DNA from: Acidobacteriota bacterium | GTDB lineage: Bacteria > Acidobacteriota > Vicinamibacteria > Vicinamibacterales > CAVVIG01 | NCBI GenBank assembly: GCA_003222395.1 | Contig: QHWB01000040.1 | Coordinates: forward strand, 188,573 to 252,572 | Direction of reading: 5' to 3' | Length of the DNA stretch: 64,000 bases | Shown: one piece after another, positions 1 to 64,000 of the stretch | Layout: the number at the start of each line of letters is the position of its first letter | Numbering within the stretch: the first letter of the stretch is position 1 | Notes under the pieces: model-generated | What the model saw: only the letters and a program-made list of their open reading frames with translations | The model's database searches: none | What the model was told of the DNA's origin: nothing | Position numbers and translations under genes: made by a program

Positions 1-1
1 T

Positions 2-322
2 CACAACCCGCGGATCGTCATCCTTGACGAGGCGTTCTCCGGACTCGACGTCAGCGCGGCGCGGGTCCTGAAGACGTTCGTTCGCGCGATCGCCGACGAC
101 GGCAAGATCGTCGTCTTCAGCTCCCACGTTCTCGAAGTCGTCGAGCAGGTCTGCTCGCGCGTCGTGATTCTCAAGGACGGCCGCATCGTCGGCCACGACT
201 CGGTGGCGCGTCTGCGCGCCACCCTTCAGCTGCCCACGCTCGACGCGGTGTTCGCCAGCCTTGTGAAGGAGGACGATGTCGACAGCCGCTCGCGCAGGCT
301 GATCGAGGCGATGCGCGCATGA
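2..322 (+). CDS. ABC transporter ATP-binding protein (C-terminal part)
   Basis: The window opens inside this gene; 106 codons are visible. Near its start are the Walker B and D-loop residues (ILDEAFSGLD), and the H-loop histidine follows in FSSHVLEVV, all typical of ABC ATPases. The remainder is the usual regulatory tail of export-type ATPases. The stop TGA overlaps the start of the next gene (ATGA), so the two are translationally coupled and the ATPase very probably energises the membrane protein downstream. The substrate cannot be told. The N-terminal Walker A half lies outside the window. Confidence 0.93.
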   Translation, partial: HNPRIVILDEAFSGLDVSAARVLKTFVRAIADDGKIVVFSSHVLEVVEQVCSRVVILKDGRIVGHDSVARLRATLQLPTLDAVFASLVKEDDVDSRSRRLIEAMRA

Positions 323-2061
323 TCGCCCGGCTGAAAGCCTCGCGCGACCGCTACGTAGGGCGAGCCTTTCAGGCGACCGGGTTCGGCGTGCTGTTCCGCA
401 CCTTCTTCGCGCAGCTGTTCACGAGCGAGACCGTCACCTCCGACGTCCAGCTGCGCCAGGCGATGATGTGGGTGCTGGCGTTCATTCTGACGCCGTGCCT
501 GCTGATCCTCATCCAGGTCTTTCCGCTATTCCAGCTGCTCGTCATTCGCATCGGCCGCATCCATCCGCCGCCTGGCGTGATCGTCCGCGCCACGGCAGTG
601 CGGAACCTGATGGCCGAGGACATGCTCGAATGGGCGATTCAGGTCCTCGTCGGCTACTCGATGGTGACCGTGGGACTCGTCGCCGTGTTCGTGTGGGATG
701 CGCTCAGCTTCGATCGCCGTGACGCAATGGTGCTCGGACCGATGCCGCTTCGCGGCTCGACGATCATCACATCGAAGCTCGCGGCGCTGACCGCGTTCCT
801 GCTTGGTTCATCGGCCGCGGTGAACCTTCTCAATGCCGTCGTCTTCGGCCTCGAGACGTCGGATCAGTTCGGCGCGCGGGCGCTGGTGCTGCACTTCGTC
901 GGCTGCCTTGTCGTCACGTGTGCCGGTGCGACGCTGGTGTTCGGAGCGATTGTCATGATCCGCGGCACGATTGCCGTCATCGGCGGACCGCGTCTAGCCG
1001 CGGCAGCAGGATCGCTGCTCCAGTTCGCGTTCGTCGTCGCGCTGCTCGCGTTCGTCATCGGTCTCTTCGCGTCGCCGACGCGCCGCGGCCGTCTGGTCAT
1101 CCCGACCCTGACGTCCTGGTCGCCGACCACCTGGTTCGTCGCCTGGTTTGAAGTGCTGCGCGGGTCGGATCGGGGATCGTGGCCGGAATTCGTCGCGCTC
1201 GCGCGACGCGGAATGGGTGCCGTCGCGATGGTGGTTGGCGGCGCCGTGCTGGCGTCGATCGCCGCATTCCAGCGACAGATGCAGCTCGCGCTGACGCCGT
1301 CGGCATCGCCCGGGCCGCTCGGGCGCGCGCGCGTCAGCCGCGCGGTCGCGACGCTTTTCGTCCCGCGCGATCACATCGCGCGCGCGACGTCGGATTTCAT
1401 CCTGACCACGATCGCACGGAGCCGCGCTCAACAGGCGCCGATTGCGATCGGCGCCGCGGTCGGTCTTGCTCTGGTCGTGCTCGGCTTCGTGCGTGAGCGA
1501 GGCGAGATTGCCGCGATGCTGCTGGTCGTCCCGCTGCTGCTGGCCTACTGGACGGCCATCGGGCTGCGCGCGTCGTTTTTCGTTCCGAGCGAGCTCGCGG
1601 CATCGTGGACGTTTCATGCCAACGCGCCCGACCGCTCGTTGTCGTACCGCCGCGGCATCCGCGCATCGATTTTCGGTTTCCTCGCGCCCGGCGCGGCTCT
1701 CGTCGCGCTGGCGATCGGCGGCGCCGGCCACGCCGTGCGCGTGGCCCTCGTGGTCGTTGCACTGGCAAACCTCCTCGTTCTGACGATCGACTTCGTACCG
1801 TTCACGCGCGCGTACGAGCCCGGCCACGCGAAGCTCAAAACGCGCTGGCCGCTGTACGCGTTCGGATCGTATGCGTTCAGTTACGGAGCCTTGAAGATCC
1901 CGATTCTCTACGTGGTGCTTGGCGTGCTCGCGCTCGAGCTCATTGGCAGGCGGACGCCGAGCCGCTGGTCGACCGCGCCGCGTGAGGAGGACTTCAATTC
2001 ACTGTCGGCCGTGACGGTGCTCGATCTGACCGGCGGCGCGCGCGCGGCGCTGACCCGATGA
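319..2061 (+). CDS. Multi-spanning ABC transporter permease
   Basis: This 580-residue, strongly hydrophobic protein has about ten predicted membrane segments, for example around residues 50-75, 108-130, 190-215, 230-252, 375-410 and 455-500. The start overlaps the ATPase stop in ATGA, so it is the transmembrane partner of the upstream ATP-binding protein in an ABC-2-like exporter. I see no solute-binding protein or adaptor nearby, which favours export. The family is poorly characterised and the substrate is unknown. The assignment as partner rests on the overlap; the membrane topology is read from the sequence. Confidence 0.8.
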   Translation: MIARLKASRDRYVGRAFQATGFGVLFRTFFAQLFTSETVTSDVQLRQAMMWVLAFILTPCLLILIQVFPLFQLLVIRIGRIHPPPGVIVRATAVRNLMAEDMLEWAIQVLVGYSMVTVGLVAVFVWDALSFDRRDAMVLGPMPLRGSTIITSKLAALTAFLLGSSAAVNLLNAVVFGLETSDQFGARALVLHFVGCLVVTCAGATLVFGAIVMIRGTIAVIGGPRLAAAAGSLLQFAFVVALLAFVIGLFASPTRRGRLVIPTLTSWSPTTWFVAWFEVLRGSDRGSWPEFVALARRGMGAVAMVVGGAVLASIAAFQRQMQLALTPSASPGPLGRARVSRAVATLFVPRDHIARATSDFILTTIARSRAQQAPIAIGAAVGLALVVLGFVRERGEIAAMLLVVPLLLAYWTAIGLRASFFVPSELAASWTFHANAPDRSLSYRRGIRASIFGFLAPGAALVALAIGGAGHAVRVALVVVALANLLVLTIDFVPFTRAYEPGHAKLKTRWPLYAFGSYAFSYGALKIPILYVVLGVLALELIGRRTPSRWSTAPREEDFNSLSAVTVLDLTGGARAALTR

Positions 2062-2130
2062 GATCGAACGCCGCCGACCTCGACAACCGCAAGGCGACGC
2101 CAAACGTGCGCTGACGGTGTCTAACCTCGC

Positions 2131-2622
2131 ATGAAGAAGCTCATCGCCGTCGGCGCGCTCGCGCTGGCGGGCGCCTCATCTTTCGCATGCGACACGGCGA
2201 TCGATCCCGCCACCGGCCTGGAGCTCGAATCGGTCTCCACCGGATGGCGGTCCGTCGGCGTCGTCGAAGGCATGAACAAGCTGGTGCCATCGGTCAGCTT
2301 CAAGCTGAAGAATGTGTCCGATCGTTCGCTGCCGTCGCTGCAGGTCAACGCGGTGTTCCGCCGGGTCGGCGAAGACGCCGAATGGGGCAGCACCTTCGTG
2401 ACGGCGGCCGGCACCGACGGCCTCGCGCCTGGAGCCGCGGCCGACGTCAGTGTGAAATCGCACCTCGGATACACCGGCACCGACTCGCGCGCAGAGATGC
2501 TGAGAAACACCTACTTCGTCGACGCGAAGGTGGATGTGTATGCGAAGTACGGGTCGACCCAATGGACGCGGATCGGCGAGTACGCGATCGATCGTCAGCT
2601 GATCGAGCCCGCGTTTCCCTGA
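2131..2622 (+). CDS. Secreted protein of unknown function
   Basis: A 163-residue protein with a clear N-terminal signal peptide (MKK, then about 15 hydrophobic residues) ending near SSFAC. The cysteine could be a lipidation site, but the residues before it fit the lipobox poorly. The mature part looks like a small beta-sandwich with an immunoglobulin-like pattern (SVSFKLKNVSDRSL, then LAPGAAADV). That resembles periplasmic proteins carrying FxLYD-like or DUF2393-like folds, but I cannot name a family with confidence. No strong ribosome-binding site is visible. It lies 69 bp after the permease on the same strand. Confidence 0.7.
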   Translation: MKKLIAVGALALAGASSFACDTAIDPATGLELESVSTGWRSVGVVEGMNKLVPSVSFKLKNVSDRSLPSLQVNAVFRRVGEDAEWGSTFVTAAGTDGLAPGAAADVSVKSHLGYTGTDSRAEMLRNTYFVDAKVDVYAKYGSTQWTRIGEYAIDRQLIEPAFP

Positions 2623-2634
2623 CGTCGCAGGGCT

Positions 2635-3126
2635 CTAGCGGCCGCGACCCGGCGCTCGAAAGTAATTGTCCGTTTTGTCGATCCAATCCTGACGGAGCGG
2701 GCTGAACACGTCGATGACGAGCGCGTCCTCGAGCACGTGGACCTCGTGCTCTAGCCAGCTCGGAATCTGCACCACGTCGCCGGCACGCGCCACGATCTCC
2801 TGACCGTCGAACGTGAACTTCAGCGCGCCCGACAGCACGCACGTCACCTGCTCATTTTCGTGCGAATGACGCGGCACGACGCCGCCGCGGGCCAGTTCGA
2901 ATCGCGCGACCGTCACGCGATCGCCCGTCACGTATCGGCGGATCGTGGAGGCGTTTACCTGCTCTGGCGCGATATCGCTCCAGCGGTAATGCATCGCGGT
3001 CGAAGCCGACAGTGGTCCATCCTTGATGCCCGTGACGACTGTGCGAGCCGGGGCGTCGCTGGCGGGAAAAGATTCCTCGTCGGCTTCAGTCACCGGATCA
3101 ATCCGCGGCGTCTTATTTGCCGTCAT
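2635..3126 (-). CDS. Cupin-domain protein
   Basis: A 163-residue single-domain cupin. The N-terminus carries the EESFPASDAPA motif often found ahead of small cupins. The barrel has cupin motif 1 (RHSHENEQ, metal-binding His/Glu) and motif 2 (GDVVQIPSWLEHEV). I chose the ATG at 3126 (MTANKTP) because it overlaps the end of the upstream sugar-dehydrogenase gene, giving a tight two-gene operon. A longer reading would lie inside that gene. Likely binds a metal and a small ligand or acts as a sensor; the reaction is unknown. Confidence 0.85.
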   Translation of the reverse strand: MTANKTPRIDPVTEADEESFPASDAPARTVVTGIKDGPLSASTAMHYRWSDIAPEQVNASTIRRYVTGDRVTVARFELARGGVVPRHSHENEQVTCVLSGALKFTFDGQEIVARAGDVVQIPSWLEHEVHVLEDALVIDVFSPLRQDWIDKTDNYFRAPGRGR

Positions 3127-4414
3127 ACGCGACCCGCCAAATGGCGTGCGATCCATCGTCGGTGACGAAGAGCGCGCCGTCGGCGCCAATGGCGACGCCG
3201 ACCGGGCGGCCCCACACGTCGCCGTTGGGCGTGACGAAGCCGGTGAGGAAGTCCTGGAATTCGCCCGTCGCGTGCCCGTTCTGTAACGGCACGCGGATCA
3301 CCTCGTAGCCCGTCCGGTTCGAGCGATTCCACGATCCATGCTCCGCCGCGAACAGATCGCCGCGGAACTCTTCGGGGAACTGACGCGCGGTGTAGAACGT
3401 GAGCCCGAGCGACGCGTTGTGCGGCGAGACGAGCACGTCGGGAACGAGAATCTTTCCTTTCAGCTCGGGATGCTTTGCCGCATGCCGCGGATCCTGATGG
3501 TCGCCCATGTAGTACCACGGCCATCCGTAGAACGCATCTTCCTTCACGTGCGTGACGTAATCGGGGACCAGATTGTCGCCGAGCGCGTCGCGCTCGTTGG
3601 TCGAGCACCACAACTCTCCGGTCGTGGGGTTGACGCCGAGGCCTGCCGGATTGCGGATACCCGAGGCATACACCTTCACGAACTTTCCGTCGGGGGTGTA
3701 CTCGAGGATGTCCGCGCGGTGGAACTCGGCTTTGTTCTCGTCGGGATCGTCGACGTTCGACAGCGAACCGACGGCGACCCACAGGCGTTTGCCGTCGGGC
3801 GAGAAGGCGACGTCGCGCGTCGAATGGCCGCCGGTCGGCAGATCGGGAACGATGGTCGTCGGCGCGTCACTCGCCTTCACGTCGCCGCTCCTGTAAGGAA
3901 AGCGCACGACCGCATTCGTGTTGCCGATGTAGAGCCACTGCGGATTCGGCCCGGCGGGAACGAACGCGATGCCATACGGCTGCCGCAACCCGCTGGCGTA
4001 CACCGACACCTGTTCAGGCTTGCCGTCGGCGGTGCGTCCGCGGAATACCTTGATGTTGCCGGCGCGCGTTTCAGCGACGAAGAGATCGCCGTTGGGCGCC
4101 AGGCGAATCGTGCGCGGCCCCTGAAGCTCCGAAGCGTACAGCTCCACCTTGAAGCCGGCGGGCGCCTGCGGCCACGCGTCGGCGGGGCGCGGGACGATCC
4201 GCGCGTTGTTGCGCGCCGACTCGGTGGCGAACGGCTGCGGCAGATCGGCGACGGTGATCTTGCGGAAGGTGCCCGCTTTCATCGTGCGGTAGTCGACGAA
4301 CGCCGCCTGTCCGGTGACCAGCTGGTTCTTGTCGACCTTGTCGGCGTCCGCGCGCGCGATCCACGCGCCCGCGACGACCAACGCGGTGACGACGATCCAG
4401 CGAATACCTGTCAT
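3113..4414 (-). CDS. PQQ-dependent sugar dehydrogenase-like protein (sorbosone/glucose dehydrogenase fold)
   Basis: A 433-residue secreted six-bladed beta-propeller of the soluble aldose sugar dehydrogenase / L-sorbosone dehydrogenase family. Repeated blade motifs are visible: LAPNGDLFVAETRAG, PYGIAFVPAG, GGHSTRDVAFSPDG, SGIRNPAGLG, EDAFYGWPWYYMG, AAEHGSWNRS and GADGALFVTDDGS. An N-terminal hydrophobic segment (residues 4-22) exports it to the periplasm. The ATG at 4414 is preferred because GGAGG lies 5 bp upstream. It overlaps the cupin gene by 14 bp. Oxidation of sugars with PQQ is the known family role; the actual substrate is not deducible. Confidence 0.9.
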   Translation of the reverse strand: MTGIRWIVVTALVVAGAWIARADADKVDKNQLVTGQAAFVDYRTMKAGTFRKITVADLPQPFATESARNNARIVPRPADAWPQAPAGFKVELYASELQGPRTIRLAPNGDLFVAETRAGNIKVFRGRTADGKPEQVSVYASGLRQPYGIAFVPAGPNPQWLYIGNTNAVVRFPYRSGDVKASDAPTTIVPDLPTGGHSTRDVAFSPDGKRLWVAVGSLSNVDDPDENKAEFHRADILEYTPDGKFVKVYASGIRNPAGLGVNPTTGELWCSTNERDALGDNLVPDYVTHVKEDAFYGWPWYYMGDHQDPRHAAKHPELKGKILVPDVLVSPHNASLGLTFYTARQFPEEFRGDLFAAEHGSWNRSNRTGYEVIRVPLQNGHATGEFQDFLTGFVTPNGDVWGRPVGVAIGADGALFVTDDGSHAIWRVAYDGK

Positions 4415-4458
4415 GATGCCTCCAGGCTGAGCCACGAGAAATGCGCCATTATACGGCG

Positions 4459-4764
4459 CTATCCCTTTCGGTTGCGGCGCCAGCGGGCCTGTGCAGCCTG
4501 ACGCGCGATCTCGGCGCGCCGCTTCGCGCTCAGCCGCTGGGCCCGGATGCGGCCGCCGACGAGGCCGCCCTGCCGTCCGAACTCAGCGGCTTGGGCCTTG
4601 ACCGCGGCCGGATCCGGAACCAGCCATTCCTCGTTGAAGATGCGCGTGGGGGCATGGCACCAGGGGCATTCGCGCGCGCGATTGCCCGTCTCGACCGCCA
4701 TCCCCTGCCATTCGCAGACCGCGCAGGCGCGGTGGACGAGTCTGCGCTGTGCCACGGCTCGCAT
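4459..4764 (-). CDS. Small zinc-ribbon protein
   Basis: About 101 residues. The N-terminal half has two cysteine pairs (CAVC and CPWC) forming a zinc ribbon. The C-terminal half is a basic helical segment with the GRQGGLVGG...RAEIARQAAQARW pattern found in several small putative nucleic-acid-binding proteins. The ATG at 4764 is preferred over an upstream TTG. Function unknown. An 8-bp inverted repeat lies just upstream. Confidence 0.75.
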   Translation of the reverse strand: MRAVAQRRLVHRACAVCEWQGMAVETGNRARECPWCHAPTRIFNEEWLVPDPAAVKAQAAEFGRQGGLVGGRIRAQRLSAKRRAEIARQAAQARWRRNRKG

Positions 4765-4773
4765 GGTAGCGCG

Positions 4774-4795
4774 ATGCTTGAGGGGAATCAAGCAT
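4774..4795. repeat. Inverted repeat, possible operator
   Basis: A perfect 8-bp inverted repeat, ATGCTTGA-GGGGAA-TCAAGCAT, sits 10 bp upstream of the zinc-ribbon start and about 55 bp upstream of the opposing receiver-like gene. Between divergent genes, an operator is more likely than a terminator; there is no T-tract. Confidence 0.4.
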
Positions 4796-4850
4796 TGCCT
4801 GCTTGAGAGGTCTCACGCAGCGCGGCACGGGCGTTGCCCCGCCGCCCGTC

Positions 4851-5263
4851 ATGGCGTCGCGCGTGCTGATCGTCGAGGCCGACGCCGGACAGCGCCTTCT
4901 GTTGACCGCGCGGTGCGCGACGTCGCCCTCGTGGAGAACAGCACCGATTTCTACGGGGCGCGCGACCGCCTCACGACGCTGCGCCCCGATTTTCTCGTCA
5001 CCAATCTCCGTCTGCGGACCGTCAGCGGCCTCCATCTCCTCTACCTCGCCGCGTTCCGCGCGCGCACCATCGTGTACGTGGATCACACCGACCGCTCGCT
5101 GCTCCTCGAGGCGCAGCGCCTCGGCGCGTTCGTCGAATCGCCGCGGCGGTTGCCCTTTGCGCTGCCGTCCTACCTGCGCGCGCCGCTGCCGGCGCGGGAC
5201 CGACGCGATCCGACGCGCGTCGACGAGAGCCTTCCGGGCGGACGCCGCGCCGGCGACGTGTGA
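4851..5263 (+). pseudogene. Receiver-like domain protein, frameshifted
   Basis: The first 19 codons from the ATG at 4851 read like the start of a response-regulator receiver (VLIVEADAGQRLLL). The rest continues in a different frame from about 4910 to the stop at 5263 (VALVENSTDFYGARD, RPDFLVTNLRL, IVYVDHTDR). The two halves join with a single-base shift near 4901-4915. The expected phosphoacceptor aspartate after strand 3 is replaced by asparagine (TNLRL), so even the intact protein would be a pseudo-receiver. It could be a true pseudogene or a sequencing indel. Confidence 0.6.
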
Positions 5264-5292
5264 CCGATCGCGCGGGGAATCTCTGGGACGGT

Positions 5293-6510
5293 TTACTCGA
5301 ACCGCAGCGCCTCGATCGGGTCGAGTCGCGCCGCCTGCCGGGCCGGGTAATACCCGAAGAAGATGCCGATGGCCGCCGAGCAGCCGAAGGCGAGCGTGAC
5401 CGCGTTCGACGACACGCGCGCCGGCCACTGAAACGCATCCGCAATGGCCTGCGCCCCCAGCGTGCCCGCTCCGACGCCGATCGCGCCGCCGATCAGACTG
5501 AGGATGATCGCCTCGACGAGAAACTGCCGGAGCACGTCGCGGCCCCGGGCGCCGACCGCCTGGCGCAGACCGATCTCGCGCGTCCGCTCCGTCACCGACA
5601 CCAGCATGATGTTCATGATCCCGATGCCGCCGACGAGCAGCGACACCGAGGCGATCGCCGCGAGCAGCGCCTCCATCGTCCGGGTCGACTCTTTGACGGC
5701 CTCGGCGATCTCGGTCGGGTGCCGCAGGTTGAAGTCGTCGTTCGCGCCCGATCTGATGTGGTGCCGCTCGCGCAGCAGCGCCGCGATGTCCTGCTCGGCC
5801 GCGTCGACGACCGACGCCGACGTCCCGGACATCATGATGTCGTCGAGCCATGTCTGACCTTTGATCTTCTTCATGACGGTGGTGTACGGCATGAGGAAGT
5901 TGTCGTCCTGATCCTGTCCCGTCGCCGACTGGCCTTTGACATCGAGGACGCCGACGACCACGCACGGCTCGTTCTTCACGCGCATTGTTTCCCCGATCGG
6001 ATCCCGCGAGCCGAACAACTGATCGACGATCGTCTGGCCGAGCACGCAGACGTTGCGTGCGCGCTCGACGTCCGCGTCCGTGTACATGCCGCCACGGACG
6101 ACGTTCCACCCTTTGAGCGCCAGATATTCGGGCCCGACCCCGCGAACGGTCGTTCCCCAGTTCTGATTGCCGTACACGACCTGCACGCGCGTGTCGACCT
6201 GCGGCGTGACGTTGGCGACGGCCGCAATGTGCTCTTTGATGGCTTCGAAGTCGGCGAGCGTCAGTGTCTTCGTTCCGAATGCGCCCGTCCGCACGCCGGC
6301 GCGATTCACGCCGCCCGCCTCGACCCAAATCATGTTCGCGCCGATGTTGGCGATGGCGCGTTCGACGCTCGCCTGCGCGCCTTCGCCGATCGCGACAACG
6401 CAGATGACGGCGCCGACGCCGATGATGATGCCGAGCATCGTCAGCGACGTGCGCATGACGTTCTGCGCGAGCGCCTTCAGCGCGAGCCGCGGAATCATCA
6501 AGAGGTTCAT
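5293..6510 (-). CDS. MacB-like ABC transporter permease (FtsX family)
   Basis: About 405 residues with the four-helix MacB/FtsX layout: a first helix near residues 18-40 (MLGIIIGVGAVICVVAIGEGAQ), a large periplasmic domain, then three C-terminal helices including the LLVGGIGIMNIMLVSVTERTREIGLR signature. These permeases export peptides, lipoproteins or antibiotics with a separate ATPase and adaptor. Neither partner is adjacent. The ATG at 6510 is used; a GTG nine bases upstream is possible. The next gene, on the same strand, is unrelated. Confidence 0.9.
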   Translation of the reverse strand: MNLLMIPRLALKALAQNVMRTSLTMLGIIIGVGAVICVVAIGEGAQASVERAIANIGANMIWVEAGGVNRAGVRTGAFGTKTLTLADFEAIKEHIAAVANVTPQVDTRVQVVYGNQNWGTTVRGVGPEYLALKGWNVVRGGMYTDADVERARNVCVLGQTIVDQLFGSRDPIGETMRVKNEPCVVVGVLDVKGQSATGQDQDDNFLMPYTTVMKKIKGQTWLDDIMMSGTSASVVDAAEQDIAALLRERHHIRSGANDDFNLRHPTEIAEAVKESTRTMEALLAAIASVSLLVGGIGIMNIMLVSVTERTREIGLRQAVGARGRDVLRQFLVEAIILSLIGGAIGVGAGTLGAQAIADAFQWPARVSSNAVTLAFGCSAAIGIFFGYYPARQAARLDPIEALRFE

Positions 6511-6723
6511 CGCATTCACCGCGCGTCGATGCCTTCGCTGTCGCGCGCCGTTCGCGTCGTCGTCGAATCAGCAGGACTGTGATCTACGTCGCATCCGTTC
6601 GCTGACGCTCGACCCGCGAACGCATCTCCTGCTCCCAGGAGATCGGATCGAGTCCTCAGGTGCTGAAGCAGGGACGAAGCAGTCCGGCGACGATATCGCG
6701 CAGGGCGCCGAAAAACGCGGCCA

Positions 6724-8073
6724 TCATCTGCTTCGTCCGCCTCCGCCGGCGGTTGCACGTGGTATCTCGGCGCCCCGGATGTACACACGCGCGATCCGCC
6801 TGGTGTTGACAATGTCGTCGAGCGGGTTCGCATCGAGGACGATGAAGTCGGCGCTCTTGCCGGGCGCGATCGTGCCGAGACGATCGAGTCGCAGGATGTC
6901 GGCGGCCGTGCGCGTCGCCGCCACGATCGCCTCGGCCGGCGTCAGGCCGGCCGACACCATATGTTCGAGCTCGATGTGCTCCGTCCAGCCGAAGAGTCCG
7001 CCGGCGCTCTGGCCACCGACGTCGGTCCCGAGCGCAAGCCGGACGCCGGCGCGATTCAGCGCGGCGACATTCCGCGCGATCCTTTCCCAGTCGGCGCGCG
7101 CCGCCGCTGCCGACTGTGGCGTGCGGCGGGACAGCGTCTCCTTCACCTGTTCGATCACCGCGGCGGAGACCGTGTCGCGCAGGGCCGGCTCGGCGAGCCA
7201 CCGAGGCTCGGCAGTGTAGATATTGAGCCTCGGCGCAAAGAGCGTCAGCGTGAAGAAGACCTGCGGCCGTTCCTTCAGCAGTCCAAGCAGCTCGTCGTCC
7301 ACGTCGCGATCACGGACAGGATGAAGGAACCCATCGACGCCCGTCCGAAGAAGACTCTTCGCATCGTCGAGCGTCGCGATGTGCGCGAACACGCGCAGCT
7401 GATGCTTGTGCGCCTCGTCGATGATGGCGCGATACAAGACGGGGCTCAGCTTCGGCACCGTGCCGTTGCGGTCGTCGACCCAGATCTTGACGAAGTCGAC
7501 GTTCTTCGCCGCCAGTTCCCGGACGTCTTGTCTGGCCTCGCGCTCGCTGGAGACGCCATATGGCGCATCGCGCATCGGCGGATTCGGACCGGCATCGGGC
7601 GGAGCGAGGCCGCGCCATGCCGTCCGAACGACCGCGCCTGGATGCGGATCGTCGCGCAGCCGAAGCGTGAAGTCGCCGCGATCGGTGCCCGCGCTGCCGA
7701 CGGCCGCAACGCCGAAGTAGGCGAAACGATTCAGCTCGTCGACGATCGTGTCGCGGCTGAAGTTCTCGGCACGGAACGTCGCACCGCGTCGGTAACCAAG
7801 ATGCGTGTGGATGTCCACGAGCGCCGGCATCACGGTCTTGCCGCTCAGGTCCACCCGCCGAAAGCCGGTCGGCGTCTTCAACTCTCCCTGCCGGCCCACG
7901 CGCACGAACGTATCGCCTTGCACGATGAACGCCGATCGTTCGATGGCGGCACTGCCGTCACCGGTGATCAAACGCGCGCCGTCGAACAGCACGGCCGGCG
8001 CGTCGCGACGCGGTGACTGACCGACCATCGAGACGGTCAGCGAGACGACGCACGCGGCGGTCGCAGTCAGCAT
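6724..8073 (-). CDS. Secreted amidohydrolase (imidazolonepropionase-like)
   Basis: A 449-residue metal-dependent hydrolase with a signal peptide (MLTATAACVVSLTVSMVGQS). The usual metal ligands are present: HTH in VDIHTHLG, the bridging lysine in FVKIWVDD, histidines in FAHIAT and FLHPVRD, and the aspartate in GTDVGG. The C-terminal SADFIVLDANPLDDI strand is also typical. It may hydrolyse cyclic amides or peptides; the substrate is unknown. The start at 8073 was chosen because any longer reading would run into the tRNA-Leu gene. Confidence 0.88.
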   Translation of the reverse strand: MLTATAACVVSLTVSMVGQSPRRDAPAVLFDGARLITGDGSAAIERSAFIVQGDTFVRVGRQGELKTPTGFRRVDLSGKTVMPALVDIHTHLGYRRGATFRAENFSRDTIVDELNRFAYFGVAAVGSAGTDRGDFTLRLRDDPHPGAVVRTAWRGLAPPDAGPNPPMRDAPYGVSSEREARQDVRELAAKNVDFVKIWVDDRNGTVPKLSPVLYRAIIDEAHKHQLRVFAHIATLDDAKSLLRTGVDGFLHPVRDRDVDDELLGLLKERPQVFFTLTLFAPRLNIYTAEPRWLAEPALRDTVSAAVIEQVKETLSRRTPQSAAAARADWERIARNVAALNRAGVRLALGTDVGGQSAGGLFGWTEHIELEHMVSAGLTPAEAIVAATRTAADILRLDRLGTIAPGKSADFIVLDANPLDDIVNTRRIARVYIRGAEIPRATAGGGGRSR

Positions 8074-8112
8074 CTTCAGGGCAGGATCTCCCAGCGTCCA
8101 CTCATCCACTCT

Positions 8113-8201
8113 TGGTGCCGAGGGCGGGAATCGAACCCGCACGCCGCTTGCGCGGCCCAGGATTTTAAGTCCTGTGCGTCTGCCAGTTCCGCCACCCCGG
8201 C
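8113..8201 (-). tRNA. tRNA-Leu (anticodon UAA)
   Basis: On the minus strand the sequence folds as a class II tRNA. It has acceptor GCCGGGG paired with CCCTCGGC (one G-T pair), an anticodon stem CAGGA/TCCTG with loop CTTAAAA giving anticodon TAA, a long variable arm, and the T-loop GTTCGATTC. CCA is encoded. The long variable arm and TAA anticodon identify leucine. Confidence 0.96.
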
Positions 8202-8679
8202 ATGTCGTTCAGTGGGTGGAACTTAGAGATTCTACAGGAAGGCCTGATCGGACGATGTTGAAAGGGTCTTGAAAGGCTGTCCATCGTCGAGCCGCGCGAC
8301 CGCCGCCTCGAGACTCTTGTCGCTTCCCTCCCGACATCGCTAACCGGACGTCCGGTGGCGACGGATGAAATGATTATGGAGAGTGCTCAGACGTACGCGA
8401 TTTCAGATCGAGAGCTGTGGCGCCGCCAATGCTCGTCGCTGCGCTCCGACTGCTCATGCGGTCTTGAGCATCGACGGCGCTTCCGCGCAGCGGAGATGTG
8501 GCGCTCACGTGATCGCCTTGGTGTCGATGTCCGACAACCGCACTGCGAACATGTTTGCTCGCCGGAACTTCAGAGCGTAGGAACGTTGCGGTAGACTCCG
8601 ACAGTCAGTCTCTTCTGTCGCTTCGGTCCCGCGAGATGCGCGCCGTGCCGTTGTTGCGGTCGTTTGCCTGAGGTGCGCT
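8202..8679. other. Gene-poor stretch
   Basis: Nothing convincing lies between tRNA-Leu and the broken serine-hydrolase gene. Short open frames have no ribosome-binding site or recognisable product. Composition is less GC-rich than in neighbouring genes, which fits decayed or acquired sequence. Confidence 0.5.
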
Positions 8680-9362
8680 GTGAAGAAGCGGGTCATTTCG
8701 GCGGGTTTAACAATCGCTGGCGGGTTGGCGATCGCCGCCGCTTGTAGTCGACCGCAAGCTGAGTCGGGCTCGGCGAAGGTCGACAAGCTCTTCGCGCAAT
8801 GGGACAGGCCAGGTTCTCCAGGTTGCGCGCTTGGCGTGAGCCGAAATGGTGTGCCGCTTTACGAGCACGGGTACGGCGTCGCCAATCTCGAACTAGGCAT
8901 TCCAATTACACCATCGTCGGTTTTTGGCGCCGCCTCGATTTCGAAGCAATTCAAAACAGATTCCGGCTTCCAGGTGGCATCAATGCGCTGGAGTTTGTTC
9001 CGGCGACCGGCGTTCGGGCGCACGGGTGTCATATTGTCGACAACGCGGGCAAGCAGTTAGATGTACTGGAGCTGGTGACGTTCGAACCGTCGACGATCGA
9101 CCTGCGCTCGTCAGTCGGCGAGTACCGCAGTCTGGAGATCGATGTCACGTACACGGTTGCACTAGAAGGTTCCGGCCTAGCCGTGAGACCTCCTGGCAGG
9201 GCGCACATCGTTCTGCAGCCTGTCGCGAAGGACGTGTTCGCGGGCGATTCGGTCGGCACAGTGAAGTTCTTGCGCGACGCGCGAGGCGCTGTGTCGGGAT
9301 TCACAGTGAATCGAGACAAAGCGCGAGGCATTCGCTTCGATCGGGTCAAGCCAGCTGGCTAG
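8680..9362 (+). pseudogene. Beta-lactamase-family serine hydrolase, catalytic core deleted
   Basis: From the GTG at 8680 there is a lipoprotein-like signal (ending AAACS) and the start of a class C beta-lactamase/esterase domain: PGCALGVSRNG, GYGVANLELG and the catalytic SISK motif (SxxK). Just after SISKQF the sequence jumps, in another frame, to what looks like the C-terminal accessory domain of the same family (GEYRSLEIDVTYTV...LQPVAKDVF...SGFTVNRDKARGIRF). About 250-300 residues, including the YxN and HxG motifs, are missing. The result cannot be enzymatically active. Confidence 0.75.
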
Positions 9363-9456
9363 AGTTCGTGAAGATCGCGTCGATCGTCGCTACGCACTGC
9401 GCGATCGCATTGGCTCGGACTCGAGTTGCACGATGGCGAGCAAGGCGTGAGTTACG

Positions 9457-9972
9457 ATGGATGACGTGGTCAACGGCGCCGGTCGAATCGAGTCGATCAA
9501 CGTTTCACGTGGTGGAGTGCCGAAGATGCCGGTCTTCGAGGCGCTCGTGACCGTCGGCGGCATCGACGGCGACCGTCAGCGCGATCCGCGGTTTCACGGC
9601 GGACCCGAACGCGCCGTCGTGCTGTTCTCGCTCGACGTGATTCGCGCGCTGCAGCGTGAGGGCCATCCGATCGACATCGGAACGACCGGCGAGAATCTGA
9701 CTGTCTCGGGCATCGACTGGGCGGCCATTTCGCCCGGCGTGGAGCTAGAGATCGGCGGCGCGCGCCTTGTCATCACCAAGTACGCGAGTCCGTGCGAGAA
9801 GATCTGTCGCTCGTTTCTCGATGATGACTTCACGCGGATTTCGCAGAAGCTGCACGCCGGCTGGAGCCGCCTCTGCGCTCGCGTCGTTACCGAGGGCATC
9901 GTGCGCGCCGGCGACCGGGTGGAGCTCATCGAGGCAAACTCGAATCCCCAATCGCTCGTGGCTAATCGCTAA
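9457..9972 (+). CDS. MOSC domain protein
   Basis: 171 residues matching a stand-alone MOSC domain, the beta-barrel also found at the C-terminus of molybdenum-cofactor sulfurases. Signatures seen are FHGGPERAV, the GTTGENLTVSGI loop, and the invariant cysteine in SPCEKICRSF. Such proteins bind or transfer sulfur or molybdenum cofactor (YiiM-like). No molybdoenzyme is adjacent. The ATG at 9457 gives the usual domain length. Confidence 0.9.
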   Translation: MDDVVNGAGRIESINVSRGGVPKMPVFEALVTVGGIDGDRQRDPRFHGGPERAVVLFSLDVIRALQREGHPIDIGTTGENLTVSGIDWAAISPGVELEIGGARLVITKYASPCEKICRSFLDDDFTRISQKLHAGWSRLCARVVTEGIVRAGDRVELIEANSNPQSLVANR

Positions 9973-10711
9973 TCACTCAACCCAGTCCCCACTCACGTCC
10001 TCGAGGACACCGCCGCACCGTACAGACAGGAACTCTGCAAAATCGATTGTTCAATATGGCGGCAGTGAGCAATTTCTGCCGCCGTGCGGAACGCGATCAA
10101 CAATGGAGCGTCGCGCAATGACACACACATTGATTTTCATTTCTCTCGCCGCGCTCGGCGCGTACGCGATGGAGATTCCGCGACTCGATCTTCGCCGCGA
10201 TCCGTGCGGATCATGATCGAGCTCGATCGATTAGCTCCGCCCATCTCATCTGGGACGTCGTTAATACAATACCGGTTACCAGCCCGTCACGCTGAGGAAG
10301 CTCATCGTTCACGGACGGAATGGCGCGAACGGACGACACGGTTCCGCTCGGCTTACCGGAAACGCTGTGCTACGACCAGCGAATCCGCGTGGCGATTGAC
10401 GCCGACTGGGCGCTGCTGTCAGCCCGCTCGATCGTCGCCGTCGACGATGCAGGCATCGAGTACCGGCGCCGGACCGTCAGCTCGATGTCATGCAGGACCA
10501 TCTCCGGCAGCTGATCGACCGACGTGCGTATTCAGGCCGCGGTTCGCCCCGTGATTTCCTCTTCGGCGTCCTGGGGCTCGGCTTCTTCATGCTCATGTGG
10601 GTCATCGGGACGGGCTGATACTGCTCGGCTCGGAGCGTTGAAGACGCACGGGTGCTGCTCGGTATCGTTTCTGCTTCGGCAATCGTGATTGTCAAAGGAG
10701 AGGAGCGCCTG
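9973..10711. other. Region without a convincing gene
   Basis: Only marginal short frames are seen. One (10120-10216, 32 residues) starts with a hydrophobic stretch. Another (10490-10618, 42 residues) ends in a membrane-like segment (FLFGVLGLGFFMLMWVIG) that could be the tail of a decayed small membrane protein. None has a good ribosome-binding site or recognisable homology. Confidence 0.4.
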
Positions 10712-11149
10712 ATGAGTCTACTCGCGACGACCCTTCTGCTTGCGTTCGCCACGCAAGCGCAGCCGCCTCAGACCAAGCCAGCTTCGACTCCCGCTTCAGT
10801 TGTCGCCATCGGTTGCCTGCAATCGGCGACGGCCAACGGCCAAGAGCAATTCACGCTCACGATGAAGGATACGAACGCCGCGGCGGGCGAGGTGAAGACA
10901 ATCACCTACACGCTTTCGGCAACGGCGGCCGTCGATCTCAAGTCGCACATCGGACAACGCGTCGAAGTGACCGGCACGGAGGCGGGCCCGCCCGTTACCG
11001 CCGAAACCGATACGACACGGACCAGCACGCCTGCCGGAACGAGCGGAAGGACGCCGAAGGTCGAGACGCGGACGCGCACCGATATCGAAGCGCGTCAGCT
11101 GAAGGTGACGGCGATCAAGATGCTGACCGCAGATTGCCGCGTGCCTTAG
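10712..11149 (+). CDS. Small secreted protein of unknown function
   Basis: 145 residues. A signal peptide (MSLLATTLLLAFATQAQ) is followed by a low-complexity linker rich in P/T/S and a compact beta-rich domain (VVAIGCLQ, ITYTLSATAAVDLKSHIGQRVEVTGT). The C-terminal part repeats the RVEV/QLKVTAIK pattern of small OB-like periplasmic domains. Two cysteines (GCLQ and DCRV) could pair. The ATG at 10712 was chosen because AAAGGAGAGGAG lies just upstream. Function unknown; likely periplasmic. Confidence 0.75.
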   Translation: MSLLATTLLLAFATQAQPPQTKPASTPASVVAIGCLQSATANGQEQFTLTMKDTNAAAGEVKTITYTLSATAAVDLKSHIGQRVEVTGTEAGPPVTAETDTTRTSTPAGTSGRTPKVETRTRTDIEARQLKVTAIKMLTADCRVP

Positions 11150-11158
11150 CGAAGCGTG

Positions 11159-11203
11159 TAGGGATTCGGGATATAGGGATTAGGGATCGGGTCAGGGATC
11201 AGG
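11159..11203 (+). repeat. Telomere-like GGGAT/TAGGGAT short repeats
   Basis: Six imperfect units of (TA)GGGAT or CGGGAT/CGGGTC lie immediately upstream of the small gene at 11211. A similar run lies on the other strand, upstream of the ankyrin gene at 38.1 kb. Confidence 0.7.
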
Positions 11204-11210
11204 AGGCCAG

Positions 11211-11402
11211 ATGGTCGACGTCCGTCGCAATGACAAGCCGATGAAAAAGGACCAGAAGGGACCGCGCGAGGTGATCGACGAAACGAACGAGCAGATCCGC
11301 TCGAGCGGCACCAAACCGCGCATCGAAAACCCGAACCGGGATCGCGCGCGAGGCGATTGGGATCGCACCGGGGATCATCACGACGAGGACGTTTCTGATT
11401 AA
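11211..11402 (+). CDS. Small hydrophilic protein
   Basis: A 63-residue, very charged protein (KKDQKGPREVIDETNEQIRSSG) with no hydrophobic core, so probably disordered. A good AGGAGG site sits 6 bp before the ATG. It converges with the next gene, their stops overlapping. No family recognised. Confidence 0.5.
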   Translation: MVDVRRNDKPMKKDQKGPREVIDETNEQIRSSGTKPRIENPNRDRARGDWDRTGDHHDEDVSD

Positions 11403-11758
11403 TGAACGGTCGGCGACGAAGGCGCGCCTGAAGCCACAAGCACTCGGGCGATCATGGCTTCGAGCGCGCCTTTGTCGATCTCGAATGGACCGGCGACCGC
11501 AGCGCCCATCGTGATCTCGATTGCGATCACCACGCCGCCATGCTCGTACGGATTCACTATCCAACTCAGTCCTCTGAGGGAGATCCCTCGATCGGCTTCG
11601 CCGGGACGCTTCTTCCGATCCATCGCGCGTAGCATTCCTTCGAGCAGCGCCCGCACATCGTCGTCGGTCCACGCTCCGGGCTGACGCGCGACATCGTCGA
11701 TCGATTCGGTCGTCGCGAAATCGGTGCCTCGAAGCCAGACGTCGACCGACACCCTCAT
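11399..11758 (-). CDS. Conserved-looking hypothetical protein
   Basis: 119 residues, soluble. Segments [21 protein letters not shown] and [12 protein letters not shown] are predicted helices around a beta strand region ([23 protein letters not shown]). The start ATG overlaps the stop of the DUF255 gene in ATGA, so it is co-translated with it. I do not recognise the family. The coupling suggests a function linked to the thioredoxin-domain protein. Confidence 0.65.
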
Positions 11759-13887
11759 GCGGTCGCCCTCAGCTGCTCGTGCAGCGCGTCGACGGTGGTC
11801 ACCGGCTGTCGACAGGTAAAGCGCTGGCAGACGTACGCGGCGGCGGCGCCGTCGATCGGCCGCATCGACGCAATGAACGGCAGGCTGCCGGCCAGCGGGC
11901 GTTGTCTCTCGGCCGACACGCGCAGCACGATCGCGAACGGCAGATATTCGCGCGCGACCGCGCGCGCGAGGGCCTCGCCGCCGCTCGTCTGCCCGGCTCC
12001 GGCCGGCGGATCGACGATGACGATTTGCTGAACGCCGGCCGTGTGGGTCGACAACGCGGCCGCCATCATCGGAACCGCGCGGCCGGCCTGCTCCAGCCGC
12101 GTCGCGAAGTACCGCAGCGTGCGTTCGATCCGATCGGGCCAGGCGGGGTTCTCGACGAGGTGCGACAGCAGCAGCAGGTTCAGCACCGAGACGGAACTCG
12201 GCGTCGGCTCCGCGCCGTCGTAGTCCTCCTTCATGCGCAGCAGAACGCTCGGGTCCTGGCCGGTTGTGCTGAACCATCCGCCCGCGGCATCGTCCCAGAA
12301 CAACTCGTCCTGCCGCTGTTGCAGGGCGATCGCCCATTCCAGCCAGATCGGATCCGCGTCCGCCTGAAAGAGCTCGAGCAGGCCGAAGATCAAGTAGGCA
12401 TAGTCTTCCGCGTATGCGTCGATTTCGGCATGGCCGCCGCGGTACCGGCGCAGCAGCGTGCGCGAATCGGCGCGCCACATCCGTTCGCGGATGAAGGCGG
12501 CGGCACGCCGCGCGGTCTGGCGGTACGATTCGGCGTCGAGCACGCGGGCCACGCGGGCGAACGCGGCGATCATCAGCCCGTTCCAGGCGGTCAGAATCTT
12601 GTCGTCGCGCTCGGGGCGCGGCCGCTTCATCCGCGCGAGAAACATCTTCACCCTCGTCTCGTTGAGAATGGTAATGATCTCGTCGCGCGTCTTTCCCGTC
12701 TGAAGCGTGATGTCGTCGATGCCCCGGGCGACGTACAGAATGTTCTTGCCGGTGAATTCCTGCTGCGGATCCTGCGGTGCGTTGCCGCCCGATTCGATGC
12801 CGTGCCGCATCTTCACGATCGCCGCGTCGTCGCCGAGCAGCGCGTCGACTTCGTCGGCGCGCCAGAGATAAAACGCGCCCTCGCGTTTGTGGGGCCCGCC
12901 GTCCGCCGATTGGTCGGGTGCGGTGTCGAGGCTGTCCGCGTCTTCCGCAGAATAGAATCCGCCATCGGGATCGGTCATCTCGCGCCCGACGTACGCCAGC
13001 GTGTCCTCCGCAACTTCCACGTAGAACGGATCGCCGGAGAGCTGCGCCGCCTCCGCGTAGGCGAGCGCGAGCTGCGCCTGGTCGTACAACATCTTCTCGA
13101 AGTGCGGCACGCGCCAGGTCGCGTCGACCGAATAGCGATGGAAGCCGCCGCCGATGTGATCGCGCATGCCGCCAAAGGCCATCACACGCAGCGTCCGCAG
13201 CGCCATGTCGCGCGCGTCGCCGTTGCCCGTTCGTGCGTGCTCGCGCATCAGGAAGAGGAGCTCCGACGGACGTGGAAATTTCGGCGCGTCGCCGAAACCA
13301 CCGTACCGCTCGTCGAATCCCTCACGGAACTGCTGCAGGGTGCGTTGCAGCGCCTCCGCGCCCGGCGGCGTCCACGCCGGAGCGGTCCGCTCCATCGCGC
13401 GCAGCTGCGCCGTCAGCGATTCGGCCGACTGCTCGACCTTCGCACGTTCCGCCCGCCAGACGCGCGCAATCTCGCCGAGGATGTCGACGAATCCCGGCCG
13501 CCCCCATCGCGACGTCGGCGGGAAATAGGTGCCGCCGTAAAACGGCTTCAGGTCCGGCGTCAGCCACACGCTCATCGGCCAACCACCAGAACCGGTTGTC
13601 GCCTGAACGAACGTCATGTACACGCGGTCGACGTCGGGGCGCTCTTCACGATCGACCTTGATCGAAACGAAGTGCTCGTTCAGTATCGCCGCCACGTCGG
13701 CGCTCTCGAACGATTCGTGCGCCATGACGTGACACCAGTGGCACGTCGAGTACCCGATCGAGAGGAAGATCGGTTTGTCCTCGGACCGCGCCCTTGCGAA
13801 CGCGTCGTCGCCCCATTCGAACCACTCGACCGGATTGCCGGCGTGTTGAAGAAGGTACGGACTGCGCGCCGCCGCGAGACGATTCAT
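11755..13887 (-). CDS. Thioredoxin-domain protein, DUF255/YyaL (spermatogenesis-associated protein 20-like)
   Basis: About 710 residues. The N-terminus carries the DUF255 thioredoxin-like domain: [25 protein letters not shown], the redox motif [25 protein letters not shown] and [14 protein letters not shown]. The rest is the (alpha/alpha)6-barrel resembling N-acylglucosamine 2-epimerases ([33 protein letters not shown]). Length matches the family (about 690). Start at 13887 was preferred over 13914, which would overlap the divergent gene. The biochemical role of the family is unsettled. Confidence 0.93.
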
Positions 13888-13912
13888 CCACCAATTATGT
13901 AATAATCGCGGC

Positions 13913-14458
13913 ATGAACGATTCTTCGGCGCTCGCCGGCAAACGAATCGCGATGCTCGTTGAGGAGGGCTTCGAGGACCGTGAGCTGACGGGCCCGCTCG
14001 ACGTGCTGCGGGCGGCGGGCGCAGTCGTCACGCTCGTCGGTCCCGCAGCCGGAACCGAATTTCGCGGGAAGCGCGGCCAGGCGGTCGTCATGGCCGACGT
14101 CGCAGCCGGCGCGGCCAAGATGGACGATTTCGACGCGCTCGTCATCCCCGGCGGCCACGCGCCCGACAGGATGCGCATGCGCCACGCCATGGTCGACCTC
14201 GCGCGGCAAGCGATGGACGCCGGCAAGCCGGTCGCGGCGATCTGCCACGGACCTCAGGTGCTCATCTCGGCGAACGTGCTTCGCGGGCGGACGCTCACCT
14301 GCTGGCCGTCGATCGCCATCGACGTCAAGAATGCTGGTGGGCTTTACGTCGACAAACCGGTCGTCGAAGACGGCAACCTCATCACCTCGCGCAAGCCGGA
14401 CGACGTTCCGATGTTCAGCGAGGCGATCATCCGCGCGCTGTCGCGGGTTCACGCGTAA
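13913..14458 (+). CDS. DJ-1/PfpI family protein
   Basis: 181 residues of the PfpI/YhbO type: [16 protein letters not shown] at the start with the conserved glutamate, and the nucleophile elbow with catalytic cysteine in [10 protein letters not shown]. The family includes protein deglycases/glyoxalases and stress proteins. It is transcribed divergently from the DUF255 gene with 25 bp between start codons, so the two promoters must overlap. Confidence 0.93.
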
Positions 14459-14464
14459 CTGCGC

Positions 14465-15388
14465 TCACGTTCTCGGCGCCGGCGCGGCCGGTACTTCCTC
14501 GGGCCTGCCGCGCCTCAGGCGCGCGTACGCGGCGGTGAACTCCACACCGTACAGAAGAATGACCGCCTGCACGTAAACCCAGGCGAGGAACACGACGACC
14601 GCGGCAACGGATCCATTGACGCGCGTAAAGCGAGACATGTCGCGCATGTACCAGGAAAATCCTTCGAGCGCGCCTTTCCAGAGCAGGCCCGTCACCAGCG
14701 CCCCAATCCAGACGTCGCGGAACCGTACCTTCGCATTCGGCACGAAGTAATAGACGAATCCGACGACGAGAATGAAGAGCAGCGTCGTTGCGTAGCGCAC
14801 GGCGAAGCTGCGCAGGATGGCAAGGCCGGGAAACCGTGCCAGCACGCCGGCGAACCACGTCGCCCCCACGATCTGCGACGCGCTCACCAGCAGCAGCGCG
14901 ACGATGAGGATGAGTCCGGCGACGAGCAGCATGAGAAACGAAAAGAGCTTGTGCTTCCAGAAGCTGCGCTGCTTCTCGACGCCCCACGCGTAGTTGACGG
15001 CCGTGCTGATGGCGCCGAACACACCGAGCGCGCCCCAGACGAGCGCGATCGTGCCCGCGACACCGAACGTCGTCGCGTGAGCGTTGAACGCGTCGAGCTG
15101 GCTCGTGACGAATTCGAACTGCGATGGAAAATACCGCAGCACGAACTCGAGAACGGTGTTGCGATCCTGCTCGTCAGCGGTCACGCGTCCGAGTAGTGCA
15201 AAGGCGAGGAGAAAAAATGGGAACAGCGATAGCAGCGCATAGTAGGCGATTGACGCCGCGTACGTCAGGTTATCGCTGTGGTAGAACCCTTGGAAACCGC
15301 GCCATGCCGATTGCGCAGTGAGGCGAAGAATATCGCGCGTCCGCCGGCCGATTCCGCGAGCCAGCGCGACGCTCTCGCCGCCGGTCAC
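14465..15388 (-). CDS. YihY/BrkB family membrane protein
   Basis: 307 residues with about six helices and the YihY pattern: SIAYYALLSLFPFFLLAFALLG near residue 48, WGALGVFGAISTAVNYAWG near 140, then two C-terminal helices ending in WVYVQAVILLYGVEFTAAYARL. These inner-membrane proteins were once misannotated as ribonuclease BN; the function is unproven. It lies at the end of a run of minus-strand small envelope genes and may share their transcript. Confidence 0.9.
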   Translation of the reverse strand: MTGGESVALARGIGRRTRDILRLTAQSAWRGFQGFYHSDNLTYAASIAYYALLSLFPFFLLAFALLGRVTADEQDRNTVLEFVLRYFPSQFEFVTSQLDAFNAHATTFGVAGTIALVWGALGVFGAISTAVNYAWGVEKQRSFWKHKLFSFLMLLVAGLILIVALLLVSASQIVGATWFAGVLARFPGLAILRSFAVRYATTLLFILVVGFVYYFVPNAKVRFRDVWIGALVTGLLWKGALEGFSWYMRDMSRFTRVNGSVAAVVVFLAWVYVQAVILLYGVEFTAAYARLRRGRPEEVPAAPAPRT

Positions 15389-15400
15389 GGCGCCATTATG

Positions 15401-15601
15401 TCAGGCCGCTCGCGCCGACTCCACCCACGCCGTGCGAATCTGACTGGCGAGATACACGGGCACGCTGGCGCCCAGCCACACGCGCGTTGCGCGCAGCACG
15501 AATCGCCGGAGCGGCGGCGTCGTGATGATCACGTACGCCGCCGCGACACCTGCCGTCGCGAGCGCGATGTTCGCTACGGTGCGTGCCCCGCTGTCGGTCA
15601 C
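15401..15601 (-). CDS. Small membrane protein
   Basis: 66 residues with one or two hydrophobic segments (VANIALATAGVAAAYVIIT and VWLGASVPVYLASQI). The GTG start is within 4 bp of the stop of the YtxH gene, so it is part of the same cassette. No family recognised. Confidence 0.6.
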   Translation of the reverse strand: MTDSGARTVANIALATAGVAAAYVIITTPPLRRFVLRATRVWLGASVPVYLASQIRTAWVESARAA

Positions 15602-15604
15602 GCG

Positions 15605-16120
15605 TCAGCCCCGGCGAGTGCTGCCCGACGAACTGGTCGAACCGGTTCCGGTCGATCCGCCCGTGCCGCCCGGGCGCGTGTGCTCCGACGAGCTGCTGCG
15701 CATGCTGTCCGACCCGCTCGCGTAGCTCGATCCCGTCGACCCGATGCCGCTGCTGCTTCCTGAACTGCCCGCGCCCGTTGTTGCCGTCGATCCCCCGCCG
15801 GAGATGCTGGTGGCTGCGTCGCGCACGTACCGCTGCGCTTCGTCGACGCCGCGCGACGCGGCGTCGCGCGCCTTGTCGTACACCTCGCGACCGCGATCAG
15901 CCCAGTCGCCCGCCGCTTCCGTCGCGCGGCGATAGCCTTCCGACGCGGTATTGGCGAGATTCCCCGCCTGCTCGGACAGCTGGTTCCGCAGTTCGGATCC
16001 GGACTTGGGGGCGAAGAGCATGCCCAGGCCTGCGCCGAGCACCGTGCCGGTGAGCAGTCCCATCACGAAACTGCCGCCGCCGCCACCTTCGTTGTCGAAC
16101 CGATCGTATCCGTCTGCCAT
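15605..16120 (-). CDS. YtxH-domain protein
   Basis: 171 residues. A glycine-rich membrane hairpin (GLLTGTVLGAGLGMLFAPKSGSELR) identifies the YtxH family. An amphipathic helical region follows (LANTASEGYRRATEAAGDWADRG), then a Ser/Gly/Thr-rich disordered tail of about 60 residues. YtxH proteins are general-stress envelope proteins of unknown mechanism. It is one of four small membrane genes in line on this strand. Confidence 0.85.
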   Translation of the reverse strand: MADGYDRFDNEGGGGGSFVMGLLTGTVLGAGLGMLFAPKSGSELRNQLSEQAGNLANTASEGYRRATEAAGDWADRGREVYDKARDAASRGVDEAQRYVRDAATSISGGGSTATTGAGSSGSSSGIGSTGSSYASGSDSMRSSSSEHTRPGGTGGSTGTGSTSSSGSTRRG

Positions 16121-16130
16121 GTTCTGCCTC

Positions 16131-16544
16131 CTAAGTCTGGCTTTCGTGGGGTTGGTGGTGAGGGCCCGCGTGAAGCATCGACTCGATCGCGACGCGCAGC
16201 CCGCGGATGAAGCCGACGACGCGGCTCGTCTTCGCGCGGACGTTGGATCGCACGCGATCGGCCGTGTCGTCGACGCGATCCATTGTCGTGCGGATGGCGT
16301 GATCGACGCGCTCGGTCTCTTCCTTGACCTTGGTCGTCACGCCTTTCACGTCCTCGAGGATCGCGTTGACGCGCGCCATCGCCGGCGCGATCTGGCGTGT
16401 TTCGAGCCCGTTGATCAAATCCATCACGCGACGATAGACGATGACGCCGGCGACGCCGATGCCGACGAGCAGCAACGCTTCGAGCACGCTGACGGCCGCC
16501 ATGATGCCGAGCAGCAGATTAGTCGTCCCCAATTCCCCTGACAT
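16131..16544 (-). CDS. DUF948-like membrane protein
   Basis: About 137 residues. One N-terminal helix (LLLGIMAAVSVLEALLLVGIGVAGVIVYRRV) is followed by a long amphipathic helix with heptad character (ILEDVKGVTTKVKEETERVDHAIRTTMDRVDDTADRVRS), like DUF948/YtxG proteins. YtxG and YtxH are neighbours in Bacillus, and here too they are adjacent. Start chosen at the ATG behind GAGGAG. Confidence 0.75.
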   Translation of the reverse strand: MSGELGTTNLLLGIMAAVSVLEALLLVGIGVAGVIVYRRVMDLINGLETRQIAPAMARVNAILEDVKGVTTKVKEETERVDHAIRTTMDRVDDTADRVRSNVRAKTSRVVGFIRGLRVAIESMLHAGPHHQPHESQT

Positions 16545-16554
16545 CACATGCTCC

Positions 16555-16827
16555 TCAGAACGGCGACGTCTGACGCGTCCCTGGATAGCGTGGCGGCTGC
16601 TGACCAGCTTCGCCGAGCGCTTCGTTCAGTAGTTTCCACCCTTCGTTGGCCACGCCTGCGGCCTTCTGGACGGTCGCCCGGAAGCTGATCAACTCGCGCG
16701 CGATGTCGTCGAGCGCCGGCTCGATCTGACGCCGGAGCGCTCGTCCGCGATCGGTGAAGAACAGATAGCCGGCCGCTCCTCCAATCACCGCGCCTGCCGC
16801 GGTTGCCGCCAACGTTCGGTTGTCCAT
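16555..16827 (-). CDS. Small YtxH-like membrane protein
   Basis: 90 residues: a glycine-rich helix (AATAAGAVIGGAAGYLFFTDRGRALRRQIEP) of the YtxH type, then a soluble helical part. The ATG at 16827 was chosen because GAGGAGG sits about 9 bp upstream. It is the first gene of the envelope cassette, and the GTGGCAC/CTTGAACCT promoter-like motif lies 34 bp ahead of it. Confidence 0.75.
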   Translation of the reverse strand: MDNRTLAATAAGAVIGGAAGYLFFTDRGRALRRQIEPALDDIARELISFRATVQKAAGVANEGWKLLNEALGEAGQQPPRYPGTRQTSPF

Positions 16828-16860
16828 CACGCGATGCCTCCTCTTGTCCAAGAAACAAAG

Positions 16861-16880
16861 AGGTTCAAGTTATGTGCCAC
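16861..16880 (-). promoter_or_regulatory. Sigma-54-like promoter motif GTGGCAC-N4-CTTGAACCT
   Basis: On the minus strand, GTGGCAC is followed after 4 bases by CTTGAACCT, 34 bp upstream of the first envelope-cassette gene. It resembles the -24/-12 sigma-54 consensus (TGGCAC-N5-TTGC) except that TTGA replaces TTGC. The same motif with the same spacing occurs at 43813-43832. Confidence 0.5.
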
Positions 16881-17256
16881 GGAGCCATATACACGAGGGC
16901 CTGAGAAATCAGCTCATCGCGAACGCGCGAGCCCGTCAGCTTTCAAGACGGTTCACTGAAACGTGCGCTTCCCCAAGTACACCGCGAGCGCGACTCCATC
17001 CCACGCGCCCACGCGTCGTTGTTCGGGCTGCCGGTGGCGTCGACACCCGAGCAATCAATCTGTCACCTGCTGATTGAGCGAAAACCTGCCGATGAGGTAA
17101 TCGCGCGCGGTCGTTGATCAACTGTTTCGCGTCGTCGACTGCTGTCGCCGACCGACTGGACGCATGCGGCACCTCGTCGGACAGTAAATCGATCGTGTCG
17201 TACTGTCGTGGAGGCGACGCTCGAGCCGAGCCGTTATGTCTTCACTGCTCGAACTT
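16881..17256. other. Intergenic stretch
   Basis: Between the envelope cassette and the NtrC-type regulator I see no plausible gene and no clear terminator. Confidence 0.5.
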
Positions 17257-18678
17257 TTATGTCGTCGCCGCTGATGTCGGCGTGGAGGTTGACGGCGCCC
17301 GAGCGGACTTGCCGGCGTCGCGGATGTCGTGCTTCTTCATCTTGCTGTAGAGCGTCGGTCGGTACAGTCCGAGGATCTGCGCCGCTTCCTGCTTGTTCCA
17401 GTTCGTCCGCTGCAGCGTCTGGAGAATCGCCATCTTCTCGATCTCGGCGAGCGTACGATGCGGTGGAATCACGAAATCGGTCGCGCTGGTCGACTCCTCA
17501 CGAATCGATTCCGGCAGATCGGTGACGGCGATCTCGCTGCCCTTCGCCACCAGCACCGCCCGCTCAATCGCGTTCTCGAGCTCGCGCACGTTGCCCGGCC
17601 AGCGGTTGCGGATCAGCAGATGGTAAACCGACGGGGCGAGCGTCTTGACGTTCTTTTGATAGCGCTGCCTGAACTTGTCGAGGAAGTAATCGCACAGCAG
17701 CGGGATGTCCTCGGTGCGCTCACGCAGCGGCGGCACGCGCAGGGTGATCGTGTTGATGCGAAAGTAGAGATCCTCTCGCAGGCGCCCCTCGCGAAGCGCC
17801 GCGTCGAGATCGATGTTCGTGGCGCAGATCAAACGAAAGTCGACGTGGACGATCCGGTCGCTCCCGATCGGGCGGTACTCGCGCTCCTGCAGCACCCGCA
17901 ACAGCTTCGTCTGGAGGTACGGCGGCATCTCGCCGATTTCGTCGAGCAGCAGCGAGCCGCCCTCGGCCATCTCGAAGAGTCCCTCCTTGTCCATCGTCGC
18001 GCCGGTGAACGCGCCTTTCTTGTAGCCGAACAGCTCCGACTCGATGAGGTCCTTCGGAATCGCTGCGCAATTGATCTTGATGAACGGACCCTTCGACCGC
18101 TTGCTGTTGTAGTGAATCGCGTTCGCGATCAGCTCCTTGCCGGTGCCGTTCTCGCCCTGAATGAGGATGTTGGCTTCGCTGGCGGCCACGCTTTCGATCA
18201 GCTCGAAGAGCTCCTGCATCTTCTTGCTCTTGCCGATCACGTTCTGAAACTTGTAGCGGTCCTGCAGCTTCTGCTTCAACTGCTCGTTCTCATCGATCAA
18301 CGTCTTCTGCTTGATCGCTTTTTCCAGTTTGTCGAGCAGGCGCTCGGCGTCGACCGGCTTTTCGAGGAAGTCGAAGGCGCCGGCCTTCACCGCCTCGACC
18401 GACCGCGGAATATTGCCCTGGCCGGTGATGACAATCACTTCGGCCTCTCCATCGATCTGCTTGAACTTGCGGACGAGCTCGATGCCGTCGACATCGGGAA
18501 GGATCATGTCGGTCACGACGGCATCCGGGCGCCATGTCTTGAACAGCTCTTCGCCGCGCGTCCCAATCAGAGCGGTCCGGACTTCATAGCCGGCATGTTC
18601 GAGCAGAATCTTCAGCCACTCGGTCATTGCCGGCTCATCGTCTATCGCGAGCACGCGCTTTTTCCGTTTGAGACTCAT
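17257..18678 (-). CDS. Sigma-54-dependent response regulator (NtrC family)
   Basis: About 473 residues in three domains. The receiver (1-120) has DDEP, phosphoacceptor D in VVTDMILPDVDG, and K in FLEKPVD. The AAA+ domain (about 150-380) has Walker A GENGTGKE, the sigma-54 contact loop GAFTGA, and Walker B LLLDEIGEM. The C-terminal Fis-type HTH (IEKMAILQTLQRTNWNKQEAAQILGLYRPTLYSKMKKH) binds DNA. It activates sigma-54 promoters after phosphorylation by a sensor kinase. No kinase gene is adjacent. A strong promoter lies directly upstream. Confidence 0.95.
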   Translation of the reverse strand: MSLKRKKRVLAIDDEPAMTEWLKILLEHAGYEVRTALIGTRGEELFKTWRPDAVVTDMILPDVDGIELVRKFKQIDGEAEVIVITGQGNIPRSVEAVKAGAFDFLEKPVDAERLLDKLEKAIKQKTLIDENEQLKQKLQDRYKFQNVIGKSKKMQELFELIESVAASEANILIQGENGTGKELIANAIHYNSKRSKGPFIKINCAAIPKDLIESELFGYKKGAFTGATMDKEGLFEMAEGGSLLLDEIGEMPPYLQTKLLRVLQEREYRPIGSDRIVHVDFRLICATNIDLDAALREGRLREDLYFRINTITLRVPPLRERTEDIPLLCDYFLDKFRQRYQKNVKTLAPSVYHLLIRNRWPGNVRELENAIERAVLVAKGSEIAVTDLPESIREESTSATDFVIPPHRTLAEIEKMAILQTLQRTNWNKQEAAQILGLYRPTLYSKMKKHDIRDAGKSARAPSTSTPTSAATT

Positions 18679-18687
18679 AACCCTCAA

Positions 18688-18715
18688 AGTGTAGGGAAAT
18701 AGCGCAACAAGTCAA
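18688..18715 (-). promoter_or_regulatory. Sigma-70-type promoter of the NtrC-family gene
   Basis: On the minus strand TTGACT and TACACT are separated by 16 bp, ending 9 bp before the ATG at 18678. Matches are 5/6 at -35 and 4/6 at -10. The very short distance to the start codon implies a minimal leader. The local sequence is AT-rich compared with the surroundings. Confidence 0.6.
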
Positions 18716-18759
18716 TACACAATTGCGGTTACCGTCAATAAATAATACATGAGCTAAGC

Positions 18760-19195
18760 ACTATCTCCGCTCCGTCTCTGCATTTGCAAGGACGAGCCTT
18801 GTTGCGCATGAGCCGCACGAGGGATTCTCGTTGCGACCCGTCGAATTGATTGGGTGGCGCGTATGACCATGAGCTCTTTTGGTGATCGAACGTTCCGAGG
18901 GGAATGACGATACGGCCCGCCATCGGCAAGTTGATCCCTGAGCGATATGGACACACGCGGTGCGCCGCCGGCGCCGACGACAATGCCGTCACAAGGGGCA
19001 CCGCGCGCGTAGCCGACGCTGCCGTCGCCGACGATGATTCTGCCCTTCTCCGATCGCGAGCGCGCGATCATCGTACGCGAAGCGCACGAGATCGCGCCGC
19101 GCGAAGGCATCGCGTGGCACGCGCCGCATCGCGTCGGAGAACGTGCGTCTCGCGAACGCCGCGCGCGACGAGCTGCTCGTCGATCCATGACATAA
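18760..19195 (-). pseudogene. Protein-L-isoaspartate O-methyltransferase remnant
   Basis: Fragments in three frames of the minus strand line up in order with PCMT. First is the N-terminal IDEQLVARGVRETHVL, then AMRRVPRDAFARRDLV...AYDDRALAIGEGQ, then GDGSVGYARGAPCDGIVVGAGG and ISLRDQLADGGRIVIPLG near the C-terminus. The segment between GEGQ and GDGS, which should hold the SAM-binding motif, is absent (about 70-85 residues). At least two frameshifts separate the rest. The gene is dead. Confidence 0.65.
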
Positions 19196-19204
19196 TCGGC
19201 GCGT

Positions 19205-19384
19205 ATGTCCGACCCGCCCGTTCGGCCGCCCGCCTCCGCTTCAGTCAAGGCGAATGAAGTGAACGTCGCTGCGCCAGGCCAGGACAAGATGCTATGCGAG
19301 CGGTGCGGCGCTGAAATGTACCGCATGCACGCCGTCTGGCGCTGCCCGCGCTGCGGGTTCAAGACCGACTGCTGCGGATGGTGA
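19205..19384 (+). CDS. Small zinc-ribbon protein
   Basis: A 59-residue protein too short to be called by length filters. A disordered N-terminal third is followed by CERCG and CPRCGF, a four-cysteine zinc ribbon, ending KTDCCGW. It stops 9 bp before the methylcrotonyl-CoA carboxylase gene on the same strand, so it probably opens the liu operon transcript. Function unknown. Confidence 0.65.
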   Translation: MSDPPVRPPASASVKANEVNVAAPGQDKMLCERCGAEMYRMHAVWRCPRCGFKTDCCGW

Positions 19385-19393
19385 TGTGGTCGG

Positions 19394-21001
19394 ATGATCA
19401 CGCTTGACACTCACCTCGATCCGACCGATGCCACGTTCACCAGCAACCGCAGACGGATGGAACAGCTCGTTGCCGAGCTCCGCGAGCGTCTGAGCCGCGC
19501 GCGCGAGGGCGGCGGCGCCAAGTACCTCGATCGTCACCGCGAACAGGGTAAGCTGCCGGTGCGCGATCGCATCGCCCGGCTCCTCGATCGAGGGTCGCCG
19601 TTTCTCGAGCTCTCTCCTCTCGCGGCGTTCGGCATGTACGACGACGAGGCGCCGGCGGCGGGTCTCCTGACCGGCATCGGCCGGATCTCTGGACGCGAGG
19701 TGATGATCGTCGCCAACGATGCGACGGTAAAGGGAGGCACCTATCTCCCGATCACGGTGAAAAAGCATCTGCGCGCGCAGGATATCGCTCTGCAGAATCG
19801 TCTTCCGTGCGTGTACCTGGTCGATTCGGGCGGCGCGTTTCTTCCGCTTCAGGCGGAGGTGTTTCCCGACCGCGATCACTTCGGCCGCATCTTCTTCAAT
19901 CAGGCGCGCATGTCGGCCGAGTGCGTGCCGCAAATCGCCGCGGTCATGGGATCGTGCACGGCCGGAGGCGCCTACGTGCCGGCGATGTCGGACGAAACGA
20001 TCATCGTCAAGGGGACCGGCACGATCTTCCTGGGCGGTCCGCCGCTGGTGAAAGCAGCGACCGGCGAGGAAGTCACCGCGGAAGAACTCGGCGGCGCCGA
20101 CGTGCACACGCGTCTTTCCGGCGTCGCCGATTACTTCGCTGAAGACGACGATCATGCGCTGGAGCTCTGTCGAACGGTCATTTCGACGCTGCACAGTACC
20201 AAGCACCTGCCCGCGGACATGACGACGCCGGAAGAGCCACGCTACGATCCCGCCGAAATCTATGGCGTCGTCAACGCCGACATTCGCAAACCGTACGACG
20301 TCCGCGAGATCGTAGCGCGCCTCGTCGACGGCTCGCGCTTCGACGAGTTCAAGGAGCGCTACGGGGCGACGCTCGTCACCGGCTTCGCGCGCCTTCACGG
20401 GTTTCTCATCGGCCTGATCGCCAACAACGGTGTCCTCTTCTCGGAATCGGCGCTGAAGGCGACGCACTTCATCGAGCTCTGCAATCTGCGCGGCGTCCCG
20501 CTCATCTTCCTGCAGAACATCACCGGGTTCATCGTCGGCAGCAAGTACGAGCGCGCGGGGATCGCGAAGGACGGCGCGAAGATGGTGCACGCTGTGGCGA
20601 ATTCGGTCGTGCCCAAGTTCACGGTCATCATCGGCGGATCGTTCGGCGCGGGCAATTACGGCATGTGCGGCCGCGCGTACGAGCCGCGGCTGCTGTGGAT
20701 GTGGCCCAACGCGCGAATTTCGGTCATGGGTGCGCAGCAGGCGGCATCGGTGTTGACGACTGTGAAGCGGGACCAGCTCGCGCGCGAAGGCAAACCGTTC
20801 TCGCAGGAGGAAGAAGACGCCATCGCCGGACCGATTCTGGACAAGTACGAGCTCGAAGGTTCGCCCTACTACTCCACCGCGCGGCTGTGGGACGACGGCA
20901 TTCTCGATCCTGCGGAGACGAGGCAGGCGCTCGCGCTCGGGTTGTCGATGGCGTACAACGCGCCCCTGCCTGAAGCTAGATTCGGAGTGTTTCGGATGTA
21001 G
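19394..21001 (+). CDS. liuB: Methylcrotonyl-CoA carboxylase, beta (carboxyltransferase) subunit
   Basis: 535 residues, the normal length for this subunit. It transfers carboxyl from biotin to 3-methylcrotonyl-CoA in leucine/isovalerate breakdown. Typical features are [17 protein letters not shown] near residue 55, the acyl-CoA-side oxyanion region [36 protein letters not shown]-like sequence, and [24 protein letters not shown] for the C-terminal half. The identity over propionyl-CoA carboxylase is supported by the neighbours (biotin subunit, methylglutaconyl-CoA hydratase, HMG-CoA lyase). Confidence 0.95.
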
Positions 21002-21021
21002 GCACGAAAATGATTTCGTGC
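21002..21021. repeat. Intergenic hairpin
   Basis: A perfect 8-bp stem GCACGAAA / TTTCGTGC with loop ATGA lies directly after liuB and 16 bp before liuC. It has no T-tract, so it is more likely an mRNA-stability or attenuation element than a terminator. Confidence 0.6.
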
Positions 21022-21037
21022 GTTTCGTGGTTCAACG

Positions 21038-21829
21038 ATGCCGTACACGTTCTTGGACAGGCGTCGCGAAGGTCCGGTCGAATACCTCACCCTGAACAGA
21101 CCCGACGTTCGCAACGCCTTCAACGAACAGGTGATCGCCGAGTTGAGCGCGTGGGCAGCCGACGCACGCGCCGCAGCGGAACGCCGTGAGGTCCGCGCCG
21201 CGGTTCTGGCCGGCGCGGGGAGAACGTTTTCGGCCGGCGCCGACGTGACCTGGATGGCGAAGACGGTTCACTACACTGAAGAAGAGAACCTGCGCGATGC
21301 GACCGCCATGTCGCGCATGTTTGCGGCGCTCGACAGTCTTCCAGTTCCGCTCATTGGTCGCATCGCAGGCGCTGCGCTCGGCGGCGGCGCCGGACTCGCG
21401 GCCGTGTGCGACATCGTGGTGGCCGCAGACGATGCGGTGTTCGGCTTCACGGAGGTCAAGCTCGGTATCCTGCCCGCCGTGATCTCGCCGTTTGCGCTCG
21501 CGAAAATCGGACGCTCCGCCGCGCGCGAGCTGTTTCTCACAGGAGCCCGCTTTTCAGCCGCGCGCGCCAAGGAGATCGGTCTCGTTCACACGATCGTTCC
21601 GGCTGCCGACCTCGATGCGACGGTCGCGGGTTACGTGAACGAGATTCTGGGCGCCGGACCCCAGGCGGTCGCCGCTGCGAAAGCGCTCATTCCAGCGGTC
21701 TGGGGCCGTCCGCTCGACGATGCCACGTCGGTCACCACGAAGGCCATCGCCGCGAGGCGCGTCTCGCCTGAAGGCCAGGAGGGCTTGAACGCCTTCCTCG
21801 GGAAACGAAAACCATCCTGGGGCGTCTGA
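21038..21829 (+). CDS. liuC: Enoyl-CoA hydratase family protein, probable methylglutaconyl-CoA hydratase
   Basis: 263 residues of the crotonase fold. The first oxyanion-hole segment is AGRTFSAGADVTWM and the second GAALGGGAGLAAVCDIVVA, followed by FGFTEVKLGILPAVISPF. From the operon it should hydrate 3-methylglutaconyl-CoA to HMG-CoA between the carboxylase and the lyase. Its TGA stop shares one base with the start of the next gene. Confidence 0.92.
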   Translation: MPYTFLDRRREGPVEYLTLNRPDVRNAFNEQVIAELSAWAADARAAAERREVRAAVLAGAGRTFSAGADVTWMAKTVHYTEEENLRDATAMSRMFAALDSLPVPLIGRIAGAALGGGAGLAAVCDIVVAADDAVFGFTEVKLGILPAVISPFALAKIGRSAARELFLTGARFSAARAKEIGLVHTIVPAADLDATVAGYVNEILGAGPQAVAAAKALIPAVWGRPLDDATSVTTKAIAARRVSPEGQEGLNAFLGKRKPSWGV

Positions 21830-23577
21830 TGGTGCGTCGCGTCCTGGTCGCCAACCGCGGCGAAATTGCGTTGCGGATCATTCGCGCTTGCCGGGAGCTC
21901 GCCGTCGAGAGCGTCGCCGTTTTCTCGGATGCCGATCGACATGCGCCGCACGTGCTCGCGGCCGATCGCGCCGTGCACGTCGGCGCCGCGCCAGCTGTCG
22001 AAAGCTATCTCGCGATTGAGCGCATCCTCGATGCCGCGCGCGCCTCCGGCGCGGACGCCGTGCATCCCGGCTACGGTTTCCTGTCCGAGAGTGCCACCTT
22101 CGCAGACGCCTGCCGGCGCGCCGGCCTGATATTCGTCGGCCCACCGGCCGACGCCATCGGACGCATGGGGTCGAAGATCGAAGCGCGGCGCGTGGCTGCC
22201 GGCGCGGGCGCGCCGATCGTTCCGGGCGAAACGCCCTCCGACCAGTCCGATCGCGCCGTGCGCGCGGCGATCGAACGCGTCGGGCTGCCCGCGCTCGTCA
22301 AGGCATCAGCAGGCGGCGGCGGAAAAGGGATGCGGCGGGTCGGCGACGTGCGCGACATCGACGAGGCGATTCAGGCCGCGCGTCGAGAAGCGAGGGCCGC
22401 ATTTGGCGACGGCATGCTCTATGTCGAACGACTGGTCGAGAGACCGCACCACGTCGAAGTCCAGATCTTCGCCGACGGCTACGGCCACGCCGTGCACCTG
22501 TTCGAACGCGAATGCTCCCTGCAACGGCGCCATCAGAAAATCATCGAAGAAACGCCGTCGCCGCTTTTGAATCCGGCATTGCGCGCACGAATGACGTCGG
22601 CGGCCGTCGCGATCGCGCGCGCCGCCGGTTATCGCAATGCCGGCACGATCGAATTCCTGGTCGAGGCGGATGCCGCCGCGTTCTATTTCCTCGAGATGAA
22701 CACGCGCCTGCAGGTCGAGCACCCGATCACCGAACAGCTGACCGGCATTGATCTCGTGCGCGCGCAGCTTCTCGTCGCCTCGGGAGAGCCGCTGCCGTGG
22801 AGTCAGGACGACATTACCGCCCGCGGACATTCGATCGAGGCGCGCGTGTATGCGGAAGACCCCGGGCAGCGATTCCTTCCCCAGGCTGGACGGCTCCTCC
22901 GGTATCGCGAACCTCGCCGGCCGGGCGTGCGCGTCGACGCCGGAGTCGTCGAGGGCAGCGAAATCCCGGTGTACTACGACCCGATGATCGCAAAGGTGAT
23001 TGCATCGGCGGAAACACGTGCGCTGGCGATCGCCCGGCTCGCGGCGGCGCTCCGTGAGTTTACGATCGAAGGCATTCGGACGAACATCCCGTTTCTCACG
23101 ACGCTGCTCGATCTGCCGGCATTCCACGACGGATCCATCGACACGTCCTACATCGACCGCGAATGGGACGCGCTCGCTGCAACAATCTCGTACGCGCCGG
23201 CGTCGCGAGCGCCATCGACACCTGAAGTCGGACCGGCGATCGACAATTCGCAATCGGCGGTCTCTTTTGATCCCTGGGGCCCGTCTTCGCTCGTCCGAAG
23301 CGGTGCTCGAGCGTCGACGCCGCAAGCGGCGCCGCCTCCTGTGCGTCGGCAGCACACAACCAGCGCCCAAACGCTCGCCGCGCCCATGCCCGCGACGGTG
23401 ATCAAGGTTCACGTCAAGGCCGGCGACGTAGTAAAGAAGGGTGACACGATCCTCGTGCTCGAAGCGATGAAGATGGAACTGCCGATTCGCGCGCCCGGCG
23501 ATGCCCGCATTGCGGCCGTCTGTTGTCGTGAAGGCGATCTCGTTCAGGCGGACACTACGTTGGTTGAGTTGGCGTGA
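21829..23577 (+). CDS. liuD: Methylcrotonyl-CoA carboxylase, alpha (biotin) subunit
   Basis: 582 residues. Biotin carboxylase region: VLVANRGEIALRIIRA at the start, the glycine-rich ATP-grasp loop SAGGGGKGMR near 163, and FLEMNTRLQVEHPITE near 285. The biotinyl lysine is in EAMKMEL near residue 548. Family members are commonly 650-680 residues; here the region between the carboxylase (ending about 450) and the biotinyl domain is a short Pro/Ser/Ala-rich linker, so the biotin-transfer domain is reduced or missing. It should carboxylate biotin for LiuB. Confidence 0.93.
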   Translation: MVRRVLVANRGEIALRIIRACRELAVESVAVFSDADRHAPHVLAADRAVHVGAAPAVESYLAIERILDAARASGADAVHPGYGFLSESATFADACRRAGLIFVGPPADAIGRMGSKIEARRVAAGAGAPIVPGETPSDQSDRAVRAAIERVGLPALVKASAGGGGKGMRRVGDVRDIDEAIQAARREARAAFGDGMLYVERLVERPHHVEVQIFADGYGHAVHLFERECSLQRRHQKIIEETPSPLLNPALRARMTSAAVAIARAAGYRNAGTIEFLVEADAAAFYFLEMNTRLQVEHPITEQLTGIDLVRAQLLVASGEPLPWSQDDITARGHSIEARVYAEDPGQRFLPQAGRLLRYREPRRPGVRVDAGVVEGSEIPVYYDPMIAKVIASAETRALAIARLAAALREFTIEGIRTNIPFLTTLLDLPAFHDGSIDTSYIDREWDALAATISYAPASRAPSTPEVGPAIDNSQSAVSFDPWGPSSLVRSGARASTPQAAPPPVRRQHTTSAQTLAAPMPATVIKVHVKAGDVVKKGDTILVLEAMKMELPIRAPGDARIAAVCCREGDLVQADTTLVELA

Positions 23578-24482
23578 CGCCGGCGCATGTGACCGTCGTC
23601 GAAGTCGGGCCCCGCGACGGGCTTCAGAACGAGCACGCCTCGATAACGACGCTCGACAAGATCGAGTTCGTGAATCGGTTGACCGATGCTGGCCTTCCCG
23701 TCGTCGAAGTGTCCGCGTTCGTCAGCCCGAAATGGGTACCGCAGATGGCCGACGCGGCGGAGGTGTTCGCCGGCATCCGCCGCCGCGAGGACACGCGGTA
23801 CACCGCGCTCGTGCCAAATCTCGCGGGTCTCGATCGAGCGATGCGCGCCGGCGTCGCCGAAATCGCCGTCTTCGCCGCGTCGACCGAGACCTTCAGCCGC
23901 AAGAACATCAACCAGAGCATCGACGATTCGCTCGCGGCGTACCAAGACGTCTGCGACCGTGCGCTCGCCGCGGGCCTCCGTGTGCGCGGCTACCTATCGA
24001 CCGCATTTGGCTGTCCGTTCGAGGGCGCAGTCGCGCCCGCACGAGTCGCCGAGGTGGCCGCGAGACTCGCGGATCTCGGCGTGTTCGAAGTTGCCGTCAG
24101 CGACACGATCGGCATCGCGCATCCGGGTCAGGTGCCACGTGTGCTCGATGCCGTGCTCGCTCGGCTGCCGGTCGCCAAGATCGCGCTTCATTTTCACGAT
24201 ACGCGCGGCACCGCGCTCGCTAACGTCATGGCCGCGCTGCCCTTCGGCGTCTCGACATTCGACGCCTCGGCTGGCGGACTCGGCGGCTGCCCGTACGCGC
24301 CGGGCGCCGCGGGCAATCTCGCGACCGACGACCTCATCTATCTACTGGACGGCTTGGGAATTGAAACCGGTGTGTCGCTGAAGAAGCTGAGCGAGGCGTC
24401 GGCATTCATCGGCCGGCGCCTCGGTCACCGGCTTCCCTCGCGCTACGCTCAGGCCGTGGCTTCCGACTTTTCGGGTTCCTGA
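23574..24482 (+). CDS. liuE: Hydroxymethylglutaryl-CoA lyase
   Basis: 302 residues, starting with a GTG inside a GTGA overlap with liuD. It splits HMG-CoA to acetyl-CoA and acetoacetate. Motifs: VEVGPRDGLQNE (catalytic Arg/Asp), VVEVSAFVSPKWVPQMAD, metal ligands in LHFHDTRG, and the signature GGLGGCPYAPGAAGN with the catalytic cysteine. Its last 34 bases overlap the ferredoxin gene on the other strand. This completes the lower leucine pathway; isovaleryl-CoA dehydrogenase (liuA) is not in the window. Confidence 0.95.
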   Translation: MTPAHVTVVEVGPRDGLQNEHASITTLDKIEFVNRLTDAGLPVVEVSAFVSPKWVPQMADAAEVFAGIRRREDTRYTALVPNLAGLDRAMRAGVAEIAVFAASTETFSRKNINQSIDDSLAAYQDVCDRALAAGLRVRGYLSTAFGCPFEGAVAPARVAEVAARLADLGVFEVAVSDTIGIAHPGQVPRVLDAVLARLPVAKIALHFHDTRGTALANVMAALPFGVSTFDASAGGLGGCPYAPGAAGNLATDDLIYLLDGLGIETGVSLKKLSEASAFIGRRLGHRLPSRYAQAVASDFSGS

Positions 24483-24793
24483 AGAAGCTTCACGACCTCT
24501 TCGAACGGCATCATGTTGATCGCATCGTAATCGGGGGGACACCCGAACTCGCGTTGCTGCGGCGCCGTGGGATTGCCGAGCGTGACGCACAGTCCGCAGC
24601 CGATGCAGAGATCCGCGCGAACGGCGCATACCATCCGCCCGTCGCGATCCGGCTCTTCCACGATGCAGCCGGCCACGGGACACGCGGCCTGGCAAATCGA
24701 GCACGAAAACGCACCGAAACAGCGATCGGGATCGATGACCGCAATCGTCTTCGGGGCCTTCTTGCGCGGCCCGCTCATCATCTTGGTCCACAT
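24449..24793 (-). CDS. Ferredoxin-like 4Fe-4S protein with altered cysteine spacing
   Basis: 114 residues. One cysteine group reads CFGAFSCSICQAACPVAGC and a second CIGCGLCVTLGNP. The first has Cx5C instead of Cx2C at its start. In the second the expected fourth cysteine before the proline is replaced (GNP). A two-cluster ferredoxin may still form using the extra cysteines (PVAGC, MVC), but ligation is not standard. Convergent with the liu operon; its redox partner is unknown. Confidence 0.8.
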   Translation of the reverse strand: MWTKMMSGPRKKAPKTIAVIDPDRCFGAFSCSICQAACPVAGCIVEEPDRDGRMVCAVRADLCIGCGLCVTLGNPTAPQQREFGCPPDYDAINMMPFEEVVKLLQEPEKSEATA

Positions 24794-24817
24794 ATCTGGA
24801 CCGCGATTATAGCTGAT

Positions 24818-25348
24818 TCATCTGAGCGGATGACCCGACGGGGGCTCGCCTACCTCCGGCATGCCGGCCCATAGCGTCGACGTGTCTTCCCACACCGTCG
24901 TCTCGGCGTTGGTGCCGAAGAATCGTATGTTGGTCGGTTCGGTCGGGTCCGCGGCGGCTCTGTAGCTGCGTCCGGCGAGACCACCTGCGAGGCCGTTGCA
25001 CGTTGCCGGCGCGCCTGCATACGCAGTGGCGTCGAGCTGGATGATGTAGTTGCTCTTGACGACGGTTGCCGCGCTGCTCAAGTCGGGGCTGATGTACGCC
25101 TCGTTCGTTCCGGCCGGCGGAACCCCCAGCGTCGTGAGTGACGGTGCGTAGAACCCAAGACCGCACGACAGCGCGTATGACAGCTCGCCGCTGTTGATCG
25201 CGCGCATCGTGCTGATTGCGGACGCGGAGTTCGCCATCTGTTTGGCGAGCAGCATGCGCGGGATCGCAATGCTCGATAACAGACCGATGATTCCGCAAAC
25301 GAACACGAGGTCGATCAGCGCAAATCCGTGCGCTTTCACAAGTCTCAC
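24818..25348 (-). CDS. Type IV pilin-like (prepilin) protein
   Basis: About 176 residues. A short basic leader (RLVKAHG) precedes a prepilin peptidase site G/F, followed by the hydrophobic N-terminal helix ALIDLVFVCGIIGLLSSIAIPRML. Position +5 is aspartate where pilins nearly always have glutamate. The C-terminal domain has two cysteines. The GTG at 25348 gives an 8-residue leader; an ATG at 25381 would give a 19-residue one. No pilus assembly genes are near, so this may be a minor pilin or pseudopilin acting in trans. Confidence 0.78.
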   Translation of the reverse strand: MRLVKAHGFALIDLVFVCGIIGLLSSIAIPRMLLAKQMANSASAISTMRAINSGELSYALSCGLGFYAPSLTTLGVPPAGTNEAYISPDLSSAATVVKSNYIIQLDATAYAGAPATCNGLAGGLAGRSYRAAADPTEPTNIRFFGTNAETTVWEDTSTLWAGMPEVGEPPSGHPLR

Positions 25349-25542
25349 GCCTGTATGTTCTCCAGAGGATCGCTGACACAATAGCAGAGGTCATGCCGGC
25401 TCGAACGCGGACACAATATCGTTGCACTTCAACGACTTACCACGCTGCGCGCGGCCGGCGGGCTGACACATTGCGTCAGTCCGCAGCCAGCCTGACAATT
25501 CTTGCCACTATGTTTTCGGTTGAAGACCCGCCCGGCTACAGA

Positions 25543-25803
25543 TTAGCCGACGCGCATCAACCGCTCGCTGAGGCCGTCCACCAGCTGCTGATCGGTGTCT
25601 GGCAGGTCATGGAAAAAGCAGTTGATGGCTTCGACGATAACGCGCCATTGCGCGAGGCCGGTCACCGCGCTGAGGGCATTGAGGCGCGCTTTGAATTCGT
25701 GCGGCACTCGAACACTGAGTTGCGGATAGTCCTTGACCTTCTCTCCCTCTCTGGCGCCGGCAGGCGGTCGACCGGCGCGGCGTCGTCCTCTTTTATCGGG
25801 CAT
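25543..25803 (-). CDS. Ribbon-helix-helix type DNA-binding protein
   Basis: 86 residues. A basic Arg/Gly/Pro N-terminus is followed by a ribbon strand (PQLSVRVP), then two helices (HEFKARLNALSAVTG and QWRVIVEAINCFFHDLP), as in Arc/MetJ-type repressors and plasmid-type antitoxins. No toxin gene is adjacent. Confidence 0.65.
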   Translation of the reverse strand: MPDKRGRRRAGRPPAGAREGEKVKDYPQLSVRVPHEFKARLNALSAVTGLAQWRVIVEAINCFFHDLPDTDQQLVDGLSERLMRVG

Positions 25804-25990
25804 GGTCAGTGGCGCTGGTGACGCACGGCTGAGATGCGCGCACTCCGCTGCGCATCGGACTCGCGCGACGATGAATCAACACCAGCGAAAGCGTCATGGC
25901 GGCGCATTGTGCAAAGGAAGGTCCAGTCCGCAGAGCGTCACCCTGGCGTCCCGTAACGTCATGGTCTGAGACGCGCGACGCATCTCGAGC

Positions 25991-26272
25991 GTGAAAAATG
26001 GAGCGGCGATACGCGTGGCCGTCTGGCGTTCGGGTTGCATTGCGTCGAGAGCCGTGGCCGACACAACGCTTCCTGTTCCCGATCGCCGATCAAGCGAAAC
26101 CAAGAGGGACCGCCGCAAGAACTCGCGCAGCGGCCGCCGGAAATCCGATCCGCACACCAACTGGCGCCGGATCGCGTGGGTGTTCGCCGTGTATGCGGCG
26201 TATCTGAGCATCCGCTCGTTGCCGTCGACGGTGAAAAGCTTCTTCAAGCGAGCGACGACGCCGGCCAACTAA
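25991..26272 (+). CDS. Small basic protein with a C-terminal membrane helix
   Basis: 93 residues from a GTG. A highly basic middle (ETKRDRRKNSRSGRRKSDPH) is followed by one predicted helix (IAWVFAVYAAYLSIRSL) and a basic tail. The DRRxxSRSGRRxxDP pattern is common in small acidobacterial membrane proteins. The start is uncertain because an internal codon could be used. The tail overlaps the ferritin-like gene on the other strand by 4 bp. Confidence 0.5.
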   Translation: MKNGAAIRVAVWRSGCIASRAVADTTLPVPDRRSSETKRDRRKNSRSGRRKSDPHTNWRRIAWVFAVYAAYLSIRSLPSTVKSFFKRATTPAN

Positions 26273-26739
26273 CGGGAGACATCCGGCGGATTCTCGCCCA
26301 GCGCCGTCGCCAGATCGATCTGGTGTTCCTGCTCCTGGCGTAGAATCTCGCGGATGTCCTCCGCGATCGCGTACTCGCCAATCGACTCGCATTCGCGCAC
26401 GCGCTGGCGGTACGCCCGGATCGTATTGTTCTCATTGTCGAGATCCGCTCGCAGCATCATGCGCGCATCCTCGGACTGCACAACGGCCAGCGGCGTGGCC
26501 GTCGGCATGCCGCCGAGGTAGTCGATGTGCTTCGAGATCTTCAGCGCATGGCTTAATTCCTCGCCCGCGTGCTTCTCGAGCTCCTTCGCGATACTCATGT
26601 ACTCGGCGCCTTTGAGCACTTGTGAATAGACGACGTAAGCGATGACCGCCTGATACTCGCGCGCGAGATCTTCATTCAGGCGCTCGATCAGCTTCTGGCG
26701 CGTAATCGTCGTCTCCTGCTGCGCGGTCTGATTCGGCAC
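26269..26739 (-). CDS. Ferritin-like domain protein (bacterioferritin type)
   Basis: 156 residues forming a four-helix bundle. Metal-ligand glutamates appear in REYQAVIAYV, EKHAGEELSHAL (the ExxH pattern) and RQEQEHQIDLA. It starts at a GTG with AGGAGG just upstream. Likely stores or oxidises iron; it lacks an obvious haem-binding methionine that I can assign. A GG-N10-GC element upstream could be a sigma-54-type promoter. Confidence 0.85.
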   Translation of the reverse strand: MPNQTAQQETTITRQKLIERLNEDLAREYQAVIAYVVYSQVLKGAEYMSIAKELEKHAGEELSHALKISKHIDYLGGMPTATPLAVVQSEDARMMLRADLDNENNTIRAYRQRVRECESIGEYAIAEDIREILRQEQEHQIDLATALGENPPDVSR

Positions 26740-26793
26740 GTGATCCTCCTGTCGTATGTTGAAACTCGGCCGTCGGGTTGCGGACCTGATCTT

Positions 26794-26807
26794 GCAAAAG
26801 GGCTACC
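26794..26807 (-). promoter_or_regulatory. Possible sigma-54-type promoter (GG-N10-GC) of the ferritin-like gene
   Basis: On the minus strand CCGGTAGCCCTTTTGCAAG has GG and GC separated by exactly 10 bases, with TTTTGCA at the -12 element. The -24 half (GGTAGCC) is a weaker match. It lies about 55 bp upstream of the GTG start. Confidence 0.3.
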
Positions 26808-26827
26808 GGCAGACAAGGACTGAGTGA

Positions 26828-28195
26828 ATGAAGACATACGCCCTGTTGCTGTCCGCTCTGCTTGCATCACAAACCGTCGTCACGCCGCCGGAAAACAAGT
26901 ACACGCCTGCCCAGGATGTGGAGCTTGGACGCAAGGCAGCCGCGGAAGCGCGCCAGCAGCTGCCCCTCCTGCGGAACGACGCCGTGACGTCGTACGTCGA
27001 AAACCTCGGTCGTCGCCTCGTCAATGCGATTCCGCGCGACGTGCAACACCCGGAATTCAATTACACGTTCGAGGTGGTCAACGTCCGCGAGATCAACGCG
27101 TTCGCGCTTCCGGGCGGACCGATGTTCGTCAACCGCGGCATGATCGAGGCGGCCCACACCGAGGGTGAGGTCGTGGGCGTAATGGCGCACGAGTTGAGCC
27201 ACGTGGTGCTGCGTCACGGCACGGCGCAGGCGACCAAGGCCACGCCGTACGAGATCGGTCAGGTCGCCGGAGCGATCTTCGGCGCGATCGTCGGCGGCAC
27301 GTGGGGACGGGTCATCTCACAAGGCACGCAGTTCGGCCTCGGCGCGGCATTCCTTCGTTTCAGCCGCGAATTCGAGCACGATGCCGATATCGAGGGATCG
27401 CACATCATGGCCCGCGCCGGCTACGATCCGCGCGACATGGCCAACATGTTCAAGACGATCGAAAAGCAGGGCGGATCGGGCGGGCCGCAGTGGCTGAGCG
27501 ATCATCCCAATCCCGGCAATCGCTCCGAGTACATCGCGAAGGAAGCGCAGCTGCTGCGGGTCGAGAACTCGATTCGCGACACGCGCGACTTCGCGCAGGT
27601 GCAGGCGAACCTCAAGCGGCTGCCGCGGGCGCCGACGACGGAGGAAGCGACGCGGAACAGTCAGCGGCCGGTCGGGACGAGCGGCGATACACGCATGCCG
27701 ACGGGGCGTGTCGAGGTACCATCCTCCAGTTTCCGAACCTACGACGAAGGCAACCTGTTTCGTGTCAGCGTGCCGTCGAACTGGCGGGAGGTGCCCGGCA
27801 ATAACAGCGTCACGTTCGCGCCCGATGGCGCGTACGGATCGTCGAACGGCCAGAGCGTGTTCACTCACGGCGTCGAGATCGGTGTCTCGCGCAACGAGAC
27901 ACACAATCTGCAACAGGCGACCGACGAGCTCATTCAATCGCTCGGACAGGGGAATCCGGCGCTGAGCCGTGCATCCGGGTACGACCGCATCACCATCGAC
28001 GGCCGGCAGGGACTGCGCACCGTGTTGTCGAACACGTCGGAGGCGACCGGACAGCGCGAGGCGATCCAGCTGGCGACCACACAACTCGGCGACGGCACGC
28101 TGCTCTACACGATCGGCGTGGCGCCGGCCGACCAGTTCTCGTCCTACCGCAACGTGTTCGATCGCGTTCTCAGTTCCCTTCGGGCGTCGCGGTAA
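26828..28195 (+). CDS. M48 family metallopeptidase (periplasmic)
   Basis: 455 residues with a signal peptide (MKTYALLLSALLASQTVVT). Zinc site: HELSHVVLRHG (HExxH) with the downstream glutamate in FSREFEHDADIEG. The domain follows GRRLVNAI...VVNVREINAFALPGGPMFVNRGMI, typical of BepA/LoiP-like proteases. The C-terminal part is a separate beta-rich extension not found in the shortest members. Probably acts in outer-membrane protein quality control. Confidence 0.93.
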   Translation: MKTYALLLSALLASQTVVTPPENKYTPAQDVELGRKAAAEARQQLPLLRNDAVTSYVENLGRRLVNAIPRDVQHPEFNYTFEVVNVREINAFALPGGPMFVNRGMIEAAHTEGEVVGVMAHELSHVVLRHGTAQATKATPYEIGQVAGAIFGAIVGGTWGRVISQGTQFGLGAAFLRFSREFEHDADIEGSHIMARAGYDPRDMANMFKTIEKQGGSGGPQWLSDHPNPGNRSEYIAKEAQLLRVENSIRDTRDFAQVQANLKRLPRAPTTEEATRNSQRPVGTSGDTRMPTGRVEVPSSSFRTYDEGNLFRVSVPSNWREVPGNNSVTFAPDGAYGSSNGQSVFTHGVEIGVSRNETHNLQQATDELIQSLGQGNPALSRASGYDRITIDGRQGLRTVLSNTSEATGQREAIQLATTQLGDGTLLYTIGVAPADQFSSYRNVFDRVLSSLRASR

Positions 28196-28217
28196 CCGAT
28201 CAACGCTGAGTCCGCCG

Positions 28218-28259
28218 AGACCGCACAATTAGAGGACCTTCTGAAACAATCTGCGGTCT
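28218..28259. repeat. Inverted repeat between convergent genes
   Basis: AGACCGCA (28218) and TGCGGTCT (28252) are complementary with a 26-bp loop, between the ends of the M48 and outer-membrane-barrel genes. It could serve as a bidirectional terminator, but there is no T-tract. The flanking wording (TCTGCGGTCTTTGCGATCTCTGCG) is repetitive. Confidence 0.4.
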
Positions 28260-28291
28260 TTGCGATCTCTGCGTTCGATACGACGCGAGAA

Positions 28292-28873
28292 TCAGAATCG
28301 CAGCGCGAGACCAAGTGCGGCGCGCCAGAAGTCGACCGGCTGGCTGCTGAAGAGGTTGCCGAGCGTGATGTCCTGCAGCGTGTGCAGATGCCTGAGGTCG
28401 GCGCGAATGCCCACGCCGTGCGCCAGGAAGACGTTCACGCCGCCGCCCACGTCGTAGCCGAGCGCATTCTGATCGAGCGAAAGGCTGGACGAATCGAATT
28501 TCGCGTGTGGGCGGATGAGGCCGAGGCCCGCCAATGCATACGGCTGAATCGGTCCGGCCGGCACCACGACCATCAGATTGCTCATGACCGTCAGCACCGC
28601 GTTGTCGCCGCCTTCGGTTTTGCCGAAGAAGTTCGGCGCGTAGCCGATGTCTTCCTCGAAGCCGAAGATGCCGTGCCTCGAACCGAACGAGACTCCCCAA
28701 TTCAGACGCTTCTCGTCGCAATTCGACAGGCTGATGCAATTCGCGGAATCGCCGCCGAAATTGAAGCCGACGAACGGCGTAAGAAATCCTTCCGCGTGAG
28801 CCGGCCGGTCCCACGTCATCATCGCCATGGTAAGGACGACAAACGCCGCAATCGATCGCGCGTGATCGTTCAT
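28292..28873 (-). CDS. Outer-membrane beta-barrel protein
   Basis: 193 residues. A signal peptide (SIAAFVVLTMAMMTWDRPAHA) is followed by alternating beta strands ending in an aromatic C-terminus (ALGLALRF), typical of OmpA/OmpW-like eight-stranded barrels. A small loop with two cysteines (NCISLSNC) lies near residue 45. The start at 28873 fits the signal peptide; a longer reading adds non-homologous sequence. Function unknown. Confidence 0.8.
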   Translation of the reverse strand: MNDHARSIAAFVVLTMAMMTWDRPAHAEGFLTPFVGFNFGGDSANCISLSNCDEKRLNWGVSFGSRHGIFGFEEDIGYAPNFFGKTEGGDNAVLTVMSNLMVVVPAGPIQPYALAGLGLIRPHAKFDSSSLSLDQNALGYDVGGGVNVFLAHGVGIRADLRHLHTLQDITLGNLFSSQPVDFWRAALGLALRF

Positions 28874-29044
28874 GGACGTGATCGGTCGCGATGCAAGGGG
28901 CACACCGGAGAATGCCGGCGCCATCGGGCGCGCACCGCGCACGTTCCGATGGGCGCTGTATAAATCATTAACACCGCAAGCGTTGTATACACAGCAGAAC
29001 GGCGACGTCCGCTTCAGATGCGCCAGCAAAGTTCATAGAAATGC

Positions 29045-29058
29045 ACAACGACCGTTGT
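29045..29058. promoter_or_regulatory. Palindrome upstream of the kinase gene, possible operator
   Basis: ACAACG-AC-CGTTGT is a perfect 6-bp inverted repeat with a 2-bp centre, 41 bp before the kinase start. Its place in a less GC-rich promoter region suggests a repressor or activator site. No regulator is identified. Confidence 0.35.
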
Positions 29059-29098
29059 AAAATCGGCGCGTTTTCGGATCCATCACATCTTCCAACGA

Positions 29099-32011
29099 GT
29101 GCCGCTGACCCCAGGAATCCGCATCGCCGGTCGATTCGAGATCGTCGCTCCGATCGGCGCCGGCAGCATGGGCGAGGTCTACCAGGCACACGATCTGACG
29201 CTTCACCGGGACGTCGCGCTCAAGCTGCTCTCCCCTGCGCTGGCCACCTCTGAAGAGCATCTGGCGCGCTTCCAGCGCGAAGCCCGCGCCGCGTCGGGAC
29301 TCAATCATCCGAATATCTGCACGATTTACGACATCGGCCAGGCCGCCGAAGCCGACGGACGCCCGTATCTCGTAATGGAACTGCTCCGCGGCTTCACGCT
29401 GTATGAAGGGCTCGCGAGCGGACCTCTTGCGGTCGGAACCGTCGTCAACATCGGCGTGCAGGTCGCCAATGCGCTCGACGCCGCGCATTCGGCGGGCATC
29501 GTCCACCGCGACATCAAGCCGGCGAACATCTTCATCACGACGCGCGGCGACGCGAAGCTGCTCGACTTCGGCCTTGCCGCGGTCGCCCAAGCCACCGAGG
29601 CGTCGGCGTCGCTCACCAATCCGGGCACCTCGGTCGGAACGGTTCTGTACATGTCGCCCGAGCAGGCGCTGGGCGATCCGCTCGACGCGCGGACCGACAT
29701 CTTCTCGTTTGGCGTCGTCTTGTACGAAATGGTGACCGGGCGCCGCGCGTTCGAAGGACGGTCGACGACCGCGATCGTCGACGCGATTCTCCATTCGACG
29801 CCGTCGGGACTCGATGCCGCAGGCGCGATAACGATTCCGACAAGTCTCCGGCAGCTGATCGCGCGCATGCTCGACAAGAACAAGGATCGGCGTCCGGCGA
29901 GCGCCGCTGAAGTCGCGGTTCATCTGCGCGCGGTGCAGAGCGGGTCGATCGCCGGACGTGAATATGCTGCGGTAACCGAAGCCAGCACCGCGCGCACGAA
30001 CGGCACGAACGATTTGCAGGTCGAATCGGACGTGTTTCAAGAGACGCCGGCGTACCTGCCGAGGATTGGCTCGTCCTCCGGCCTGACGCGGGCGTGCGAA
30101 AACATTCGAATGCGCGACGTCGGTCCGATGTCGCTCGGGCTATTGGTGCTCGCTGCGGCCCTGTATATCGGCTATTCGCGGTTTCACGGCGCCACGCCTT
30201 CGCTCACCGCGCGCGAACCACTGCTGCTGGCCGACTTCGTCAACACGACCCGCGAGCCGGTGTTCGACGGCGCGCTCAAGGATGCGCTCGAAATCCAGCT
30301 GCAGCAGTCGCCGTACGTGAACGTGCTGCCCGTCTCGCAGATACACGCGGCGCTGCGGCTGATGCAGAAGCCGGCGAGCGAACCGGTATCGCCCGAGGTC
30401 GCCCACGATCTCTGCCAGCGCGTCGGCGCCAAAGCCGTCCTGCTGGGATCGATTGCACCGCTCGACAGCGCGTACGTCGTGAAGCTGGAAGCGCAGGCGT
30501 GCGGATCGGGCGACGTCGTGGCGCGGCAGCAGGTGCAGGCGGCATCGAAAACCGACGTCCTGCCCAGCGTCGGATCCGCCGCCGCCCGATTGCGCGAGCA
30601 GCTCGGCGAATCGCTTGGATCGATTCAGCGTTTCAACGTGCCGGTTCAGCACGCGACGACGGCATCGCTCGAAGCGCTCAAGGCGTACAGCATGGGGCTC
30701 GACACGCGCAACCGTATCGGCGATGTGCAGGCGATCCCGCTGTTCGAACGCGCGCTCGCCCTGGACCCGAACTTCGCGCTGGCCGCCGCGCGTCTCGCGT
30801 CGATTTACACGAACCTCGCCGACCAGGCGAAAGCGCAGGAGTACATGAAGCGCGCCTTCGAGCGCAGCGAAGGGCTCAGCGAGCCCGAGCGCCTCTTCAT
30901 CACCTCGTCGTATCACTTCATCGTCACCGGGCGCCTCGATCAGGTCGTCACGACCTATCAGCTGTGGATCAGCACGTATCCGCAGGACTGGATTCCGCAC
31001 AACAACTTGTCGTCGGCCTACTCGCGGCTCAATCAACTCGACGCCGCGGTGCACGAAGCGCAGGCAGCCGTCCAGCTCGCGCCCAACATCGTCATCGGGT
31101 ACCAGCAACTCGCGCATACGCTGCTCGTGGCCGACCGGTTGGACGAGGTGAAGGCGGTGCTCGCCGATGCCGCCACCCATTCGCTCGATTCGTCATACAA
31201 CCGCGCAGTTGCCTACGACATCGCCTTTCTCGAACACGACACCGCACGCATGCAGGAGCAGCTGCGCGCATCGGCGTCGCGGGCCGACGGCTATCTGATT
31301 CTGACCGAAGCGGCACGCGCCGCGCTCGCCGCCGGCGAAATCGAGACGAGCCGCACTCTGTACGGCAAGGCTATTGAAGAGGCGCAGGAAGCGAAGATCA
31401 TGGATTACACCGGCAGCCTTCTCGCGGAGCAGGCGATCGGCGACGGGCTGATCGGTGATGGCGCGCGCGGCGCGGAACGATTCCAGCGGGCACTCGTCAC
31501 GAGCCACGGAATAGAGACCACGTGGTCCGCGGCGCTGGCGGCAGCGTTCGCCGGCCGCACCACCGACGCCGCGCGCCTCGCGTCCACGTATCAGCGGCTG
31601 GCGGTGCCGGCGGCCGATATCGTCAACGGCGTTATACCGATGCTCAATGCGGCCGTGGCGATCGCGAACGACAACCCGCGGAGCGCGATCGATTTGCTCG
31701 CCGGCGCCACCGCCTACGAGCGGTCAGTCGGAATCTGGATTCCGTACTTGCGTGGGCTCGCATTGGCCCGCGTCAACGATCACCGGCGGGCGGCGGCCGA
31801 ATTCCGCAAGGTAATCGCGCGCCGCGGCAGTCAGCCCGCGAGCCTCCTGCACACGCTCGCCACGCTTCAGCTCGCGAGAGCGGTGCGTGCAGCCGGCGAT
31901 ACGGCCGCCGCGCGCCAGGCGTACACCGACTTCACGACCGCGTGGGCCCACGCCGACAGTGGCGTGCCGTTACTGGCCGAAGCGATGCGAGAAGCCTCTG
32001 CGCTGAAATGA
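29099..32011 (+). CDS. Ser/Thr protein kinase with membrane anchor and TPR sensor domain
   Basis: 970 residues from a GTG. Kinase domain about 12-280: glycine loop GAGSMGEV (21-28), Lys42, catalytic HRDIKPAN (Asp138), DFG (156-158), and MSPEQ for the activation segment. A single helix about 344-360 (SLGLLVLAAALYIGY) places the remainder outside the cytoplasm. The rest is a FlgO-like stretch and TPR repeats (DPNFALAAARLASIYTNLADQAKAQEYMKRAFE). The stop overlaps the next start (ATGA), so kinase and radical-SAM enzyme are co-translated. Confidence 0.94.
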   Translation: MPLTPGIRIAGRFEIVAPIGAGSMGEVYQAHDLTLHRDVALKLLSPALATSEEHLARFQREARAASGLNHPNICTIYDIGQAAEADGRPYLVMELLRGFTLYEGLASGPLAVGTVVNIGVQVANALDAAHSAGIVHRDIKPANIFITTRGDAKLLDFGLAAVAQATEASASLTNPGTSVGTVLYMSPEQALGDPLDARTDIFSFGVVLYEMVTGRRAFEGRSTTAIVDAILHSTPSGLDAAGAITIPTSLRQLIARMLDKNKDRRPASAAEVAVHLRAVQSGSIAGREYAAVTEASTARTNGTNDLQVESDVFQETPAYLPRIGSSSGLTRACENIRMRDVGPMSLGLLVLAAALYIGYSRFHGATPSLTAREPLLLADFVNTTREPVFDGALKDALEIQLQQSPYVNVLPVSQIHAALRLMQKPASEPVSPEVAHDLCQRVGAKAVLLGSIAPLDSAYVVKLEAQACGSGDVVARQQVQAASKTDVLPSVGSAAARLREQLGESLGSIQRFNVPVQHATTASLEALKAYSMGLDTRNRIGDVQAIPLFERALALDPNFALAAARLASIYTNLADQAKAQEYMKRAFERSEGLSEPERLFITSSYHFIVTGRLDQVVTTYQLWISTYPQDWIPHNNLSSAYSRLNQLDAAVHEAQAAVQLAPNIVIGYQQLAHTLLVADRLDEVKAVLADAATHSLDSSYNRAVAYDIAFLEHDTARMQEQLRASASRADGYLILTEAARAALAAGEIETSRTLYGKAIEEAQEAKIMDYTGSLLAEQAIGDGLIGDGARGAERFQRALVTSHGIETTWSAALAAAFAGRTTDAARLASTYQRLAVPAADIVNGVIPMLNAAVAIANDNPRSAIDLLAGATAYERSVGIWIPYLRGLALARVNDHRRAAAEFRKVIARRGSQPASLLHTLATLQLARAVRAAGDTAAARQAYTDFTTAWAHADSGVPLLAEAMREASALK

Positions 32012-34029
32012 CCGCGCGCCACGACGTCGTGTTCGTCTCGATGCCGTTTGGTCCGCTGTTCTCGCCGTCGCTTGCCCTGAGCCTGCTGCAGCCGCAGGTA
32101 CATGCGCGAGGCCTTGCGTGCCGCGTCGAATACTTCACGCTGGCCTACGCCGAGCGCGTCGGCCATTCGCTGTACTCCAAGATCCTCGCGGAGCATCGCG
32201 CGATGGCGCGCAGCTTCGTCGGCGAGTGGATTTTCTCGCACGCGCTTTTCGACTGGCCCGCCGGGCACGATCAGCGGTACCTGCGCGAAGTGCTGCGCAG
32301 GGCGCCTTCACACCTTGGATGGAATCAGAACAAGCCGCCGGGCGCGCGCGACATGGCAGCGCTCGAGGACGCCGTGGCGTCGGTATCGTCATTCGTCGAC
32401 TGGTGCGCCGGCCGGATCGTCGATCTCGAACCGCGCCTGCTCGGCTTCACGAGCGTGTTCCAGCAGCATCTGGCGTCCCTCGCGCTCGCCAAACGCGTCA
32501 AGGCGCGCTTCCCCGGCGCGTTCGTCGTGATCGGCGGCGCGAACTGCGAAGCCGCGATGGGGATGGAAACGGTGCGCCAGTTTCCCTTCGTCGATGCCGT
32601 GGTCTCCGGCGAAGCCGATCGCGTGGTGGGCGACCTCGCGGCGCGCGTCGTTGCGGGCGATCCGATCGAGGGACTGCCCGGCGTGGTCACCCGAAAGACG
32701 CTCGCAGCGAGGGGCCTGGGCTGCGGCACGCCGACGGCGGTCGTCAACGACATTGACGTGCTGCCGTACCCCGATTACACCGACTACTTCGATCAGTTTG
32801 CGCGCAGCAGGTTCCGCGATCAGTGGCAGCCGAGCGTGTACGTCGAAACGTCGCGCGGCTGCTGGTGGGGCGAGCGGATGCACTGCACGTTCTGCGGCCT
32901 CAACGGCGAGACGATGACGTATCGCAGCAAATCGGCCGCGCGGGCACTCGACGAGCTGACGCACCTGGCGACCACTTACCCCGGCTGCGACATCCAGGTC
33001 GTCGACAACATTCTCGATCTCAAGTACTTCAGAACGCTGCTGCCGATGCTGGCCGAGCGGAAGCTGAAGGTCTCGCTGTTCTACGAGACGAAATCGAACC
33101 TCAAGAAAGATCAGGTCCGGCTGCTGCGCGACGCCGGCGTCACGATCATCCAGCCCGGCATCGAGAGCCTCAGCGACAACGTGCTGAAGCAGATGAAGAA
33201 AGGCGTCTCGGGCCTGCAGAACATTCAGCTGCTGAAGTGGTGCAAGGAATTCGGCGTCGAGCCGCTGTGGAACGTGCTCCTCGGATTCCCGGGCGAATCG
33301 CCAGACGATTACCACCGGATGGCGGAGCTCACCGCGCAGCTGTGCCACCTGCCGCGGCCGGTGTGCGTGACGGCGATCCGACTCGACCGGTTCAGTCCGA
33401 ACTTCAACGAGTCCGATCGTCTCGGCTTCGCGCGAGTGCGGCCGCTCCCGTTCTACGAATTCCTCTACGACCTGCCGGAGTCGGCGCGGCGCAACCTCGC
33501 GTACTTCTTTGCGTACGAATACCAATCGCCGCAGGACGTCGCCAGCTACGCGGCGCCGCTGATCCGCCGCGTGCACGCATGGAAGACGACCTGGCGGCAC
33601 TCGGAGCTCGTATCGATCGATATCGCCAATCGGCTGGTGGTGTTCGACACCAGGCCGCGGGCAAAAGCGCCGATTTCCATGCTGTCGGGCGAGGATCGCG
33701 ATCTGTATCTCGCGTGCGACGCGATCACCGACTCGAGCCAGGTCGACGCCTCGAGCATGGCCCGGTTGAACGCGATGGTCGATCGCGGGCTGATGCTGAA
33801 GGACGGTGCGCGCTACCTGTCGCTCGCCGTTCCGATTGGAGACTACACGCCGAAAGGGATTGCCGCCGCGCGGCTGCGTGCGATGTTCGCTTCGTCCACG
33901 ACGCGCGATTATGACGGCGTCCGCATCCGATTCAGCGCGAGCGGAGCGCACGATCGCTCACCGCTGACGAAGTCGCATTTCGAGCTCGACGCGGCCAACG
34001 AGTTGTACGTGCGGCGGACTGTCCGCTGA
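32008..34029 (+). CDS. B12-binding/radical-SAM RiPP maturation protein (rSAM_ocin_1 type)
   Basis: 673 residues. N-terminal half: a cobalamin-binding-like fold (LLGFTSVFQQHLASLALAKRVKARFP, GGANCEA). Radical SAM motif: SRGCWWGERMHCTFCGLNG with Cys285, Cys293 and Cys296, spacing CX7CX2C. That spacing and the preceding ETSRGCWWG text are the signature I know from the RiPP-maturation radical SAM C-methyltransferase family (TIGR03975). Its C-terminal 150 residues have no named domain. The DxHxxG cobalamin-binding motif is not evident. It follows the kinase by an ATGA overlap and precedes the lysine-rich peptide by 15 bp, as a modifying enzyme and substrate would. Confidence 0.88.
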   Translation: MTARHDVVFVSMPFGPLFSPSLALSLLQPQVHARGLACRVEYFTLAYAERVGHSLYSKILAEHRAMARSFVGEWIFSHALFDWPAGHDQRYLREVLRRAPSHLGWNQNKPPGARDMAALEDAVASVSSFVDWCAGRIVDLEPRLLGFTSVFQQHLASLALAKRVKARFPGAFVVIGGANCEAAMGMETVRQFPFVDAVVSGEADRVVGDLAARVVAGDPIEGLPGVVTRKTLAARGLGCGTPTAVVNDIDVLPYPDYTDYFDQFARSRFRDQWQPSVYVETSRGCWWGERMHCTFCGLNGETMTYRSKSAARALDELTHLATTYPGCDIQVVDNILDLKYFRTLLPMLAERKLKVSLFYETKSNLKKDQVRLLRDAGVTIIQPGIESLSDNVLKQMKKGVSGLQNIQLLKWCKEFGVEPLWNVLLGFPGESPDDYHRMAELTAQLCHLPRPVCVTAIRLDRFSPNFNESDRLGFARVRPLPFYEFLYDLPESARRNLAYFFAYEYQSPQDVASYAAPLIRRVHAWKTTWRHSELVSIDIANRLVVFDTRPRAKAPISMLSGEDRDLYLACDAITDSSQVDASSMARLNAMVDRGLMLKDGARYLSLAVPIGDYTPKGIAAARLRAMFASSTTRDYDGVRIRFSASGAHDRSPLTKSHFELDAANELYVRRTVR

Positions 34030-34044
34030 CGAGGAGGCGCGACG

Positions 34045-34149
34045 ATGGCGAAGAAGAAGGCGGGAACCAAGAAGAAGGCGGCGGGCGGAAAGAAGAAGAA
34101 GAAGGCAGCGGTCAAGAGAAAGAAGCCCGCCGGCTGCATCTACAATTGA
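34045..34149 (+). CDS. Lysine-rich short peptide, candidate RiPP precursor
   Basis: A 34-residue peptide too short for usual gene callers. GAGGAGG lies 7 bp before the ATG, a better ribosome-binding site than most genes here have. It contains 14 lysines and one arginine with small residues between, and ends PAGCIYN, the only cysteine and tyrosine in the peptide. A short substrate next to a radical-SAM maturase is the usual arrangement for RiPPs: the Lys-rich part would be the leader and AGCIYN the modified core. Alternatively it is a nucleic-acid-binding basic peptide. Its stop is 3 bp from the end of the opposing GMC gene. Confidence 0.6.
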   Translation: MAKKKAGTKKKAAGGKKKKKAAVKRKKPAGCIYN

Positions 34150-34152
34150 CGA

Positions 34153-35871
34153 CTACGAACGGCGATTCGAAATCCTGTTCCAGTTCTTCGCGAGATGCTC
34201 CGCCGTGCGCCACGCGAGCGCCTGCACGGTGAGCGTCGGATTGTGCGCGCCGCTCGTCCCCATCGTCGAGGCGCCGAGGACGCCGAGATTTGGCGCCTCA
34301 TGCGAAAGGCCCCAGCGATCGACGACGTTGGTCGCGGGATTGTCGCCCATGCGCGTTCCGCCGTACGCGTGCGTGCTGATTCCCATCGCGCCGCCGACCG
34401 GCGCGCGCTGAATCGCGACCGCGCCCGCTTCGCGATACCACTGCTCCATTTTTCCCTGCGTGAACAGCGATACGCGTCGTTCGTTCTCCTTGAACTCCGC
34501 GGTGACGCGGCAGACCGGGAAGCCGAGCGGATCCTTCACGACGGGATCGAGATCGATGTAGTTGTCCTCGTACGGGAGCGTCGTCTTCTGGATGTACGCG
34601 GTGTTCGATCGATCGGCGTTCTCCTTGATGAACGCCTTCCATGCCGATCCCCATGCGGGCGCGCGGCCGAACGTGCTCATGCCGGCGGCGCCGATCGGAC
34701 GGCGATCCGAGTACACCCACAGGTTGCCGCCGCCGATGAAATCGAGGCCCGAATGATCGAAGTTGTCGTCGGCCCAGTCGTCGACGGCGACGCCCTGCGC
34801 GGGAAGGCCGTACCACGAGCTCGTATTGGAGGGAAACAGCGCCGACACGCCGGCGAGCATGTTGTGGCTGAAGTAGTGGCGGCCGACCTGACCGTGATTG
34901 TTCGATAGACCGTTCGGAAACGCTTTGGACTTCGACAGGAGCAGCAGCCGCACGTTCTCGTACGTGTAGCCCGCCACGAGCACCACCTTCGCGGGCTGGA
35001 AATACTCGACGCCGTCGGTGAGGTAGTTCACGCCGGCAACCTGACCGTTCGCGTCGACTTCGATCGTCGTCACATGCGCGCGCGTCACCACCTTGAGGCG
35101 TCCTGTCGCCTGCGCGCGCGGAATCGTCGTCACCATCGTCGAGTTCTTGGCGTCGACGTGACAGCCGCCGCGATTGCAGAAGCCGTGATACATGCAGGGC
35201 GAGCGATTCTGGTACGAGCGCGAATTGACGGCGGCCGGGCCGGGGAACGGATGAAACCCGAGCGATTTCGCGCTCCCCGCCATCTTCTCGATGAACTCGG
35301 TCCAGCGGAGCGGCGGCATCGGATAGCCGCGCCTGCGCGGCGCTTCGAACGGGTTGCCGCGCGGATCGATCCGGCCGTCGACGTTGCCCGCCTGACCCGA
35401 GACGCCGACTCCGTACTCGACTTTGTCGTAGTAGGCCTCGAGCTCATCGTAATCGAACGGCCAGTCCTCGACAGTCGACCCTTTCGGAATCCGCGATGCG
35501 CCGTACCGCCGCGTCGTCTCGCTCACGACTTTGAAATCCCACGGATTGAGACGCCAGCTCTGTCCCCAGTAATGCAGCGTCGTGCCGCCGACGCTGTTCT
35601 GCATCGGATGGACGGTGCCGCGCGGCGCACTCGGCGACGAGGCGTTGGGCCGTGACGTCGGAATCTCCTGATTCGCTTTCTGCACCGACTGCGGCCAGCC
35701 GCGCACGTTGTTGCGCAGCTCGTCGGGCGCGAAATCCTTTCGCGTGAGCCACGTCCCGGCCTCGAGGCCGACGACCTCGATTCCGGCCTGCGCCAGCGGA
35801 AGCGCGGCGACACCGCCGGCGGCGCCGAGTCCGACGATGACGACGTCCGTGTCTTTCAGCCTGTTCGCCAT
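34153..35871 (-). CDS. GMC family oxidoreductase (FAD-dependent dehydrogenase, large subunit type)
   Basis: 572 residues. The N-terminal FAD-binding motif is DVVIVGLGAAGGVAALPLAQAG; a second FAD region and the GMC signature follow. The C-terminal half has HAYGGTRMGDNP and VLGASTMGTSGAHNPTLTVQALA with the catalytic His/Asn. It resembles the large subunit of gluconate 2-dehydrogenase and related alcohol/sugar dehydrogenases. A 5-bp gap from the subunit-3-like gene indicates that the two form a complex. A cytochrome subunit is missing in the window. Confidence 0.93.
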   Translation of the reverse strand: MANRLKDTDVVIVGLGAAGGVAALPLAQAGIEVVGLEAGTWLTRKDFAPDELRNNVRGWPQSVQKANQEIPTSRPNASSPSAPRGTVHPMQNSVGGTTLHYWGQSWRLNPWDFKVVSETTRRYGASRIPKGSTVEDWPFDYDELEAYYDKVEYGVGVSGQAGNVDGRIDPRGNPFEAPRRRGYPMPPLRWTEFIEKMAGSAKSLGFHPFPGPAAVNSRSYQNRSPCMYHGFCNRGGCHVDAKNSTMVTTIPRAQATGRLKVVTRAHVTTIEVDANGQVAGVNYLTDGVEYFQPAKVVLVAGYTYENVRLLLLSKSKAFPNGLSNNHGQVGRHYFSHNMLAGVSALFPSNTSSWYGLPAQGVAVDDWADDNFDHSGLDFIGGGNLWVYSDRRPIGAAGMSTFGRAPAWGSAWKAFIKENADRSNTAYIQKTTLPYEDNYIDLDPVVKDPLGFPVCRVTAEFKENERRVSLFTQGKMEQWYREAGAVAIQRAPVGGAMGISTHAYGGTRMGDNPATNVVDRWGLSHEAPNLGVLGASTMGTSGAHNPTLTVQALAWRTAEHLAKNWNRISNRRS

Positions 35872-35876
35872 TCCGC

Positions 35877-36620
35877 CTACGCCTGCCGATCTCCGCCGGC
35901 GTCGGCGGACAAGCGTGCCGATGACTTCGTGAAGGTGCCGTAGTCGTACGCCGACTTGTGATTCGATTTCAGCTGATGCGCTTCGAGGGTCCTTTGATCG
36001 GTCGGACTCACCATCGTCCGCACGCCGGGATAGCCGATCAGATCCCAGCCGGCGAAATCTCTGTTCCCGCCGTAATACGGATCGCCGAACGTTCCCTGAT
36101 GTGTGTGGTTCAAGACCATTGCGAAGAAGGCGGCGGAGCTGCCGGTGAAGCCGGTTGCGGCACCGGTCTCGACGTCGATTAACACGGAATCCTGATCGGT
36201 CGGCGACAGCTCCTTGAACGTCTTGCCGCGGGATGACTGCGCGTAACGGTCGAGCGCTGCAAGTCCCGATCGGTAGGCCTCACGCGTCGGCGACAACGCG
36301 CCGGCGAGCGCGCGATCGATGTAGCGCGCCGCGCCGGCCTCCACGGCGCCCGGCCCATTCGCGTCGGTTGGAATCAGCCGTCCGACGATCGCGTCGAGCA
36401 CCTCCATCTCGTGCGCCGAGAGGCTCTCAAGCGCTTCGGGGGCGCCGCTCGCCTGAAAGGCCCGCGCCATGGACTCGTCGCGTAGCGCGAAGCTTTCAGC
36501 CGAGCGCTCCGGTGCGACGATCGCTCTGCCATCGCTCGCCTCAAAGGCTCCCGCTACAGGTACCGCTGCGACGGCGCCAACGGCGCTCTTCAACAAATCG
36601 CGTCGTGAAATGAATGTCAT
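35877..36620 (-). CDS. Gluconate 2-dehydrogenase subunit 3 family protein (Tat-exported)
   Basis: 247 residues with a twin-arginine signal (SRRDLLKSAVGAVAAVPVAGAFEA). The domain includes LSAHEMEVLDAIVGRLIPTDANGPGAVEAGAARYIDRAL and TFGDPYYGGNRDFAGWDLIGYPG, the family signature. This subunit is the Tat-bearing partner that carries the folded GMC dehydrogenase to the periplasm. Its ATG overlaps the stop of the ankyrin-PEBP gene (ATGA), so three genes are co-translated. Confidence 0.93.
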   Translation of the reverse strand: MTFISRRDLLKSAVGAVAAVPVAGAFEASDGRAIVAPERSAESFALRDESMARAFQASGAPEALESLSAHEMEVLDAIVGRLIPTDANGPGAVEAGAARYIDRALAGALSPTREAYRSGLAALDRYAQSSRGKTFKELSPTDQDSVLIDVETGAATGFTGSSAAFFAMVLNHTHQGTFGDPYYGGNRDFAGWDLIGYPGVRTMVSPTDQRTLEAHQLKSNHKSAYDYGTFTKSSARLSADAGGDRQA

Positions 36621-38092
36621 TTGCGTTCGTAGGTGGCGATGAGCTCGCCCTGGCCAAGGACGTGACCGTTAATCGCCTCGAGAAGATCCGCGCGTGTCAA
36701 GCCAGGCTTCAAATCTGGCGTCATGTCGAGCGCGTAGACGACGAAGTGATAGTGATGCACTTTGCCGGGCAGCGGCGCCGGCCCACGGTAGATCGGACGG
36801 CGAAATCCCGACACGCCCTGTGTCGATCCGGCAATCTCCTTCGGCATCGGCTGATCAGGCTCGAACGGAATCGCTTCGGGCAACCCGTTCGCGTCCGCTG
36901 GAATGTTGTAGACGACCCAGTGCGCGTACGGCGGCGGACTGCCGGCATCTGGATCCTCGCACACCACAGCCAGAGACTTCGTGCCGTCCGGCACCCCACT
37001 CCACGCCAGCGGCGGCGAGTCGTTGCGTCCGTCGGCGGTGTACTGCTTCGGGATCGGTTGATCGGCCTTCAGCGCCGTGCTGGTCACCTCGAGAGGCTGC
37101 GGGACGATGTGAGCGGCGCGCGCCTGCTTGAACAGCTCGGCGATGTCGAGGCGGCCGCTCATCGCGGCAAACGTCCAACCCGTGCGGCCGTTTCCGTCTC
37201 TGATATTGATATCGGCCCCGCGCTGCAGGAGCAGGCGCACGATCTCGAGATGACCCGCCTGCGACGCCTTGATCAGGGCCGTCCGTCCGTCGTGGTCCTT
37301 CGCGTCAACCCTTGCGCCGCGATCGAGCAGCATCTGGACGACCTCGACGCAGTTATCGCCCGCGGCGCTCACCAGCGGCACGACGTCGCCTTCGGCGCCG
37401 TTCACGTTCACGCCGTCCGCAAGAATCGATCGCACGACGGTTGAATGACAGCCCGCCGCGGCCAGCGCGAGGTCTCCCGGCCTCGCCTTGAGGCCGCGCT
37501 TCCGCAAAACCGCCATCGCCTCGGCGTGACCTTCGGCGGCCGCGTACGTGAGCGGCGTGCTGCCGCCGGCGTCGGCAATTGTCGGATCGCCCCCGGCGCC
37601 GATGAGCGCCTCCACCGTGCCGGCGTCGCCGCTCGTCGCGGCCGCCATCATCGCGGTGCGCCCCTGACTGTCTTTCGCGTTCGGGTTCGCGCGACTCGCA
37701 AGGAGCGCGCGAACCGCATCGGCATAGCCGCCGAACGCCGCAACCATGAGCGCGGTCATCCCGCCGCCGCTCGTCGCGTTTGCATCTGCGCCGCCGGCGA
37801 TCAGCAGCTTCATCACGTCGACGCGGTTCGCCGAGGCGGCGCGCATCAGCGCGTCCGAGCCGTCCTTGCTGGAGGCCTTCACGCTGGCGCCCGCCGCGAT
37901 CAGCATGCGCGCGATCGCGGTCCGCCCTTCCGACGCGGCGACCATGAGCGGCGTCATGCCGGTCTCGTCCATCGCGTTTACGTCGGCGCCGCCAGCGATC
38001 AGCGACTGCACCGCCTTCGTGTCGCCGTACAGAACGGCATCGGTCAACGACGTCTGCTGCATCATCGCCGCCGCCAGCACAAGCGCAACCAT
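36617..38092 (-). CDS. Ankyrin-repeat protein fused to a YbhB/YbcL (PEBP) domain
   Basis: 491 residues. A signal peptide-like start is followed by about nine ankyrin repeats (residues 25-325; repeats such as TPLMVAASEGRTAIARMLIAAGA). The C-terminal PEBP domain (about 335-491) has VVCEDPDAGSP, the ligand-pocket YAHWVVYNIP, and YHFVVYALD. The fusion of an ankyrin scaffold with a phosphatidylethanolamine-binding-like domain is uncommon. It is the first gene of the GMC dehydrogenase operon, so it could assist export, folding or substrate binding of that complex; that is inference. Confidence 0.92.
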   Translation of the reverse strand: MVALVLAAAMMQQTSLTDAVLYGDTKAVQSLIAGGADVNAMDETGMTPLMVAASEGRTAIARMLIAAGASVKASSKDGSDALMRAASANRVDVMKLLIAGGADANATSGGGMTALMVAAFGGYADAVRALLASRANPNAKDSQGRTAMMAAATSGDAGTVEALIGAGGDPTIADAGGSTPLTYAAAEGHAEAMAVLRKRGLKARPGDLALAAAGCHSTVVRSILADGVNVNGAEGDVVPLVSAAGDNCVEVVQMLLDRGARVDAKDHDGRTALIKASQAGHLEIVRLLLQRGADINIRDGNGRTGWTFAAMSGRLDIAELFKQARAAHIVPQPLEVTSTALKADQPIPKQYTADGRNDSPPLAWSGVPDGTKSLAVVCEDPDAGSPPPYAHWVVYNIPADANGLPEAIPFEPDQPMPKEIAGSTQGVSGFRRPIYRGPAPLPGKVHHYHFVVYALDMTPDLKPGLTRADLLEAINGHVLGQGELIATYERK

Positions 38093-38095
38093 CGT

Positions 38096-38115
38096 CTAAT
38101 CCCTAATCCCTAACC
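38096..38115 (-). repeat. TTAGGGA tandem repeat
   Basis: On the minus strand, about two and a half copies of TTAGGGA lie 4 bp upstream of the ankyrin-PEBP start. The same type of run precedes the gene at 11211. Confidence 0.7.
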
Positions 38116-38166
38116 GCGACTCGATTCACTGACAACCGCCGCTACACTACCACGCAGGAGGCTCCG

Positions 38167-38367
38167 ATGCGGCGACTCGTTCAGGCGTTCGTTCTGCTTT
38201 CGATGACGACGACGGCACACACGCAGGACACCGGTCGCGTGCGGCAACAACAGTTTGCGGACGATCAGCGCGCGAAGCGGCGCAGGCGTGCTGTTTTATT
38301 TCTAGTCAGCGACTGCCGTACACGATCGCGCCCCGGAACAGCGTCATCTCACATTTCAGATCTTTGA
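38167..38367 (+). CDS. Possible small secreted protein
   Basis: 66 residues. GGAGG lies 5 bp before the ATG and the first 20 residues look like a signal peptide (LVQAFVLLSMTTTAHTQ). The last 20 codons run antisense into the neighbouring amidohydrolase gene and look unlike protein, so the true gene may be truncated near 38300. Weak evidence. Confidence 0.3.
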   Translation: MRRLVQAFVLLSMTTTAHTQDTGRVRQQQFADDQRAKRRRRAVLFLVSDCRTRSRPGTASSHISDL

Positions 38368-40054
38368 GCGCGTCGGTTGGCACGGTGTAGAGGTTGCGAT
38401 CCCAGACCGCGAGATCCGCGTCCTTGCCGACCTCGATCGAACCGATGCGGTTTTCGAGAAAGAGTTGATGGGCGGCCCAGATCGTGTACGAGCGCAGCGC
38501 CGTGCGCACGTCGACCGATTCGGCAGTACCGAAAGGCGTCCCGCCGAATCTTCCATTGAGCGTCTTGCGCGCGACGGTCGACCACAGGCCGTAGCGCGCG
38601 GGAAACGGCGTCACGCCGTAATCGGAACCGCCGGCCCAGATGATGCCTTTCTGCGTGTACGTTCTGAACGGTTTCAACCTGAAGACGCGCGGCCGGCCGA
38701 GATTCGCCGCGTAGTTGTCGCCGATCCACCACATGAACTCCGCCTGCGATTCCGGGTAGCCGGCGTCGTACTGCTTCTGCAGCCGCGCCATCACGTCGAT
38801 GGCGTGATCGGTCGGCGTGTTGGCGTGGATGATGCCGTGACGAAGACCGCGCGTCGGCTTCGCGGCCAGCACCTGATCGTAGGTATCGACCACCCAGTCG
38901 ATGGCGCGATCGCCGATCGCGTGCGTGCTGACGTGCACTCCGGCGTTGTGCAGGTCGGCCACGATGCGGCGGTACGCGTCGGGCGGCGTCGCCGGATAGC
39001 CGACGTTGCCTGCATCCTTGTCGGTGAAATTCCTGTTCCATTCCTCGTGCATCCACGCCGTCCGCGCGCCGCCGCTGCCGTCCATGAACATCTTGACGCC
39101 GCCGGAGATGAGCACGCCGTCGCCGATCGACGCCGCCGCTTTGGGATGCGCCTGCACGCGCGCCAGTACCTGCGCGTTGTCCTCCAATCGCCGTGCTCCC
39201 GACCACAGCGCGAATATGCGAACGGTGAGCTTCCCTTCTTTCAGAAGCTCTGCGTAGAGATCCCATTTCTGCTGCCCGATGCCGGGATCCTTCGCGCCCG
39301 TCATCCCTTCCTTGTTGAAGTCTTCGATCATCTTCACGAGGCCCTGTCGCTGCTGATCGCGCGAGAACGGCGGAACGAGCCGCGTCACGAGTCCCTGCGC
39401 CGCTTCCTTCATCACGCCGGTCGGATTGCCCTGAACATCGCGATCGATCGTGCCCGCCGGCGGATCGGGCGTCACCTTTCGCACCTCCGCCAGCTTCAGC
39501 GCGTAGCTGTTCGCGACGCCGTAATGGCCCGTCGTATGTTCCAGCCAGACCGGATTGTTGGGCGCCACCTTGTCGAGATCCGACGCCAGGACGTACCGGC
39601 GCTCGGCGAGCTTGCCTTCGTCCCACCCGCTCCCGCGAATCCACTCGCCGCGTTTCGCGGTCGCAACTTTCTCGGCCACACGTTTCACGACGTCATCGAT
39701 CTTCGTGATCGCGACGTCGCTCAGGTTGATCGAGAAGAGATCGGCGGTTTCGGAGAAGTGGACGTGTGTGTCGATGAGGCCCGGAGTCACCGTGCGACCG
39801 TGAAGATCGATCACCTGGGTCCGGCCGTTTGCGAGCGCGCGCATGTCGCGGCTGCCGCCGACCGCGACGATCTTGCCGCCGGAGACGGCAACGCCCTGCG
39901 CGATCGAATCGGCCGCGTCGACGGTGATGACGGTTCCGTTGACGAGGATCAGATCGGCGGACGTTTGAGCTGGCGCGAATGCCGACGCGATGACGGCGAC
40001 CAGCGCGATCGCGACGGCCGCGATTCCGACGGCCGCGTTACCACGCCATGACAT
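38306..40054 (-). CDS. YtcJ-like metal-dependent amidohydrolase (secreted)
   Basis: 582 residues with a signal peptide (NAAVGIAAVAIALVAVIASAFA). Amidohydrolase features: DTHVHFSE, WIRGSGWDEGKLAE, ALKLAEVRKVTPDPPAGTIDRD, VSTHAIGDRAIDWVVDTYD, IIWAGGSDYGVTPF, and the C-terminal VGKDADLAVWDRNL. The family hydrolyses amide bonds in unknown substrates. Its start lies 17 bp inside the end of the gamma-glutamyltransferase gene, so the pair is coupled and may act on amino-acid-derived amides. Confidence 0.92.
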   Translation of the reverse strand: MSWRGNAAVGIAAVAIALVAVIASAFAPAQTSADLILVNGTVITVDAADSIAQGVAVSGGKIVAVGGSRDMRALANGRTQVIDLHGRTVTPGLIDTHVHFSETADLFSINLSDVAITKIDDVVKRVAEKVATAKRGEWIRGSGWDEGKLAERRYVLASDLDKVAPNNPVWLEHTTGHYGVANSYALKLAEVRKVTPDPPAGTIDRDVQGNPTGVMKEAAQGLVTRLVPPFSRDQQRQGLVKMIEDFNKEGMTGAKDPGIGQQKWDLYAELLKEGKLTVRIFALWSGARRLEDNAQVLARVQAHPKAAASIGDGVLISGGVKMFMDGSGGARTAWMHEEWNRNFTDKDAGNVGYPATPPDAYRRIVADLHNAGVHVSTHAIGDRAIDWVVDTYDQVLAAKPTRGLRHGIIHANTPTDHAIDVMARLQKQYDAGYPESQAEFMWWIGDNYAANLGRPRVFRLKPFRTYTQKGIIWAGGSDYGVTPFPARYGLWSTVARKTLNGRFGGTPFGTAESVDVRTALRSYTIWAAHQLFLENRIGSIEVGKDADLAVWDRNLYTVPTDALKDLKCEMTLFRGAIVYGSR

Positions 40055-41801
40055 AGCTGTCGCCCGTCGGGCTGACGCCGCCCATCAGCGCGCCGGTGAC
40101 CGGATGGACCATGATCGCCTTCACCGATCCGACGCCGTGCACGTCGCGAAGATCGAGCTTGTGCCCCTTGGCGGCGAGGCCGCTCTTGACCGGCTCGGGC
40201 AGCACGTTTGGCGTGAGGAGCTTGCCGAGCACGGCGTGCGGCGCATACGAGTCGCGGAAGCTGTTGCTGATGACGGCCGGCTGCTCGAGCGCGAGCTGCA
40301 CCGGCATGCCGAACTCGGCGACGTTGAGGAAGAACTGCAGCTGTGTCTGCGGCTGCGTGTCGGATCCCGGCGTGCCGAAGACCACGAATGGTTTGCCGTC
40401 TCTCAGCGCGAGCGCCGGGTTGATCGTCTGCCGCGTGCGCTTCCCCGGCTGCAGTGAGTTGACGTCGCTCGGGTCGAGATAAAAGTACCGCATCCGGTCG
40501 TTCAGAAAGAAGCCACCGCCGTCGACGACCATCCCGCTGCCGAATCCGCTCAGCAGGCTCGAGGTAATCGAGACCATGTTGTGGTCCTTGTCGACCACGG
40601 CGAGATACGTCGTGAGGTTGAGGATCTCGTCGGGATCGAAAGCTGCGACGGTCGTCGGCAGCGGCCGCGGCGCGGCATAAGCGACGGCCGCCGTGGGTGT
40701 CCTGAAGCGGAGCGGATCGCCGGGAGCCGGCTCGCCTTCGATCGCGCGGTTCGGGTCGATCAGCGCGCGGCGCGCGGCCGCGTACTCCTTCGACAGCAGC
40801 GCTTTCATCGGGATGTTCGCCACGAATTTCGGGTCGCCGACGTACTTGTTGCGATCCGCGAACGACAGCTTCAGCGATTCCGTAATCGCGTGGAGGTACG
40901 GCGCGCTGTTGTGCCCCATCGCTTTCAGATCGAAGCCCTCGATGATGTTGAGCGCTTCGAGCATCACGAACCCCTGCGAGTTCGGCGGACACTCGTAGAC
41001 TTCCGTGCCGCGGTAGTTCACGTGCACCGGCGCGTCCTCGTATGGCTGATAGGAGGCGAGATCGGCCTCGGTGATGATGCCGCCGTTCGCCTTTAGAAAC
41101 GCCGCGGTGTTCTTCGCGACGTCGCCGCGATAGAAGGGGTCGGCGCCTTTCGCGGCGACGGCGCGAAGCGTGCGCGCGAGATCTTTGTTGACGAGGATGT
41201 CGCCCATCTCGAGCGGCTTCGCGTTCCTGAACCAGATCTTCGTCGTCGATGGATATTTCTCGAGCTTCTTCCGGCTGCCGGCGAGGCCGCGCGCCAGATT
41301 TTCGGTGATCGGGAAGCCCTGCTCGGCCATCTCAATCGCCGGCGCCAGCACGTCGGCGAGCGGCTTGCTGCCGTACTTCTGCACCGCCATCGCGGCGCCG
41401 CCGACCGCGCCCGGCACCGAGATCGACAGCGGACCTTCATCGGGAATGCCGCCCTTCGATTTGTAGAAATCGATCGTGGCCGCCTGCGCGGCGAATCCGG
41501 TGCCGTTGATGAACTTCACCTCGCCCGTTTTCGCGAGGTAGATGAGGACGAACATGTCGGCGCCGAGGCCCGTCATCCCCGGCTCGACCTGACCCTGCAC
41601 TGCCCACGTCGCAATCGCCGCGTCGACGGCGTTGCCGCCGGCCTTCAGCATCCGCATACCTGCCTCCGCGGCGAGCGGATGCCCCGCGGCCACCATGCCG
41701 TGCTGCGCGACGATGGTGGGTCGCCAGCTGGAGGTCTGCGCCGACAGCATCGGCGCCGACAAGATGAACGCCAGCGCAAAGCTCGAGGCTCGCTTCGTCA
41801 T
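40038..41801 (-). CDS. ggt: Gamma-glutamyltransferase
   Basis: About 587 residues, exported (signal MTKRASSFALAFILSAPMLSAQ). The N-terminal substrate site MVAAGHPLAAEAGMRMLKAGGNAVDAAIA is standard. The nucleophilic threonine for autocleavage is in NLTTYLAVVDKDHNMVSITSS, followed by GFGSGMVVDGGGFFLNDRM and GTPGSDTQPQTQLQFFLNV. It would cleave gamma-glutamyl bonds such as in glutathione. ATG at 41801 chosen for its GAGGAGG site and signal peptide. Confidence 0.95.
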   Translation of the reverse strand: MTKRASSFALAFILSAPMLSAQTSSWRPTIVAQHGMVAAGHPLAAEAGMRMLKAGGNAVDAAIATWAVQGQVEPGMTGLGADMFVLIYLAKTGEVKFINGTGFAAQAATIDFYKSKGGIPDEGPLSISVPGAVGGAAMAVQKYGSKPLADVLAPAIEMAEQGFPITENLARGLAGSRKKLEKYPSTTKIWFRNAKPLEMGDILVNKDLARTLRAVAAKGADPFYRGDVAKNTAAFLKANGGIITEADLASYQPYEDAPVHVNYRGTEVYECPPNSQGFVMLEALNIIEGFDLKAMGHNSAPYLHAITESLKLSFADRNKYVGDPKFVANIPMKALLSKEYAAARRALIDPNRAIEGEPAPGDPLRFRTPTAAVAYAAPRPLPTTVAAFDPDEILNLTTYLAVVDKDHNMVSITSSLLSGFGSGMVVDGGGFFLNDRMRYFYLDPSDVNSLQPGKRTRQTINPALALRDGKPFVVFGTPGSDTQPQTQLQFFLNVAEFGMPVQLALEQPAVISNSFRDSYAPHAVLGKLLTPNVLPEPVKSGLAAKGHKLDLRDVHGVGSVKAIMVHPVTGALMGGVSPTGDSYVMAW

Positions 41802-41829
41802 CGCATCCTCCTCGAAACCGTTTCGATAG

Positions 41830-43050
41830 TCAGTAGGTGTCGAAATGGTAGCCGAACTGGCGAAGCCGCGTTGCGGAGAAACTGAGCCACGTACCCTGGA
41901 CACGGCTCAGGATTTCGCTGACGCGGCGCGCATCGAGAGGCGCGTCGGCTGGCAGCGCAAGGATCTGCTCGTACGCGAACGCATAGGCATCGTCTCGGCT
42001 GACGGTTATGTCCCGCCAGACGCGCGCGGCGTCGTCGGGCCTTCCGCCGTTCCAGTAAATCGAGCCGATCAGGAAGCGCGCGTCGCTGACGCGATAGCCG
42101 TCCGGCGTTGTCTCCACAATCGTCGAGAGGATGCTCAACCGTGCTTCATCATAGTACTGCTTGAGCGCCGCGCGCGAAGTGAGGTTCCGTCGGTCGAGCA
42201 GCACGCGATAGTACTGCTGAATGGCGGCGATGGCCTTGTACGCGTGCTCATTGGCTCCGCGCGTCCATTGCAGATCCTCGTCCGGCACGACATCGAGCAA
42301 GGTGATCAACGCGTCGAAGCTCGCCTGCGCGATTTTGTCGAGCAGGAACAGCAGTTCGGTCGTCGCCTTCGTCGACGGTTGCTGCGCCGCATACCGCGCA
42401 ATGAAATCGATGAAGTCTGCATGATCGGATGCGAGTCCGAGCTCGGTCCACAGGCGCGGGTCTCGAATCTTCGGATCGGCGTACGGCTGAAGGCCGTTCT
42501 GAGCGACGTAACCGGCCAACAGGTCTGATAGGCGTCCGACGCGAGCGCTATACCTTTCCGCGAGCGCGATGATTGGTTGGAACACCTGCCAGCGATCGCG
42601 GCGCGACCATGACGCATCGAGCAGCGACTGGACGGCCGCGTCGGTCATGACGAGCGGCGGCTTTGCCGCATCGCTCGGCCCGGCACGCACGAGCGGATTG
42701 CCGATGCCGGCCGCCGGCTCGCGACTCGCAACCGACGCGAGGCGTTCCAGCGAGACGCTGCCCGTCAGAAACGGAAACAGCACTCCGGCACGCGTGATCA
42801 CTTTTCGAAAGTCGAACGAGAAACCGGGCAGCGACAACGTCGCCGCACTCGGATCCACACGGATGCCCAGATCTTCTGGCGTCGGATCAGGCGAAAGCGT
42901 CTGCGCCTGAAGCACGACGATCGTCAATGGGCTCGCTGGTTTCCGCGCAGGAAACGAGACGACGGCGCGCGCGGCGAACCAGCTGATTGTGACGATGGCA
43001 AACACGTGCAGCGTGAATGACACAGTGAAGGCAGAGGTCCGACGGTTCAT
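41830..43050 (-). CDS. Membrane-anchored helical-repeat protein of unknown function
   Basis: About 406 residues. A single N-terminal anchor (FTVSFTLHVFAIVTISWFAARAVV), reminiscent of TonB-type anchors, precedes a Pro-containing linker and a long helical C-terminal region of TPR-like repeats (DARFLIGSIYWNGGRPDDAARVWRDI). No catalytic motif seen. The start at 43050 is at the anchor; the open frame extends upstream but then only overlaps the PadR remnant. Likely periplasmic, tethered to the inner membrane. Confidence 0.7.
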   Translation of the reverse strand: MNRRTSAFTVSFTLHVFAIVTISWFAARAVVSFPARKPASPLTIVVLQAQTLSPDPTPEDLGIRVDPSAATLSLPGFSFDFRKVITRAGVLFPFLTGSVSLERLASVASREPAAGIGNPLVRAGPSDAAKPPLVMTDAAVQSLLDASWSRRDRWQVFQPIIALAERYSARVGRLSDLLAGYVAQNGLQPYADPKIRDPRLWTELGLASDHADFIDFIARYAAQQPSTKATTELLFLLDKIAQASFDALITLLDVVPDEDLQWTRGANEHAYKAIAAIQQYYRVLLDRRNLTSRAALKQYYDEARLSILSTIVETTPDGYRVSDARFLIGSIYWNGGRPDDAARVWRDITVSRDDAYAFAYEQILALPADAPLDARRVSEILSRVQGTWLSFSATRLRQFGYHFDTY

Positions 43051-43121
43051 CGCGCTCTCAGCGAACCATCGATGGCGGCGGTAGCGAAGGAGGAGGCGGC
43101 GGTGGTGGACCGCGCGACGAC

Positions 43122-43361
43122 TCATGCCGGCGCCAACCGCCGGCGCGCGCGCTTCGGCGCCCGCGCGGCGGCTTCCTTTCTCGCCCGATCGACAGCCGCC
43201 TCGCCGAGCGCCGTCAGTTCGTACAGTCGTCGGCCGGGGCGATTCTCGCGCGCGGGGATGTCGGGATGTTCCCAGCGGCTGCGCAGCAAACCCATCTTCT
43301 CGAGGCGACCAAGGGCGCGGTACAGCGTCCCGTATGCGGTCAGCAGCCGCGCGCGGGTGAA
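43122..43361 (-). pseudogene. PadR-family regulator, 5'-truncated
   Basis: The frame gives the second half of a PadR winged-helix protein: LLTAYGTLYRALGRLEKMGLLRSRWEHPDIPARENRPGRRLYELTALGEAAVDRARKE. The first recognition helices are absent, because the BON gene ends just before it (43364) and no start codon precedes the matching region. It looks like a remnant cut by a deletion; a fragment from a downstream start codon would be too short to fold. Confidence 0.6.
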
Positions 43362-43363
43362 CG

Positions 43364-43786
43364 CTACTTTTCGATCTGCACGTGGTCGACCACTTGCGTG
43401 ACGCCGTCGGTCTCGCGCGCAAGCCTGACGGCGCGATCGTGCTCGGCAGCCGAGCCGACCGTCCCGCTCAACGTTACGGTCGATCCGTTCGTCGTCACGT
43501 CGATCGCGCGCGATTTCACCGAGTCGTCGAGCGCCATCTTGGCCTTGATCTTCGCGGTCAGCCGCGCCTCGTTGACCGTTTCCTGCACCTTGGCCGTCGC
43601 GACCGCGGCCTTCTCGCCGATCGCGGCGCCGCGCTCGCGCGCCGTCGCCGTGTCGATGGTTCCGCTCGTCGCCGTCGGCTTGTCGGCCGGCCGCGAGGGC
43701 CGCGACCCGGTCCACCACCCGAGCACGAAGAATGCGACGAAGCCGATCAGGACGATCGCGAGCAGCGCTCGAATCAAGCTCCGCAT
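43364..43786 (-). CDS. BON-domain protein (membrane-anchored)
   Basis: 140 residues. An N-terminal helix (IRALLAIVLIGFVAFFVLGWW) anchors it. A BON domain (about 75-140) has the classic pattern LTAKIKAKMALDDSVKSRAIDVTTNGSTVTLSGTVGSAAEHDRAVRLARETDGVTQVVDHVQI. BON proteins bind phospholipid and respond to envelope stress (OsmY-like). A promoter-like GTGGCAC/CTTGAACCT motif lies 27 bp upstream. Confidence 0.9.
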   Translation of the reverse strand: MRSLIRALLAIVLIGFVAFFVLGWWTGSRPSRPADKPTATSGTIDTATARERGAAIGEKAAVATAKVQETVNEARLTAKIKAKMALDDSVKSRAIDVTTNGSTVTLSGTVGSAAEHDRAVRLARETDGVTQVVDHVQIEK

Positions 43787-43812
43787 ACACCCTCCTTGAC
43801 CTCTAACCTCGC

Positions 43813-43832
43813 AGGTTCAAGCAAGGTGCCAC
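43813..43832 (-). promoter_or_regulatory. Sigma-54-like promoter motif GTGGCAC-N4-CTTGAACCT
   Basis: On the minus strand, GTGGCAC, four bases, CTTGAACCT, 27 bp upstream of the BON start. Sixteen of the sixteen defined positions match the motif before the YtxH cassette (16861), with identical spacing. Confidence 0.5.
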
Positions 43833-43840
43833 GCGGACGC

Positions 43841-44209
43841 TCAGCCTTTACGGCGGCGGGGCGCGGTTTTCCGCGATTTCGACGGATGAGGTGAGCGTGC
43901 CGTGGAATTGTTCTGCCACGCAAGGGTCATCGCTTCGCCCAATGTGTCTTCGTCGACCGCAGCGAGGCGAACGCGCGTGCATCCCTGGCGTCCCCATGCG
44001 CCGTTCTCTGGGGTGAACGCTTCGGGATGCGCGCGCACGAAGTCCCGCTGCCGATCGGGCGCGAGCTTCACCATCCCGTGCTTGTCGTCGGCGTGCAGCG
44101 TCGCGAAAATTTTTCCGTTCGCGCGAAAGTCGGGATGGCCCATGTGGGCGCCCTCGATGGCGCCACTCATCCCGAGCGCGATGCGGCGAAACGCGCTGGC
44201 CGTGATCAT
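43841..44209 (-). CDS. MmcQ/YjbR family protein
   Basis: 122 residues. The YjbR/DUF419 pattern is visible: FRRIALGMSGAIEGAHMGHPDFRANGKIFATL, KLAPDRQRDFVRAHPEAFTPENGAWGRQG, ALAW-type ending (LGEAMTLAWQN). A basic tail follows (SKSRKTAPRRRKG). Family members are small proteins with a presumed nucleic-acid-binding fold. Start at 44209 chosen by domain fit; a long upstream extension is not homologous. Confidence 0.88.
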   Translation of the reverse strand: MITASAFRRIALGMSGAIEGAHMGHPDFRANGKIFATLHADDKHGMVKLAPDRQRDFVRAHPEAFTPENGAWGRQGCTRVRLAAVDEDTLGEAMTLAWQNNSTARSPHPSKSRKTAPRRRKG

Positions 44210-44262
44210 GACGCGCAATTGTGGCACACGGAAGGAACGTCGTGCGCCGGCGTGGCCGGTAG

Positions 44263-44469
44263 TCAGAGAGTGACGCGGGGATGCGCGGCCATCACAGATT
44301 TCGTGTGGTGATGACGGCGCGACGCGGCAACGCGAACGAGGTTCAGGCAGCGATTGACTTCCTGCGTGAGGGCGTCGGGGGCCTCTGTCGTGTGGGCGTG
44401 GACGCGGCTGGCCGACGTCACAAGGAGCATCAGCGTGAGCGCCGCCCGACCGATAGGTGAGATCCGCAC
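44263..44469 (-). CDS. Possible small secreted protein
   Basis: 68 residues from a GTG. The first 24 residues form a good signal peptide (IGRAALTLMLLVTSASRVHA). The mature part is short, His/Arg-rich and has one cysteine. No family recognised and no strong ribosome-binding site, so confidence is low. Confidence 0.35.
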   Translation of the reverse strand: MRISPIGRAALTLMLLVTSASRVHAHTTEAPDALTQEVNRCLNLVRVAASRRHHHTKSVMAAHPRVTL

Positions 44470-44777
44470 GCAAACAGCAGAGGCAATCCGAATACCCGCA
44501 CTGTTTGCGCCTGAAATCGATTGGTTTCGCTGCGTTTGCGACTGCGCCGATTACAGATTGGAGGCGCGACCCACGAAGTCGCACGAGCGATGCGGCAACA
44601 TGTCTGTGAGGAAAATGCCTGACGCGAACAACGAGGGCCCAAAAAGGAACCGGCGCAACCACCGTCTCGCGGTCAAGTCTGAAGTGGGTTGTTCACCCTC
44701 TTCGACTTGCCTGCTCGACGACGATTGCGCCAGCGAGACGTAATATAGGCAACTTTTCCGATTTGGCAAGTGCCAAT

Positions 44778-45443
44778 CTACGCGACGATCCGGATCACCA
44801 CACGCCGGTTTTGCGCGCGTCCCACCTTCGTCGAATTCGTCGCGACCGGCTTCTCACCGCCGTAGGTGATCACATTCATCTTGTGCAGTGGGATGTGGTA
44901 CTGGTCGTACAGATACTGCTGGACCGCCTCTGCTCGCGCCAGGCCCAACTTCCGATTCACGCCATCGGGGCCAACGTTGTCCGTATGTCCCTCGATTTCG
45001 ATGTAGATGCTCTTGGGATCCTGTTTGAGCTGCCTGATGAGACCGTCGATGCTCGTCCTCGCGGCCGCAGGCAGGTCGGGCCGTCCGAACTTGAAGTTTC
45101 CCTCCTGTTCGCTCAGCACGAGGTCGTAGACGAGCCGCTTGGACGCTTTGTCCAGGACATCCATTCTCACGCCAGAGGCTCGGGCGGAGTTCGCGGCCTC
45201 CGTGGCGACGCTGTTGGCGACGCGCGCGCTCTGGTCCGCGGCCTGCGCTTTGTCGTCGACCTCGGCGATCTTCTGTTCGTTCCTGCGGGTTCGTTCCTGC
45301 GTCTGCTCGAGCGAGCGGCCGACGGCGTCGACTTTGTCGTTGACGTCGCCGACGCTCGATCTGACGAAATTCTTCGTGGCGCAAGCCTGAGACGCACCGA
45401 CGGTCAGCACTGTGATCGGGATGGCGATGAGGAGTCTGGGCAT
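44778..45443 (-). CDS. OmpA-family lipoprotein (Pal-like)
   Basis: 221 residues. A signal peptide ends QACAT with a likely lipidated cysteine. A long coiled-coil follows (VNDKVDAVGRSLEQTQERTRRNEQKIAEVDDKAQAADQSARVANSVATEA, about residues 32-85). The C-terminal OmpA peptidoglycan-binding domain has EGHTDNVGPDGVNRKLGLARAEAVQQYL and VGRAQNRRVVIRI. It should tie the outer membrane to peptidoglycan. A sigma-54-like element lies about 38 bp upstream. Confidence 0.9.
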   Translation of the reverse strand: MPRLLIAIPITVLTVGASQACATKNFVRSSVGDVNDKVDAVGRSLEQTQERTRRNEQKIAEVDDKAQAADQSARVANSVATEAANSARASGVRMDVLDKASKRLVYDLVLSEQEGNFKFGRPDLPAAARTSIDGLIRQLKQDPKSIYIEIEGHTDNVGPDGVNRKLGLARAEAVQQYLYDQYHIPLHKMNVITYGGEKPVATNSTKVGRAQNRRVVIRIVA

Positions 45444-45480
45444 GGGACGGCCCTTTCCACTGGGGCGATGACCCGCACGC

Positions 45481-45496
45481 ATCAAGCGGTTTGCCA
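45481..45496 (-). promoter_or_regulatory. Weak third copy of the TGGCA-N5-TTGA motif
   Basis: On the minus strand, TGGCAAACCGCTTGAT, upstream of the OmpA-type lipoprotein. It keeps TGGCA and CTTGA at the same spacing as the copies at 16861 and 43813 but differs in the flanks. Confidence 0.35.
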
Positions 45497-45625
45497 TCCG
45501 GACGGCTGCGCCCAAGTGGTTGCAACCTTTCGACTTTCTCCTCTCGCGTGCGACCGGGGACCCGCTGATCCGAGCGTCAACAATGCAATGGAAGTTTCGT
45601 TTTTGGCTGCGTCGCTGCGCGCGGG

Positions 45626-47041
45626 CTATTTCACGAGGAACAACCGGTCCTGGCGACGGAGCGCCCAGCGGATTTTCCCGTCGGCTGCGATGACCGCATC
45701 CTCTTCCTGAGCCATCCGCACCGGCTGTCCGCCCCATTCCGGCACCGGCGTCGTCGCCTGCAGCTCGATCGAAAACCATATGCTCGGAATGACGTTCGCG
45801 TCGCCGCGGCCGGCCACGCCGTCCTGATAATCCCACAGGCCGATGAGCGGTCCCGCGCCGTGACCGTGCAGTCCGATCGGATGCGAGTAGACGCTGCCCT
45901 GAATGCCGCGGGCCTTCATGCGCGCGAGCGTCGCGCCGAGGATCTCGTTGCCGGTCCGTCCCGGCCTGATCTCCTCCATCGTCATGTCCTGCAGCGCGTT
46001 GGCGTTGGCGAGCGCCTTGCGCAGCCCCTCCGGTGCATCCTCTTCGCCGGGCCGCAGGACGTACGCCAGGTGTTGGGTGTCGGTGTTCAGCCGGGCCACG
46101 GTGATGCCGACGTCGCAATGCAGCACATCGCCCCGCTCGATGATCGGGTCCTCTCCGAGCTTGTCCTCGGCGACGCCTTTGCGCTGCACGTCGACGGTCG
46201 GCTGGAACCAGGTGGCCAGACCCAGATCGTTGACGCGCTGACGCCACCACCACGCGAGGTCGCTGGTGCGCGTCGTCCCCGGCGCGATCGTGCGCGAGGA
46301 GAACATTTCCTGCGTCATCGACCACACGAGCTCCTGCATCCGCGTGAAGAAGGCCTCCTCCTCCGGCAGGCGGACCGCCACCACGTCGAGCGGCAGGCCT
46401 TCGGCGTCACGGAACCTCGCGCTCCACTTCTCGCCGAGGGCCGCGCTCATCCCCTTCAACTCGCCGCTCGAGAGCCCGTCGGAAAATGCGAACACCGTCG
46501 ATCGGTCGATGCCGATGACGCGCGGGTTGCGCTCCTCGACGACCGCTTTCAGCGCCAGCCACTGCTCGTCTCCCCACAGCTCGGCCTGCTGCCCGCGTCC
46601 GACGTTCGAAGCCGCCGCTCGCATCGAACGGCGCGCTTCGAAGACGCCGCCCTGCGAGGTGCCGCCGAGCGCAATCCGCTCGATGCACTGCGCCGAGGGC
46701 ACAGCGCCGCTCGATGCGCACTTGTCGAAGAACACGTAGATCGTGCGGCGGCGCGCGGCGAAGGTCTCGGGCGCGACGAGCGCCGAGAACACTGGATCTT
46801 CGTTGTACTCGCGCATCGGCACGATCCACATGTCGACGCCGTGCTTGCGCATCAGCGACGGAAGGAAGGTGTCGAGCCGCTTGCGGAGCCATTGCTGCTG
46901 CATCGCCGCCTGATCCCGAAGCGTGCCGAACGGACGCTGCGGCGGCGCCTGCGCAGTTCCGTGGGCGGTCAACGCTGTGCCGAGCACAGCAACGAAAGCG
47001 AACCGGCGGAAACGCAGGGCAAGCGTCGATCTGAAGTCCAT
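45626..47041 (-). CDS. M24 family metallopeptidase (Xaa-Pro aminopeptidase-like), secreted
   Basis: About 471 residues with a signal peptide (RRFAFVAVLGTALTAHGTAQA). The M24 fold is pita-bread; ligands can be placed in HCDVGI, HPIGLHGHGAGP, and IELQATTPVPEW. The N-terminal half is the usual non-catalytic domain (VDMWIVPMREYNEDPVFSALVAPETFAARRRTIYVFF). Cleaves proline-adjacent bonds or acts as a creatinase-like enzyme. The ATG at 47041 fits the signal peptide. Confidence 0.9.
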   Translation of the reverse strand: MDFRSTLALRFRRFAFVAVLGTALTAHGTAQAPPQRPFGTLRDQAAMQQQWLRKRLDTFLPSLMRKHGVDMWIVPMREYNEDPVFSALVAPETFAARRRTIYVFFDKCASSGAVPSAQCIERIALGGTSQGGVFEARRSMRAAASNVGRGQQAELWGDEQWLALKAVVEERNPRVIGIDRSTVFAFSDGLSSGELKGMSAALGEKWSARFRDAEGLPLDVVAVRLPEEEAFFTRMQELVWSMTQEMFSSRTIAPGTTRTSDLAWWWRQRVNDLGLATWFQPTVDVQRKGVAEDKLGEDPIIERGDVLHCDVGITVARLNTDTQHLAYVLRPGEEDAPEGLRKALANANALQDMTMEEIRPGRTGNEILGATLARMKARGIQGSVYSHPIGLHGHGAGPLIGLWDYQDGVAGRGDANVIPSIWFSIELQATTPVPEWGGQPVRMAQEEDAVIAADGKIRWALRRQDRLFLVK

Positions 47042-47072
47042 AATCACGAATTCTATGACGGAGGTCCTCAAA

Positions 47073-47100
47073 GCAGGATGGGCGGGATGGCAGGATGGGC
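47073..47100. repeat. Direct repeat GCAGGATGGGC
   Basis: Two 11-bp copies (47073 and 47090), 17 bp apart, in the short gap between the M24 start and the CusA stop. No role evident. Confidence 0.5.
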
Positions 47101-47110
47101 CGGAGAGCCG

Positions 47111-50100
47111 CTATGACGGCAGCGTGCGCTTCAGATCGCGCCACTTCCAGATCTGATAGAGAGGCGGATACACGGCGAGCTCGAGGAGAAACGACGTGAG
47201 GATGCCGCCCACGAGCGGAGCGGCAATCCGCTTCATGACGTCCGATCCGGTGCCCGACGCCCACATGATCGGCAGCAGGCCGAAGAACATCGTTGCGACC
47301 GTCATCAGTTTCGGCCGCAAGCGCTTCACGGCGCCCTGGACGATCGCCTCCTGCAAGGCAGCGAGCGAACGCAGCCGTCCTTCCCGCCTGGCCTGCTCGC
47401 AGGCGAGATCCACATACAGCAACATGAAGACGCCCGTCTCGGCGTCGACGCCGACGAGCGCGATCAACCCGACCCACACGCCGACGCTCATGTTGTAGCC
47501 GAGCAGATAGAGGAACCAGACGGCGCCAATCGCCGAAAAGGGAACCGCGAGCGCAACGATGAGTGTCTTCGCGATGGATTGAGTGTTCAGATACAGCAAG
47601 AGGAGCATGAGCACGACCGTCGCCGGCACGACGACGGTCAGCCGCTCCGCGACACGCTGCATGTCCTCGTACTGACCGCTCCATGAAATCGTGTACCCGG
47701 GCGGAAGCGTCAGGCTGTTCGAAAGCAGTCGGGCGCCCTCCTTCACGTAGCTGTTCGCGTCGCGGCCCGCGAGATCGACGTAGACGTAGCCGGTCAGCAG
47801 TCCGTTTTCGTTGCGCACCATCGCGGGACCGGTCGCCGCCGCAATCGTCGCGAGCTGCGCGAGGGGCACGTGGCGCTGTCCGGATGATGTCGGAATTGGC
47901 AGCCGAGCGAGGTCGTCGACGTCGCTCCGGAAGTCCGACATATAGCGCACGTTGACCGGATAGCGCTCGCGGCCCTCGATCGTCGTCGTCACGTTCTCGC
48001 CGCCGATTGCGTTCTGGACGATCGTCTGGGCATCGTCGATGCTCAGACCGTATCGCGCGATCTGCTCCCGGTTCCACGTAATGTCCAGAAACAGCCCCGC
48101 GCCCGTCCGCTCGGCGAACACACGGCGCGCACCCGGGACGCGCGACAGAATGGCCTCGGCCTTCGCGCCGAGCGCGTCGATGACGGCAACATCGCCGCCC
48201 GAGATCTTCAGGCCGATTGGCGTCCGGATACCGGTTGTCAGCATTCCCGTTCGCGCTCTCACCGGCATGGTCCAGGCGTTCGAAAGCCCCGGGATGTCGA
48301 CTGCTTCGTCGAGCTCACGTACCAGCTGTTCCTGCGAGATGTGATCAGGCGTGATGCGGCGCAGGATCGTCCGCGCCCATCCGGGCGCCCACGACGAATA
48401 CCACGTCGGCGCCGTGCGCCACTCGGACGTCGGTTTCAACGTGACGATCGTTTCGAGCATCGAGAGCGGCGCCGGATCGGTCGGCGTGTCGGCGCGGCCG
48501 GTCTTGCCGAGCACGCGGTCCACTTCGGGAACCTGCTTGATGATGCGATCGCTCGATCGGAGCAGCTTCTCGGCGTTCGCGATCGAGATGCCCGGCATCG
48601 TAGAGGGCATATAGAAGATCGTGCCTTCGTCGAGGGGCGGCATGAATTCCGAGCCGAGGCGCTGATACACCGGGACAGTGGCAATCAGCGCTGCGACCGC
48701 GATGCCGACGACGATCCACGGACGCCGCAGCGACCAGTTGGCGATTGGTTCGTAGGCGCGGATCAACCGGCGGCTGATCGGATGTTTGTCTTCGGAATGG
48801 ATCGTGCCGACGGCGATGGCATTCGTCGCCCTGCAGATCCACGCCGGACGAAAATCGAACCGTCGAACGCGAATCAGCAGCAGCCGCAGCGCGGGATCGA
48901 GGGTGATCGCGAGCACGCCGGCGACCACCATGCACAGCGACTTCGTGTACGCGAGCGGCGTGAACAGCCGTCCTTCCTGTCCTTCGAGCGTCAGCACCGG
49001 CAGGAACGACACGCCAATCAGCAGGAGCGCGAAGAAGCTTGGCGGTCCAACCTCCTTCATCGCGCCAATCACGACCGTCCGGTAGTCTTCGCCGCCGCCA
49101 GCCTCCTTCCAGCGTTCGAGCTTCTTGTGCGTCTGCTCCACCACGACGATCGAGGCGTCGACCATTGCGCCGACGGCGATGGCGATGCCGCCGAGCGACA
49201 TGATGTTGGCCGTGAGGCCCGCCATGCGGAACGGCACGAACGCTGCCAGCGCCGCGAGCGGGATCGTGAGAATCGGGATGACGGCGCTCGGCACATGCCA
49301 CAGAAAGGCGAAGATGATAGCCGCCACGGTGATCATGATTTCGACGAGGGTCGACGTGACGTTGTCGATCGATTTCTTGATCAGATCGGAGCGGTCGTAG
49401 ATCGGCACCACCTTCACGCCGGGCGGCAATCCCGCCTCGACCTCCCGAAGCTTCGCCTTGACGCGCGCAATGACGTCGAGCGCATTCTCGCCGTGGCGCA
49501 TCACGACAATGCCGGAGACGGCTTCGCCGTTGCCGTCGAGGTCAGTCGCACCTCGGCGCAGCTCGGGACCGAGCACGACGTCTCCGACGTCTTTGATGCG
49601 GATCGGCGTGCCGCCCTCGGTGGCGGCGAGCGCGATGTTCCCGAGGTCCCCTGCGGATTGCGCGTAGCCGTGGCCGCGCACCATGTACTCGGCGCCGCCG
49701 AATTCAATCACGCGTCCGCCGACGTCGTTGTTGCCACTGCGGACCGCCTCGACCACGCGGCCGATCGGCAGGCCGTAAGCCCTCAGTCGGTTGGGATCGA
49801 CGTTCACCTGGTACTGCCGCACGTAGCCGCCAAGCGACGCGACGTCGGCGACGCCGCGAACGCTCCTGAGGTGATACCGGAGATACCAGTCCTGGTACGA
49901 GCGGAGTTCCGCGAGCGTGTGCGAGTGAGATTCGTCCGCGAGGACGTACTGGAAGACCCATCCGAGTCCGGTCGCGTCGGGACCGAGCTCGGTCGTCGCG
50001 CCCTGCGGAAGGCGCGACAGCACAGGCGAGAGGTACTCGAGCGTCCTCGACCGCGCCCAGTAGATGTCGGTGCCGTCTTCGAAGATGACGTAGACGTACG

Positions 50101-50368
50101 AGTAGCCGAAGTCGGACACGCCACGTACGGTTTTCACGCGCGGCGCGCCGAGGAGCGCCGTCACGATCGGATAGGTCACCTGCGCATCGACAACGTCCGG
50201 GCTGCGGTCCCAGCGCGAGTAGACGATCACTTGCGTGTCGCTGAGATCCGGGAGCGCATCGAGCGGAACGTGGATCATCGACCACGCGCCGGCGATCGCG
50301 GCGAGAACGGCCGCCATCACGACGACGGCGCGATGTCGTGCGGACCACTCGATGACGGCCGCAATCAC
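47111..50368 (-). CDS. cusA: CusA/CzcA family heavy-metal efflux RND transporter
   Basis: 1085 residues, full length. An N-terminal helix precedes the first periplasmic domain (PDLSDTQVIVYSRWDRSPDVVDAQVTYPIV), followed by the transmembrane bundle (GGIAIAVGAMVDASIVVVEQTHKKLERW with the conserved proton-relay region) and second periplasmic domain. It pumps copper/silver or other divalent cations from the periplasm with the CusB adaptor encoded upstream (ATGA overlap). The outer-membrane channel gene is absent here. Confidence 0.95.
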   Translation of the reverse strand: MIAAVIEWSARHRAVVVMAAVLAAIAGAWSMIHVPLDALPDLSDTQVIVYSRWDRSPDVVDAQVTYPIVTALLGAPRVKTVRGVSDFGYSYVYVIFEDGTDIYWARSRTLEYLSPVLSRLPQGATTELGPDATGLGWVFQYVLADESHSHTLAELRSYQDWYLRYHLRSVRGVADVASLGGYVRQYQVNVDPNRLRAYGLPIGRVVEAVRSGNNDVGGRVIEFGGAEYMVRGHGYAQSAGDLGNIALAATEGGTPIRIKDVGDVVLGPELRRGATDLDGNGEAVSGIVVMRHGENALDVIARVKAKLREVEAGLPPGVKVVPIYDRSDLIKKSIDNVTSTLVEIMITVAAIIFAFLWHVPSAVIPILTIPLAALAAFVPFRMAGLTANIMSLGGIAIAVGAMVDASIVVVEQTHKKLERWKEAGGGEDYRTVVIGAMKEVGPPSFFALLLIGVSFLPVLTLEGQEGRLFTPLAYTKSLCMVVAGVLAITLDPALRLLLIRVRRFDFRPAWICRATNAIAVGTIHSEDKHPISRRLIRAYEPIANWSLRRPWIVVGIAVAALIATVPVYQRLGSEFMPPLDEGTIFYMPSTMPGISIANAEKLLRSSDRIIKQVPEVDRVLGKTGRADTPTDPAPLSMLETIVTLKPTSEWRTAPTWYSSWAPGWARTILRRITPDHISQEQLVRELDEAVDIPGLSNAWTMPVRARTGMLTTGIRTPIGLKISGGDVAVIDALGAKAEAILSRVPGARRVFAERTGAGLFLDITWNREQIARYGLSIDDAQTIVQNAIGGENVTTTIEGRERYPVNVRYMSDFRSDVDDLARLPIPTSSGQRHVPLAQLATIAAATGPAMVRNENGLLTGYVYVDLAGRDANSYVKEGARLLSNSLTLPPGYTISWSGQYEDMQRVAERLTVVVPATVVLMLLLLYLNTQSIAKTLIVALAVPFSAIGAVWFLYLLGYNMSVGVWVGLIALVGVDAETGVFMLLYVDLACEQARREGRLRSLAALQEAIVQGAVKRLRPKLMTVATMFFGLLPIMWASGTGSDVMKRIAAPLVGGILTSFLLELAVYPPLYQIWKWRDLKRTLPS

Positions 50369-51639
50369 GGCCGTGACCGGTCGTCGGGGCTGCTGGTGCG
50401 GATGCGGCGTTCGGCGTCCACGACGAAGGCGCCGGCGACCACGACGCGCTCTCCGGCGCTGAGGCCTTTCACGATCTGGACGCGTCCGCCGACGCGCCAG
50501 CCGGTCTCGACCTCGCGGGGTTCGAAGACGCCGGCGCGCCGCTCGACGAACACCGTGCGTTTCAGACCCGAATCGATAATCGCATCGACCGGCACGGCAA
50601 TCGCTGGCGGGAGTACGATCGGCAGATCGACGTCGACGAACATGTCAGGTCGAAGGACGTAGGAAGGGTTGTCGATCTCGAGACGCACCTTCGCGGATTG
50701 ACTGTCGCGATCGAACTGCGGCGGAACGTCGCGGCTGATCCGCGCCCGCAACGACACGTCACGGCCGTGAATCGACACGTTCGCCGTGGCGCCCGGCGTG
50801 ACATAGTCGGCTTCCGCGCCGAACGCGTCAGCTTCGACCCATACGCGGCGCAGATCGGCGATCCGATAGAGCTCGTCGCCTCTCAGAACCTTCTGACCGA
50901 CCGAGACGTGACGTTGGACGATAAATCCGTCCGCGGGCGCGGTAATCGTGATATTCGGCGGAACCTGCCGCGTCTTTTTCAGCTCTTCGATTTGCACGTT
51001 CGACATGCCCAGCGTCAACAGCCGGTCGATGGCCTGCTGAAGCGCTGCGCCTGCGAAATCGATCGCGGCGGCGCTTTCTCCGTCTTTGTGCGCGCGATCG
51101 AGCACGTCGAGCGCGACGATGTACGACTGAATCGGCGTGCGGGCTTCCGGCGTCGAGATCGTGGCGAGCCATTGATCCTTCGTGACGAGCGATCCGGTCG
51201 TTGCCGGCGCAAGGGCCCGTACGTAGCCCTCGATGCCGATATTCAACCGGTACATCCGGGTCTCATCCACCGCGACGCGGCCGAAAAGCCGCAAGGTCTC
51301 GGTTACTGCGGCATTCTCGACCGGCGCGATACGGACGCCAATCAATTGCTGCTGTTCGTCGCTCACGCGAGGCTCGCCGGCGGCGCGCACCATACGACGA
51401 ACGTCGGTCGACGACCACTCCTCGCCGGCGTACACCGGCTGGAGCTGCATGCCGCAGTCGGGAGCACTCCCCGGTTTGTCGGATCTGTAGGCGGGGTGCA
51501 TCGGATCAATGTAGTACAAAACCTTGCGCGTGCGCACGCTCGCGGCGCTCACAGCCTCTCGCTGGTTGTACCAGGCGCCGGCGAGAAAACCGGCGCCCAG
51601 GGTTCCCAGCAGAACGACGGAAACAGCGGCTCTGTTCAT
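50365..51639 (-). CDS. cusB: RND efflux periplasmic adaptor, CusB type with heavy-metal-binding motif
   Basis: 424 residues, exported with a membrane-anchored N-terminus (AAVSVVLLGTLGAGFLAGAWY). The YIDPMHPAYRSDKPGSAPDCGMQLQPVY segment (about 42-70) is the heavy-metal-binding domain with Met/Cys/His ligands typical of CusB/CopB. The barrel and beta-sandwich follow (GRVAVDETRMYRLNIGIEGYV, ITITAPADGFIV). It joins CusA to an outer-membrane channel. It overlaps cusA by 4 bp and starts 25 bp after the multicopper oxidase gene. Confidence 0.93.
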   Translation of the reverse strand: MNRAAVSVVLLGTLGAGFLAGAWYNQREAVSAASVRTRKVLYYIDPMHPAYRSDKPGSAPDCGMQLQPVYAGEEWSSTDVRRMVRAAGEPRVSDEQQQLIGVRIAPVENAAVTETLRLFGRVAVDETRMYRLNIGIEGYVRALAPATTGSLVTKDQWLATISTPEARTPIQSYIVALDVLDRAHKDGESAAAIDFAGAALQQAIDRLLTLGMSNVQIEELKKTRQVPPNITITAPADGFIVQRHVSVGQKVLRGDELYRIADLRRVWVEADAFGAEADYVTPGATANVSIHGRDVSLRARISRDVPPQFDRDSQSAKVRLEIDNPSYVLRPDMFVDVDLPIVLPPAIAVPVDAIIDSGLKRTVFVERRAGVFEPREVETGWRVGGRVQIVKGLSAGERVVVAGAFVVDAERRIRTSSPDDRSRP

Positions 51640-51664
51640 CAGTCCATCCTGGGCCTTACGCCGG

Positions 51665-53827
51665 TTACGTTGTGGTGCTGCGGCTGTTTCCGATGATCTC
51701 CCAGCCGAACATCATCGTGTGATCCTCGTGCGCGAGGTTATGGCAATGGGCGACGTACTTGGCTGTTGTGCCAACCGCAGCCTGGGTCGCGGTCGGGAAC
51801 GTCCGGAAGTTCCGGTAAATGACGACTTCCTCGCCCGGGCCTAGCGCGATCGTGTCTTCCTTCGCGAAAACGTCGTCGGGCCCCACTGGCGTGACGGCGT
51901 TGTAGCGGACGCCGTTCTTTTCGATGATCCGGTGTTCTTCCTGATGGAAGTGCATCGGGTGGACCCACCCGCCGCCGCCGTTCTTGACGCGCCACACTTC
52001 GGCATAGCCCTTTTGCGTGCGCGCCAGCGGTTCACAGACCTGGAATGGCCGGTCGTTGATCAGCCATTGAGTTTCGCGGTTCAGCACGGCCGTAACCGGA
52101 TCCAGATTAAGACCTCCGGACCCGCCGCCACGCTGCAACTCGAACGAACGATGCGTCAGCTTGCTCAAGGCCGCGTCGCTGAAATCGATGTCGGGAAGCG
52201 GACGAAGCTTTCTCGAGGCGAAATTTCCCGCGGCATCGAAGACCGCCGCGCTGTTGTCGGTCTCCGTCGCTGGCAGATCGTCGATCACCAATTTCAGGAT
52301 GGGTACCTTGTAACTCGGATCGCTGCTATCCGGCTTGCGGCCGTCCTCCATCTTCGCCACGTTCACCAGATAGATCACGTCGCCGGCTTTGGTTTCCTTG
52401 CGTGTGCCGTCGGGCCCCTTCATATAGTGAGTGAAGTCGACGATCAGTTCCTTGCGTCTCGACGGCCAGATCTCGAAGGAATTCCGAAGAGTCGAGTCTG
52501 GCAGAAGGCCGCCCTCGCTCGCGATCTGCACGAACTGCATGCACTGCTGGCCGTCGGGCAGAAGCCACTGACCCTGCGTTCCGCGTGCCTCTTGCAGTTT
52601 GCCGCTAGCCGACTTCATCAGTCCGAGCTCATACACGCGCGAAATCGAGGCGTCGAGGAAACGGAACCGGTACTGGCGGCGTTTGACGTGGAGCACTGGG
52701 AACGCCTTTCCGTTCACAGTGAAGATGTCGCCGACGAATCCGTGATTCGGGAAATGTTTGAAGAACGTCATCCCCCACCACTCCGGATGCGTCTCACCGC
52801 AGCCGACGTGGAAGTCCTGATGAGGCGTTACGCCGTCGTCCAGCGCGCAGTCGAAGATGGCGAGCGGGATGTCGTAATCGACGCGACCGGTATCCTTGTT
52901 GGGGACGCCGGGCAGTCTGAGACCGTAATTCTCGTCGCCGGGGTCCTTGTCGGGATCGTAAATGGGATAGAGGCCGACGAGACCCCTGTAGACGTTCGCA
53001 CCCGTGTATCCCTCGAAGTGATCGTGGAACCACAGAAACGATTGCTTCTCGTTCTCGTCGCCGCCAGCCGGGTAATTGAGATAGAGGTTGTCCACCCACT
53101 GGCCCGGGTGATAGCCATGCGGTGTGGCGTGTGGATTGCCGTCACTTTCGGGCGCCGTATGACCGTTGTGCAGGTGCGTCAGAAACTGCCCCTTCGGCGC
53201 TCCGAACAATCCGTGTACTCTTGTCGGGTCGAGCTCATTTTCGAAGCGAACCAGCGCCGGTTTTCCGTAACGCCCGTAGATCATCGGACCGGGAAACGTT
53301 CCGTTGAAGCCGTAGATGCTGCTCGGCGGCAGGCGGCCGTCGACGAATTTGGCTGCCTGAGGGGGCGTTACAGGGTTGCCATTTGCGTCAATGGGCTGCA
53401 CCGTGGAGTTGGTGACGCAATGGAAACCTACCTGCAACTTGATGTGGTACGTATCCGGCTCCGGATATCCGATGTCGGCCGGTTTGATCGAGTGCGTGGA
53501 ATTCAACTCCCCGTTATTCGACTGCTGGCCCAGCCCGTACCCATAGGGTGGCGACAGTGCTTCGGTCTTCAACGGCACGGGGACCGGGAGGTCTTGTTCG
53601 AACGGGTGGAGGATAAACGGGCTGGTCGGCATCAATTCAGTCGCTTCTTGGCCACCGCACGGCGATTGAAACAGCTGACTCGGATCCCCCACGAAGGTGC
53701 ACGAAGACGACGACGTCATCTGATCGTCGGCAGACAACGCGTCGCCTGCCGCCGCGCCAAATAGGAAGGCGCCTCCGATTTTCAGCAATTGCCGCCGCGT
53801 CAGCTGGAGAAGATCGCGTATCGCCAT
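51665..53827 (-). CDS. Multicopper oxidase (Tat-exported)
   Basis: About 720 residues. A twin-arginine signal (LTRRQLLKIGGAFLFGAAAG) exports it folded. All four copper-site motifs are present: HLHNGH, FLWFHDH, HPMHFH and HCHNLAHEDHTMM (T1 axial Met). The length suits the three-cupredoxin laccase/CotA-type group. Placed before cusBA, it probably detoxifies Cu(I) by oxidation, as CueO does; phenolic oxidation is also possible. Starts at 53827 behind GAAGGAGA. Confidence 0.92.
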   Translation of the reverse strand: MAIRDLLQLTRRQLLKIGGAFLFGAAAGDALSADDQMTSSSSCTFVGDPSQLFQSPCGGQEATELMPTSPFILHPFEQDLPVPVPLKTEALSPPYGYGLGQQSNNGELNSTHSIKPADIGYPEPDTYHIKLQVGFHCVTNSTVQPIDANGNPVTPPQAAKFVDGRLPPSSIYGFNGTFPGPMIYGRYGKPALVRFENELDPTRVHGLFGAPKGQFLTHLHNGHTAPESDGNPHATPHGYHPGQWVDNLYLNYPAGGDENEKQSFLWFHDHFEGYTGANVYRGLVGLYPIYDPDKDPGDENYGLRLPGVPNKDTGRVDYDIPLAIFDCALDDGVTPHQDFHVGCGETHPEWWGMTFFKHFPNHGFVGDIFTVNGKAFPVLHVKRRQYRFRFLDASISRVYELGLMKSASGKLQEARGTQGQWLLPDGQQCMQFVQIASEGGLLPDSTLRNSFEIWPSRRKELIVDFTHYMKGPDGTRKETKAGDVIYLVNVAKMEDGRKPDSSDPSYKVPILKLVIDDLPATETDNSAAVFDAAGNFASRKLRPLPDIDFSDAALSKLTHRSFELQRGGGSGGLNLDPVTAVLNRETQWLINDRPFQVCEPLARTQKGYAEVWRVKNGGGGWVHPMHFHQEEHRIIEKNGVRYNAVTPVGPDDVFAKEDTIALGPGEEVVIYRNFRTFPTATQAAVGTTAKYVAHCHNLAHEDHTMMFGWEIIGNSRSTTT

Positions 53828-53858
53828 AATCAGTCTCCTTCGTGGCTGAAAATACGAA

Positions 53859-53883
53859 AGGCCCGATGCGCGCTTATGGGCCT
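53859..53883 (-). terminator. Hairpin between the Com-like gene and the multicopper oxidase
   Basis: On the minus strand AGGCCC and GGGCCT form a 6-bp stem around a loop containing GCGCGC, followed by a T-rich run (TTCGTATTTT). It may stop transcription from the upstream small gene or act as a metal-responsive leader. Not a perfect Rho-independent terminator. Confidence 0.35.
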
Positions 53884-53936
53884 CTGCGCGCAACGGGCCT
53901 CGAAAACTGTTCGACGTTAAAACCGCTGATTAGCCG

Positions 53937-54122
53937 TCAGTCGGTTCCGACCAGATCGTTCACCACCTTACAGCGGCCGCACTTGATTTCGATATGCTTG
54001 CCCGGACGAACCGCGTGCTGTTCGATCTTCTCGAGCAGCCGGCCGCAGCCGCGGCAGCGCAGCTCGATCCAGTGAATGTCCGATTGGCGACCCGGCTCGG
54101 GCTGGCGTGAAGACATAAGCAT
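53937..54122 (-). CDS. Com-like zinc-finger protein
   Basis: 61 residues with two cysteine pairs (CRGCGRLL and CGRCKVVN) and IEIKCGRC, matching the phage Mu Com translational regulator fold. Possibly a small nucleic-acid-binding regulator of the copper cassette, which follows on the same strand, but this is inference; Com-like proteins also occur alone. Confidence 0.7.
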   Translation of the reverse strand: MLMSSRQPEPGRQSDIHWIELRCRGCGRLLEKIEQHAVRPGKHIEIKCGRCKVVNDLVGTD

Positions 54123-54380
54123 GGAGACATCGCCTCCGAGCCCGAAACAACCGGAGCTTGAGCAGTCAAGGAACGATGGCTAATGTGGCGCGGACTGATG
54201 GATATGTCAAGGTCAGGTGCACACAAGTTGATCACCCATGCCACACGAATCCAGCCAGATGGGTGCAGATACGATCGGAAGGGCGGCGGCACTGAAGGAC
54301 GTCTGTGGCCCTTTAGTGCCTAGTGCTACACCGGCCACGCACGTGGGACGTTCAATCGATCGTGTTTGCGCGGTCAAGCA

Positions 54381-56012
54381 TCAAGGCGCCTGCGGTCTTG
54401 AACGTCGATAGATTCGAATCGTCGGACCAGGACGAATGACCGTCGCAAATCCAGACATCGGCAGAAAGAATGCGTCTTGAAGATCGTAGACGCTCGCGTC
54501 GTTCTGCAGCCGCGTCGCCGGGATCGTCTGCGCGAGCTCGTATTTTTCGGCTGACAATCGTCGCAGGTCCATTGGCACGGTTCCGTACACCAGCGGCGAT
54601 TCGGGCAGGACGAGCCAATCGGGAAGACGGCCGGAACTGTTCGTGAAAGCGTTCCGCGTCGGATCGAACGTTTCGACCGTCCATCGGTGCATCGACAATC
54701 CGACCAGGCTCGCGCCCGCGTACGCGCCGCCGGCGTCGTAGAGCGATTCCTCGGGCTTCACACGCGCGGCGAGCCACCTCCCGGCGAGGACGCGCGTGTC
54801 GGTCTTCTCCAGCAACACGTCCATCCACACGCTGTTCACCAACGTCGGGACTGAGACGGCAAATGCCAGGACAACGACGAGCGTACGACTTGACACGCGC
54901 ACGCGACGCGCCAGCTGGTCAGCTGCGTACTGAACCACCACTGCCGCCGACACGCAGGCCAAGGGAACGATCGGCAGGACGTAACGGAAGAACACCGTGC
55001 GGCCAGGCGCCAGGAGCGTATAGAGCGCCGCACAGAACACGCCGATGATCAGAGCGGCCCGCGCGTAGGTCGTCGCCATCCGGATCGCGCCAAGCATCGC
55101 GGCGGCGAAAACTGGCAGGCCAAGGGCCGTCGGTAACGATCGCTCGAGGTGATAACTCCAGCCGCGGCCGAGATCCGGACCGGCGTGTCCAGTCGACAGG
55201 TGCGTCACGTCGAACACCAGCCCCGACGAAAACAGCCGGTAATCGATGAGCGCAAAGGGCGTGGCGGCGACAAAGCCGCACGCGAAGGAGACGACCAAGG
55301 CGAGTGCGGGCGTCCAAATCCGCACTCGCGACGCCATGCGGTTCGCTTCGCGCGTCCAGATGTACTCGCTCGCGGCGAACGCTGCGAGAATTGCTGCGCC
55401 GCTGTACTTCGTCGACGCCGCAAGGCCACCGGCGAATCCGGCGCCGACGAACGATGCGATCCCGATCGCTTGAACGGACCCGGTGTGCGTCAGCGTGGTG
55501 AGCGGTCGAACGAGCAGAGCCAGCGACGTCGTGGTGAACAGCGTCATGAGCACGTCGGTCATCGCGAAATGTGATTCCCTGACGTGCAACGTCGCGACGG
55601 TGAGGAAGAACGATGCGACGAGCGCGGTCGTCTCGCCGGCGACCGATCGGGCCAGGTCGAACAGCACGACGATCGTTACCGTGCCGGCGAGCGCGACGCA
55701 GCCGCGAGCGACAAGGTATTGCTCGTTCACGGTGAGAGCCGGATCGAGGGCGAGCAGGCGATGGATCCACGACGCGACCGCAAACGCTGCGGCGAACAGA
55801 TAGAACGTCAGCGATGGCCAGTCGAAGAAATGAGGATTCGGATCGCCGCCGAGGACCGCGACGGCGTGACCGATCGCCGTCTCTTCATCCGGACGCGCGC
55901 GATCGAACGGCAGACCGAACCAGACAGGAACGAATCGAAGAACCGCGCCCAGGAGGACGATGATGAGCAGCCACGGCTTATACCGACATGGACGTTCCTC
56001 CGCGTTCGGCAT
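54381..56012 (-). CDS. Glycosyltransferase family 39-like membrane protein
   Basis: 543 residues with about ten helices and the GT39/ArnT layout: a first helix, then an acidic loop (RARPDEETAIG) as the catalytic site, later hydrophobic segments (FRYVLPIVPLACVSAAVVVQYAADQ), and a short soluble C-terminus. Such enzymes transfer sugars from polyprenyl-phosphate donors to lipids or proteins on the outside of the inner membrane. The acceptor is unknown and no lipid A genes are near. Confidence 0.85.
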   Translation of the reverse strand: MPNAEERPCRYKPWLLIIVLLGAVLRFVPVWFGLPFDRARPDEETAIGHAVAVLGGDPNPHFFDWPSLTFYLFAAAFAVASWIHRLLALDPALTVNEQYLVARGCVALAGTVTIVVLFDLARSVAGETTALVASFFLTVATLHVRESHFAMTDVLMTLFTTTSLALLVRPLTTLTHTGSVQAIGIASFVGAGFAGGLAASTKYSGAAILAAFAASEYIWTREANRMASRVRIWTPALALVVSFACGFVAATPFALIDYRLFSSGLVFDVTHLSTGHAGPDLGRGWSYHLERSLPTALGLPVFAAAMLGAIRMATTYARAALIIGVFCAALYTLLAPGRTVFFRYVLPIVPLACVSAAVVVQYAADQLARRVRVSSRTLVVVLAFAVSVPTLVNSVWMDVLLEKTDTRVLAGRWLAARVKPEESLYDAGGAYAGASLVGLSMHRWTVETFDPTRNAFTNSSGRLPDWLVLPESPLVYGTVPMDLRRLSAEKYELAQTIPATRLQNDASVYDLQDAFFLPMSGFATVIRPGPTIRIYRRSRPQAP

Positions 56013-56097
56013 CAGGTCGACTGTTTATCACAAACGATGCTGAACCATTCGGGTGGGTCGGCACCGACCGTGCACAACTCTCGAGCGGGAGCGCTCC

Positions 56098-56647
56098 ATG
56101 ACGGGCTGCATCAACTCGACATTGCACCGGACAAACACGCGCACGATCGCGATCGTTGCGACGATCACGCTGGTAGTGGCCGAAGGGTGCGCGTCACTCG
56201 GCCAGCTGACGGGGATCGTTCAGCCGCCGCGGTTCGAGCAGGCCAGCGACCGCAGCGCTGAGGTACATCTGCTCGGTCCAGGCATCGATCGTCCGGTCGG
56301 CGGCGCGAGCATCCGTCTCTGGACGCGCGTCACCAATCCGAATCCGTTCGGCCTGACGCTTTCGACCGTGCGGGCGACGTTGATGCTCGAGGGAAGCCGA
56401 GCGGCGACCGGAGAATTTCCGCTCGGTCTTCCGCTCACCGCAGGCGCATCGACGGTCGTGCCGCTCGATTTGTCGGTCAGCTTCACGGACGTCCCCGGAC
56501 TCGCGACCGTGGTGCGACGCGCTGTCGATGGCCGCCCCGTCGGATATCAGCTCGAAGGGACCGTCGGCGTCGACGTCGGTCCACTCGGTCAAACCGACGT
56601 TCGGACCGATGCCGCTCGCGTCCGGCGAACTCCGCGTCGGTCCGTAG
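56098..56647 (+). CDS. LEA14-like lipoprotein, frameshifted near its C-terminus
   Basis: A lipoprotein signal (VVAEGC) and a WHy/LEA14 domain (ASIRLWTRVTNPNPFGLTLSTVRATLMLEGSRAATGEFPLG). The frame breaks near 56594 (an extra A in CAAACCG). Read literally the gene runs antagonistically into the next gene to 56817; restoring one base gives PTFGPMPLASGELRVGP and a stop at 56645-56647, the expected family ending. Probably a sequencing indel or a recent mutation. Confidence 0.75.
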
Positions 56648-56699
56648 CTCGAACTGAGATACTCTCTTTCGCGAGCAGATGTGCCCCGAAGGAGATCGT

Positions 56700-57677
56700 A
56701 TGGATTACACGCGACGCGACTTCGGCAAGCTGGCGCTGGCGGGGGTGCCGGCTGCCGCACTCCTTGAAAGATCTCTCGTCGTCTCGTTGCTCGGCGCGGA
56801 GCGACCGAACTCTGTGATCAACGGCGTCCACATCGGCACGATCACGTACAGCTACCGCAGCATGCCGGATCAGAGCGCCCAAGCCGTATTGAAGTACGTC
56901 GTCGACTCGGGCATCAGCGCGATCGAGTTGATGAATGGGCCGGCGGAAAGTTTTGCGGGCGGTCCTGCGGCCCAACGCGGGCGCGGAGGACGCCGCGGTC
57001 GGCCACAGACGCCCGACGAGCAGGCCGCGCAGCGCGGGGCCGCCGATCATCTGAAGAACTGGCGGCTTTCGGTGTCGATGGACAAATACAGAGCGCTGCG
57101 CAAGATGTACACCGATGCCGGCGTCACGATTTACGCCGGGAAGTGCCTGACTCCATCCATGTCGGATGAGGAATTCGAGTACGTGTTCAACGTGGCCGAG
57201 GCGCTCGGCTGCACGCATACGACGCTGGAGCTGACCGACGACGTCGCGCAGTTGAAGCGCATCGGCGCGTTCGCGGAAAAGCACAAGATTTACGCGGCTT
57301 ATCACACGCACACTCAGGGCAGCATGACCGCGTTCGATCAGGCGTTCGCGGCGTCGAAGGCGAACCTGGCGAACGTCGACCTGGGCCACTATGTCGCGGG
57401 CGGCAACGTCGGCGGCAGCACGCTTCAATTCCTCGAGAAGTTCCACGATCGGATCGCCAGCTTCCGCCTCAAGGATCGGACTACGCCGGAGCACGGCGCG
57501 AAGAACCTGCCGTGGGGCACAGGCGATACGCCGCTGAAGCAGATCCTTCAGCTCGTGAAGAAGAACAAGTGGACGATGCCGGCGGCCATTGAGATCGAGT
57601 ACGACGTGCCGCCGGGATCCGATGCAGTCAAGGAAGTCGCGAGATGCCTGCAGTACTGCAGAGACGCGCTCGCCTAG
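56700..57677 (+). CDS. Sugar phosphate isomerase/epimerase family protein (Tat-like signal)
   Basis: 325 residues. The start (TRRDFGKLALAGVPAAALLE) is a twin-arginine-like signal, so it is probably secreted or membrane-tethered. A xylose-isomerase-type TIM barrel follows (ISAIELMNGPAESFAGG, LGCTHTTLELTD, AAYHTHTQGS, NVDLGHYVAGG, RIASFRLKDR, AIEIEYDVPPGSDAVKEVARCL) with likely metal ligands E, D, H, E. A poly-Gly/Arg low-complexity insert follows residue 87 (GRGGRRGRP). Convergent with the DUF1080 gene, which may act on the same sugar. Confidence 0.9.
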   Translation: MDYTRRDFGKLALAGVPAAALLERSLVVSLLGAERPNSVINGVHIGTITYSYRSMPDQSAQAVLKYVVDSGISAIELMNGPAESFAGGPAAQRGRGGRRGRPQTPDEQAAQRGAADHLKNWRLSVSMDKYRALRKMYTDAGVTIYAGKCLTPSMSDEEFEYVFNVAEALGCTHTTLELTDDVAQLKRIGAFAEKHKIYAAYHTHTQGSMTAFDQAFAASKANLANVDLGHYVAGGNVGGSTLQFLEKFHDRIASFRLKDRTTPEHGAKNLPWGTGDTPLKQILQLVKKNKWTMPAAIEIEYDVPPGSDAVKEVARCLQYCRDALA

Positions 57678-57680
57678 CGG

Positions 57681-58532
57681 TTAGCTGAGTTTCTTGAGCC
57701 AGATATTTCGAACGGACACTTTCGTGATCGCCTCGAGCTCGATTCCGAAGAGTCCCGATTGATTGTTCGACGAGGCCGGGTCGTCGTCGATCATCGCCGC
57801 CATCAACTGCCCGTTCACGATGTGAAGGCAGGTCGTCCCACGCGCGATGACGGTGTACTGGTTCCAATCGTTCGTGCGAACGAGCGTGCCCAATCGATCG
57901 CGATCGCCAATCGTGCCCATCAGCCGCTTCCTCGCCGCACCGAATCCTTCCACCACCTGACCACGCCAGGCGAGAATCCCCATCGGCGTGTTCTCGGAAT
58001 AGAACTGACCTGTGTACACCCGACTGGGCCAGAAATCAGCCTGGGGACCCGTCATCATCCAATTGAGATTCACCGGCCCGGCGTTCGCCATGACGTTCGG
58101 TGCGATGTTCCGCAGCCAGGGCAACCCGCTCTTGCTTCGGTACTGGAAGCCGCTGCCGCCGTCTCCGTCGATTTTGATTTCGAACTTCAGCGTGAAGTCT
58201 TTCGCCTCGATCTCCCGGTAGACGATGTAGGTGTTGCCACTCGGGTTCGTCAGCGTCGATTCGCCGACGATGGCGCCCCCCTCGACGCGCCAGAATTTCG
58301 GATGGCCGTCCCATCCCTTCAAGCTCGCGCCGTCGAACAGCGACACGTAGCCGTCGTGATCGTTGAAATCAAGAGGGCTTGGTTCGGTGAACCCTCCGCC
58401 GCGACTCGTCCCGACGGGCGCCTGAACGCCCGGCGGTCGCATGGTCTGCGTTGCTCCGCCGGACGTGGACTGAATGAGGGTCAACGAGGCAACGGCGATG
58501 GTGATCCCGAGCGCTTGCTTGAAGCCTGTCAT
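57681..58532 (-). CDS. DUF1080 domain protein (3-keto-disaccharide hydrolase family)
   Basis: About 283 residues with a signal peptide (FKQALGITIAVASLTLIQST). DUF1080 beta-sandwich: GYVSLFDGASLKGWDGHPKFWRVEGGAIVGESTL, then REIEAKDFTLKFEIKIDGDGGSGFQYRSK and SGLFGIELEA near the end. These proteins hydrolyse 3-keto-glycosides or bind sugars in planctomycetes and acidobacteria. AGGAGG sits 6 bp before the ATG at 58532. Its convergent partner is the sugar isomerase; both could take part in 3-keto-sugar use. Confidence 0.92.
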   Translation of the reverse strand: MTGFKQALGITIAVASLTLIQSTSGGATQTMRPPGVQAPVGTSRGGGFTEPSPLDFNDHDGYVSLFDGASLKGWDGHPKFWRVEGGAIVGESTLTNPSGNTYIVYREIEAKDFTLKFEIKIDGDGGSGFQYRSKSGLPWLRNIAPNVMANAGPVNLNWMMTGPQADFWPSRVYTGQFYSENTPMGILAWRGQVVEGFGAARKRLMGTIGDRDRLGTLVRTNDWNQYTVIARGTTCLHIVNGQLMAAMIDDDPASSNNQSGLFGIELEAITKVSVRNIWLKKLS

Positions 58533-58561
58533 CAAACCTCCTGGAGCACTCGGCCGGTCGA

Positions 58562-58756
58562 TCAACGTACCCTGCGTCGCCGCATCAAGTAGAAGCCCGC
58601 CGCGAATCCGACGGCTGCGACGAGTAGCGCGGACTCAGAGCCGACGGTGGTCGCGTAGATTGCGGCGTCACAGCTCGGTTGCAGGCGGCAGCACGACTCC
58701 TCAATATAGAACGGCAGCCAGAGATTGCCGATCACCCAGAGCACGGCTGCGATCAC
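58562..58756 (-). CDS. Small membrane protein with two helices
   Basis: 64 residues from a GTG: an N-terminal helix (VIAAVLWVIGNLWLPFYI), a loop with three cysteines (SCCRLQPSC) and a second helix (ALLVAAVGFAAGFYLMRRRR). Lies upstream of the DUF1080 gene on the same strand. No family recognised. Confidence 0.5.
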   Translation of the reverse strand: MIAAVLWVIGNLWLPFYIEESCCRLQPSCDAAIYATTVGSESALLVAAVGFAAGFYLMRRRRVR

Positions 58757-58864
58757 TCCGACGCCGAGAGCTACGACGACAGCTTCCCGAGAGCCATCTC
58801 TGTTCGAAGGATGTCATGACGAGTGTCGCGCTGATTCTTAACGCAGGAATCTGCTTAGGGAAAT

Positions 58865-58910
58865 TGGAGGCGCCGCCCGGATTTGAACCGGGGGGTGGAG
58901 GTTGTGCAGC
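58865..58910 (-). tRNA. 3' fragment of tRNA-Cys (displaced attachment site)
   Basis: On the minus strand, the anticodon-loop sequence CTGCACA (GCA at 58905-58907) leads to ACCTCC, T-arm CCCGG-TTCAAAT-CCGGG, acceptor CGGCGCC, discriminator T and CCA. This is tRNA-Cys, whose discriminator is U. The 5' half with GGCGCCG and the D-arm is missing upstream, and the anticodon stem does not close. It is what remains of the gene end after integration of an element. Confidence 0.75.
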
Positions 58911-59001
58911 CTGCTATAGCCCCACCGGTCCCGAACGAATCTGCGGATTTCCTCGGTGTTTCGCGCGATTAACCTTTACCAAGACCTACCAAGGCATACC
59001 A

Positions 59002-59036
59002 GTTTTACCTCGCCAAGGTAAAACAAAAGGTAAAAC
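59002..59036. repeat. AGGTAAAAC repeat cluster next to the attachment site
   Basis: GTTTTACCT (59002-59010) and AGGTAAAAC (59016-59024) form a perfect 9-bp inverted repeat, and AGGTAAAAC recurs at 59028-59036. Such arrays beside an att core commonly bind integrase arms or excisionase. Confidence 0.55.
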
Positions 59037-59038
59037 TT

Positions 59039-59341
59039 TCAGCTACCCGTTTCGGAGGTACGAACGACGTGCGCTCGTCTCCGTATGGGGGCTGGAATCC
59101 GCCGACGCCGCCACCACCACCGAATGGGCCCAAGATATCGGACCTTGAACTCGCGACTGCCACTGAACCCGAGCATCGTCTCGTGCCATCGGCCGGCGAT
59201 GTCCTGATACAACACGCGGTACGTTCGACCCTCTTCGAGCCAGTGTCCTTGGTCTAGCTCAAGCCGCACGCGCCCGACGCGTGTGGACTCTCCGGCGTCG
59301 CGCGCAGGACCGAGCGGCTCAATGACGTCGGCTTCGGCCAT
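59039..59341 (-). CDS. Hypothetical protein in the island
   Basis: 100 residues. The central part (VRLELDQGHWLEEGRTYRVLYQDIAGRWHETMLGFSG) looks like a small beta-barrel; the C-terminus is very basic with WWWRRRR. No family recognised and no strong start site. Confidence 0.4.
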   Translation of the reverse strand: MAEADVIEPLGPARDAGESTRVGRVRLELDQGHWLEEGRTYRVLYQDIAGRWHETMLGFSGSREFKVRYLGPIRWWWRRRRIPAPIRRRAHVVRTSETGS

Positions 59342-59571
59342 AATCGCTAGGTCATTCTTCCTACTGCGGCGATTGCTTCAGCAGTGAGGTCACGCCGCGG
59401 TCATTGCGGCGCACCATCGGACCGATCCTCGCCCACATGGACGAGCCGTGCGCAAGCGGCTTCGTTTAAACTCTGCCGCCGACAGATTACGCCGAAAGGC
59501 TCGCTGCGGAGAGTACACGTCTAAAATCATCGCAGGTCGAAAAACACACCGAGTTCTGGGGAGGTGTAAAC

Positions 59572-59964
59572 ATGAAGCGACACGTTGTGGCGACCGTCAT
59601 CGTTACCCTGCTCGCCAACATGGCTGCTGCCTGCGGTGGTTCGTCGCTGCCGTCTACGCCGTCTCCGCAGCCGGAGCCGCCACCGACGGCGACCACAATC
59701 GGCCGCGTCGCGATCGTCGTGATCCCGAGCAAGGTCGCTGTTGGCGCGACAGCTTCCTTTGTCGTGACCGTGACCGGCGAAAGAAGAGCTGTTGCGCTCG
59801 GCCTCAATTTTGGCGACGGCACCAATCAGACCTTCGGCGCTATTGGCGAGGAAGTGAGAGTGGCGCACGTGTTCAGCGCCGCAGGGACGTACGTTGTCAC
59901 CGCGACGGCAACGGACTCTTCAGGACAGTTCTCGTCAGTGTCGGTAACGGTCATCGTGATTTAG
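59572..59964 (+). CDS. Lipoprotein with a PKD-like domain
   Basis: 130 residues: lipoprotein signal ending MAAAC, Pro/Ser linker (SLPSTPSPQPEPPP), then one PKD/Ig-like domain (LNFGDGTNQTFGAIGEEVRVAHVFSAAGTYVVTATATDSSGQ). Such domains mediate surface adhesion or carbohydrate binding. One lone domain is unusual. GGGGAG precedes the ATG. Confidence 0.7.
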   Translation: MKRHVVATVIVTLLANMAAACGGSSLPSTPSPQPEPPPTATTIGRVAIVVIPSKVAVGATASFVVTVTGERRAVALGLNFGDGTNQTFGAIGEEVRVAHVFSAAGTYVVTATATDSSGQFSSVSVTVIVI

Positions 59965-59988
59965 CAGATTCGGGGCGATAGCACCGCA

Positions 59989-60393
59989 TTACCGGCCACT
60001 GCGCAACAGATGCTGCAGCCCAGCGTGCATGCGCAATTCCGCGTCGGCGGCCTCTCGTCCCTCGGGCCAGCGAATCGCCCATTCGTCCAGCAGCACGCGC
60101 GGCTGCAACCCCTCCGCCGTGAACTCTGGCCAGACGGCGGCCGTCGTGAGGTGCGAGAGCCGCGCCTCGTAGTCGCCGATGACGCGAAAGCCGGCGCGGA
60201 GCGCCTTCAAATAGAACCACGTGTCTTCACCGGCGGAATCCGTGCTCGCGACGCGGCCGAACCCGAACCACGGAGGCGGCAGGTGCTGAAACACCGACGT
60301 GCGCACCGCGAGGCCCGCTGCGCCCGCATAGGCGATGGGGCGCGTGCCACACGCGTGCGGTGGTGGCACGACGCGCGTCACGCGCTGATGCAC
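59989..60393 (-). pseudogene. Glycosyltransferase-like C-terminal fragment
   Basis: 134 residues resembling the second half of a family 2-type transferase: GLAVRTSVFQHLPPPWFGFGRVA and GEDTWFYLKALRAGFRVIGDYEARLSHL. The N-terminal nucleotide-binding half is absent, and an in-frame stop lies about 12 codons upstream of the first ATG. Probably a truncated remnant carried in the island. Confidence 0.45.
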
Positions 60394-60507
60394 GTCGGCG
60401 AACGCGGCTACTTCCTAAAGGTCGTACCGGCTCAGGATGATGCGCGAGCCGTTGGACACGGAGCCTGCGGCACGACGTGACGGGTAGATGCATCGATGAG
60501 GGCGGCT

Positions 60508-60990
60508 CTATACGAAGCCAGCCTGCTCTAAACGCCTAATCAGCATCGATACGAACGCGAGGTGATCCAGACAGGTGTCGATGTCGTCTGATAGAGCGAT
60601 TTCGTGGCCGCGAGGGTTTCGGATCGCCCACACGCTGCCGGCGAATACGAATCGGTAGCCCTTCTGCTCGTCAACTTCGCTCTCATTGCTCTGCTTCGTC
60701 AACTGGATCGGGCCGCCAGACTCGCTGAACGCGGCCATCATCAGCTTGTATCCAGTCTCCGTCAGCTTCGAATGACGCTGGACGATCTTGTCGAGGAATT
60801 TCCAGGCCGCGAACGTCGCCTCCGCGTAGTGGCCGTCGTCGAACAACTCCTTCACTCGCGCTGGCAGCGACGGATGGATGTTCCGGCGATCGAACGGATG
60901 GAGGCGGCCTTCATCGACCGGCTCGCGCTGGGTAAAGCGATGCGCCAAGCGGACGATCCGCTCGAACGCGCCAAAACTACTGTCCGCCAC
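60508..60990 (-). CDS. TIGR02391 (Ymh) family protein
   Basis: 160 residues. Pattern IHPSLPARVKELFDDGHYAEATFAAWKFLDKIVQRHS, FSESGGPI, GYRFVFAGSVWAIRNPRGHE and CLDHLAFVSMLIRRLEQA matches TIGR02391/Ymh, a helical protein often found in mobile islands and next to DUF5343. The GTG at 60990 overlaps the DUF5343 stop, indicating coupling. The function is unknown; anti-phage or regulatory roles have been guessed for such pairs. Confidence 0.75.
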   Translation of the reverse strand: MADSSFGAFERIVRLAHRFTQREPVDEGRLHPFDRRNIHPSLPARVKELFDDGHYAEATFAAWKFLDKIVQRHSKLTETGYKLMMAAFSESGGPIQLTKQSNESEVDEQKGYRFVFAGSVWAIRNPRGHEIALSDDIDTCLDHLAFVSMLIRRLEQAGFV

Positions 60991-61654
60991 GCAGCAGATT
61001 CTCGCGGATGCTCTTGAAGATGCGGTCGTAGGTATCCTGATCGCCGGCCGCGGGCAGGTTGATCTCAATCCGAACCGTCAGCCCTACGTTGCCAGAATCC
61101 GCTACGGGATTCACGATCGCGGCGGCACCGTTCTTCGCCTGCCTCTTGGGTTTCGGCGCCGATTCCTTCGGCTTCTTCGCCTGGACGCTGGCCGCCTTCG
61201 ACGCAGGTGGGATGTCACCGTGGCCGCTCAATCCGGCGAGAGCTTGAAACGTTCCCGCTTGCCTCTGGCCGACGATGGCACTCGTGTGATCCGCTCCCCG
61301 AAAGAACGAGATCAGTTTGCCAGTTGGCTGCGTCCAGGCGCCGGAGCCATGCAGTTGAAATAGATCTTTGTAGGAGGTTTGGACCAGTTCGGCAAATCCC
61401 TTTTGGAACTCGGCATCCTCATGCTTCGAAAAGACGGACGCGGCCTTCGTCGTCTTTCTCCCTTCCGCGTCGATGACTCCGATGAATCGCAAGATGTTGA
61501 TGACGTAGGTTTCATTGTTCGGCGCGATCCCGAGTTTTTTCAGCGTCTCTGCCGACACCTCACCGGGAAATGATTTCCTCAGGTGATTGACGGCCTGAAC
61601 CAAACCGCCGCTGCCCGACATGTAGGGATGCTTCTCGGCCACGCGCCCTCCCAT
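60977..61654 (-). CDS. DUF5343 family protein
   Basis: About 225 residues. The N-terminal DUF5343 domain includes MSGSGGLVQAVNHLRKSFPGEVSAETLKKLGIAPNNETYVINILRFIGVID and FAELVQTSYKDLFQLHG. A lysine-rich linker (QAKKPKESAPKPKRQAKNG) leads to a second small C-terminal region (VGLTVRIEINLPAAGDQDTYDRIFKSIRENL). ATG at 61654 was chosen by domain start. Paired with TIGR02391 downstream. Confidence 0.75.
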   Translation of the reverse strand: MGGRVAEKHPYMSGSGGLVQAVNHLRKSFPGEVSAETLKKLGIAPNNETYVINILRFIGVIDAEGRKTTKAASVFSKHEDAEFQKGFAELVQTSYKDLFQLHGSGAWTQPTGKLISFFRGADHTSAIVGQRQAGTFQALAGLSGHGDIPPASKAASVQAKKPKESAPKPKRQAKNGAAAIVNPVADSGNVGLTVRIEINLPAAGDQDTYDRIFKSIRENLLRGGQ

Positions 61655-61778
61655 CCGAAAAAGATCGCTCCCGGACGAAAATCGTACCACGCGTAGAGTG
61701 TGGGTTAACCTCTCGAATTCTGCGATCATCAATTCAGATCGTCATACCCGAATACGCTGGCGTCGCCCGGGATCCCTG

Positions 61779-62244
61779 TCAGCCCTCGTATTCACCGGCC
61801 ATGCGCAACAGCTGATCGTAGAGCTGCTGGCTGAGAAAGAACGACGTTTCCAGCAGCTTGTCGAGTTCGGCACGAATGGTTCTGACGTGACCCATCCTCT
61901 TGGCTTCCAGCACCAAGGGTGCCGACAACATCGAGTCCCGCCGCTTCGGCCAGGCGCCTTGCGGGACGATCGTCGATGAGAATCGCGCCGGCATCAACGT
62001 CGATGGCCAGAGCGATCGCCTCCCACTCTCCATCACCCAGCCGCCCTCGCGAGGCGAGCAGCGACGGCGACCCTGAAGGCGCTCGTACTTGTAACCAATC
62101 CGGAAGGTCCGGAATCGAAGGGTGAATCTCGCGAGCGACGGCCGGCGGAATCAGAACGGACTCGAGAATTGTTGGAACGAGATCGAGGCGCTGAATTCTA
62201 GCCAGAGCGATGAGCGGGCTGGAGTTCGAGACGACGAGACTCAA
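61779..62244 (-). pseudogene. DUF3368 PIN-like toxin, frameshifted
   Basis: The first 110 residues read VVSNSSPLIALARI, VLIPPAVAREI, DGEWEAIALAIDVDAGAILIDDRPARRLA and GLDVVGTLG, a DUF3368/PIN toxin. Near 61910 the frame shifts; the remainder (LEAKRMGHVRTIRAELDKLLETSFFLSQQLYDQLLRMAGE) continues in another frame to 61779. It overlaps the antitoxin stop (ATGA). Likely inactive unless the indel is an assembly error. Confidence 0.7.
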
Positions 62245-62501
62245 AGTTTCTTGATTGCGTCAAGCTCCCGCTGCAATTCCTCACCATCGAGCTGGAAGTA
62301 CGGAATGCCCAGTTTCGAGGCGTATCGAATGAACTCCTCGCGTCCGAGTCCCATCAACTGCGCCGCTCTTCCGCTTGACACCTCACCCTGGCGATAGAGC
62401 TCCAGCACGATCAGCTCGCGAGCGGCCTCTTTCGCGGGTCGCTGTAGCTCCTCAAGGAGATCTACGAGGTCTCGATCAAGTTCGACGGGGGCAGCTCCCA
62501 T
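62241..62501 (-). CDS. UPF0175 family antitoxin
   Basis: 86 residues: ELDRDLVDLLEELQRPAKEAARELIVLELYRQGEVSSGRAAQLMGLGREEFIRYASKLGIPYF, the UPF0175 pattern with a helix-turn-helix. It precedes and overlaps the DUF3368 toxin by 4 bp, as in known UPF0175/DUF3368 modules. ATG at 62501. Confidence 0.85.
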   Translation of the reverse strand: MGAAPVELDRDLVDLLEELQRPAKEAARELIVLELYRQGEVSSGRAAQLMGLGREEFIRYASKLGIPYFQLDGEELQRELDAIKKL

Positions 62502-62562
62502 GCAAGTCTTTCCTGATCGATTGTACACCGCTGGTGAGCGTGGTCAGCGCAAGCAGCGAGGG

Positions 62563-62664
62563 TTAAACGCGCGGTTCGGCCGGACTGGTCCGAGCATCCG
62601 TCTTTCCGCCGATGACCTCGCGTTTCAGACAACCCGGCATGTGCTCGTCAAGCAGGACGTGCAC
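62563..62664 (-). pseudogene. DUF5615-type toxin, truncated stump
   Basis: From a GTG inside the end of the DUF433 gene, 33 codons begin VLLDEHMPGCLKREVIGG, the start of a DUF5615 PIN-like toxin, then stop. The remaining two thirds of the family are missing. It leaves the DUF433 antitoxin without a partner. Confidence 0.5.
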
Positions 62665-62872
62665 GGGCGAGGAGCGCCTCCTTGGCCTGCTCCAGGGCCG
62701 CGACGGCCTGCTCCCGGGTTACGGTCGGGAAATCCTCGAGAAACTCGGACAGCGGTTGGCCCGCTTCGAGGTAGTCCAGCAGCGTCGCGAGCGGCACACG
62801 CGTGCCGACGAACACGGGGGTGCCGCCCATGATTTCCGGATCGCTGTGAATGACGGGGTCGCTCTGCTTCAT
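62648..62872 (-). CDS. DUF433 family antitoxin
   Basis: 74 residues: VIHSDPEIMGGTPVFVGTRVPLATLLDYLEAGQPLSEFLEDFPTVTREQAVAALEQ. This is the DUF433 pattern with a winged helix. Usually paired with DUF5615, here only its stump remains just downstream. The ATG at 62872 is used. Confidence 0.88.
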   Translation of the reverse strand: MKQSDPVIHSDPEIMGGTPVFVGTRVPLATLLDYLEAGQPLSEFLEDFPTVTREQAVAALEQAKEALLARARPA

Positions 62873-62992
62873 GCGGCTCAACTCTTGGTCGCGGCGACCA
62901 CCCGAGTCAGTTTATCGCAGCTCCGATCCGCGGCAGTGACAAGGGCGTCGACGAGCGCGGCGATGCGCGCGAAAAGAGTTCCTGGCAGATTG

Positions 62993-63221
62993 ATGGACCC
63001 TCGAACAGCAGCTGCGTACCTCGGATGCAGCTACTGGACGTTGCGCGATCTCGTGCTCAACGGCTACGTTCCTGCCGTACGAATTCCGAGCCCGCGCGCA
63101 CGGGATGGCCGCGCGCTACGTCGAACGCTCATCGACTCGCGAGATCTCGAGCTGTTGATCGAACGCTGGAAGGAGGGAAACACGGCCGCTTCAACCAACC
63201 GGATACAACCAGGAGGACGAA
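62993..63221 (+). CDS. AlpA/MerR-like helix-turn-helix protein (probable excisionase)
   Basis: From the ATG at 62993: RTAAAYLGCSYWTLRDLVLNGYVPAVRIPSP, RRTLIDSRDLELLIERWKEGN. This is an HTH_17-type domain as found in element-borne regulators and excisionases. No stop separates it from the integrase frame, because the integrase is frameshifted into this frame; the true end is uncertain. It sits directly before the integrase start. Confidence 0.6.
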
Positions 63222-64000
63222 ATGGGAATGCTCTACAAGCGAGGCGCAGTGTGGTGGATCAAGACTACCGGAACGGGCGCGGCCTGCGCGAGTCGTCGCA
63301 CAGCACGAAGGAAGGCGACGCCAGGCGCCTGCTCAAATTGCGCGAGGGCGACATCGAGCACGGCCTACCAGTAGATCCGAAGCTGAATCGGATCCGTTTC
63401 GAGGAAGCGGCGGAGGACCTGAAGATGGAGTACGCCGTGAACGGCCGCCGTTCGGCCGACGAGCTCGAGCGGCGGATTCGGCTGCACCTAATGCCGCACT
63501 TCGGCGGCCGTCGCCTGGCGGCGATCGCGACGACGGACATCAACAAATTCATTCTGACGCGGCAAGCTGACGTGATGGTCGCCGGCGAGCGCCCGCGGCC
63601 AGCGCGAGGCGCAGAGTCGCCGAGCGCGAGCGAGCGGGGGTGGGGCCCCGCGAGCAGTGAGAAAAGTGACGACCGCAAAGAGCGGAGGTTCTCGAACGGC
63701 GAGATCAATCGCGAACTGAACGACGCTCAAGCGGATCTTCAACCTGGCGCGGCAGAACGGGAAGCTCACGCAGGTGCCGCACATTCCGATGCTCAAGGAG
63801 CGGAACGTACGAACCGGCTTCTTCGAGCGTGAACAGATCGAGCGAGTGCTGGATCATCTGCCGGCGGCAGTCCGGCCAGTCGTCCGATTCGCCTACATCA
63901 CGGGCTGGCGGATTCCGAGCGAGGTCTTGCCGCTGCAGTGGCGACACATCGACTTCGAAGCACGCGTGATCCGCCTCGACCCGCACACGACGAAGAACGA
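63222..64000 (+). pseudogene. Tyrosine recombinase/integrase, frameshifted and cut by the window end
   Basis: Begins GMLYKRGAVWWIK behind AGGAGGA, and continues after a one-base loss near 63263 as YRNGRGLRESSHSTKEGDARRLLKLREGD (AP2-like arm-binding region) and the SAM-like core-binding domain (DELERRIRLHLMPHFGGRRL...DINKFI). A second shift near 63720 leads to RIFNLARQNGKL, FFEREQIERVLDHLP and AYITGWRIPSEVLPLQWRH, the start of the catalytic domain with its arginine. About 40 residues of GC-rich low-complexity insert lie between. The gene continues past 64000. Confidence 0.7.

Follow-up and report, generated by a model that had tools for sequence, protein, structure and literature searches.

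The question raised by this locus is what a lysine-rich peptide of 34 residues does directly behind the gene of a B12-binding radical SAM enzyme. The locus lies on contig QHWB01000040.1 of a soil-type Acidobacteriota bacterium (GCA_003222395.1), in the 64,000-nt stretch of DNA that was analysed and is called the window here. The open frame at 34045-34149 (+) translates to MAKKKAGTKKKAAGGKKKKKAAVKRKKPAGCIYN, followed by a stop, and its ATG lies 15 bases downstream of the stop of the enzyme frame, which ends at 34029. A Shine-Dalgarno sequence, AGGAGG, is located at 34032-34037 (+), 7 bases 5' of the ATG. The first-pass annotation had singled out this frame for its ribosome-binding site and its strong amino-acid bias, and both were borne out: AGGAGG stands 3-10 bases upstream of 12 of the 1501 ATGs on both strands of the window, and this is the window's only ATG-ORF of at least 20 residues with at least 30 % lysine. 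Our best explanation, with a probability of roughly two in three, is that the peptide is a RiPP-type substrate of the upstream enzyme, built of a lysine tract that would act as carrier and a short C-terminal core that would be C-methylated.

The peptide is a real gene, conserved and under constraint. A search with the enzyme as query against 60 genomes (its own and relatives) gave five further genomes, at 68-72 % identity. The first-pass annotation had named loss of the frame, or stop codons, in close relatives as the outcome that would count against it; instead the frame, the start and the AGGAGG hexamer were kept in 5/5. The peptides of these relatives end in VGCIFPG, VGCIFEG, VGDIFN, VGDIFN and TGCIYP, and the six closest peptides, with that of the window, thus share the end G[CD]I[FY], in which Gly and Ile are the invariant residues, Cys is replaced by Asp in two of six and Tyr stands as Phe in four of six. 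The earlier view that the gene is real and its C-terminus meaningful therefore held, whereas the stress laid on the single Cys and Tyr did not, both being replaced in relatives. The codon-level comparison that had been suggested pointed in the same direction: across all 15 pairings of the six sequences dN/dS ranged from 0.15 to 0.53, and the two most similar pairs gave 0.16 and 0.25. When three pairs independent of one another were taken together, nonsynonymous changes made up 21 of 38 altered codons, compared to a share of 0.73-0.79 expected if neutral; the P value of this test was 0.006 at a neutral share of 0.75, 0.04 at 0.70 and 0.14 at 0.65.

The enzyme is encoded at 32008-34029 (+), with its start set at the ATG that overlaps the stop of the kinase gene before it. 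It matched TIGR03975 (RiPP maturation radical SAM C-methyltransferase) with 649.1 bits, compared to a curated cut-off of 281.85, residues 7-608 aligning to model positions 1-606. The fold predicted from 11 sequences (mean pLDDT 76) was closest to TsrM (E 1.6e-14), TokK (Z 19.3 over 403 residues) and OxsB, which are B12-radical SAM methyltransferases. In all 11 aligned enzymes the iron-sulfur motif CxxxCxxC is replaced by Cx7Cx2C, which in the window is CWWGERMHCTFC at 32860-32895 (+). Residues 534-605 (33607-33822, +) are predicted to form a C-terminal domain with the strand-helix order of PqqD/RRE-like domains. This assignment is tentative, with a weak PqqD match in one of seven members (E 0.098) and no PDB profile match of the PqqD/RRE kind, and a readthrough model left the peptide undocked, with peptide pLDDT 28-33.

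The Cx7Cx2C motif is reported for PoyC and for the bottromycin methyltransferases, and PoyC is described as methylating Ile and Val at Cbeta, in two reviews (PMC5682303, PMC11285071). The window enzyme has the same motif as PoyC, and the peptide ends keep Ile or Val. This likeness rests on the features so reported; the window precursor would be a lysine-rich peptide of 34 residues and not a proteusin with a long leader. In the polytheonamide system, to which PoyC belongs, the precursor is such a long-leader proteusin. A second precedent is ApyD of the aminopyruvatide pathway, an RRE-containing B12-radical SAM enzyme that is reported to act on a C-terminal GYLYD, whose penultimate Tyr it converts to beta-methyltyrosine (PMC10635010). 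A penultimate Tyr is also found in the GCIYN of the window, although the window enzyme lies outside the ApyD family (NF050148, 71.8 bits compared to a cut-off of 750).

The first-pass annotation offered no mechanism for the peptide, and the neighbouring gene suggests one. From the sequence we infer that the B12-dependent radical SAM enzyme, whose gene immediately precedes that of the peptide, takes the peptide as its substrate and modifies it. The Lys/Ala/Gly/Thr tract would be the recognition and carrier segment, probably acting by charge, the recognition role being a guess. By the chemistry outlined in these reviews, the enzyme would cut SAM to give the 5'-deoxyadenosyl radical, a hydrogen would be taken from the core (here PAGCIYN, a putative core encoded at 34126-34146, +, and delimited from the two-part composition of the 12 known peptides), and methylcobalamin would provide the methyl group for the carbon radical in this short C-terminal segment. 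Because of the PoyC and ApyD precedents, Ile/Val or the aromatic residue is proposed as the methylation site: the beta carbon of Ile (Val in some relatives) would be the likeliest, as with PoyC, and the neighbouring penultimate Tyr/Phe, by analogy with ApyD, less likely. In contrast to the aminopyruvatide pathway of ApyD, no P450, MNIO or second methyltransferase turned up when 21 of the 27 ORFs lying at 17-54 kb of the window were scanned with Pfam.

The peptide is linked to one clade of the enzyme. Relatives were searched at three levels, the own genome being counted each time: the order (12 of 162 genomes matched at 1e-40), the class (17 of 193 at 1e-90) and the phylum (25 of 396 evenly drawn genomes at 1e-90). 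The loci found were examined for the peptide, 15 of them with known gene strands. A lysine-rich ORF of 27-50 residues was found directly 3' of a TIGR03975 enzyme in 12 genomes, which represent two or more classes, G200 being a peptide-bearing genome from outside the window's class. Loci L002-L086, 426,268 bp with some regions present twice, contain 19 ATG-ORFs of 20-60 residues with at least 35 % lysine; these represent 12 distinct peptides, and each of the 19 directly follows a TIGR03975 enzyme. Another 416,648 bp (the window and L087-L134) contained 13 such ORFs, namely the same 12 and one of 22 residues elsewhere, in L125, an unrelated locus that had entered through a chance match. The association of peptide and enzyme is thus more than chance. 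In a tree of 56 enzymes, all 12 peptide-linked enzymes fall within one clade of 14 rows (support 100/99), and the peptide is absent behind two of the 14, the enzyme of G525 and the first tandem copy in G519, where the second copy carries it. Presence and absence require three changes on the tree, at least two of them forced by the starred branches, and these may represent a single gain with two losses. At 8 of 11 readable loci, which are related by descent, peptide and enzyme share a reading frame.

Some loci of this clade are irregular. In L091 (G519, about 9100-13550, -) a tricorn-type protease gene lies before the two tandem TIGR03975 enzymes, on the same strand. In L092 (G105, about 5960-7730, -) the TIGR03975 gene is split over two frames with the lysine-rich ORF intact behind it, and the broken frame is due to either sequencing error or decay. 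In G020 the enzyme is present as two partial copies that overlap and differ slightly, the downstream side being visible for one only.

The 12 peptides are built of two parts. With the boundary set, by our choice, at the last eight positions, the first parts comprise 324 residues, of which 185 are Lys, 77 Ala, 24 Gly, 17 Thr and 14 Pro (317 together) and seven are others, with no Ile. Apart from the start Met, residues other than K, A, G, T, P, V, R and S occur only in the last eight positions, which hold every Cys, Asp, Glu, Asn, Phe, Tyr, Gln and Ile and every non-start Met. An Ile or Val is present among them in 12/12 peptides; it always falls within the final six residues and is the only feature that the 12 ends share. 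The N-terminal part is conserved by composition rather than by exact sequence. The C-terminal end is variable, alike among close relatives and differing between subclades (GCIYN, ACIGPG, VAIMS, ADISNGQD, GMVRGG, RQVF, GPVKAF). To judge from sequence, the split in composition and the subclade-specific ends are what a carrier with a core would be expected to look like.

The same composition could also be read as that of a small protein of histone H1 type that would bind nucleic acid through its lysine tract and whose translational coupling to the enzyme would be incidental. Some bacterial DNA-binding proteins are known to carry Lys/Ala-rich tails, and the 185 Lys and 77 Ala of the first parts would fit one. 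We nevertheless consider this unlikely: the peptide is tied to one enzyme clade, the G[CD]I[FY] conserved in the six closest peptides is not obviously needed by a DNA-binding tail, and when the peptide was compared with NCBIfam and Pfam at E values up to 1 it matched none of their families, although models of this kind perform poorly on sequences of low complexity. The same comparison returned no known precursor family and no NHLP or Nif11 leader model, and an assignment as a Nif11/NHLP or lanthipeptide precursor was set aside since no model matched the peptide.

A substrate peptide beside the gene would be in keeping with other TIGR03975 systems. Annotated RiPP precursors lie beside the enzyme in two of four plasmid regions, that of S. 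meliloti, with four Nif11-like precursors and an epimerase, and that of Methylomagnum, with CefA. In the Niallia region a 56-residue hypothetical peptide lies directly behind the enzyme, and no precursor is annotated beside that of S. clavuligerus. The systems of S. meliloti, Methylomagnum and Niallia share with the window the enzyme family and an adjoining small peptide gene; the enzymes of the window, Niallia and L039 scored above the TIGR03975 cut-off, and the others are placed in the family by annotation. The window differs from these systems in that its peptide is lysine-rich and has no Nif11/NHLP match, and a leader-like motif is found on the tail of the enzyme instead. One survey set clusters found by the TIGR03975 rule aside as likely false positives (PMC9426513). 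A variant with a lysine-rich precursor was not found in the literature searched, which covered few subscription papers.

The tail in question, LTKSHFELDAANELYVRR at 33964-34017 (+), has the pattern LT..HF......EL.VR, and a similar motif occurs on the enzyme tails at 7 of the 12 peptide loci. By hhalign it resembles a motif of separate peptides, L..D.F.....G..VI, which is common to those of Niallia, L039 (from a Chloroflexota genome, downstream of the enzyme) and L056 (from G186, upstream of the enzyme) and absent from the lysine-rich peptides. Tails and leaders, picked for the profile comparison, like the regular expression, after the motif had been noticed, aligned with a score of 26.1 (P 3.7e-6), while none of 400 column shuffles exceeded 14.3; among 169 windows taken along the enzyme alignment, the top two scores were those of the two tail windows. 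However, an HMM of the seven tails failed to recover the separate peptides, with L039 at E 19 and L056 outside the best 60 matches. The Niallia peptide as query against 396 genomes gave a list dominated by noise, with matches in 93 genomes at E values of 1 or below; the G186 peptide was third by E (0.028), with 18 bits compared to 17.9 for the next match. Against plasmids the Niallia peptide found itself and one weak match only. G005, G020 and G017 lack the tail, it is weak in G200, and it could not be read in G105, so a locus can have the peptide without it. Borosins are reported to have RiPP recognition parts either fused to the enzyme or split from it (PMC8429565), which provides a precedent for such an arrangement, although their chemistry differs, being backbone N-methylation. 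A leader that may have been transferred onto the enzyme is thus a good lead rather than a result.

A further peptide of 57 residues, basic and containing SMKKVRGGFFDVFTEVSATG, was seen about 280 bases before TIGR03975 genes in two genomes of the same order (L037 and L043); its L037 form had no NCBIfam match.

Upstream of the enzyme, 29099-32011 (+) encodes a Ser/Thr protein kinase of 970 residues with TPR repeats and one hydrophobic stretch, whose stop overlaps the enzyme start (ATGA). This overlap and the short spacing suggest that kinase, enzyme and peptide form a single operon, and in the window the three are probably co-transcribed. A protein-kinase gene adjoins the unit or lies within about 2 kb of it at 11 of the 12 peptide loci; the G020 contig begins inside the enzyme, and that of G005 has only the TPR part. 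With 20 kinase matches in the 7.7 Mb of the window's genome, a kinase this close would be expected by chance in a few per cent of cases. The kinase link is thus likely, and the partner is not constant: TPR repeats are found in the window, G200, G539 and G105 and PD40 repeats in G223 and G519, the orientation varies between loci, and kinase matches also lie near the enzymes of G525 and G410, where no lysine-rich peptide was found. The kinase as a fixed partner is weakened by these observations. The TPR part of the window kinase matched TIGR04510 (putative peptide modification system cyclase) with 179.6 bits, below the cut-off of 400.

No protease or exporter was found at a constant place beside the unit among the neighbours scanned, which included M48 and M24 peptidases and RND efflux genes in the window, RND efflux genes in G223 and a tricorn-type protease in G519. 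The upstream M48 peptidase was considered as leader protease and set aside; it is present in the window and G017 but had no match in the regions of G016 and G026, although these reach an HMGL gene beyond the kinase. The lack of a constant protease or exporter leaves release of a product unexplained and counts against a substrate, although either could be encoded elsewhere in the genome. It would agree better with the peptide being an accessory or activator, whose end would insert into the enzyme, the enzyme's true substrate being another protein or a metabolite. The leader-like tail that the enzyme itself carries at 7/12 loci would suit such a role, and a kinase near the unit at 11/12 would fit signalling. 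This, too, appears improbable, as the ends vary between subclades while Ile/Val stays, which is expected of cores, and as members of the TIGR03975 family stand beside annotated precursors elsewhere. A spurious or decaying frame without a functional product is very improbable. Its low complexity and its range of 27-50 residues, consistent with repeat slippage, might suggest AAG codons multiplied downstream of a favourable ribosome-binding site, but the frame, start, ribosome site and C-terminus are kept and the changes are biased towards synonymous ones.

Taken further, the reading of the peptide as a C-methylated substrate suggests a rearranged RiPP system, in which the leader motif would have moved to the enzyme tail, perhaps keeping the enzyme in its active state there, and the peptide would consist of a polylysine charge carrier and a core of 5-8 residues, C-methylated at Ile/Val. 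The methylated peptide may then stay in the cell as a kinase-linked signal or a nucleic-acid-bound effector, and not be cleaved and exported. We regard this fuller picture as possible but doubtful. Precursor finders look for leader-like peptides, and a lysine-rich ORF of 27-50 residues is easily discarded as low complexity. If the substrate reading is true, a clade of acidobacterial B12-radical SAM enzymes gains its substrate, the polylysine tract would be an unfamiliar route for delivering a substrate to a RiPP enzyme, and the whole would be an atypical form of a known kind of bacterial system for peptide modification. A core of 5-8 residues would also be short enough for a direct test of C-methylation.

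On the downstream side, genes for a GMC oxidoreductase (34153-35871, -) and a gluconate 2-dehydrogenase subunit 3 (35877-36620, -) converge on the unit. The former, together with the aromatic residue near the C-terminus of the peptide, suggested a mycofactocin-like cofactor precursor. The GMC oxidoreductase matched MftG weakly (33 bits compared to a cut-off of 387.45). Both genes lie beside the unit only in the window, G016, G026, G005 and G020, all of the window's own family; the contig of G017 ends too soon to show the region, and neither was found at the six other peptide loci. Because the two genes are confined in this way, the mycofactocin-like reading was set aside. Next to them, 36617-38092 (-) encodes ankyrin repeats fused to a phosphatidylethanolamine-binding domain.
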